From: a virus
Reading direction: 5' to 3' (one strand)
IMG/VR virus record: IMGVR_UViG_3300034117_000038
Location: 1-29,848 of that record
Length of the DNA: 29,848 nucleotides
Shown here in pieces: positions 1 to 29,848 of this stretch. The stretch's first letter is position 1, and the number at the start of each line of letters is the position of its first letter. The notes beneath the pieces are model-generated. The model searched no databases and had not been told where the DNA came from. It worked only from the letters and a program-made list of their open reading frames with translations. The position numbers and the translations under genes were made by a program.

Positions 1-224
1 TGTAAGTCAGGGTCTTTTACATCTGGCCCTAGACCATAAATCTTTGCCCAACGTGGGCGAATACCAGAACTCTTTTTATCATCGTCCATTAAGATAATAC
101 CACCTGCTGTAATACGTTGGTCAAACTTCATATCACTTACTATGATATGATCCTTGAAGAACGTTAACTTATCAACTTTTGTTGGGCTAAATGCCGGTTT
201 ACTGTATGCGCTTAAATCGCTCAT
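1..224 (-). CDS. GroES-like co-chaperonin (gp31-like), 3' part outside window
   Basis: The first 74 codons read from an ATG at 224, and the rest runs off the left edge. Residues about 22-45 (FFKDHIIVSDMKF followed by an ITAGGIIL stretch) resemble the GroES barrel with its mobile-loop region. A SSGIRPRWAKIYGLGPD stretch follows, as in small co-chaperonins of marine T4-like phages. In T4, gp31 replaces host GroES for folding the major capsid protein, and a similar role is inferred here. The start overlaps the stop of the upstream gene (ATGA), so translation is probably coupled. The Gly-rich mobile loop is short and the C-terminal half is not visible, so the call rests on the N-terminal half only. 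Confidence 0.6.
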   Translation of the reverse strand, partial: MSDLSAYSKPAFSPTKVDKLTFFKDHIIVSDMKFDQRITAGGIILMDDDKKSSGIRPRWAKIYGLGPDVKDPDL

Positions 225-574
225 TTCTTACCTTTAATTTCCTGTGCTTTAATCTTTTCAACTTCTAAATCATCTTCAAATGATTCTTCTATTTCACGTT
301 CAATTTCATTGAGTTCCGATAAATTAATATTTTTAGGTACTATTGGTGCTGCCTTTTGCTTATTTTTAACTGGTTGTGCTGAACGGTTACCCACTGTTTT
401 GCCATATGCGTCATTAACTTTGGCTGTAGCTGTTCTAATAACTTGTCCGTGTGCATCGATGGTGTCACCACGTGCATTAACTTTCATATTACCCACTGCT
501 CTAGTTTTTTCGTTTTTTGCAGTTAGTGTGGACATATCAACTACTTTACCCATTGCTGTTCTATATTTGCTCAT
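221..574 (-). CDS. Conserved small basic phage protein, function unknown
   Basis: A 117-residue protein with a Lys/Arg-rich first half (MSKYRTAMGKVVDMSTL...) and an acidic Glu-rich helix near the C terminus (about residues 84-112), ending in KGKK. No signal peptide or membrane segment is seen. The start at 574 is well supported by AAGGAG about 8 nt upstream. The gene overlaps the downstream GroES-like gene by ATGA, so the two are probably co-expressed. I recall similar proteins only as hypotheticals in marine T4-like phages. The bipolar charge pattern suggests binding to nucleic acid or protein, but no function can be assigned. Confidence 0.75.
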   Translation of the reverse strand: MSKYRTAMGKVVDMSTLTAKNEKTRAVGNMKVNARGDTIDAHGQVIRTATAKVNDAYGKTVGNRSAQPVKNKQKAAPIVPKNINLSELNEIEREIEESFEDDLEVEKIKAQEIKGKK

Positions 575-584
575 ACTTTTCTCC

Positions 585-1091
585 TTATTTTAAAAACTCA
601 TCGATAGATAAGTCATAGTACAAACTATTTATACGGTGTATGCCTATCAAAAACAATACAAAACTAGCAACACTACTACCACGCCCTACTCCCCAAACTA
701 TATTGTTTTTGCGCATTGTGTCTACTAGATACTTTAAGTATTGCAATAACACAAACATATTACGTTCTTGGAACTTTAATAATTCTTCCCCTGCACGTTG
801 TAGTTCTGCCTCACTTTTGCATTGATCTAATACAAATTTAGCAATATCTATTTCATGATATTCTTTGGGCATATGCCAAACTTTTTGATTTATTTGGTCA
901 AAGTCTTCAAGAGAGAGTTTCGGGTCTTGATATTGTTTTAAATTAGGAATGTTTTCTATTGAAAGAAAACCATTAAACTCAATGATAGTATCTACTAATG
1001 CATTGTTAACTGTACGTGTTGGATCTTGTAAAAACAACTCACACAAGTCATTTTGATTGTATATTAATTGACCATAAATATCCGTCTTCAT
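585..1091 (-). CDS. Stand-alone DNA polymerase III alpha palm-like fragment
   Basis: A 168-residue protein whose last 60 residues resemble the start of the catalytic palm of bacterial C-family polymerase (DnaE). It has RNMFVLLQYLKYLVDTMRKN, then VWGVGRGSS (residues 132-140), then a VASFVLFLIGIHRIN stretch and YYDLSIDEFLK. In DnaE the matching GRGS loop contacts the incoming nucleotide and is followed by FLNPER and the PDFDVDF aspartates. Here the protein stops right after EFLK, so the catalytic aspartates are absent and it cannot be a polymerase alone. N-terminal residues 1-80 match nothing I recognise. The start follows a sigma70-type promoter with almost no leader and no clear Shine-Dalgarno. 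It could be a decoy or regulator of the replisome, or a domain reused for nucleotide binding; both are speculation. Confidence 0.6.
   Translation of the reverse strand: MKTDIYGQLIYNQNDLCELFLQDPTRTVNNALVDTIIEFNGFLSIENIPNLKQYQDPKLSLEDFDQINQKVWHMPKEYHEIDIAKFVLDQCKSEAELQRAGEELLKFQERNMFVLLQYLKYLVDTMRKNNIVWGVGRGSSVASFVLFLIGIHRINSLYYDLSIDEFLK
626..633 (-). promoter_or_regulatory. Candidate late promoter TATAAATA inside upstream gene
   Basis: An exact T4 late-promoter octamer on the minus strand inside the 3' end of the Pol III-like gene, 52 nt upstream of the start at 574. Orientation and position fit, but it lies in coding sequence (around SLYYDL) and could be chance. Confidence 0.35.
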
Positions 1092-1126
1092 ACGTATATT
1101 ATAACATAGTATTGAGATTTACTCAA
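1092..1126 (-). promoter_or_regulatory. Sigma70-type early promoter for the Pol III-like gene
   Basis: On the minus strand TTGAGT (1121-1126) is followed after exactly 17 nt by TATAAT (1098-1103), with an extended -10 TG one base upstream. The -10 ends 6 nt before the ATG at 1091, so the predicted transcript would begin at or next to the start codon. Confidence 0.65.
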
Positions 1127-1139
1127 CTAGTTTGGTCAT

Positions 1140-1742
1140 TTATTTTTCTTGTTCGGTTGTAAAGACAATTTCACTTTTAGATTTGTGATTTTTTTCTTTC
1201 CAAATCAAATTAAACTCTGCCCAATCAGACGGTACAGTTTTGAATAATTTAACAATCTTATCTTTTTTGACTGAAGTTTTAATAGGGTCACAAATGATGG
1301 TACCTGTATCTGACCACCAACCAGGTTCTTCAAATGGTCCTCTATTACTTTCAATCCCATAACTAAACTTAACTTGATCGCTTATACGTGATCCTAATGT
1401 AATATCAGTGATTATTAATCTACCTTCAGTAATGCTATTCAGTTTAGTTAATAACATTATTGTAATTATTTGGTCATATGGTTCTTCTGGCAAAGTGCAT
1501 ATCTTAAAACCACAAGATGAATATTTCTCAATTGTTTTATGTTCAGTATTCTGAACAAAAATACTGTTTTCTAAACATTCATTTAGAAAGTATTTAATTC
1601 TTTCCATTGCTACATTTTGTTCTCTAATGGATTCAGTTTCTACTTCCATATATACTGATATAGTGTAGATGTTCATTAAAAATTCGTCTTTAAAATAAAC
1701 ACCTGCTTGAAATGAAAAATCTCGTTCTATGCGTGTAGTCAA
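1140..1742 (-). CDS. Conserved T4-like phage protein of unknown function
   Basis: A 200-residue soluble protein (begins TTRIERDFSFQAGVYFKDEF). It has a mixed alpha/beta pattern, a repeated 'VETESIREQN' type helix at about residues 33-42, and a WWSDTG motif at about 141-146. No catalytic signature is recognised. The codon giving the longest frame is TTG at 1742, 2 nt after the stop of the gene upstream and behind a weak purine run (AAAGAAAG). The next in-frame ATG (around 1676) lacks a Shine-Dalgarno and would cut into the conserved start, so TTG is preferred. I recall homologues as hypotheticals in marine myophages. Confidence 0.7.
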   Translation of the reverse strand: MTTRIERDFSFQAGVYFKDEFLMNIYTISVYMEVETESIREQNVAMERIKYFLNECLENSIFVQNTEHKTIEKYSSCGFKICTLPEEPYDQIITIMLLTKLNSITEGRLIITDITLGSRISDQVKFSYGIESNRGPFEEPGWWSDTGTIICDPIKTSVKKDKIVKLFKTVPSDWAEFNLIWKEKNHKSKSEIVFTTEQEK

Positions 1743-1744
1743 TT

Positions 1745-1978
1745 TTAGCTTTCTTTTTGAATGTTAATTTTGGTTTTATCACCTTGCTTTTTAAGCAACT
1801 CATCCATTTTGCGACCATATTCTGCTCGGTAACTTTCCATTACCATATTCAATTGATGGATCATTGCACTATTTTGCATACGATATGCAAAGTTAAGCTT
1901 TTTAGTTAAGTCCGATATGGAACCTTGCAATTCTTCTAGTGTTTTATCAGATAGTGATGAGATGAACGGGTGTTCCAT
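1745..1978 (-). CDS. Small helical conserved phage protein
   Basis: A 77-residue, almost entirely helical protein (MEHPFISSLSDKTLEELQ...). It has heptad-like Leu/Ile spacing through residues 10-65 and ends in a Lys-rich tail. It lies directly after the 341-residue fibre-like gene and is followed within 2 nt by the TTG-started unknown, so it is part of the same minus-strand run. Similar short proteins occur as hypotheticals in T4-like cyanophages. The sequence is compatible with a dimeric coiled coil; function is unknown. Confidence 0.7.
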   Translation of the reverse strand: MEHPFISSLSDKTLEELQGSISDLTKKLNFAYRMQNSAMIHQLNMVMESYRAEYGRKMDELLKKQGDKTKINIQKES

Positions 1979-1989
1979 TCAAATATTTA

Positions 1990-3015
1990 TTACCACGTTG
2001 TTAGTGCAATTCTTTTCCAGATATCAGTACCATTATATGTAACTGCACTGAACCCGTTTGCAGTTGTTGTTAATGTGACATTAGCTCCCGCAGTTCCTGA
2101 AGTTCTTGAATCACTTACAGAAATTGTTCCATTTGCACCTGCGGATGCAATAGCTTTAACATAATATATTGTGTTTGCAACTAAATTGGCTTGTGTTACA
2201 TTAGCACCTGTAAAAATGATAGGATCATTTAAGGTTAAGCTACCTGTATTAGAAACTGTTAGTAAATTACCAGTTGCAGTTGCATTTGCAATTGCAACTG
2301 TATTTGCCGTAGAGTTATACGATGCGGTACATACATAAACATATTCAGTATCTACAGCTATATCACCCAAAACATCACCCTGAAATCCTGTAGGGGAAGG
2401 AGTACGTTGTTGAACTTGTGATGCTATTCTATTATTATTATATGGTTCTACTGTAATAGTATTGCCGCAATCAACTGTACTGAAGTTATAATCTAGTTGT
2501 GTTACACCATATGGAATAGAAACAGTGGGAACATTAGCAACATTAGCATAGTTTTCTAGTGAAGTAACACCGTATGTAACTTCTGTAGGGAATGTGATAA
2601 CTGCTTGACTATTAGAGACAGCAAGTTGTAATTGTAGATTACTTTGTGTACCAGTAGGTGCCCATCCTGCAAATTGAATAGTAGTATTACCGGCAATAGT
2701 ACCATACTGTACATCACCCAATGATGCGTTAATTAATATAGTTCCACTTATTGCACCGCCTAGGTTATATGTACTGGCTCTAAAACTACGGGTTAGTGCA
2801 TTGCTAATAAGAGTATTAGCCATATCATTGTTCACTGTTGTATTAGCAAGTGCAGATTTAACTACAACTTTGTTTTGTAAATCTGTTATTTCTGTTCCAG
2901 CAGTGTTTAAATTAGTTCTGATGGCCGCAAAGTTATCTCTGAACCCTTGACTATTGTTATTCACCCCGGGTACAGGATAATTTACGTTAATACCGTTTGT
3001 GTTAATTGTGCTCAT
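1990..3015 (-). CDS. Fibre-like structural protein with N-terminal attachment helix
   Basis: A 341-residue Asn/Thr/Ala-rich protein. Residues about 18-50 (NNNSQGFRDNFAAIRTNL, then a short heptad helix) resemble the N-terminal virion-attachment segment of the 1155-residue fibre gene nearby. The middle is beta-rich (DVQYGTIAGNTTIQFAGWAPT). The C-terminal third has an NTIYYVKAI segment like the FCCH-type beta repeat seen in two other structural proteins of this window. It ends in DIWKRIALTTW, an aromatic tip typical of trimeric phage appendages. The start at 3015 is preceded by GGAACAAAAAG. Probably a fibre or baseplate appendage on the virion surface. Confidence 0.65.
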   Translation of the reverse strand: MSTINTNGINVNYPVPGVNNNSQGFRDNFAAIRTNLNTAGTEITDLQNKVVVKSALANTTVNNDMANTLISNALTRSFRASTYNLGGAISGTILINASLGDVQYGTIAGNTTIQFAGWAPTGTQSNLQLQLAVSNSQAVITFPTEVTYGVTSLENYANVANVPTVSIPYGVTQLDYNFSTVDCGNTITVEPYNNNRIASQVQQRTPSPTGFQGDVLGDIAVDTEYVYVCTASYNSTANTVAIANATATGNLLTVSNTGSLTLNDPIIFTGANVTQANLVANTIYYVKAIASAGANGTISVSDSRTSGTAGANVTLTTTANGFSAVTYNGTDIWKRIALTTW

Positions 3016-3038
3016 ATTCTTTTTGTTCCGTTATATAT

Positions 3039-5516
3039 TTAGTACTGTGTTTCGTCTGGCAAAATTGTTTGTCGAGGGAATAATACATAAAAATCCTTAC
3101 TATCAAGTGGATCAGGTACAGGAGTAGCACTCGGTAACCCAGTCCAAGCAGGTGGATTTAGTTTTTTATCATAATTGTATGTTTCACTCTTATCAACACT
3201 AAATCTATCAATTTTGAAATTGATTTGATTTAATGTATACTGCCAATTATTTTCTATATTAGTTTTTATTGTTTCTGCGAACCCGGGTTTAGTATAACAT
3301 ATTACCCAAGCTGGAGTATAACCTAATGTTCCGCCATTAGTCTGTTCACTGGTCATCCATAATGGAAGTAGCCTACTATCGTATTCTTGTCCTATAACCT
3401 GTGCAACCCTATTACGCATATTATATAAACTATTTGGATATAACGTTCTGGCATAACCCGGTGTTAAACTTGTATAGTATTCTTGACCTAATACAGTGGA
3501 ATAACTGGCATATATATCAGTAATACTTGTATACCATGGACCTAAACCCAAATCGATTGGTCTAGGCCAATATATACTACTACTTATACTTATACCTTGT
3601 TTATTAACTAAATTATCAATTACTTCACTATAAACAACTTCATAAATAATATCCCCTGCATTATTTTTTGCTATAGCAGTTTTTAATTCACCTAATGTGA
3701 TATTTCTCCAATAGTGATTTTGTGTTACTGCGGCTAAATATTCATCAATATCACTTGCATATATTCCATATGCGTGTTCATATATAACGCTAGTTGCCTT
3801 ACCAAAATATATGTCATTTGGTCTATATAACATTGATTCGGGAATTAATGTAGTGCTTTCTAATAATGAATTTATAATATTTCTATCATTGACACTAGGA
3901 GCAGCCTTAATATATAATGTATCAGTAGGTTGAGTGTATTCTTGTAGTACAGTTACATTAAATGTTTTTGTAGATTGAACAACTGCATATAATTTAGAAT
4001 ATGCTTGAATAGTAAATGTAAAAGATGTTTCTGCATTTTGGGTTAATAATTCAGTTGTTGGTTGATCTGCTACTCTACCTGTTATTTCACCATTATCTAA
4101 TATAATTAAATTAGGAGGCAATGATCCAGATACTATCCTATATGATAATTCAGTATCAGATATAGCATTAACACTTAATGTACTAACTGTTCCATTAAAT
4201 ATAGTTCCTAAATCACTAGGTGTAACCCAAACAATCTCACCATTAATCTGATTACTTACATTATAAGTAAAGTTAAAATTAGGTGTTCTAATACTAGGAT
4301 TGCCAGATTTATATGTGTTAACTGCAAAATTATATGTGCTTAACCCAGTTGAACTTAATATAGGTGTTCCGGTTATCCATCCTGTTACAGTATCCCCAGT
4401 TAAATCAGTGGGTAAATTAATATACTCATATTGTAGAGGATTACCATCAAAATCATTTCCGATAATTTTAAATGCAAAATATTCTCCACTAGTAAGAGTG
4501 CCAATAGATGCATTTACTGTAGTAGCAACCGGCGGTAATATATAATAGCCGTAATACGGATCAGTATCAGTTATATTATATGTTAATGGTCTTGTATTAA
4601 GTATAGTAGGTATACGTGAGTTTGGAGTGTACCCTGGTCCTCCTTGACTAATAGGAGTATTTTGATTCACCACAGTAATAGTATATGATGCGGTATCTCC
4701 ACCTAAATTACTTAATAATCTAAGAATAAACGAATATGTACGAATTGTAGGTTGACCCACTGATATTGCTGACAATGTAACATTCATAGACCCAGTACCG
4801 TCTGATAACGCAAATACAGGACCGTTCTGAGTTGCTGATATTGTAAATGTAGTAGCACTATTAACTGTTTTTATATAATAGGTAGTATCTTCAACTATGT
4901 CGCCAAACGCTGTATCTGTAAAAGTGACCGGTCTACCTATAATAAAATCATTAGTGCTAGTACAAGTGATTAAATTACTAGTAATAGCAGTAAGAGTTGC
5001 ATTGGTTTGAACTTCATTTAATGTAATATTAACCATAGGTGGATTAGCATAACCTCTAATTAATCCTGCGTCATTAATTTCTAATCCCGGTGGCAAAGAT
5101 CCTTCTTGTAATTCAACTATAACAGCATTAGTATTATCAGGGTTATTGTACCCAATAGGCAATTCAATCCAAACACTATCAAGTGTGTTAAGAATACTTC
5201 CTTCTGGTGTCGTAAATTCCGGGATAGCGACACCAGATATTTTTATTGAAAATGTTCTATCACGTATATTGGATAAATTATCAGTTGCCCTAATAGTAAA
5301 TATACTAGTAGTATCACTTGTTACTAATGTTGGTGTTCCACTGATCAACCCACTATTACTGATAGATATGCCAGGTGGCAATGATCCACTTAATAATATA
5401 TATGTTATTGAGGTTGCAGGTGCAACTGCTGATGCTGATAACTGAGTCAGCATTGCTATAGTAGCTGGAAATGTTCCTAATGAACCAGCAGTTGTATTCC
5501 AATTTGGTTGTGCCAT
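3039..5516 (-). CDS. Large structural protein with Ig-like (He_PIG type) repeats
   Basis: An 825-residue protein. Residues about 30-545 contain at least three, probably four, Ig-like units marked by GSLPPGISISNSGLISGTP, GSLPPGLEINDAGLIRG, VTGWITGTPILSSTG and GSLPPNLIILDNGEITG. Between them lies an FCCH-like segment (TTYYIKTVNSATTFTISAT). The last 280 residues form a different globular domain, with IYEVVYSEVIDNLVN, MRNRVAQVIGQE, LPLWMTSEQ and TPAWVICYTKPG, which I recall from structural proteins of T4-like marine phages. No signal peptide is present, which fits a virion component. Ig-like modules on phages usually bind cell-surface glycans. The start codon lies one base upstream of the lysozyme stop region, so the block reads as one unit. 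Confidence 0.75.
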   Translation of the reverse strand: MAQPNWNTTAGSLGTFPATIAMLTQLSASAVAPATSITYILLSGSLPPGISISNSGLISGTPTLVTSDTTSIFTIRATDNLSNIRDRTFSIKISGVAIPEFTTPEGSILNTLDSVWIELPIGYNNPDNTNAVIVELQEGSLPPGLEINDAGLIRGYANPPMVNITLNEVQTNATLTAITSNLITCTSTNDFIIGRPVTFTDTAFGDIVEDTTYYIKTVNSATTFTISATQNGPVFALSDGTGSMNVTLSAISVGQPTIRTYSFILRLLSNLGGDTASYTITVVNQNTPISQGGPGYTPNSRIPTILNTRPLTYNITDTDPYYGYYILPPVATTVNASIGTLTSGEYFAFKIIGNDFDGNPLQYEYINLPTDLTGDTVTGWITGTPILSSTGLSTYNFAVNTYKSGNPSIRTPNFNFTYNVSNQINGEIVWVTPSDLGTIFNGTVSTLSVNAISDTELSYRIVSGSLPPNLIILDNGEITGRVADQPTTELLTQNAETSFTFTIQAYSKLYAVVQSTKTFNVTVLQEYTQPTDTLYIKAAPSVNDRNIINSLLESTTLIPESMLYRPNDIYFGKATSVIYEHAYGIYASDIDEYLAAVTQNHYWRNITLGELKTAIAKNNAGDIIYEVVYSEVIDNLVNKQGISISSSIYWPRPIDLGLGPWYTSITDIYASYSTVLGQEYYTSLTPGYARTLYPNSLYNMRNRVAQVIGQEYDSRLLPLWMTSEQTNGGTLGYTPAWVICYTKPGFAETIKTNIENNWQYTLNQINFKIDRFSVDKSETYNYDKKLNPPAWTGLPSATPVPDPLDSKDFYVLFPRQTILPDETQY

Positions 5517-5517
5517 A

Positions 5518-6141
5518 TTAATGTGCGCCTAAGTGTTGTAGTGCTAAGTGATAGTGATGTTTTCTATCTTCTAAACCAATTGTTCCACCATTGATACGTT
5601 TTGTTAATGTAATGAAATCATCCTTATCACAGAATTGATTTAGTTTATTATTATCCCAAAACCAACCAGCACTAGCAACAGCACCATTTGGTGTTTCTAA
5701 ATATCTAACTGTATCTTCAATACTCATATCTAATGCTTCTGCAAAACGTGTGTAGTTATCACGACCGGTCAACTGAATCAATCCGCGACCTCTGAATCTA
5801 AATCCATCACCACTGTTCTCATCGCCATTCTTCATACGATTAGCATAAACACGATTAGCAATCATTTCTGGCTTGCGTTCATATTGCTTTGCTAGTTCTT
5901 CATTAGGGAAATACTTTTTAAAAGTACCCATCAAACCTTTAGCTGAGTAGTTTAAGTTTTCAACAACAGCGTTGAAACCACCACTTTCGTGTGCTATCTG
6001 TGCTAAGAATCCAGCACACCGTCTTGGGTTCTCAAACATCTCATAGTATTCTGCTACTGTGTTTAGTGGCTCAACAAAACCCTCTAATGTAGAGCGTTTT
6101 GTTTTAGGACACATAGCTGTTAATAATTCTATTGTTACCAT
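5518..6141 (-). CDS. GH19 chitinase-like lysozyme / endolysin
   Basis: A 207-residue glycoside hydrolase family 19 domain. The general acid is Glu52 in AQIAHESGGF. A second conserved Glu61 is in ENLNYSAKGL, followed by RYANRM-type helix residues (NRVYANRMKNGDE) and the substrate-groove motif GFRFRGRGLIQLTGRDNY (113-130). The length matches single-domain phage GH19 lysozymes. There is no signal peptide or transmembrane segment, so release would need a holin if it is the endolysin. Its position between two fibre-type structural genes would also suit a tail-associated peptidoglycan hydrolase used at entry. AAGGAA about 8 nt before the ATG supports the start. Confidence 0.9.
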   Translation of the reverse strand: MVTIELLTAMCPKTKRSTLEGFVEPLNTVAEYYEMFENPRRCAGFLAQIAHESGGFNAVVENLNYSAKGLMGTFKKYFPNEELAKQYERKPEMIANRVYANRMKNGDENSGDGFRFRGRGLIQLTGRDNYTRFAEALDMSIEDTVRYLETPNGAVASAGWFWDNNKLNQFCDKDDFITLTKRINGGTIGLEDRKHHYHLALQHLGAH

Positions 6142-6150
6142 TTAAATTCC

Positions 6151-9100
6151 TTATGCGTATGTTGCGCCTACACTATACCATTGAGTAGTTGTAGGTGCTA
6201 TAAATTGTAATGTTGCTTTAGATGCTTGGGTAATAGCAATATTGGCTGCTGATGCATTTATTGCAGTATTGGCAGCTGGATATACTAATAAGCTATTTGC
6301 ACTAGTATTTGTAATATAAATTGTCATACCTGCTACTGCAGTTGGCAATACTACTCCGGCGCCTGATGCTACAGTACTTACAACATTAATTTGTTTTGTT
6401 ATTGCCGTTGCATTACCTTGAACAGTTCCTGCAGCCGATATACCAGTACCTACTGATGATATAAAATAACCAGTATTTGCAATAAAATTTGGTGCAGTAA
6501 TGTTACCGGATGACCCCAAACTTGTTAGTGTTCCAACACTTGTAATATTAATTTGTGCGTTTGTTGTTACTGTTCCTGCTGTAGTCGCAGAACCGGCTGT
6601 AGTCGCAGAACCAGCAGACGTTGCCGCACCGCTTAAAGTACCTACAAAGGTTGTAGCAGTAATAGACCCGTTTGCTAAATTGGCGCTGAATGATGTATTA
6701 CTTGCTAATGCATAGTTGCCATTTGATGTACCTGATATGAATGCCGGGTAGTATGTACCTGTTGTCTGTACATTATTTAATACTGCTGCCGCATTTGTTG
6801 CACTTGTTGCACTTGTTGCCGCACCACTTAATGCACCAACGAATGTTGTAGCAGTTATAGACGCATTAGCTAAATTAGAACTAATAGAAGTATTAAATAC
6901 CGCTTGAGCATTTCCATTAGCACTTGAAGTAGTGAATGTTGGATAAACAGTAGTTGCACTTGATGTGTTCTGTAATAAAGCAGATGCATTTGTTGCACTT
7001 GTTGCACTTGTTGCCGCACCACTTAAAGCACCTACAAAGGTTGTAGCAGTAATAGCTCCATTTGCCAAGTTAGCAGAGAAGTTGGCATTAGATAAATGTG
7101 CATAATTGCCATTTGCAGTAGCACTTATGAAAGGAATATAAACTGTACCAGTTGTTGTTAGTGTTGTTAATAATGCTGCCGCATTTGTTGCTGATGTAGC
7201 AGTACCGGCACTAGTTGCATATGTTGCATTAGCTACAGTACCAGTTACGCTAGCACCAGTTAGACTTGTTAATCCAGAACCATTGCCGGTAAATACTCCA
7301 GCAGAAAGAGTCATATTTCCTGCATTAATATTACCAGTAACAATTAATGATGTTAATGTACCAGTACTGGTAATGTTAGGTTGTGCGTTTGTAGTTAGAG
7401 TACCACCTAGTAATGTTGCTGTCAATAAGCCAGTGTTTTTAGTGAAAGTAAGATTCGCACTAGCATTGGCAGCACCGGCATCGTTGAATAGAACTTGAGT
7501 AGTGCTTCCGGGTATAGGTGTTAGTAAAGCATCAGACCAAGTTAATACACCTGACCCATTTGTTCTTAGATAAAAATTACTACTACCGCCGGTAATTGTC
7601 ACATTACCAACAGCACCCAAATTACTTGTACCAGATACTGTTAATCCTGTTAATGTACCCAAACTTGTAATATTACCTTGAGCCGCAGTAGTTACGTTAC
7701 CGCTAAAGTTACCACTAAGATTTCCACTAATAGTACCAGTAGCATTTAAATTACCTGCTACGTTAATCCCAGTGCCGGTTATAACCAATGTAGTGTTACC
7801 ATCAACTACAGTATTTACATTACCATTAGCCGATGGTATACTTACGTTGCTAGTACCATTGACAATAGTACTTCCCGCAGTTACAGCAATATTAGTAATA
7901 TTACTACCATCTCCTTTTAAATATTGTGCTCCAAGTGTACCACTGTTTGCATATACATTTCCAGCAGTTACATTACCTGTTACCGCTAAACTTGTTAGTG
8001 TACCTACACTAGTAATATTTGGTTGAGCATTAGTTGTTACGGTACCTGCAGTTGTGGCAGATGTAGCAGTAGTTGCGCTTCCTGCACTAGTTGCATATGT
8101 CGCATTGGCTACAGTACCGGTTACATTGGCACCTGTTAGTTGTGATAAACCGGCACCGTTACCTGTAATAAGTCCAGAATTTAATACAATAGTGCCATTA
8201 CCAAATACAGCGTTAGCACTTGCATTACCGATTGTTAATCCAGTCAACGTGCCCAATGATGTTATATTAGGTTGTGCGGCTGTTGTTAGTGTTCCTGTTA
8301 ATAAGTTTGCACCAATTGTACCTGAGTTGGCATATACATTACCGGCAACTACATTACCGGTTACTGCCAAACTTGTTAATGTGCCAACACTTGTGATATT
8401 TGGTTGTGCATTTGTTGTTACTGTATCGGCTGTTGTAGCACTAGTCGCAGTACCAGAACTTACAGCATATGTTGCATTAGCTACTGTACCGGTTACGTTG
8501 GCACCTGTTAGTTGTGATAAACCAGAACCGTTACCTGTAAATACACCAGTGTTAGCAGTAAATGCAACTGCAGTTACTGTCCCGTTTACTCCTAAACCAG
8601 TTAATGTACCTACACTAGTGATATTAGGTTGGGCATTTGTTGTTACTGTACCTGCAGTACCAGAACTTACAGCATATGTTGCATTGGCTACAGTACCGGT
8701 TACATTGGCACCTGTAATTGCAGTTAAATTTGCACCGGATCCTATAAAATAGTTAGCAGTTACACTATTACCTAATGTAGCGTTAGCTCCTGTTATATTT
8801 CCACTAGCAGTTAAATAACCAGTAACATTAGCACCAGTAGAAGTAACAATTAATACATTTGCAGTACCACCTACTCCGGTGGTCACATTGCCGTTTATAC
8901 CTACTACAACATTACTGTTACCATTAATAATACTACTACCCGCACTAATAGTCAAGTTACTTAATAAGTATCCATCACCACTAAAGAAATTAGCAGTTGC
9001 AAGATTACCTAAATTACTATTACTTGTTACATCAAGATTACCAAGTGTACCTACACTAGTGATATTTGGTTGAGCATTAGTTGTTATTGTACCAGTAAGT

Positions 9101-9618
9101 AATGATCCTTTAACTGTACCGGAGTTAGCATATACATTACCTGCAGTTGCATTACCGGTAACAGCTAATGATGTTAGTGTACCTACACTAGTAATATTTG
9201 GTTGACTGTTAGCATTAGCAGTTAGAGTTCCTGTTACATTTGATAAACTATATGGATTAAGAGAAGCACTGTATACACCGGCAAAATTGTTTGAAAAAAC
9301 GTTTGCTGGGTTAATATCTACCACTAACGTTTGGGCAGTATTACTTATACTTGCCGTAGTACCACCATTGCCATCACGTCCAATACTTAATGAGCTAGTA
9401 GAAACTTGTACACACGCAATATTTGCAGTAACGATAACGTTTCCTGTAGGACTATTAACAGTAATACCAGCACCTCTATTAACTGATGTTACTGATCCTG
9501 CGGTTGTTGTAGCAAATAATTCATTGAAGTTAGTTTGTACTTTTTGGAATGCCGTTCTTATAGCATCTGCATCTGGATCATCCGGAAAGCTACCGAAATC
9601 TATATATTGTTGAGCCAT
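6151..9618 (-). CDS. Repeat-rich tail fibre-like protein
   Basis: A 1155-residue Thr/Ala/Asn/Gly-rich protein with very few charged residues. Residues 1-45 (MAQQYIDFGSFPDDPDADAI... then FQKVQTNFNELF) look like a short virion-attachment helix. The body has about nine copies of a TTNAQPNITSVGTLTSL motif, four of TGANVTGTVANATYA and three of SANLANGAITATTFVGALSG, typical of trimeric beta-structured fibres. The last 90 residues (from about ITKQINVVSTVASGAGVVLP) are a distinct C-terminal domain ending in TQWYSVGATYA. A late promoter sits 21 nt upstream of the ATG, and the ribosome-binding site AAGGTGA is unusually far (about 9-10 nt). Likely a host-recognition appendage. Confidence 0.8.
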   Translation of the reverse strand: MAQQYIDFGSFPDDPDADAIRTAFQKVQTNFNELFATTTAGSVTSVNRGAGITVNSPTGNVIVTANIACVQVSTSSLSIGRDGNGGTTASISNTAQTLVVDINPANVFSNNFAGVYSASLNPYSLSNVTGTLTANANSQPNITSVGTLTSLAVTGNATAGNVYANSGTVKGSLLTGTITTNAQPNITSVGTLGNLDVTSNSNLGNLATANFFSGDGYLLSNLTISAGSSIINGNSNVVVGINGNVTTGVGGTANVLIVTSTGANVTGYLTASGNITGANATLGNSVTANYFIGSGANLTAITGANVTGTVANATYAVSSGTAGTVTTNAQPNITSVGTLTGLGVNGTVTAVAFTANTGVFTGNGSGLSQLTGANVTGTVANATYAVSSGTATSATTADTVTTNAQPNITSVGTLTSLAVTGNVVAGNVYANSGTIGANLLTGTLTTAAQPNITSLGTLTGLTIGNASANAVFGNGTIVLNSGLITGNGAGLSQLTGANVTGTVANATYATSAGSATTATSATTAGTVTTNAQPNITSVGTLTSLAVTGNVTAGNVYANSGTLGAQYLKGDGSNITNIAVTAGSTIVNGTSNVSIPSANGNVNTVVDGNTTLVITGTGINVAGNLNATGTISGNLSGNFSGNVTTAAQGNITSLGTLTGLTVSGTSNLGAVGNVTITGGSSNFYLRTNGSGVLTWSDALLTPIPGSTTQVLFNDAGAANASANLTFTKNTGLLTATLLGGTLTTNAQPNITSTGTLTSLIVTGNINAGNMTLSAGVFTGNGSGLTSLTGASVTGTVANATYATSAGTATSATNAAALLTTLTTTGTVYIPFISATANGNYAHLSNANFSANLANGAITATTFVGALSGAATSATSATNASALLQNTSSATTVYPTFTTSSANGNAQAVFNTSISSNLANASITATTFVGALSGAATSATSATNAAAVLNNVQTTGTYYPAFISGTSNGNYALASNTSFSANLANGSITATTFVGTLSGAATSAGSATTAGSATTAGTVTTNAQINITSVGTLTSLGSSGNITAPNFIANTGYFISSVGTGISAAGTVQGNATAITKQINVVSTVASGAGVVLPTAVAGMTIYITNTSANSLLVYPAANTAINASAANIAITQASKATLQFIAPTTTQWYSVGATYA
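6515..9230 (-). repeat. Intragenic fibre repeats (nine QPNITS units and companions)
   Basis: The coding repeats of the 1155-residue fibre are also visible in DNA. The phrase equivalent to QPNITSVGTL recurs about nine times and GANVTGTVANATYA four times, with spacing from about 150 to 700 nt. Shorter tandem blocks occur near 6795-6825 and 6985-7020, where TTGTTGCAC is doubled. Confidence 0.8.
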
Positions 9619-9638
9619 ATCTATATCACCTTATTTAG

Positions 9639-9646
9639 TATTTATC
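9639..9646 (-). promoter_or_regulatory. Late promoter GATAAATA (fibre gene)
   Basis: The octamer GATAAATA on the minus strand ends 20 nt before the ATG at 9618, between the terminator at about 9670-9699 and the fibre gene. It matches the T4 late consensus TATAAATA in 7 of 8 positions. Confidence 0.75.
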
Positions 9647-9669
9647 GTTTTCCTACAAACACTATAGCC

Positions 9670-9699
9670 AAAAAAGTACCCGACTAAAGCCGGGTACTT
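9670..9699 (-). terminator. Rho-independent terminator after the 834-residue protein gene
   Basis: On the minus strand a 9-bp stem AAGTACCCG/CGGGTACTT with an 8-nt loop is followed by six Ts. It lies 15 nt past the stop of the gene at 9714-12218 and ahead of the fibre-gene late promoter, separating the two transcription units. Confidence 0.9.
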
Positions 9700-9713
9700 C
9701 TGAGCAATATTAA

Positions 9714-12218
9714 TTACTTAATACCACTTAATTTGCGCCAATCCGTTAACAAATCAGTAGACTCTTTCATTGGACTACCTAAACGATTTACTTGTGTAGA
9801 AACAACTGGGATTGTTGTTTGACCGGTAGATTTTTGCTTGTTTAATCCACCTGAAATAACTTTAGTCATAAAGTCAATATCAGTTTCAAAGGTGTCATCA
9901 TCACCGTTAGCATATGACTCATCTAAATCTTCTTCTTCAGCATTAGCTTCGTCGGCCGCATCGTCGGCTGCAATAGCATCAGTACCAGCTTCACCACCAT
10001 CACCACCTTCTTCAAGAGGAGCATCAGTATCAGCAAAGTTTTTACCAGCCGCTGTTGCTAAGGCTGCATCACGTGTAGCATCTGTTTGTTCTTCTTCAGC
10101 TTCGTCATTGTTGTTAGGATTGATTTCTTCTGCAACTTCGTATTCACGTTGATCCATTGATTCATCTTCTTCAACTGATTCACCGCACGAATGGCCTTCT
10201 TGCATAGCAGAACCACAACTTTCACAGGTTTCTTCGTGTGTGTGAGCTGGTTCATTACCACCTTCTTCTTCATAATCACCGGCTGATTGTGCAGAACCTT
10301 GACCGGACATTTTGCGAATCAATGATAACATATCATCATGGTCATCAACTACTTCGATCTCTGCAGGAGCTTCTTCACCATCAACTGCAACGCTCATTGG
10401 TTGTGAACCAGTTGAAGATATAGCTTGCTCATCTCCACCAAACAAACCTAAACCTGCTTGTTTAATGATATTTAATAATTGATCAGCTTCACTGTCTTGC
10501 GCATTTACACTTACTGAGTCAGGCTGTCCTTGATTACCTTTACTGATGCTAACAGTCATACCTTCAATAACTTTTTCACCTTCTAACAATGCATTTAATT
10601 GTTTGTCTAAAGATTCAAAAGCGAATGGGCTTTCTTCGATACTACTTGTATCTTTGAATGTATTGCCACCTAAAGTGAACTTACTACCTTGTGGGGTGGC
10701 CTTTAATTTACCGGTAAAAGCATTACCTTCATCAGTAATACCGCCGCGCATTGCTTGACTAGCCATACCTGAAGTGGTTGCTGCCGGCATAGTACCTTCT
10801 GTTTCACCTACATAACCTTGAATTGGCATTTGACCATAACACTCATCTAGACCTTCTTTGTAGCCTTCATGGTAATGTCTTGATTCTTCCATGTCATCAT
10901 AACGACAATTATAGCCTTCTTTAGTAAGAGCATGAGCTTTACCCATATGGCGAGCTGCCTTTAATCTATGATCCATACCTTCTTTAACTTTCTTTTTATC
11001 TGTTGCGGCTTTTTTCATTGGTTCTTTCTTATCGCCGTCTTTGTCTATATCTAAGAAGTCTGGTTTAGCCGCTTCTTTTACTGTCTTTTTCTTTTTCTCA
11101 TCATATTCAATGTCTTTAGTAACTTTCTTGCCAGCCTTTTCAGCTTTAGCATCATCTTTACCTTTGTGACCCATATCATATTCTAAGTCTTTAGTAACTT
11201 TCTTACCTGCTTTTTCAGCTTTATTGTCAGCTTTAGCACGTGCTTCGCTGATAGGGCTCATCAAACTATCGTTTGGTGGTTGATCGGCTTCACGAATTTT
11301 CTTTAGTTGTGCACCAGCAATACGCTTTGCTGCCTCTACACCATATTTTGGTGTTAATTTACGAACCATTGCATCAAAGCCAGTAGTAGCATTGTTATGC
11401 TTACCGATATCTTCTTCGTGCATTTGATCAGGCATCAAAGTCATTTCACCTTTGCCAATAGATTGTTTAATCTGTTGTGCTAATTGTGGGTTATTAACTG
11501 TACCTAATGTCTTATTACCTTGAGCAATAACTTGCGTATTCTGTGCAGGTTGACCAGCAACTTGTTGCTGTTGCTGTTGTCCCGGTGGTGTCATTTGACC
11601 AGGTTGTTTAGGCATTTGATTTGCTGGTTTGATTTGAATCTGTTCAGCTTCTTCTACTGGAGCGTTGAATGATCCACGTGATAAACGCTGAACTGTATCA
11701 GGCTTATTAAACTTAGGTGTTACCTTTGTTGCAAGAGCGGAAATTGGGTTACCTTTTGCATTAATTGTTTTACCTACAGATTTTACTTCAGCACCACGTG
11801 TAAAGTGTGGGTTCTTACCAAAATATTCTTTATGTTGCGGATTCATTTTAGCAATTGCATCAGGAGACATTTCATTTTCAGCTAGCATTGCTTGATCCAA
11901 TGCATCAAAATATTCTTTTAAACTATGCTTAGTAGTTTTCTTTTTGTCATGCTTTGGTAACTTAACATCTTTACCATGCTTTACACCAAATGCACTGAAG
12001 TCATATTTCTTATCTTCACCGGAAGATTGTGTAGCTTTCTTTGGACGACCTTTACCTCTTTTTTCTGTAGAGGCAGCTTTAACTCTATTGCCTTCTGCAT
12101 CTTCGTCATCTTTACGTCCATAACCACCCGGCTCAGCAGTATGGGTTAAACCAGTTTTAGTTTTTGTTGTAGCTTCGTTCAACTGGTCTAGTTGTGATAA
12201 TAAACTTTTGAAATCCAT
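9714..12218 (-). CDS. Large charged virion- or scaffold-like protein with AT-hook-like motif
   Basis: An 834-residue, probably largely disordered protein. In order it has: a basic N-terminal part with RGKGRPKK (54-61), like an AT-hook; a helical KHSLKEYFDALDQAMLAE segment (about 98-115); a Pro/Gln-rich stretch with six Gln (about 213-220); a duplicated KAEKAGKKVTKDLEYD unit (about 330-372); PDFLDIDKDGDKKE (about 384-398), an acidic loop resembling a calcium-binding loop; a very acidic C-terminal third with a cysteine cluster HTHEETCESCGSAMQEGHSC (about 661-680); and the end ESTDLLTDWRKLSGIK. Related hypotheticals occur in marine T4-like phages. Size and charge pattern suggest a prohead core, scaffold or internal head protein, but this is inference. 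The start has AAGGAA 6-7 nt upstream. Confidence 0.7.
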   Translation of the reverse strand: MDFKSLLSQLDQLNEATTKTKTGLTHTAEPGGYGRKDDEDAEGNRVKAASTEKRGKGRPKKATQSSGEDKKYDFSAFGVKHGKDVKLPKHDKKKTTKHSLKEYFDALDQAMLAENEMSPDAIAKMNPQHKEYFGKNPHFTRGAEVKSVGKTINAKGNPISALATKVTPKFNKPDTVQRLSRGSFNAPVEEAEQIQIKPANQMPKQPGQMTPPGQQQQQQVAGQPAQNTQVIAQGNKTLGTVNNPQLAQQIKQSIGKGEMTLMPDQMHEEDIGKHNNATTGFDAMVRKLTPKYGVEAAKRIAGAQLKKIREADQPPNDSLMSPISEARAKADNKAEKAGKKVTKDLEYDMGHKGKDDAKAEKAGKKVTKDIEYDEKKKKTVKEAAKPDFLDIDKDGDKKEPMKKAATDKKKVKEGMDHRLKAARHMGKAHALTKEGYNCRYDDMEESRHYHEGYKEGLDECYGQMPIQGYVGETEGTMPAATTSGMASQAMRGGITDEGNAFTGKLKATPQGSKFTLGGNTFKDTSSIEESPFAFESLDKQLNALLEGEKVIEGMTVSISKGNQGQPDSVSVNAQDSEADQLLNIIKQAGLGLFGGDEQAISSTGSQPMSVAVDGEEAPAEIEVVDDHDDMLSLIRKMSGQGSAQSAGDYEEEGGNEPAHTHEETCESCGSAMQEGHSCGESVEEDESMDQREYEVAEEINPNNNDEAEEEQTDATRDAALATAAGKNFADTDAPLEEGGDGGEAGTDAIAADDAADEANAEEEDLDESYANGDDDTFETDIDFMTKVISGGLNKQKSTGQTTIPVVSTQVNRLGSPMKESTDLLTDWRKLSGIK
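11101..11223 (-). repeat. Direct repeat within the charged protein gene
   Basis: Two 48-nt blocks (11101-11148 and 11176-11223), nearly identical in DNA, encode KAEKAGKKVTKD(L/I)EYD. They point to a recent internal duplication within the disordered protein. Confidence 0.8.
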
Positions 12219-12230
12219 TTTATGTTCCTT

Positions 12231-12860
12231 TTATTTTGATACGCTAGCGCCAGTTGCTGGCTTTGGTGGGCGTTTGATTGTGCTCATCGGGCTCTTATCG
12301 CCTAATTGTTTGTCATCCAAATATGGTTTGAATGGGTCAAACGCATCAGGAGTCTTTTGACCGGCATAAAGGATATCAATAGTTGAACCCTTCATTTGGT
12401 CTTTGATACTAGTTAAGTAACTATCACCATAGGCTTTAGCGGCTTCTTTAGCACCGGGCTGTTCTTCTAATTCAGTATGTAATAATAATGGATTATGACT
12501 CATTTCATTAGCATAACCTTCTGCTTCACTATTAATACTATCATCAAAATCAGTAGTGATGACACGAACCATATTGATGTTGTAACCTAGAAGTTGAGCA
12601 ATTTGCTGAATCATAGGTTCAGTGGCTGGATATCTAAAGTCAGCTTTAATGATAGTTACAGATTGATTTGCTAGATTAGGAAATCCGTAAGGATCTTTCT
12701 GTATAGGAGTTTTCGTTGGATCACTAATTCGTATAGGATCAAACTTGTTTAGATTGTACTTAAACATATCTATAAAGTTTTTATCAACGTCACCGGCAAT
12801 CTTTATAGTATATTTGTAACTTTTAAGACTTTCGGTTATGTATGTTTTTAGGCTTTTCAT
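12231..12860 (-). CDS. Conserved T4-like marine phage protein, probable head/virion component
   Basis: A 209-residue protein. MKSLKTYITESLKSYKYTIKIAGDVD begins with a short amphipathic helix like those at the N termini of several marine myophage virion proteins. A compact alpha/beta domain follows (about 18-110, ending RVITTDFDDSINSEAEGYANEM). The C-terminal 100 residues are Pro-rich and probably extended (TPDAFDPFKPYLDD, then SPMSTIKRPPKPATG). I recall close relatives as hypotheticals next to the large charged protein in marine T4-like phages, which supports a joint structural role. The start is backed by CAGGAA 8-9 nt upstream and a late promoter 21 nt upstream. No enzymatic motif is seen. 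Confidence 0.7.
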   Translation of the reverse strand: MKSLKTYITESLKSYKYTIKIAGDVDKNFIDMFKYNLNKFDPIRISDPTKTPIQKDPYGFPNLANQSVTIIKADFRYPATEPMIQQIAQLLGYNINMVRVITTDFDDSINSEAEGYANEMSHNPLLLHTELEEQPGAKEAAKAYGDSYLTSIKDQMKGSTIDILYAGQKTPDAFDPFKPYLDDKQLGDKSPMSTIKRPPKPATGASVSK

Positions 12861-12880
12861 TTCGTTATTCCTGTATTATG

Positions 12881-12888
12881 TATTTATC
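12881..12888 (-). promoter_or_regulatory. Late promoter GATAAATA (12860 gene)
   Basis: GATAAATA on the minus strand in the 26-nt gap between the probable gp16 gene and the 209-residue protein, 20 nt before the ATG at 12860. Its spacing matches the other late promoters here. Confidence 0.75.
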
Positions 12889-13369
12889 ATTGTTCATTTG
12901 TTTTGCTTGCCAACATCTTTAATAACTCATTACGGTCTAAAGCTTTACCCTCACCTACTGGAGTATTCTCTATCTCTTCGGCTTTTCCAGCTAACTTTTG
13001 GTCTAAACTGGCTTTCTTAAGCTGTAAATCAATCATCTTTAACTTCTTGTTAAGCTTTGCTGTTTTAGCAGTAATAGCGTGTCCTAACATATTACTTGCA
13101 ACACTAAAAATTTCGCTACTGAATCTACTATCAACTTGCATACCCAAATCACTTAAATCTTTAAAACTATCTACAGCCATCTGCGCCAATTCATCTAATT
13201 CAGTATCACTTGCTTCTAATCCACGAACCTGCGGTAATGCATTGTCAATCTTCTCTAATGCACTCAATGCATCAGTTGTTATTTCACTAGCATTTTCTGG
13301 GATAGGAATGTGCAAGCTATCTATTTCATCTTGAGGAAGTTCAAACAATTCTTGGAGTTTTTTAGTCAT
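12887..13369 (-). CDS. 16: Probable terminase small subunit (gp16-like)
   Basis: A 160-residue all-helical protein. Residues about 45-80 and 80-135 look like the two long antiparallel helices of T4-type small terminases: ALPQVRGLEASDTELDELAQ, a DSFKDLSDLGMQV segment, FSSEIFSVASNMLGHAITAK, then KLNKKLKMIDLQLKKASLDQK. T4 gp16 is 164 residues with the same long-helix layout. It forms ring oligomers that stimulate the packaging ATPase gp17. The acidic N-terminal and variable C-terminal tails also fit. No gp17 gene is adjacent, which departs from T4 order. A generic coiled-coil head protein is the alternative. Confidence 0.55.
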   Translation of the reverse strand: MTKKLQELFELPQDEIDSLHIPIPENASEITTDALSALEKIDNALPQVRGLEASDTELDELAQMAVDSFKDLSDLGMQVDSRFSSEIFSVASNMLGHAITAKTAKLNKKLKMIDLQLKKASLDQKLAGKAEEIENTPVGEGKALDRNELLKMLASKTNEQ

Positions 13370-13381
13370 ACAAGTATTTAG

Positions 13382-13819
13382 TTACTTGCTTCGCCCATTA
13401 TAGAAAAGATCATCCTCAGTAATTACTCTAAATGTATACCCATGATGTTTGCAATAAGCCATTGCGGCCTGCCACTTAGCGTGATTAATTGCTACTATCA
13501 TTCTATCTTTGGCATTGGCAACTTTGCTTTCTATAATGCTTTGTTTTTTAGGTTTAATTTCAACTATTTCAGCTACCTTTTTTCCGTGCTTATTTTCATA
13601 TACTACAAAAAAATCAGGAATATAGTTTTTAGGTTGACCAGTAAATGGATTACGATACGGTACACTTATTGCTTCACTAGCCCAATATAATACATTTTTG
13701 TTAGTATCACAGAATGTCATAAAAGTAAGTTCCCATCCACTACGATATCTAGGTGTATGTTTACCTACATATTTTTGAGCATTCTTTGGAGTGAATGTGC
13801 CTTGAGCAAACTTTGCCAT
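13382..13819 (-). CDS. 4: Head completion nuclease gp4 (gp50-type)
   Basis: A 145-residue protein closely following the T4 gp4 layout. It opens GTFTPKNAQKYVGKHTPRYRSGWELTFMTF, then has VLYWASEAISVPYRNP. The PD-(D/E)xK-like core follows, with IPDFFVVYENKHGKKV (Asp in PDF) and AEIVEIKPKK (Glu-x-Lys). It ends AMAYCKHHGYTFRVITEDDLF, matching the T4 ending around FRILTEDGL. In T4 this protein finishes DNA-filled heads before tail joining and is thought to trim or seal DNA ends. It sits 2 nt after the preceding unknown gene and runs on toward the gp16-like gene. Confidence 0.85.
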   Translation of the reverse strand: MAKFAQGTFTPKNAQKYVGKHTPRYRSGWELTFMTFCDTNKNVLYWASEAISVPYRNPFTGQPKNYIPDFFVVYENKHGKKVAEIVEIKPKKQSIIESKVANAKDRMIVAINHAKWQAAMAYCKHHGYTFRVITEDDLFYNGRSK

Positions 13820-13821
13820 GA

Positions 13822-14181
13822 TTATTGCACGATATTACGTGCGACTGGTTGATTAGATTGTGGTATAGTGCTTACACCATATAAACTAGTTTTAGATTTA
13901 AAACTATTAAGGTAATATGATATAACTTGATTCATTTGTAATTTATTAGTGCCTTGAATTTGACCTAATAAATCTAAAACAGGGATACCTGTCTCTTGTG
14001 ATATTCTAAATAAAAAAGCAGTAAAGTTGCCAGCAATTGCTTTAGTACCACATATCGTTTTAAAATATCCGTTAACGATATCAAATTCATTACCATTTAC
14101 TACCATATTAAATGAGTAAAAATCATCAAATACTTTGACAGTTAAGTCAGTTGATGTACGTTCATCTATAATTCTTGCCAT
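13822..14181 (-). CDS. Conserved phage protein upstream of gp4, function unknown
   Basis: A 119-residue protein (MARIIDERTSTDLTVKVFDDFYSFNMVV...). It has an N-terminal beta region and a mostly helical middle (residues about 38-100, FFRISQETGIPVLDLLGQIQG-like) ending in YYLNSFKSKTSLYGVS. Its constant place between the tube paralogue and gp4, and its own late promoter, argue for a virion assembly role. T4 late baseplate genes encode several small chaperones of this size, but I see no specific match. The start is supported by AGGAA 7-8 nt upstream, part of an inverted repeat described separately. Confidence 0.65.
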   Translation of the reverse strand: MARIIDERTSTDLTVKVFDDFYSFNMVVNGNEFDIVNGYFKTICGTKAIAGNFTAFLFRISQETGIPVLDLLGQIQGTNKLQMNQVISYYLNSFKSKTSLYGVSTIPQSNQPVARNIVQ

Positions 14182-14211
14182 ATTATGTTCCTATATTAGT
14201 TATTTATAGGA
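14182..14211 (-). promoter_or_regulatory. Late promoter TATAAATA inside an RBS-sequestering hairpin
   Basis: TATAAATA (14201-14208, minus strand) overlaps the left arm of the inverted repeat TCCTATA / TATAGGA (loop 9 nt). The right arm is the AGGA ribosome-binding site of the gene starting at 14181. Transcripts beginning at the octamer would lack the left arm. Confidence 0.6.
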
Positions 14212-15365
14212 GGAGGAGTTACGTTTCTACCATTTGCTTGTTGATATTGATTTGGTCCTGCACCAAATATAGGAAGATTAAACAATACATTTCTACCAGT
14301 ATTATTTACAGGATTCATAATGGCATTAGTAATTCCTGTTGTTACTTCACTCCTAATAGCTTGTTTAAGATTAATGTTTTTAAGAGTATTGTAAGTAGTT
14401 CCTGCTTTTTGTATAGCACCTAATATGTTTGTATTAGGGCCCGACAAATCATTAATAAATCCACCAACACCATCTACTAAACCACCTTGACCTAAAATAC
14501 TAGCCTGACTTCCGGGTCTAGCAATAGGACTAGTAACTCTATCATAATGATCATTAATACCAAAGCCAGCAATAATATTACTAGGTTCTTTACCACTAAT
14601 AGCACCTTGAAAATACTTAACAGTTTCATAATCCAATGTCATTGTATTTTCCATTGTTCCAGTACCCTCAGCATAGTTGTATGTATCGTGTGCAAATTTA
14701 TTAATCATAGGATTAATTAAAGTATATGCTACGTAATTGTGTTGATTAAAACCAAACACAGTAATGTTTTTAAAGAATGGAACTTTAGTTTGACCATTGG
14801 CAGCTTGAATGTTAGTTGCCGGAGTATCCGATGTTTCACCTATATAACCCCAGTCAGTATCACCTGTTATATCCTGTGCATATATGTTTCTAACATTATA
14901 GTTTGCATTGTTAGGATTGGTGCCGCCGGTAAGAGCTTGTCTTCCGGATACTGTTACAACTGGCTTACTAGCATCTTTGTAATAATATGTATAGTAATTA
15001 TACCACAAGTTACGTATTAAGTTTCCATTATCATCATGAAAATTAATATCTACTGTGTCATATTTTATTTTTGTTTGTACAATACGTTTACGATTGTATT
15101 GATTTAACTGATGTGTATCAAATGAATAACTAGGTAATTTTACAGATTTAACAGCTAAACCAAAGTTTGCACCTTGTGGCAAACCTACTGCATATGCACT
15201 TTGATTGATTTCAAAATACACATGGAATAGGAACTTGAATTTAGGTGCATATTGATATGCATTGGGTCTGAAAGTCTTACTAGCGTGAGTGTAATCACGA
15301 AGGTAATCGCTGCCGAAGAATCCTCCGGCAGCGTCTGTTAGTAAATTCTGAAAAAATCCAGACAT
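14196..15365 (-). CDS. Tail tube paralogue (gp19 family; gp54/gp48-like baseplate-tube junction candidate)
   Basis: A 389-residue protein whose first 150 residues follow a tail-tube fold pattern: FKFLFHVYFEINQ, LAVKSVKLPSYSFDTHQLNQYN, then VQTKIKYDTVDINFHDDNGN. Around 215-265 lies the second tube half (FFKNITVFGFNQHNYVAYTLINP, then GTMENTMTLDYETVKYFQGA). A Gly/Asn-rich extension of about 120 residues ends in PPPINN. In T4, gp48 and gp54 are gp19-related and cap the baseplate where the tube begins. The larger size and location next to gp19 make such a role plausible. No Shine-Dalgarno is visible; the start sits beside an AT-only hairpin. Which T4 protein it corresponds to is uncertain. Confidence 0.7.
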   Translation of the reverse strand: MSGFFQNLLTDAAGGFFGSDYLRDYTHASKTFRPNAYQYAPKFKFLFHVYFEINQSAYAVGLPQGANFGLAVKSVKLPSYSFDTHQLNQYNRKRIVQTKIKYDTVDINFHDDNGNLIRNLWYNYYTYYYKDASKPVVTVSGRQALTGGTNPNNANYNVRNIYAQDITGDTDWGYIGETSDTPATNIQAANGQTKVPFFKNITVFGFNQHNYVAYTLINPMINKFAHDTYNYAEGTGTMENTMTLDYETVKYFQGAISGKEPSNIIAGFGINDHYDRVTSPIARPGSQASILGQGGLVDGVGGFINDLSGPNTNILGAIQKAGTTYNTLKNINLKQAIRSEVTTGITNAIMNPVNNTGRNVLFNLPIFGAGPNQYQQANGRNVTPPPINN

Positions 15366-15387
15366 TTAATATATTAAAATATATTAA
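15366..15387 (-). promoter_or_regulatory. AT-only perfect hairpin at the gp19/tube-paralogue junction
   Basis: Inverted repeat TTAATATAT-TAAA-ATATATTAA (9-bp stem, 4-nt loop). It touches the ATG at 15365 and contains the gp19 stop codon region. It takes the place of a ribosome-binding site. Confidence 0.5.
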
Positions 15388-16010
15388 GAACCAATACCTG
15401 TAGCTATTGATCCAAGTGTACGGCCAACACTCGTGCCAACACCCGCAGTCAATGGTGATTGAACAGCATTGTCGAAACGTATTGACATTTGTATTGTTAC
15501 TACTTCATTTGAACTGTATGCTAAATTGTTATAGTTAGCGGCTTGTAAGAAGCAACCATAACATTCCCAAGTTTCTAAAACGATAGGAACACTTGTGCCA
15601 TTACCACCGTCTAAAATTTCAATGTTTGTTTGAAACTTATAATCTTGACCTGATGCGGCTGATGCTTGTTCAACAAAGTCCATTTGCTTCTGTAATTGTT
15701 GACCTACTAATTGGGAAACACTACCTGTTGCATCATCTCTAACGTTGATTGTTAGAGGTTGCCATTCGTGTCTACCTGCCAAATACATAGTAGAGTTATA
15801 AACAGGGATATTAATTTCGCCAAAACTAACTGATGGACGTGTTACGTCAATAACTTGTTTAGTTAATTCATTAGTAGCGTTATTAGTACCGAAGTTTAGA
15901 AAATTAACTCTAAAACGATATTGTAGTTTGGGCATTAGCAAGCCCTGATTTCCGCCAGCATTATCCGATGCTACGGTCATGTTAAACAATGATTGTGAGG
16001 CTATTGCCAT
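15384..16010 (-). CDS. 19: Tail tube protein gp19
   Basis: A 208-residue tail tube subunit, slightly longer than T4 gp19 (163 residues). It has LMPKLQYRFRVNFLNFG (about 25-42), QVIDVTRPSVSFGEINIPVYNS (about 52-72), and WQPLTINVRDD (about 80-90). The second half is WECYGCFLQAANYNNLAYSSNEVVTIQMSIRFDNA, the usual final beta region. gp19 stacks as hexameric rings through which DNA is ejected. It directly follows the sheath gene, as in T4. A strong AGGAG 7-8 nt upstream and a late promoter 20 nt upstream give it independent high late expression. Confidence 0.85.
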   Translation of the reverse strand: MAIASQSLFNMTVASDNAGGNQGLLMPKLQYRFRVNFLNFGTNNATNELTKQVIDVTRPSVSFGEINIPVYNSTMYLAGRHEWQPLTINVRDDATGSVSQLVGQQLQKQMDFVEQASAASGQDYKFQTNIEILDGGNGTSVPIVLETWECYGCFLQAANYNNLAYSSNEVVTIQMSIRFDNAVQSPLTAGVGTSVGRTLGSIATGIGS

Positions 16011-16029
16011 TTTTTTCTCCTGTTATTAA

Positions 16030-16037
16030 TATTTATC
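16030..16037 (-). promoter_or_regulatory. Late promoter GATAAATA (gene 19)
   Basis: GATAAATA on the minus strand, 19 nt before the ATG at 16010, followed by AACAGGAG. It lies between the gp18-gp19 hairpin and gene 19. Confidence 0.8.
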
Positions 16038-16042
16038 TTTAT

Positions 16043-16072
16043 AATTTGATACCCCTTTCGGGGTATCAAATT
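16043..16072 (-). terminator. 13-bp hairpin with GAAA tetraloop between genes 18 and 19
   Basis: A perfect 13-bp inverted repeat AATTTGATACCCC / GGGGTATCAAATT with, on the minus strand, a GAAA loop. It lies 4 nt past the sheath stop. The minus-strand downstream side is only weakly U-rich, while the plus-strand side is TTTTATTATT. It may be a terminator, a processing site or an mRNA 3'-end stabiliser. Confidence 0.65.
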
Positions 16073-16075
16073 TTA

Positions 16076-19000
16076 TTATTGTCCACCGAGCTCGCCTGTG
16101 TTCAATATACGAACCGGGATATAGATGAATTCAGCTGCCTTAACAGGCTCAACTGCAACGTCAATCCACAATTCATTTCTATCGATTCTTGCTGGAGTAT
16201 TGTTACTATCGTCACAAACTACAATATAATCATATAGACCGCGTTTTGCAACTAAATCTACCATCAATGTTTCTACAACACCGGAGATTTGATTGCGTGT
16301 TAGTGCATCATTAGGTTCGAATACGAACGGTCTTGCTGCCAATGTCAACTGTCTACGTATGTAAGCAATCAAACGAGCAACGTTAGTTCTATCTAACGCA
16401 CTTGAACTGTTAAAGCTTGTCTTGTTACCGTAGTTCAATAAACCAACACCAGTAAAGAACACTAATGGATTAATGAAGTTGGTATACAATACATCACGAA
16501 TACCTAAGCGTGTCTTAATTGGAGTAAACTCACCGGTCGCACCATCAACATAACCAATGCTTAATGCATTGTCAATTGTACCACGGCGTGTACCAGCTGC
16601 CGCTAACCAAGGATAAGCTACAGTATCATTACGTAAGAATGTACGCAACATCATATATGAAGCAGGAACAGCTACCTGATTACCTGACAAGTCTGTTGCT
16701 AAGCCACTTGGATAGAATAGACCCATATATGTATTGCGTGTTACTAAACCTTGTTCACCTGTACTAGATGCACCGGCTTCGTTAGTAGCCCAAGCTTGAA
16801 TATCAGTAGCACTATCAGCTAAACGCATTGGAGTATCACCTAAGATATAACCAGTTTCACCTCGATCTGCGTTCAACGCAATCATTGCAGGTTGTAGTTC
16901 AGGATAGTTAGGAGTAGCCATCAAGTTGAAGAAGTTATCTTCATCACGAATTGCAGTATTAGTTGCAACTGCGGCATTTAATGACTGAACAACCATAGCA
17001 CGTTGTGCTTTACGACCCATATATGGAGCACCATTAGTTTGTAAACCACTTACTGTTACCCAAGCATCTGTTTCTGTTGGCAAAGACTCATCAGGGAAAT
17101 CCGTACCATTGAAATAGTTTGTTCTGAACTGCTTTACATTATAACCTGAACGGCGTGTGTTAAACAATAACATACCTGATGGATATAAACTTGCATCAGG
17201 AGCATCTAAATCTAAATAATTGCTAGCTAACAATGATACGATTGTTGGGATAGGATCATCTACTGGACTTGTTGTACCGTTTGTGGCCCAACGAGCATCA
17301 GAAAATAATACACCAGTACTACCTGTTTGGTCAGTGTTATCAATTAGTACCCATTGATCAGTACTGTTAACTGATTGCCAACGACTAATTACTGGGTAAT
17401 TTTCTAAATCACCAGTATTAATCCACAAATCACCATATACTAAAGCTGTACCGTCACTTTGAACAGTTGGTGTACTTGCAGAAATTATAGGACCATTTGG
17501 ATCAGTTTCGTTTGTTCCACTAGGTAAGGGGAATCCATCACTATCATAATCACGCAAACCATAACCATACCAAGCACTATTGTAGTTAATCATAATATCA
17601 ACTTGATCAACTACACTATAGAACCAGTTAGTGTTATCTGCAGGAGCCACTACAGGATCGCTGTCACTTGAAATATAAGTAAATTCAACCCAGTTACTTA
17701 ACTGTGATTGAAACGCTATAGGAGGAGTACCTGAAATATATGTAACTGCAGTCACTGCACCAGTAGACACAGCAGTAACCTTAACATCTAAATCGTTGAC
17801 TCCTGACTGTCCGCCTAATTCTACACCGTCAACACTAATGATATCTCCAATAGTATATCCCGATCCAGTAGCCGCCACACCATCACCTACTAAAACATAA
17901 GCACCAGATGAGGTTACAACATTAATCGTAGCACCAGTACCAGTAGCACTAGTACTAGGAGCCCCTGTAAATGTTGCTTGAATTGTAGGTCCATATTTAA
18001 CACCAGTAGTTACACCAATAGTAAATCCAGCCTCAACAATTAATCCGTTAGATACACCAGTTGAGACAAATGAACTATTAACAGTGTCATCCATAATAAT
18101 TTCTCCACCCTCAGTGTGCGTAATTTGAATTGCACCATCAGTAGTTACTATAGCTGTAGTATTTGGAATACCTGCTGCCGACCATGCTGTTACAAAATCA
18201 GTCGCATCACTATTATCTGCAACTGTTATATTATACGCATTACTTAAAGTTGTAGTACCCGCAATAGGTACAAATACATTCATACGATATGGACCAGAGT
18301 TGAAAGTAGGAGAAGTATTATCTCCTGTGATTACGGTAGGTCCTGTTGCAATACGCTCCCAGAAGTAAATTGGAGCAGTAGCACCCGACCCATTATAATT
18401 ATATTGCGAATAAATAGTTCCAGCTGGAATAGCTTGACCACCGGTTGCATCTAGACTTGCACTAGCTGACCAGTCACTAACGTATAATCCCACATTCTTA
18501 GCATTCCAAGTTTGTGTAGCACCGTTGAATACTGACATTGATGGATTTAAACCATTACCAGATGCACCAACTTTAATCCAAATTGATCCAGTTGGACGAG
18601 GTTCTGATTGACTACTTGACCATAATGGCATTTGAGCAGACGTACCGTATACAAGAAGAGGTTGGTAATACGTAGTAGAATCAATACCCATATCAGCCAA
18701 TGCACCAGGAGTAACTTCTGTTAAGGTTAAGTATGAATTAGCAATACCTAATGTTGTTAATTGATTGGAGAAGATGCATAATTTACCACTACGAACTTCT
18801 GCAGTTACATCTGTCCAACCTAAATTATTAATTACAGTAGCCACACCATCAACAGTATTATTTGGGGCTACTGGAACTGTAATAGTTACGGAATAAATTC
18901 CAGATACACTCATTGTGAATGACTCACCTGCAGTCAAGGTTGTAGGTGAATTAGTACCTTGTACTGCCGGTGTATCATTTCTCCAAACAGGGCCACCTAA

Positions 19001-19645
19001 TCTTGTCCAAGCATTAGTAGTTGTTTTATAAAAATATGTTTTATCTGATGTGCTTACTGGATTACCAGTAATTTGTATAGCATTAACTGCATACTCACCC
19101 ACTGAACCAATGCTATTATTTGGAACACCGGCAGTCAAATCAGCACTGTCAGTAATGACAATAGGAGTTTGTAATGCAAATTTTCCAGTTGTAGCATTGA
19201 ATTCATAGATACCCCAACTGCTTGTAGTAGAATCTAACCAATATGTGCCGCTAGCTGGATTCCCAGTTGGGCGACCTGTTTGACCTACTAAGCTAGCTAA
19301 GTCGATATCAGCACGTAGAACGTAACAACGATTTGTCACACCTAATGTTGAATAAGCAGCCAACAAGCCGTATTCATTAAGTTCATAACCTTGAATTGGT
19401 GTACCATTTGTCGTTGTATAGAAGAATGGAGTACCATACAAGTTTACTAAATCTCTTTGACTTGTAACTTGGAATAATTTGTTTGCGTTTGCCGCTGTTG
19501 TTGCCGCCGCTACACCTGTACCAGATGCGTCAGCTTTATTCTGTGCCGTAGCAAGAACCACTAGTGGGACGGAATTTGTGGGCGCTGGTAAATATTGACT
19601 TTGGTCAATGATTGATACTTCTACGCCTGGAGATGTTAATGCCAT
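16076..19645 (-). CDS. 18: Contractile tail sheath protein gp18 (enlarged)
   Basis: A 1189-residue sheath subunit; T4 gp18 has 659. The N terminus MALTSPGVEVSIIDQSQYLP and the DLVNLYGTPFF / GYELNEYGLLAAYSTLG segments match the family start. The conserved C-terminal region begins near residue 870 (RKAQRAMVVQSLNAAV). It includes AYPWLAAAGTRRGTIDNA, INPLVFFTGVGLLNYGNKT, VARLIAYIRRQLTLAARPFV and AAEFIYIPVRILNTG. The extra ~500 residues (about 130-860) are Gly/Thr/Ser-rich beta modules, including WGIYEFNATTGKF (about 143) and GSGYTIGDIISVDG (about 590). Such insertions project outward from the sheath surface in other phages. SD AAGGAA lies 7 nt upstream, and a late promoter 54 nt upstream. Confidence 0.9.
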   Translation of the reverse strand: MALTSPGVEVSIIDQSQYLPAPTNSVPLVVLATAQNKADASGTGVAAATTAANANKLFQVTSQRDLVNLYGTPFFYTTTNGTPIQGYELNEYGLLAAYSTLGVTNRCYVLRADIDLASLVGQTGRPTGNPASGTYWLDSTTSSWGIYEFNATTGKFALQTPIVITDSADLTAGVPNNSIGSVGEYAVNAIQITGNPVSTSDKTYFYKTTTNAWTRLGGPVWRNDTPAVQGTNSPTTLTAGESFTMSVSGIYSVTITVPVAPNNTVDGVATVINNLGWTDVTAEVRSGKLCIFSNQLTTLGIANSYLTLTEVTPGALADMGIDSTTYYQPLLVYGTSAQMPLWSSSQSEPRPTGSIWIKVGASGNGLNPSMSVFNGATQTWNAKNVGLYVSDWSASASLDATGGQAIPAGTIYSQYNYNGSGATAPIYFWERIATGPTVITGDNTSPTFNSGPYRMNVFVPIAGTTTLSNAYNITVADNSDATDFVTAWSAAGIPNTTAIVTTDGAIQITHTEGGEIIMDDTVNSSFVSTGVSNGLIVEAGFTIGVTTGVKYGPTIQATFTGAPSTSATGTGATINVVTSSGAYVLVGDGVAATGSGYTIGDIISVDGVELGGQSGVNDLDVKVTAVSTGAVTAVTYISGTPPIAFQSQLSNWVEFTYISSDSDPVVAPADNTNWFYSVVDQVDIMINYNSAWYGYGLRDYDSDGFPLPSGTNETDPNGPIISASTPTVQSDGTALVYGDLWINTGDLENYPVISRWQSVNSTDQWVLIDNTDQTGSTGVLFSDARWATNGTTSPVDDPIPTIVSLLASNYLDLDAPDASLYPSGMLLFNTRRSGYNVKQFRTNYFNGTDFPDESLPTETDAWVTVSGLQTNGAPYMGRKAQRAMVVQSLNAAVATNTAIRDEDNFFNLMATPNYPELQPAMIALNADRGETGYILGDTPMRLADSATDIQAWATNEAGASSTGEQGLVTRNTYMGLFYPSGLATDLSGNQVAVPASYMMLRTFLRNDTVAYPWLAAAGTRRGTIDNALSIGYVDGATGEFTPIKTRLGIRDVLYTNFINPLVFFTGVGLLNYGNKTSFNSSSALDRTNVARLIAYIRRQLTLAARPFVFEPNDALTRNQISGVVETLMVDLVAKRGLYDYIVVCDDSNNTPARIDRNELWIDVAVEPVKAAEFIYIPVRILNTGELGGQ

Positions 19646-19698
19646 TTTATGTTTCCTTTATGTAAAATTTTGAGGTTTACCACCTGATTGCATATTAA

Positions 19699-19706
19699 TA
19701 TTTATC
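19699..19706 (-). promoter_or_regulatory. Late promoter GATAAATA (gene 18)
   Basis: GATAAATA on the minus strand, ending 53 nt before the sheath ATG. The predicted leader is longer than for the other late genes. Confidence 0.7.
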
Positions 19707-19765
19707 TAATACTTCAAAAAAGATCCATTATCCGTGCCTTCGAAGGTTTATAGAGTAAATAGACT

Positions 19766-20110
19766 ATGAGACCAATCTGTTCTACCTGTGAAAAGAATTT
19801 CTGCGCTATTAATTATAAGCGTGGTGAAGTCACCCATTATCGTAGTATGTGTGACGAATGTGGTAGAAGGAAAAACAAACTTAAACCTCGCACTCCTAAA
19901 TGGAAGAGTAAAGGTTATAAGAAAAAAGCCGCTTGTGATTTATGCGGCTTTAAGAGTTTATTTACTAGTCAAATTACAGTCTTTCATATTGACGGCAACT
20001 TAGATAACGCAGAAATGTCTAATCTGCGTAGCATCTGTCTTAACTGTGTAGAAGTAGTTAAAAAGAAAGAAGTTACTTGGAAACGAGGAGACTTACAGGT
20101 TGACCACTGA
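19766..20110 (+). CDS. Degenerate HNH-like double zinc-ribbon protein
   Basis: A 114-residue basic protein with two metal-binding halves. The first is C5-x2-C8 with C29-x2-C32. The second is C57-x2-C60 with C91-x2-C94, flanking a treble-clef centre VFHIDGNLDNAEMSNLRSIC (about 72-91). The HID...N...NL...CxxC order is that of HNH endonucleases, but the usual HH pair is FH and the final CxxCH is CxxCV. Catalysis is therefore doubtful and DNA binding more likely. It is the only plus-strand gene among minus-strand genes here and overlaps the kinase 3' end by 18 nt, tail to tail. I recall near-identical small proteins in marine T4-like phages. A weak TTGAGG-17-TATTAA promoter may lie at 19670-19698. 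Confidence 0.7.
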   Translation: MRPICSTCEKNFCAINYKRGEVTHYRSMCDECGRRKNKLKPRTPKWKSKGYKKKAACDLCGFKSLFTSQITVFHIDGNLDNAEMSNLRSICLNCVEVVKKKEVTWKRGDLQVDH

Positions 20111-20725
20111 GTTAACTTGCTTATGTAAGTCATCAATAGAACCGTTATTATCAATATAATGGTCATACAATAATCCAACACTACTATACTCACTAGCATG
20201 GACACTATAGTTTCCTAACTCTACCATAGCTTTTAATCTTTGTTCACTACCCTCAGGCTCATTATTATAGTCTACTGCGGCACTATACCAAACTGGACGT
20301 TCACCTCTATTAACTCGCATAGTGATTCCACCTACACTTTTAATTGAATTGACTTCATTAACAAAACGACAATCTGTAATCACAATGTTTTCATCAGTTT
20401 GACGTAGTTTATTCTCTACACTTGCTACCCAAATATCACTATGGAAGTTATTACGACATACTTCTGTTCCCCAGTATTGTAATACCCATCTTGGGGTAAT
20501 ATTCATACCTAGTCGGTCACTCCACCATTCGTCTTTTTGTTCTCGCCATGCTCTGCTTGTTTTAGTTGAACCTTCCAAGTATTCTCTATTCCATCCAAAG
20601 ACGGCTGATACTGCGTCTTTTAAACTTGCCGCAAAACTAACACGTTTGAACCCGTGAAATGTGCAAAGATAGTCGGCAATTGTGTCCTTGCCGCTCGAAA
20701 TTAAACCGGTAACACCTATAATCAT
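20093..20725 (-). CDS. 1: Deoxynucleoside monophosphate kinase (T4 gp1-like)
   Basis: A P-loop kinase of 210 residues from the chosen start. MIIGVTGLISSGKDTIADYL carries the Walker A G7-x4-GKDT. Then come VSFAASLKDAVSAVFGW (substrate lid entry), the TPRWVLQYWGTEVCR block, and ENIVITDCRFVNEVNSI (Walker B-like Asp), as in T4 gp1 and related dNMP kinases. The enzyme phosphorylates dNMPs, feeding DNA synthesis from host DNA breakdown. A longer frame begins at 20746, but AGGAG at 20733-20737 is 7 nt before the ATG at 20725, so that start is preferred. The ribosome-binding site lies in a hairpin that contains the gene's own early promoter. Confidence 0.8.
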   Translation of the reverse strand: MIIGVTGLISSGKDTIADYLCTFHGFKRVSFAASLKDAVSAVFGWNREYLEGSTKTSRAWREQKDEWWSDRLGMNITPRWVLQYWGTEVCRNNFHSDIWVASVENKLRQTDENIVITDCRFVNEVNSIKSVGGITMRVNRGERPVWYSAAVDYNNEPEGSEQRLKAMVELGNYSVHASEYSSVGLLYDHYIDNNGSIDDLHKQVNSVVNL

Positions 20726-20731
20726 ATGGTA

Positions 20732-20775
20732 ACTCCTGTAATACATATTGTACTACAGGAGTGTTGTAATGTAAA
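20732..20775 (-). promoter_or_regulatory. Early promoter within an RBS hairpin of the dNMP kinase gene
   Basis: On the minus strand TTTACA (20770-20775), a 17-nt spacer and TACAAT (20747-20752) form a sigma70-type promoter. The 9-bp inverted repeat ACTCCTGTA (20754-20762) / TACAGGAGT (20732-20740) has the -10 in its loop and the left arm in the spacer. Its right arm is the AGGAG ribosome-binding site. The expected start point near 20740 leaves the left arm out of the local transcript. Confidence 0.65.
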
Positions 20776-20784
20776 TTGTTTAGG

Positions 20785-21570
20785 TTAACCTTGTACCCAA
20801 GTCAATGGCTGACTGTAATCTACATATCGTTTTAGTTCTTCAATGAGTTCTTGTTGAAGTTGTTTGGATTCAGCCTTCATTGCCGCACCATTTAAACTTG
20901 TGCCGCCTCCTGGACCTGCGATACTAGCAAACTTTTCACGTGCTTCACCAATAATACCTTTTAATACGGCAAATACCCAATCACCAATCCATACACCGGC
21001 ACCTGGATCTTGCAACAAAACTTCTTGTGTTCTTTGTACATCAGCCCAAATCAATATACGTTCTCCGGATCCTTTTGGATCACGCACAATACGTAATACT
21101 TTGGTAACCGGATCAAATGTATAGATAACATATCCACCAAACATTCTGGCAGCTAGTTCAACGTAACCTGCATAAAAGTCATATGTTGCCATACCACCTG
21201 CATAGTTATAGTTTAACAAATAAGTGTTTAGAATAGCTGAACTAAATGGATCAAATGAACTACTTGATGGACCTGTTTCTAGACCAACTGTTCTACGAAA
21301 GATAGAACGTACATTAATAAACTCACTGGGAAGTGTATAAGTATCTACATTCTTTTCTACTGTGAAAAGAGTGTATGATTCTGCTGTAGAGTTTTGTGCC
21401 CGTTGACGATATACTTTGATGGCATAGTTATATGCCGCTTCATAGTGTTGCGGGTCTAGTTCTAAATCAATAATGCCGTCACCTAAACGATATCTAACGT
21501 TTTGGAATAGTGCTTGTTTTAATTCGTCTAGCGTTAAGCCTGATGGTGTAGCTAATATATTTGCGGTCAT
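20785..21570 (-). CDS. 13: Neck protein gp13-like
   Basis: A 261-residue protein. A helical start (LDELKQALFQNVRYRLGDG) is followed by LELDPQHYEAAYNYAIKVYRQ, TYTLPSEFINVRSIFRRTVGL, AARMFGGYVIYTFDPVTKVLRIV, then RILIWADVQRTQEVLLQDPG. The C-terminal helical part is WVFAVLKGIIGEAREKFA...AMKAESKQLQQELIEELKRYV. This order matches gp13 neck proteins of cyanophage-type T4 phages, which bind the portal vertex and recruit gp14. T4 gp13 is somewhat longer (309). Late promoter and ribosome-binding site are in one hairpin just upstream. Unlike T4, genes 14 and 15 are not next to it but 2.8 kb away on the other strand. Confidence 0.7.
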   Translation of the reverse strand: MTANILATPSGLTLDELKQALFQNVRYRLGDGIIDLELDPQHYEAAYNYAIKVYRQRAQNSTAESYTLFTVEKNVDTYTLPSEFINVRSIFRRTVGLETGPSSSSFDPFSSAILNTYLLNYNYAGGMATYDFYAGYVELAARMFGGYVIYTFDPVTKVLRIVRDPKGSGERILIWADVQRTQEVLLQDPGAGVWIGDWVFAVLKGIIGEAREKFASIAGPGGGTSLNGAAMKAESKQLQQELIEELKRYVDYSQPLTWVQG

Positions 21571-21574
21571 AGTT

Positions 21575-21603
21575 GTTTCCTGATGTTGTATTTATCAGGA
21601 AAC
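21575..21603 (-). promoter_or_regulatory. Late promoter inside RBS-sequestering hairpin of gene 13
   Basis: On the minus strand GTTTCCTGAT-AAATACAAC-ATCAGGAAAC is a perfect 10-bp stem with a 9-nt loop. The late octamer GATAAATA (21589-21596) spans the end of the left arm and the loop. The right arm holds the AGGAAA ribosome-binding site, 4 nt before the ATG at 21570. Confidence 0.75.
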
Positions 21604-21620
21604 TATAGTGTTGTAACCTA

Positions 21621-22562
21621 TTATGCTAGACCATAAGTTGCGGCCGCTAAGTCATATCTAGCAGTACCAACACCTGCAGTATCTGTGGCCACTACACCTG
21701 TGTTTGATACTAGGTTAGTAATTGATACAGCACCGCCGGCGGCACCATATCCAAAAATAGCTTTGTCAGTACCATAAGTTGCGGCTCCTAACTGACTCCT
21801 AGCAGTACCAACACCTGTAGTATCTGTAGCAACAACGCCTGTATTTGATACTAAGTTGGTCATTGATACCGGTCCGTTTCCATATCCAAATATAGCTTTA
21901 TCAGTTCCATAACCTGCGGCTGCTAAACTATATCTAGCAGTACCAACACCTGTTGTATCAGTAGCAACTACACCTGTATTACTTACTAGGTTGGTCATTG
22001 ATACTACAGTAAAACCTCCGGCGCTAGTAGCACCATAACCAAATATAGCTTTGTCAGTACCATATGTTGCGGCTTCAGCTAACTGTCTTGCTGTACCAAC
22101 CCCTGCAGTGTCAGTCGCAACTACCCCTGCGTTTGATACTAGATTAGTTATTGCGGTGTTGGATGGTCCAGTCCTACCATATCCAAATATAGCTTTATCC
22201 GAACCATATGTTGCGGCTCCAAGATTATATCTAGCAGTGCCGACACCGGTAACATCATTTGCTACTATACCTGCATTTGATACTAGATTAGTCATACTTA
22301 GTGGATTACCAGATGTTTGGTCATAACCATAACCAAAGATAGCTTTATCAGTGCCGTAACCTGCGGCTGCTAATGCATTCCTAGCAGTTCCAACACCTGT
22401 TGTATCAGTAGCAACTACACCTGTATTACTTACTAGGTTGGTCATTGATACACCACTACTACCGTTAGTCCCATAACCAAATATAGCGTATGCAAGATAC
22501 GACGGAGGTTGTGGTGTTACACTTACTCCACCACCAATTGAAATTCCTGATCCGATATCCAT
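21621..22562 (-). CDS. Six-repeat propeller-like protein (AIFGYG repeats)
   Basis: A 313-residue protein. After a 27-residue Gly/Ser/Pro leader it has six units of 45-51 residues, each built as KAIFGYG - variable loop - SMTNLVSNTGVVATDTTG - VGTARxxLAAAxYGTD. The last unit ends at ATYGLA, exactly where the first begins (YAIFGYG), as expected if the chain closes on itself as a six-bladed beta-propeller. The pattern resembles Kelch/RCC1-like repeats but matches neither consensus. The loops after GYG differ in every copy (YDQTSGNPL, RTGPSNTA, ATSAGGFTVV, NGPV, AAGGAV), while the scaffold is nearly constant. A late promoter directly upstream suggests a virion or adhesion role. Function is otherwise unknown. 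Confidence 0.7.
   Translation of the reverse strand: MDIGSGISIGGGVSVTPQPPSYLAYAIFGYGTNGSSGVSMTNLVSNTGVVATDTTGVGTARNALAAAGYGTDKAIFGYGYDQTSGNPLSMTNLVSNAGIVANDVTGVGTARYNLGAATYGSDKAIFGYGRTGPSNTAITNLVSNAGVVATDTAGVGTARQLAEAATYGTDKAIFGYGATSAGGFTVVSMTNLVSNTGVVATDTTGVGTARYSLAAAGYGTDKAIFGYGNGPVSMTNLVSNTGVVATDTTGVGTARSQLGAATYGTDKAIFGYGAAGGAVSITNLVSNTGVVATDTAGVGTARYDLAAATYGLA
21625..22495 (-). repeat. Six tandem ~145-nt coding repeats
   Basis: Six in-frame repeats of about 135-153 nt, highly alike in DNA (for example the phrase coding KAIFGYG and that coding VGTAR). They are interrupted at one fixed place per unit by unrelated short sequence. Confidence 0.85.
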
Positions 22563-22589
22563 AATATGTTATCCTTTAACATATTTATC
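22563..22589 (-). promoter_or_regulatory. Late promoter and hairpin presenting the SD in its loop
   Basis: On the minus strand GATAAATA (22582-22589) overlaps the hairpin AATATGTTA-AAGGA-TAACATATT, a perfect 9-bp stem directly before the ATG at 22562. The AAGGA ribosome-binding site is the 5-nt loop. The octamer also overlaps the mazG stop codon. Confidence 0.6.
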
Positions 22590-23022
22590 AGATATCATTT
22601 TCTTTTCGATTTTCGCTATAATGTGCGTCAAAACTACCACCGGGATAACGACTTTCTAATTTACGAACGTTCTCATCAATAACATCATTTGGGTCAAGAT
22701 TCAAGGCCCTACAAGCATTAATCCAGTACCACATAACATCACCTAATTCTCGCTTTAAGTGAAAAACTTCAGCATCAGTTAATGGTTTGCCCTGAAAAAA
22801 CATCTTTTTGGGCACTTCGATAAATTCACCACCTTCAGCCGCTAATCCTAGGCAAGCGGTTAATAACAGTGGTACATTGATATCAGGACCATGTACTCCA
22901 TTACCAATATAATTACCATCAAGCTCATCACATCGGTCCATAAACGTAGTCAAGTCATTACTTGCTTTGCTTGTTACAGCTTCTACAAAATCTTTGTATT
23001 TGTTTAAATCAATATTACTCAT
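22588..23022 (-). CDS. mazG: MazG-like nucleotide pyrophosphohydrolase
   Basis: A 144-residue MazG-type all-alpha NTP pyrophosphohydrolase. The metal-binding pattern ExxE-x25-ExxD is complete: E63-GG-E66 in LGLAAEGGEFIEV and E92-LG-D95 in LKRELGDVMWYW. A C-terminal helix follows (VIDENVRKLESRYPGG). These enzymes hydrolyse NTPs or dNTPs to NMP and pyrophosphate. In marine phages MazG is proposed to lower (p)ppGpp or to recycle host nucleotides, although the natural substrate is disputed. The start overlaps the upstream stop by one base (TAATG), so it is coupled to the 397-residue gene and probably expressed early from the promoter at 24248-24276. Confidence 0.9.
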   Translation of the reverse strand: MSNIDLNKYKDFVEAVTSKASNDLTTFMDRCDELDGNYIGNGVHGPDINVPLLLTACLGLAAEGGEFIEVPKKMFFQGKPLTDAEVFHLKRELGDVMWYWINACRALNLDPNDVIDENVRKLESRYPGGSFDAHYSENRKENDI

Positions 23023-24215
23023 TAAAATGCTTTCAAAATAATCATTTGATCATTAAACCTACCGTTAGGTGTTGTACTAACTGCTTTAATGTCTTTAAAA
23101 TACTTACGAGCGGCCGGCTTGCTACCCATAACTTCTTTAATCTGCTCACTAGGTTTACGTAATGTCTTTACTTCACTTTGTGCAGTATCAAATCCCAACA
23201 GTGTACTACCTTTAACAGTAAAGGTCTTGCTATAATCATCGGCAATGTAATGATGTAACTTGCGCTTTGCGGTATCATACACCCAAGCTTCACTTGCACC
23301 ATGAAGCTTGATTGGACTAATACTTACTAAGTCCATCTTACTTGCAGTATCTTTGAATGTTTTAAGATACTTAAGTTTTGCTACTTGTTTCTCTACTGGT
23401 ACTGCTTTACGTGCCCTAGGAGCTTTTGCGGCCTTCTTAACACTAATGTAACTGTTCAAATCATTGATAACTAATTCAATAAACTTAACAATGTTTTTAA
23501 GTTGTGTTTTTGTTAGGTGCTGATAACCCTGAACTAGTTGCGCATCTGTACCTTTTAATACTTCTTCAATTTCATTCAGTTTCTTTTTCCACACATCGGT
23601 TAGCAAACTAATATGTTGAGGCATTACATTCTTTTTAGCTACTTCATCAATTGGTCGTAATGTATGTCTTGTTCCGGCACCTGACGTAATATATTCATCA
23701 AACAATCCTTCAAGTTCACCGCCGGCTTCACGTGCTTTATCTTTAAGAATTTCCTGAATGTTGGGACGAGAAGGAGCTTCAGGTGCACCGGTTGCAGTAG
23801 CTTCAACTAGTTGTGGTTTATTAATAGTTTCAAGCAATCGTTTAATTTCATTTTGTAGTGTATCTGATTCTGTTTCAGATAGTTCTAGACCACGCAATTC
23901 CATACGTGCTAACCAGCATAAAGTATTGATACATTCTTTCTCATCAATCCTACGCATGATCTTAGCCTCTTGTGGTCTTTCACGTAGGTCTAGGTATTGT
24001 GCTAAAAATTCTTTAGCATCTTTCTTACCATAAAAACGACCATACCATGTGAAACTACGCATAAGTGCTACTCGGCGTCTATCTGAATCGGGTTGTACGG
24101 CAAACATAGGTTCAGGACCTAAATATTCTGTATCCGGGTCTCTGGGGTTAAGTGTCTTAACCTGTGAATAATCACTAGCTTTAATGATTTTACTTGCGGG
24201 TTTACGTGTTGCCAT
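23022..24215 (-). CDS. Conserved T4-like marine phage protein of unknown function
   Basis: A 397-residue soluble protein. The basic N terminus MATRKPASKIIKASDYSQVK precedes a helical region containing FTWYGRFYGKKDAKEFLAQYL and ECINTLCWLARMELRG (about 55-115). Another helical stretch is about 195-265, followed by a Lys/Arg/Ala-rich linker (KKAAKAPRARKAVPVEKQ). A final beta-containing domain includes MDLVSISPIKLHGASEAWVYDTAKRKLHHYIA (about 302-333). I recall this as a hypothetical in marine myophages. The early promoter, clear SD (AGGAG) and coupling to mazG suggest an early metabolic or nucleic-acid role, not a virion part. The charge pattern allows nucleic-acid binding, but no enzyme motif is seen. 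Confidence 0.75.
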   Translation of the reverse strand: MATRKPASKIIKASDYSQVKTLNPRDPDTEYLGPEPMFAVQPDSDRRRVALMRSFTWYGRFYGKKDAKEFLAQYLDLRERPQEAKIMRRIDEKECINTLCWLARMELRGLELSETESDTLQNEIKRLLETINKPQLVEATATGAPEAPSRPNIQEILKDKAREAGGELEGLFDEYITSGAGTRHTLRPIDEVAKKNVMPQHISLLTDVWKKKLNEIEEVLKGTDAQLVQGYQHLTKTQLKNIVKFIELVINDLNSYISVKKAAKAPRARKAVPVEKQVAKLKYLKTFKDTASKMDLVSISPIKLHGASEAWVYDTAKRKLHHYIADDYSKTFTVKGSTLLGFDTAQSEVKTLRKPSEQIKEVMGSKPAARKYFKDIKAVSTTPNGRFNDQMIILKAF

Positions 24216-24247
24216 TAAGTTCTCCTAAATTTATAGCGCATTTATGT

Positions 24248-24276
24248 ATTGTAGCAGATTGTCCATTTGTTGTCAA
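24248..24276 (-). promoter_or_regulatory. Strong sigma70-type early promoter (unknown gene and mazG)
   Basis: A perfect -35 TTGACA (24271-24276), a 17-nt spacer and -10 TACAAT (24248-24253) on the minus strand. Predicted start is near 24241, giving a leader of about 26 nt with AGGAG before the ATG at 24215. Confidence 0.85.
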
Positions 24277-24326
24277 CCGTGAGATTGAGCCATTTTCTAA
24301 CTCTATTTACTGAACCGACTATAAAC

Positions 24327-24334
24327 GATAAATA
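24327..24334 (+). promoter_or_regulatory. Late promoter GATAAATA (gene 14), plus strand
   Basis: GATAAATA on the plus strand, only 6 nt before the ATG at 24341. No Shine-Dalgarno lies between. If the start point is about 6-7 nt downstream, as in T4, the transcript would be leaderless. Confidence 0.7.
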
Positions 24335-24340
24335 ATACAT

Positions 24341-26059
24341 ATGCCTAGACTCTCATTATATCACCCTACAAAATCAAACGATTATCGTTTCTTTGATAAA
24401 ACAATATCAGAGATGTTTACTGTTGGTGCCACTGATTTATATATCCATAAATATTTGGGTCCAACAGATCAGGGTGCAAGTATTGATTATACACAACCTC
24501 AATATGATGCATTAGATCCTACTAATATACAAGATTTACTATTTTTAGAGAATAGAGATAGGACATATGATCCTAATATTTATAGATTACGTGGACATTA
24601 TAATGTACAGAATTTAGACTTTGATTTAAGCCAATTTGGTTTATTCTTAAATAACGATATTATCTTTATTACCGTTCATTATAATGATATGATTGATTTG
24701 GTTGGTCGTAAGTTAATGGTAGGTGATGTATTAGAATTACCTCATTTATTAGATTATAATCCATTAAAAGAAACCATACCAGTTGCATTAAAAAGATTTT
24801 ATCAAATAACAGATGGTAATTTTGCTAGTGAAGGATTTAGTCCTACTTGGTATCCGCATTTATGGCGTATTAAATGTGAACCATTAGTTGATAGTGAAGA
24901 ATTTAGTCAGATATTAGCTGAACCAATTGATCAGGATAATTATCTTGGATTATGGGATGCTAATAAAACATATCCAGCAGGTTATACAATTACATTTGGT
25001 GATAAGAATTATCTATCTAAACAAGAAGTGCCAATTGGAATAACACCTCCTAATACAGTATATTGGGAACTTGATCCTAATCAAAATCTTAAAGATATTC
25101 TTGCTACATATAATAAAAATCTACAAATCAATAATGCTATATTAGATGAGGCAGAAAGATTAGTACCTAAAGCAGGTTACGATAGAAGCAATTTATATAT
25201 TGTTCCTACATATGGTGAGTATGAAACTAATACAGAATTATCAGGTAAATATAATCAACCTGCACCACCCATAAATGTTCTTGCCAATAACAATGGTGCA
25301 CCTGAGGTAGCAACAGGAGTAGTTTCAATAGTACGTAGTACAATGTACAAGAATGCAAGTCCGGTATTAAGAATCCCCAAAGCAACTTTACAAAGTATTT
25401 GGGATATGACCGTGGATATGCTTATAGATCCATTACAGCCTGCAAGACAGATAAACTTAGAAACTGCTATTATTGCACCACAGCTTATAGGTAATGGTTC
25501 AGGTCCAGTTGAAGGTGAAGTTGTATTAACAGCATTACCGACAGGACCAATTACAGGACCATATGGCACATCTGATAATACATATGCGTTTGCAGATCAA
25601 AATCCTGTAGCACCCAATTTTACTGGTACAGAACCGTATGGTCCAAATACTATGGATTATCGTGCTGATGCTGATCCAAGATTCCAATTCATTGCACGTA
25701 GTAGTCCAAGAAGCTTTGGATATACTACAGGTTACTTAGATGGCTCGGCTGAAGCTCCAAACGGATTCCCAACAGGAGCAGGTATTGCATTCCCACAGAA
25801 CCCACAAGTAGGAGCATATTTCTTACGCACAGACTATCTACCTCAATTATTGTTTAGATGGGATGGAAGAATATGGGTTCGCATATCTAAAAATGTCAGA
25901 ACACAAACAGGATTCACTGAAGGAGATTTGTCACAACAATCTAGCTTCATAAATAACAGTAACGTAACTATTGCTACAGATGGAACAAGTATTCCACAGA
26001 AACAAGGTCTATCAACTATCTTAACAATAGCCCCAGATCCAATTCCACCGGTAATTTAA
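24341..26059 (+). CDS. 14: Neck protein gp14-like with CBM-like insert
   Basis: A 572-residue protein, about twice T4 gp14 (256). Residues 80-190 carry the family core: RLRGHYNVQNLDFDLSQFG, LFLNNDIIFITVHYND, LMVGDVLELPHLL, RFYQITDGNFASEGFSPTWY and PHLWRIKCEPLVDS. At about 203-245 is a small WDANKTYPAGYTITFGDKNY...YW module like family 5/12 carbohydrate-binding modules. The C-terminal part has GAYFLRTDYLPQLLFRWDGR and IWVRISKNVRTQTGF, as in long cyanophage gp14 proteins. gp14 closes the head neck with gp13 and forms the tail docking site. Gene 15 follows after 3 nt. Confidence 0.75.
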   Translation: MPRLSLYHPTKSNDYRFFDKTISEMFTVGATDLYIHKYLGPTDQGASIDYTQPQYDALDPTNIQDLLFLENRDRTYDPNIYRLRGHYNVQNLDFDLSQFGLFLNNDIIFITVHYNDMIDLVGRKLMVGDVLELPHLLDYNPLKETIPVALKRFYQITDGNFASEGFSPTWYPHLWRIKCEPLVDSEEFSQILAEPIDQDNYLGLWDANKTYPAGYTITFGDKNYLSKQEVPIGITPPNTVYWELDPNQNLKDILATYNKNLQINNAILDEAERLVPKAGYDRSNLYIVPTYGEYETNTELSGKYNQPAPPINVLANNNGAPEVATGVVSIVRSTMYKNASPVLRIPKATLQSIWDMTVDMLIDPLQPARQINLETAIIAPQLIGNGSGPVEGEVVLTALPTGPITGPYGTSDNTYAFADQNPVAPNFTGTEPYGPNTMDYRADADPRFQFIARSSPRSFGYTTGYLDGSAEAPNGFPTGAGIAFPQNPQVGAYFLRTDYLPQLLFRWDGRIWVRISKNVRTQTGFTEGDLSQQSSFINNSNVTIATDGTSIPQKQGLSTILTIAPDPIPPVI

Positions 26060-26062
26060 TAA

Positions 26063-27439
26063 ATGGCACAATTTTTCTACGACAATCAGGTACGCAGATT
26101 TCTAATTCAATTTGGAAAAATATTTAGCAACTGGCAAGTAACTAAAGGTAAAGATCCTGCAGGCAATGAAATACTTGTTCGTGTTCCAGTTATGTATGGT
26201 GATTCAAGTAGACAAGCAAGTACTATCATTGCTAACAACAGTGCTAGCAACTTACCTAGTGCACCATTGATTACATATTATATTACTGGGCTAGAATATG
26301 ATCAACGTAGGACACAGGATCCTACGTTTATTGATAAGATACAAGTTCGTCAACGTAGTTATAACGCAGAAACACAAAGTTATGAGCAAGTTCAAGGTCA
26401 AGCATTTACAGTTGAACGATTAATGCCAGTTCCATATACATTAAGAATGACAGTAGATTTATGGACAACGAATTATAATCAAAAATTACAATTGATTGAA
26501 CAATTAGGTACATTATTTAACCCTTCATTAGAGATACAAAGTACTGATAACTTTATTGATTGGACTAGCTTAAGCGTTGTATATCAAGATGGATTAACCT
26601 TCAGTAGTCGTAGTATTCCACAAGGTACAGGCAATCCAATAGATGTAATGAGTTGGAAATTCTATATGCCTATATGGATTAGTAATGCCGCTAAACTTAA
26701 AAAGATGGGTGTTATTGAAAAGATTATTGCTAGTATATTCTCCGGTAAAGCACTTGACGATATACAAAATGATGATTTGTTATTGGGCACACGACAAAAG
26801 ATTACACCATATGGTTATAAATTGTTATTGATAGGTAATAGTTTGCAACTATTGCCGGCTGATCAAGATTTTTATCCCAACAATGAGGATTTAGATTTAC
26901 CACCCAATCCTAATACAAGTTTATACTGGTCAAGCCTATTGAATGTATATGGTACATTAAGACCAGGTATTAGTCAGATATGGTTACAAAATCCGTTTAT
27001 GGATACAGAGATTGTAGGTACTATTGTACCTGATCCAGTTGATGATAGATTATTGATATATGATATTGACCCAGATACCCTGCCTCAAAATACATTGGAT
27101 CCTGTAGACAGCGTGATTAACCCATTAGTCACAGGACCAAATGCAGGGTTACCTCCCGCAGAAAATGGGATGAGATATCTTATTGTAGATAACATTGGTA
27201 GTGATGGTGATACTACTATTGCATGGGGTAATGTAGTAGCATATGCTAATGACATTATTGAATATGATGGTAGTATGGGAGAATGGTTTGTATCATTTGA
27301 TAGTGCCCAAGCTACTACAGTTGAATATGTTACCAATTTGACAACCAGCATACAGTATCGTTATGTTAATACTGAAGGTGCATGGATGAAATCGTGGGAA
27401 GGCTGGTATGGCCAGGGTGATTATAGTATTGTAATCTAA
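26063..27439 (+). CDS. 15: Tail terminator/completion protein gp15-like
   Basis: A 458-residue protein (T4 gp15 has 272). The first 230 residues match the gp15 family: FFYDNQVRRFLIQFGKIFSNWQV, RVPVMYGDSSRQAS, PLITYYITGLEYDQRRTQDP, VERLMPVPYTLRMTVDLWTTN, QLIEQLGTLFNPSLEIQST, then DVMSWKFYMPIWISNAAKLKK. gp15 forms the hexameric ring that caps the finished tail and joins it to gp14. The extra ~220 C-terminal residues (beta-rich, ending WEGWYGQGDYSIVI) are typical of marine relatives and have no clear function. No strong Shine-Dalgarno precedes the ATG; it lies 3 nt past the gp14 stop, so translation is probably coupled. Confidence 0.85.
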   Translation: MAQFFYDNQVRRFLIQFGKIFSNWQVTKGKDPAGNEILVRVPVMYGDSSRQASTIIANNSASNLPSAPLITYYITGLEYDQRRTQDPTFIDKIQVRQRSYNAETQSYEQVQGQAFTVERLMPVPYTLRMTVDLWTTNYNQKLQLIEQLGTLFNPSLEIQSTDNFIDWTSLSVVYQDGLTFSSRSIPQGTGNPIDVMSWKFYMPIWISNAAKLKKMGVIEKIIASIFSGKALDDIQNDDLLLGTRQKITPYGYKLLLIGNSLQLLPADQDFYPNNEDLDLPPNPNTSLYWSSLLNVYGTLRPGISQIWLQNPFMDTEIVGTIVPDPVDDRLLIYDIDPDTLPQNTLDPVDSVINPLVTGPNAGLPPAENGMRYLIVDNIGSDGDTTIAWGNVVAYANDIIEYDGSMGEWFVSFDSAQATTVEYVTNLTTSIQYRYVNTEGAWMKSWEGWYGQGDYSIVI

Positions 27440-27457
27440 TTTACTTTATGCTATAAT
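27429..27457 (+). promoter_or_regulatory. Extended -10 sigma70-type promoter for the Nudix gene
   Basis: TTGTAA (27429-27434), 17-nt spacer and TATAAT (27452-27457), with the extended -10 TG one base before. The ATG at 27468 is only 10 nt past the -10, so the leader would be a few nucleotides at most. Confidence 0.65.
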
Positions 27458-27467
27458 CTCTTAGCAT

Positions 27468-27884
27468 ATGAATAATATTTCAGCAGGCGTGTTCTTTTAC
27501 GCTAAAAATACACAACGATTTTTATATCTACTTAGAACGGACAATAAAAATCCGGGCAATTGGGGTATACCGGGCGGTAAGATAGAAAATGGCGAGACAT
27601 TGCTTGTAGGCATTGATAGAGAATGTACTGAAGAAATTGGATACTTTCCAAAAAATCCTAAATTAGTACCTATACAAAAGTTTGTAAATAATACATTTAC
27701 ATATCATACATTTTTTTGCAAAATAGATGAAGAATTCATTCCAATATTAAATTATGAGCATTGCGGTTATGCTTGGGTGGGTGATAATCAATATCCTAAA
27801 CCATTACATCCTGGATTGTTTAGTACTGTAAACTTTGATGTAGTGCAGAAAAAATTAAAAGCACTTACAAAAAAAGAGACCTAA
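27468..27884 (+). CDS. Nudix hydrolase
   Basis: A 138-residue single-domain Nudix protein with an intact box. G37-x5-E43-x7-R51-E52-C-T-E55-E56-I-G58-Y lies within PGGKIENGETLLVGIDREC, and the preceding WGIPGG turn is present. Such enzymes cleave nucleoside diphosphates linked to another moiety. Phage relatives have been linked to ADP-ribose, Ap4A, NADH or mRNA cap removal, and the substrate cannot be told from sequence. No Shine-Dalgarno is visible before the start and the promoter is almost on top of the ATG. The stop codon lies in the loop of the terminator hairpin shared with the opposing gene. Confidence 0.9.
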   Translation: MNNISAGVFFYAKNTQRFLYLLRTDNKNPGNWGIPGGKIENGETLLVGIDRECTEEIGYFPKNPKLVPIQKFVNNTFTYHTFFCKIDEEFIPILNYEHCGYAWVGDNQYPKPLHPGLFSTVNFDVVQKKLKALTKKET

Positions 27885-27896
27885 GTCTCTTTTTTT
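27869..27896. terminator. Bidirectional Rho-independent terminator
   Basis: Perfect inverted repeat AAAAAAGAGAC-CTAA-GTCTCTTTTTT between two converging genes, U-rich on either strand. The loop carries the Nudix TAA, and the right edge reaches the stop of the opposing gene at 27895. Confidence 0.9.
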
Positions 27897-28203
27897 ATTT
27901 TAGCAATTTTGCTATAGTGTCGAATCCTAACGATCCTATTACAACACCTGCTCCCATCATCATCCATCGCCACTTTTCTAATGCGGAGATTTTTTCTGAC
28001 ATTGCTTGATGTGCATTTGAACTAGCGTCCTTCATACCCTTCAACATCACCCTAGTATCATCGTTGTTTTTAATCATTTCAACATGAATATCTCTAATAT
28101 CAGTTTTTATTTCACGAATATCATCGGTGATGTTTTGAACTTCAACCTGAAGAACTGCAATATCGGTTTCAGTTTTTGGCATCTTAATAGACCTAGTTGC
28201 CAT
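27895..28203 (-). CDS. Coiled-coil protein with C-terminal membrane anchor (XhlA/holin-like)
   Basis: A 102-residue protein. Residues about 11-78 form a long heptad helix (ETDIAVLQVEVQNITDDIREI, then KTDIRDIHVEMIKN, ending MSEKISALEKW). A single hydrophobic segment MMMGAGVVIGSLGFDTIAKLL (about 81-101) and a final Lys follow. This layout, a cytoplasmic coiled coil followed by one membrane helix at the C terminus, is that of XhlA-type haemolysin/holin-associated proteins. A lysis role is therefore possible, but there is no lysozyme next door. The start overlaps the downstream edge of the structural gene above (2-nt gap), without its own Shine-Dalgarno, implying late coupled expression. Confidence 0.65.
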   Translation of the reverse strand: MATRSIKMPKTETDIAVLQVEVQNITDDIREIKTDIRDIHVEMIKNNDDTRVMLKGMKDASSNAHQAMSEKISALEKWRWMMMGAGVVIGSLGFDTIAKLLK

Positions 28204-28205
28204 GA

Positions 28206-29600
28206 TTAAGCACTAGCAATCGTAACGATTGGGTTAGGCTGACCGTTAGCCGCATTAGCGGCAAACGCAGTATTGAATGTAGCAATAACGTCAGGGTTGA
28301 CACTATATTCAACCGCAGTACCTGTACCAGATCCTGAAGCAGTAGCAGTGAATGTAATACCTGTCATATTAGCCATTGCACCAATTGCTGTCCAATTTGT
28401 TGTACCAGCAAAGTAAATTGTATAAACTGTACCTGCTGATATTGATCCGGCTGCAACTTGCGTTGGGAACACTTCAGAGTTATAGTCATTAATACTTGAA
28501 ACATATGCTGTAGCAGAGGCTACATCAGTAGACAAGATGTTCATTGTGTTTGGTGTTAATGCTGTATTAGCTACATTTGCAGTAAAACATTGTGCTGTTA
28601 AACCTGTTGTGCCACCTGTTACCAAATACTTTGTTTTACCTTTTTGACGTACAATGAAACCTGCTTCGTCATTTGCATAAACATATGCGGCATTACTTGC
28701 TACAACATTTGCATTAGCAGTTAATGCAACACGATTCATTATTGCGTTACCAGTTACACTTGCGTTAGCAGTAAGAACTTGCGGGGATCCACCTTGTGAT
28801 GTTGACACGGTGAACGCGGCAGCGTTAGCAATAGTCTTAACGAAATATGTTGTGCCTGCTGTTAGGCCGCCAAAACTTGCGTCAAATGTTATTGGCATAT
28901 CTGCTATTAGAGTCTGGGCATTACCGGATGTACCAATAACATTACCCGATACTGTAGTATTTGCTACTGCAACACTAACATCACCTTTTGTTGCACTTGC
29001 AAAACCTAGATTAACATAATCAGTACTACCATTAATGTTAGCAACACCAACTTGAAGTGCGGCACCAGTTGTTAAGTTAGCTAAATCAGTACCTACACCT
29101 ACTACAACAGTACTAGTGTTAACCGCTACTGGTGTGTATAATGTACCTGTACCATTGATACCAATAGCAACACGTGTTAAAACTTGTTTACCAACGATTG
29201 CTGTATTACCACCAACTACACCGTATGTGTTAGCGTTAGTTGCCGGGAAACCTGCACCACCAACTGGATTGTTGAAGTATGCATCAACAACACCAACAGA
29301 CATTAAAACTGTTTGACTACTTGTGTCAGTCATTGTAGCCATAACTTGTGGCTGAACACTTAGGTCTGTAGCAGATACATCAAATGTAGTATTTGACAAT
29401 ATTGAATTTACAAAATATGTAACTCCTGCTGTTAAACCACCAACTGTAGTAGCTACTTGGAATGGCATTCCTTTAGCTACACCAACTGTAGGGCTAGTTG
29501 TTAGATTTCCACCTGATATTGTAACGATACTGCCTGTTTCTGCTGTATCAGTAATTGTTAAGACTGCTTGAGCCTTTGCGATTTTTAGAGGACGTCCCAT
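28206..29600 (-). CDS. Virion structural protein with FCCH-like repeats
   Basis: A 464-residue Ala/Thr/Val/Asn-rich beta protein. The start MGRPLKIAKAQAVLTITDT is like head or surface proteins I recall from marine myophages. Two FCCH-like units are visible: GGLTAGVTYFVNSILSNTTF (54-73) and GGLTAGTTYFVKTIANAAAF (244-263). A conserved segment DEAGFIVRQKGKTKYLVTG lies at about 312-330. A GTVYTIYFAGTTNWTAIGA ... TGITFTATASGSGTGTA module sits near 390-430. No signal peptide or transmembrane helix. It may be a decoration, whisker or fibre protein; the exact place on the virion is unknown. SD AAAGGAAAA lies 6-7 nt upstream, behind a structured leader with a late promoter. Confidence 0.65.
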   Translation of the reverse strand: MGRPLKIAKAQAVLTITDTAETGSIVTISGGNLTTSPTVGVAKGMPFQVATTVGGLTAGVTYFVNSILSNTTFDVSATDLSVQPQVMATMTDTSSQTVLMSVGVVDAYFNNPVGGAGFPATNANTYGVVGGNTAIVGKQVLTRVAIGINGTGTLYTPVAVNTSTVVVGVGTDLANLTTGAALQVGVANINGSTDYVNLGFASATKGDVSVAVANTTVSGNVIGTSGNAQTLIADMPITFDASFGGLTAGTTYFVKTIANAAAFTVSTSQGGSPQVLTANASVTGNAIMNRVALTANANVVASNAAYVYANDEAGFIVRQKGKTKYLVTGGTTGLTAQCFTANVANTALTPNTMNILSTDVASATAYVSSINDYNSEVFPTQVAAGSISAGTVYTIYFAGTTNWTAIGAMANMTGITFTATASGSGTGTAVEYSVNPDVIATFNTAFAANAANGQPNPIVTIASA

Positions 29601-29620
29601 TTGATTTTCCTTTATAAAAT

Positions 29621-29676
29621 TAGCGGGTTCTAGCCGCTACGCAGTGGGTTACTGCATAAACTCTCAGAATGAGAGT
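29621..29676 (-). promoter_or_regulatory. Three consecutive hairpins in the 5' leader
   Basis: In transcript order: ACTCTCA-TTC-TGAGAGT (29660-29676), GCAGT-AACCC-ACTGC (29641-29655) and TAGCGG-CTAGAAC-CCGCTA (29621-29639). All lie between the late promoter and the ribosome-binding site of the structural gene starting at 29600. Confidence 0.6.
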
Positions 29677-29684
29677 GTATTATA

Positions 29685-29692
29685 TATTTATC
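29685..29692 (-). promoter_or_regulatory. Late promoter GATAAATA (29600 structural gene)
   Basis: GATAAATA on the minus strand, 84 nt upstream of the ATG at 29600 and just after the stop of the preceding gene (29704). It predicts the longest leader in the window, which is strongly structured. Confidence 0.7.
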
Positions 29693-29703
29693 TAAAAGAT
29701 GTA

Positions 29704-29848
29704 TTATTGAGTACCAGTATTAGCGTGAGGCATACCAAGTTCACTAATACTAAACTCTGTACCTGCACTTGCATTTGATCCAGTTGTAAGAAATGCTACT
29801 ACATTGCCTTGACCACAATAAACACTATTGAAGCTATCGTTAGCAGAA
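29704..29848 (-). CDS. C-terminal end of a probable structural protein (5' part outside window)
   Basis: An open frame enters from the right edge and stops at TAA 29704-29706. The 47 visible residues end in FSISELGMPHANTGTQ and include VYCGQGNVVAFLTTGSNASAG. The small, polar, beta-type composition matches the neighbouring structural proteins, and the position upstream in the same minus-strand run fits a virion gene. Nothing more specific can be said from this fragment. Confidence 0.6.
   Translation of the reverse strand, partial: SANDSFNSVYCGQGNVVAFLTTGSNASAGTEFSISELGMPHANTGTQ

Follow-up and report, generated by a model that had tools for sequence, protein, structure and literature searches.

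The window, by which we mean the whole 29,848-nucleotide stretch of DNA that was analysed, is an IMG/VR fragment encoding a gp13-like neck protein, a gp15-like sheath stabiliser and a dNMP kinase. Its closest named relatives are Pectobacterium phage CBB, Escherichia phage 121Q, Klebsiella phage RaK2 and further giant myoviruses. Gene content and nearest named relatives together indicate that the window belongs to a T4-like giant phage. A megablast search of positions 18000-24000 against phage records gave no match. The kinase gene (20093..20725, minus strand) encodes 210 amino acids and matches phrog_139 (E 1.1e-48) and, above cut-off, Pfam DNMK. Its ATG lies at 20725-20723, and the mechanically called ORF begins in frame at 20746, within the hairpin described below. 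Directly upstream on the same strand is a gene 13-like neck/head-tail adaptor gene (20785..21570, minus strand; phrog_211, E 3.3e-24), a late gene that would read into the kinase gene. A scan for terminator-like sites between the end of gp13 (20785) and 20747 found none. Several isolates have a similar gene arrangement, running from neck gene through kinase to tail sheath.

As for the kinase promoter, a consensus scan identified a sigma70-type element, TTTACA-17-TACAAT (20747..20775, minus strand), with its -35 at 20775-20770, a 17-nt spacer, its -10 at 20752-20747 and a predicted start at about 20740. Upstream of it lies a conserved element, AACCTAAAC (20778..20786, minus strand), which was found by sequence comparison, overlaps the gp13 stop codon and is retained even where the gene upstream of the kinase differs from gp13. 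A lone consensus match of this kind occurs at chance level (17 found versus 16.3 expected in shuffles), so that the single-site score by itself means little. What makes the promoter credible is its conservation in relatives, where both hexamers and the two hairpin arms recur down to about 65-70% protein identity. When two 350-kb relatives were searched with a promoter profile in which the stem columns were masked, each genome gave one outstanding match, at the kinase, with scores of 39.5 and 40.9 (next best, 16.2 and 8.8) and no equally good copy at other genes. The sigma70-type sequence suggests that the promoter is early. It could also be middle or delayed early, given the AACCTAAAC element and a weak -35, both of which set it apart from the phage's main early promoters.

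A predicted promoter within the kinase RBS hairpin

The promoter overlaps an inverted repeat. The left arm, ACTCCTGTAGTACA (20749..20762, minus strand), lies in the promoter spacer and takes in the -10 as far as its fourth base, while the right arm, TGTATTACAGGAGT (20732..20745, minus strand), contains the Shine-Dalgarno sequence AGGAG of the kinase (20733..20737, minus strand). Both arms were defined by folding and covariation. A preliminary description had noted this overlap, which stands, and had given the repeat as 9 bp, which does not: by folding, the stem comprises 14 pairs, one of them G·U, closed by a 3-nt loop (20762-20732). It had also placed the start point in the right arm, in agreement with the start predicted here, at about 20740 within 20745-20732.

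The 101-nt leader of read-through RNA has a minimum free energy of -28.1 kcal/mol (z -3.7), and none of 200 shuffles was as stable. In the window, the predicted cost of opening the Shine-Dalgarno (kcal/mol throughout) is 12.0 in read-through RNA, a value that is unchanged in a 500-nt context, and about 0.5 in RNA born at the promoter. Any start 3-9 nt past the -10 is predicted to remove the left arm from the RNA. Within the spacer, conservation is higher inside the stem than outside it (1.34 versus 0.89 bits). A search of 20500-21700 against the models of Rfam 15, at E values up to 1, returned no match.

These features suggest how the leader may work. The kinase, which would be needed early, sits behind a late gene on the same strand. 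RNA started at the internal promoter, whose left arm stays behind in the spacer and whose first bases come from the right arm, could not form the hairpin and would expose the Shine-Dalgarno. Late read-through RNA from gene 13 would carry the whole hairpin and be poorly translated.

Conservation and covariation across relatives

A scan of IMG/VR yielded 80 loci, and three further scans brought the collection to 152 distinct kinase upstream regions, most of which retain the promoter hexamers and the two arms despite a changing upstream gene. The module TAACCTAAAC-TTTACT-17-TATAAT plus hairpin persists in front of the kinase beside late-looking neighbours other than gp13, which shows that it travels with the kinase. 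With start sites assumed to lie a constant number of nucleotides past the -10, the mean Shine-Dalgarno opening cost over 51 distinct loci is 9.5 kcal/mol in read-through RNA and 1.5 in promoter-born RNA; shuffling the left arm lowers the read-through value to 3.2. In an extended set, measured over the Shine-Dalgarno-to-AUG region, the difference between the two RNAs exceeds 3 kcal/mol at 112 of 139 loci, and as identity falls this fraction runs 34/35, 32/37, 29/35 and 17/32. At a cut-off of 4, the 152 regions fall into 101 with a hairpin, 14 weak, eight leaderless and 29 with neither.

The exceptions and variants are of several kinds. Four loci (L062, L069, L078 and L074) have the promoter but no hairpin over the Shine-Dalgarno, and show a small cost difference, while L008, L047, L049, L060 and L413 have leaderless promoters instead. 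More distant relatives keep the logic with other sequence. In L279 the hairpin is rebuilt, as ACCCCTAATA/TATTAGGGGT, around its own -10. Others, among them L262, L258, L259 and L404, have a short left arm between the -10 and the start, with its partner arm just ahead of the ATG; in this second design, with stems such as AGCGT/ACGCT, AGCAT/ATGCT and AGAGC/GCTCT, several stems are compensated.

We considered the orientation of the upstream gene as a natural control and rejected it, the upstream gene lying on the same strand as the kinase in all loci examined. The sole opposite-strand neighbour is that of an isolate, Vibrio phage 2.275, which has no hairpin, a single case and too few to count. 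Two cultured giant phages, Agrobacterium phage Atu_ph07 (L174) and Sinorhizobium phage Phosso (L168), have strong hairpins over the kinase start, with opening costs of 20.5 versus 7.4 kcal/mol in Atu_ph07, where TATAGT lies inside the hairpin, and 14.9 versus 7.0 in Phosso. In L054, L063, L073, L251 and L414, homing-endonuclease-like ORFs lie directly upstream of the kinase, and the hairpin and sigma70 promoter are lost, leaving a plain Shine-Dalgarno. Elsewhere (L003, L004, L007, L011, L012, L014, L016, L045 and others) unrelated-looking proteins encoded just upstream of the kinase share the N-terminus MRAxEFIxE, which resembles the signal that targets internal head proteins to the capsid in T4; such genes seem to have a hot spot at the gp13-kinase junction.

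The two hairpin designs bear on whether the promoter might be weak or always on, with the hairpin only tuning kinase dose and no early/late switch. The -35 (TTTACA or TTTACT) is indeed a partial match, and the promoter departs from the consensus of the main early promoters in this phage. A hairpin that acts as a damper, like the short sigG one, lies within the mRNA, however (PMC5942855), and a simple damper has no need of a left arm upstream of the predicted start, which is where both designs put it. We regard this explanation as unlikely.

Slightly less probable still is that the hairpin is an intrinsic terminator which ends late gene 13 transcripts, the promoter restarting transcription behind it and the hiding of the Shine-Dalgarno being a by-product. 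At least six T occur in the eight bases after the Shine-Dalgarno in 24 of 96 hairpin-bearing relatives, about a quarter, where the stem could act as a terminator. At this junction the isolates CBB, BF, XbC2, GAP32, XaC1 and Munch carry a hairpin and T-run that resemble a terminator (an annotated terminator in Munch), so that insulating the kinase against incoming transcripts is a plausible role there. In the window, however, TTACCAT follows the Shine-Dalgarno, no T-run follows the stem and the scan finds no terminator, and 54 of the 96 relatives have fewer than four T. What is conserved is the arm over the Shine-Dalgarno, a geometry that argues against termination.

Covariation was assessed on a gapless alignment of 33 distinct rows, in which 93.4% of cells are paired and both sides have changed in six of 12 pairs, a count not fully corrected for relatedness. 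The covariation score is 0.300 versus 0.223 in shuffled alignments, none of 500 reaching it, and slid registers score at most 0.143. In contrasts for four pairs on the kinase tree, the partner changed the same way 1.7-2.3 times per tested pair and the other way 0-0.3 times, each too small for significance singly. Among 24 distinct stems, G-U wobbles in the sense RNA outnumber A-C mismatches, which would be G-U in the antisense strand alone, by 33 to 13 (binomial p 0.0045, ignoring relatedness, for which this count too is not fully corrected), and the stem of L387 keeps six G-U pairs. Together with the rebuilt stems of distant relatives, the covariation and the G-U excess point to an RNA structure that is present only in RNA started upstream.

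The same evidence disfavours, as very improbable, a DNA operator whose inverted repeat binds a dimeric repressor that shuts the promoter, the RNA fold being incidental: a palindrome centred on the -10 is a common operator position and the element is well conserved, but the G-U excess, L387 included, is unexpected for a DNA palindrome, distant relatives replace the stem sequence wholly or move the stem, and the right arm keeps its link with the Shine-Dalgarno or the start codon.

We therefore consider it probable that the kinase leader is a translation switch that depends on where the RNA starts. The structural logic put forward in the preliminary description, with promoter-born RNA lacking the left arm and read-through RNA carrying it, is well supported by folding, by covariation and by the comparison of relatives, and silencing of the read-through RNA would follow from it. 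The basis is sequence, predicted folding, covariation and conservation, from which we infer the timing of the promoter, late read-through and repression in vivo.

Gene 13 and other candidate start-site-dependent genes

Gene 13 appears to carry the opposite switch, with a late promoter inside its own RBS hairpin. Its hairpin, GTTTCCTGAT-aaatacaac-ATCAGGAAAC (21575..21603, minus strand), identified by sequence, folding and comparison, encloses the late promoter GATAAATA (21596-21589). The predicted cost of opening its Shine-Dalgarno is 14.6 in read-through RNA and 0.7 in late-promoter RNA. This hairpin is conserved with compensated arms in relatives and occurs in another form in the isolates CBB, GAP32, BF and Munch. 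The reciprocal early/late pair proposed earlier is thus real at the level of sequence, gene 13 having a classical T4 late promoter in its RBS hairpin. A second late-type switch, AATATGTTA-AAGGA-TAACATATT (22563..22585, minus strand), precedes a 313-aa gene (21621-22562); the left arm of this switch bears the late promoter GATAAATA (22589-22582), and the opening costs are 10.0 versus 2.6. Here the repeat is 9 bp with AAGGA as its loop (22563-22589, minus strand), a Shine-Dalgarno-in-loop form of the switch. Further upstream, a strong sigma70-type promoter, TTGACA-17-TACAAT (24248..24276, minus strand; 11 of 12 consensus bases), stands before a 397-aa gene and a MazG gene and could send early RNA into gene 13. 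Genes of early, late and again early type would thus succeed one another along a single strand, each junction having an RBS hairpin predicted to depend on the start site.

We also asked how general such arrangements are. An RBS hairpin as a general trait of early promoters was rejected, since ordinary leaders of 21-28 nt follow most of them (TTGACAATAAATGG...TATAAT), and in two large relatives the majority of sigma70 promoters have an ordinary leader and an open Shine-Dalgarno. Strong RBS hairpins are only mildly more numerous per genome than in shuffled sequence (27 versus 16 and 25 versus 16), so that hairpins alone are no evidence. Among the sigma70 promoters of the two large relatives, those in regions where late promoters dominate are enriched in hairpin or leaderless designs (9/16 versus 7/54, Fisher p 0.0009, in an exploratory test with crude gene and promoter calls). 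A 348-kb relative offers a second candidate for a kinase-type switch, a 98-aa gene (L176:7298-7594, minus strand) with TTGACA-17-TATAAT inside its RBS hairpin and an opening cost of 14.4 versus 2.1.

The best-supported parallel is a DNA-polymerase-like gene (585-1091), which is predicted to make a leaderless early mRNA. Its promoter, TTGAGT-17-TATAAT (1092-1126, minus strand), has a -10 ending 6 nt before the ATG. Of 54 distinct relatives, down to about 60% identity, 48 have a sigma70 -10 that stops a few nt short of the start codon, almost always by 6. A NUDIX gene (27468-27884) has no Shine-Dalgarno and a promoter, TTGTAA-17-TATAAT (27429-27467, plus strand), whose -10 ends 10 nt before the ATG; many of its relatives at 81-87% identity have a late-like GATAAATC near the ATG instead. 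We put forward tentatively, as something a little short of an even chance, that in these giant phages early genes in late clusters are generally licensed for translation by their RNA start site, through two interchangeable devices, a leaderless start and an RBS hairpin with a sigma70 promoter inside. If true, early and late genes may alternate along a strand without terminators, each rejecting RNA of the other phase.

Comparison with known systems

The RBS hairpins of phage T4 are a textbook way of keeping late genes silent early. Hairpins with an internal late promoter are described for T4 e, soc, I-TevI and segB and for Aeh1 mobE (PMC3014915, PMC2988022), and the T4 genes so controlled are all late (PMC2988022). 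The kinase leader resembles them in having the promoter on the 5' arm, with upstream RNA that would be silenced and internal-promoter RNA that would be translated, and computation agrees that the Shine-Dalgarno is hidden in upstream-initiated RNA (12.0 kcal/mol; covariation). Gene 13, with GATAAATA inside its hairpin, has exactly the T4-type arrangement. The kinase, unlike T4 genes, has TTTACA-17-TACAAT where an internal T4-type late promoter (TATAAATA-like) would be: its internal promoter is of sigma70 type and serves an early-type metabolic gene, and the RNA to be silenced is late.

In Bacillus subtilis, a hairpin of 20+ bp has been proposed to block translation of sigG from spoIIG read-through, and RNA made from sigG's own promoter cannot fold into it (PMC5942855). 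The kinase shares with sigG the insulation from read-through and a promoter placed so that its own RNA lacks the hairpin; it differs in belonging to a phage programme with a reciprocal partner, whereas sigG is a sporulation gene served by other sigma factors. In the fold-back inhibition of IS10/Tn10, the inverted repeat carried by read-through RNA from outside hides the transposase start, and pIN RNA lacks it. IS10, unlike the kinase switch, guards a transposon against chance transcription and follows no timed viral programme. As expected of a hairpin of the sigG/IS10 type, the kinase has a same-strand transcription unit upstream, and the scan found no terminator in between. The leaderless early mRNAs predicted in the same phages also make translation depend on the start, but have no hairpin, their -10 ending about 6 nt before the ATG.

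In the literature searched, mainly open papers, we found no phage early promoter inside an RBS hairpin. The earlier claim that no equivalent is described holds to that extent for phage early promoters, and must be given up for the silencing of read-through RNA, of which sigG and IS10 are examples. As read from its sequence, the predicted kinase switch is the T4 device turned round, conserved with covariation in about 100 distinct uncultured giant-phage sequences and standing beside a classical one. It points to a way in which phages could intermix early and late genes along a strand and do without terminators, provides a means of telling from sequence when a gene is expressed, and could serve as a promoter-RBS part that is both compact and insulated.

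Follow-up and report, generated by a model that had tools for sequence, protein, structure and literature searches.

In phage T4, the leaders of genes e, soc and 49 hold the Shine-Dalgarno (SD) sequence and/or the start codon inside an RNA helix, and the late promoters of e are situated where the 5′ strand of that helix is encoded, so that late RNA escapes it (PMC3014915). A late promoter inside a hairpin that sequesters the ribosome-binding site (RBS) of early or middle transcripts is likewise found at the T4 genes I-TevI, I-TevII and segB and at mobE of phage Aeh1 (PMC2988022). For the jumbo phages CBB and GAP32, an ATAAATA late-promoter motif of the same type as the one treated below has been described together with a gp55-like sigma factor, in a paper whose passages on the motif mention neither a hairpin nor a translational lock (PMC5259590). 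Across the open-access literature, our search for late-promoter hairpins in jumbo phages returned T4 work only; earlier reports may exist in subscription journals.

Here we describe such a hairpin at a gp13-like neck gene in a 29,848-nt stretch of viral DNA (the window). The proposed mechanism is the one already known from T4 e, soc, 49 and I-TevI, and the likeness to e, soc and 49 lies in an SD held in an RNA helix with a late promoter within its 5′ strand (the strand being documented for e). Novelty lies in the gene concerned, the phage lineages, how deeply the device is conserved, its recurrence within the window and the terminator-like forms in several jumbo phages. In contrast to the T4 e, soc and 49 systems, the guarded gene is the neck gene gp13, the promoter motif is GATAAATA rather than T4's TATAAATA, the lock is conserved over a much larger sequence distance, and the phage is without a close DNA match among phage records; T4 gene 13 itself has no such hairpin. 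Whereas the I-TevI-type leaders guard mobile endonucleases, this one precedes the gene for a virion neck protein, which neighbours conserved MazG and deoxynucleoside monophosphate (dNMP) kinase genes. On the evidence below, the gp13 leader very probably acts in cis as a translation lock that only late transcripts escape, extending a control device of a few T4 genes to giant phages otherwise little like T4.

Anatomy of the gp13 leader

The gene encodes a 261-aa gp13-like neck protein, or head-tail adaptor Ad2 (20785–21570, minus strand; PHROG 211, E = 3e-24), and its tblastn matches among jumbo phages carry the annotation neck protein or T4-gp13-like. Hairpin, promoter and gene all lie on the minus strand, a point absent from the first-pass annotation, which had placed the SD of gene 13 in the right arm of a perfect 10-bp stem with a 9-nt loop and a promoter across the left arm and loop. 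Each of these elements was recovered. On the minus strand, the left arm GTTTCCTGAT (21594–21603) pairs perfectly over 10 bp with the right arm ATCAGGAAAC (21575–21584) around the 9-nt loop AAATACAAC (21585–21593); the SD, AGGA (21581–21578), sits within the right arm; and the late promoter GATAAATA (21596–21589), a T4-type TATA box (−13 to −6 in T4 numbering, PMC2988020), takes in the final 3 nt of the left arm and continues 5 nt into the loop. The minus-strand sequence 5′ of the ATG at 21570 reads GTTTCCTGATAAATACAACATCAGGAAACAACT-ATG. In T4 late promoters the TATA box begins at −13, roughly a helical turn before the transcription start (PMC2988020); the same spacing here yields a predicted late +1 at 21583 (minus strand), from which the RNA would carry a 13-nt leader lacking the left arm.

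The 57-nt RNA folds at −12.8 kcal/mol, compared with −2.6 ± 1.65 kcal/mol for dinucleotide shuffles (z = −6.16; 0 of 200 equally good). Perfect stems of at least 10 bp with loops of at most 12 occur at three places only in the whole 29.8-kb window, giving 8 records against a mean of 0.4 and a maximum of 4 in Markov-1 simulations. In the model, opening the gp13 SD costs 10.9 kcal/mol in read-through RNA versus 0.6 kcal/mol in late RNA, and opening the stretch from SD to AUG costs 12.3 versus 0.7 kcal/mol. Rfam covariance models gave no match at E ≤ 1 within positions 21500–21700.

Covariation and the late promoter in related leaders

Megablast of positions 14000–24300 against phage records returned no match. 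The protein relatives of the window are jumbo phages at 22–44% identity, and near-identical genes occur in IMG/VR contigs, including one of 348.7 kb (G001). Leaders were collected through similarity of the gp13 protein, with the hairpin not used as a criterion, and the 166 loci obtained contain 67 unique leaders. In 54 of these, the promoter region is joined to the SD by a stem of ≥7 bp, the longest reaching 16 bp; in the other 13 the stem is shorter. In two of the relatives (L020 and L021, including G001), GATAAATA has changed to ATTAAATA and the stem is lost too.

The suggestion in the first-pass annotation that homologous leaders be compared for compensatory changes in the two arms was carried through on a MAFFT alignment of 64 distinct leaders, and the arms do covary. 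Standard pairs occupy 80.9% of cells, and the covariation score of 0.276 compares with 0.158 ± 0.012 after shuffling (0 of 500 shuffles reach 0.276) and with 0.049–0.103 in slid registers. Columns 10 and 41, for instance, are paired as UA 21 times, AU 20, GU 7, UG 2 and CG once, and covarying arm pairs include TTCC/GGAA, TACC/GGTA, CCC/GGG, CTCCA/TGGAG and CCCGT/ACGGG. To allow for relatedness, pair states were mapped on the gp13 gene tree, where double changes that keep pairing number 39, as against 3–11 in slid registers. RNAalifold found no consensus structure on the full 64-row alignment; restricted to the 51 rows that lack additional loop columns, it recovered the expected helix at −7.75 kcal/mol. 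The failure on the full set probably reflects loop indel columns that misalign the arms. With compensatory changes across 64 distinct leaders, comparative support for this control device is much stronger than before.

These data bear directly on two other explanations of the hairpin. A chance pairing of the promoter flank with a purine-rich SD can point to the fact that a pyrimidine-rich flank beside AGGA pairs at random to some degree, and that arm swaps in G001 (described below) still leave roughly 8 leaders in 67 with ≥3 kcal/mol; yet a folding z-score of −6.2, the 39 compensatory changes against 3–11 and the excess of strong cases over the arm-swap expectation make it hardly credible, and the covariation tests already contradict it. 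The palindrome might instead work as DNA, either as an extended late-promoter element (CCTGATAAATA) or as a protein operator, with RNA pairing incidental. A CCT adjoining GATAAATA is indeed common in the leaders of this family, and the I-TevI protein of T4 binds the late promoter of its own gene (PMC2988022). Nevertheless, elsewhere in the window GATAAATA promoters have no CCT beside them, the arms change jointly with pairing kept, G-U pairs included, loop length varies, and distant phages use unrelated arm sequences, all of which render this DNA-level reading very improbable.

The promoter assignment draws on the relatives as well. GATAAATA is 21-fold enriched in the gene leaders of G001, compared with 20-fold for TATAAATA in T4, and G001 encodes a gp55-family late sigma factor (phrog_12791, E = 3e-71), the window itself being a 30-kb fragment; phages 121Q, CBB and Muenster also encode one. 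Together, covariation, motif enrichment and the late sigma gene in a relative support the reading of the gp13 leader as a predicted translation lock, and with it the original proposal of a late promoter inside an RBS-sequestering hairpin at gene 13. No gp45-type sliding clamp turned up when the jumbo phages were searched with PHROG 223, and late activation may therefore be unlike that of T4.

Genes inserted between MazG and gp13 in relatives often bring hairpin modules of their own. The loci L025, L068, L020, L021, L011 and L022 have differing inserts upstream of gp13, each with its own late-promoter hairpins, for which the modelled gain is 5.8–14.6 kcal/mol. The pattern would fit a hairpin module that moves together with inserted late genes or arises at them. 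We also considered whether the gp13 lock is lost when a late gene is inserted upstream; the raw medians of the modelled gain (4.6 versus 11.4) lean that way, and the idea is unsupported once relatedness is taken into account (3 independent pairs).

Distant jumbo phages and terminator-like forms

In Muenster, 121Q, CBB, XaC1 and Munch, gp13 is preceded by a hairpin whose sequence is unrelated and whose right arm contains the SD; these gp13-guarding hairpins span jumbo phages of Klebsiella, Escherichia, Pectobacterium, Xanthomonas and Salmonella. In all five, a TAAATA box lies in or beside the left arm (examples are ATAGCACCTC-TAAATA...GAGGTGCTAT and ACCCCTAAATATG...CATGTTTAGGGGT), and starting at the late promoter lowers the modelled SD cost by 8.9–12.9 kcal/mol. 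The gp13 leaders of T4, Atu_ph07, Phosso and PA5oct showed no lock on examination, and those of SCTP-2 and Vibrio phage 2.275.O have a weak lock at best. In 121Q, the annotated start of gp13 (gene 548, L111; KM507819.1, 260959) falls inside the hairpin, 15 nt upstream of a likelier start, the in-frame ATG at 260974 that follows GAGGTGCTTTTTT.

Genome-wide, every TAAATA box upstream of an open reading frame with an SD was scored for the SD opening cost in the long versus the late transcript, and the null came from swapping upstream arms between promoters within each genome. Differences of at least 8 kcal/mol exceeded the arm-swap expectation in G001 (3 versus 0.12), CBB (4 versus 0.27), 121Q (3 versus 0.21), Muenster (2 versus 0.19) and T4 (5 versus 1.3), and the T4 scan recovered the positive controls e, I-TevI, I-TevII and 49. 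At ≥3 kcal/mol the excess is modest (13 versus 8.3 in G001), so weak cases are not to be over-read.

Some of these leaders carry a second signature. A T run follows the stem, before the ATG, in 121Q, CBB, XaC1 and Munch and in three contigs related to the window (L292, L294 and L301), and judged by sequence these forms look like intrinsic terminators as well. They speak for the hairpin being chiefly an intrinsic terminator that acts on transcription from upstream and contains a late promoter, as does the T run found in 121Q, CBB and Muenster at their KTSC gene. We find this improbable as an account of the locus: the window and most close relatives have a AAACAACT-type sequence after the stem and no T run, the window hairpin was not called by the terminator scan, and the Muenster gp13 hairpin is also without a T run. 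Where the terminator-like forms do occur, they suggest that one element of 30–50 nt could end the upstream RNA and start the late RNA at the same point.

At the KTSC-domain gene itself (121Q 35043, CBB 231631, Muenster 262178), a late promoter lies in a strong hairpin, after which come a T run and then the ATG. This element, present in three jumbo-phage genera, would combine terminator, promoter and RBS.

Upstream transcription and other hairpins in the window

On the minus strand, the order is sigma-70 promoter, 397-aa gene, MazG, 313-aa gene, gp13, dNMP kinase and tail sheath. The sigma-70 promoter TTGACA-17-TGCTACAAT (24248–24276) matches 11 of 12 consensus bases and is a putative source of early read-through RNA. 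Behind it lie the 397-aa gene (23022–24215; PHROG 11903), the MazG-like pyrophosphatase gene upstream of gp13 on the same strand (22588–23022) and a 313-aa repeat-rich gene (21621–22562), and the dNMP kinase gene directly follows gp13 (20093–20746; PHROG 139, Pfam DNMK). The promoter is conserved in 54 relatives as well as in the window, 1.3–3.6 kb upstream of gp13 (3.6 kb in G001), and is otherwise found on the sense strand only, save for 2 antisense matches in 209 kb. A terminator scan of the minus strand from 24248 to 21604 found no terminator-like site. Given this conserved promoter and the lack of a terminator-like site between, early read-through into gp13 is plausible.

Under the translation-lock reading, RNA entering gp13 from upstream, most plausibly from the sigma-70 promoter at 24276–24248, would carry both arms, fold the 10-bp hairpin and hide the SD, leaving gp13 untranslated early in infection although its neighbours can be translated. 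After replication, the phage late sigma factor would bring RNA polymerase to the GATAAATA box in the hairpin, and RNA starting near 21583, without the left arm and unable to fold, would allow translation of gp13. We infer in this way the start site, the early read-through, the strength of repression and the timing, and gp13 would then be made from late transcripts only. Such a lock predicts which late genes stay silent on early transcripts.

The design recurs in the window and across jumbo phages, which had gone unremarked in the first-pass annotation. At the 313-aa gene, a second GATAAATA box (22582–22589) lies in a minus-strand hairpin (22554–22596) that encloses both SD and start codon, the loop holding the SD and the AUG falling between segments of the stem; the modelled SD-to-AUG opening cost is 9.7 kcal/mol in read-through versus 2.1 kcal/mol in late RNA. 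This enclosing form is found in several relatives too, and several others have the ordinary SD-sequestering form at the same position. A third, weaker lock, TCCTATA-AATAACTAA-TATAGGA (14189–14211, minus strand), has 9 nt between its arms and TATAAATA in the left one, and precedes a 119-aa gene of unknown family (13822–14181); here the modelled SD-to-AUG cost is 6.0 versus 1.5 kcal/mol. In contrast to the leaders of 21570 and 22562, those of the late block at 16010, 12860 and 9618 carry no lock, with little modelled difference between long and late RNA.

Tentatively, late-promoter hairpins might serve as a general 'timing insulator' at the early/late gene boundaries of jumbo phages, with one short element serving as late promoter and translation lock, in several lineages also as terminator, and with virion genes inserted into early operons carrying their own copy. 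The sequence signature of the lock can also be used to locate early/late boundaries in jumbo phages that have not been cultured.

Two other hairpins in the window are of separate interest. A 13-bp hairpin, AATTTGATACCCC/GGGGTATCAAATT (16043–16072), closely precedes the tail tube gene's GATAAATA promoter and scored as terminator-like on the plus strand. A 12-bp perfect hairpin (27869–27896) marks the junction of two convergent genes and is probably a bidirectional terminator.
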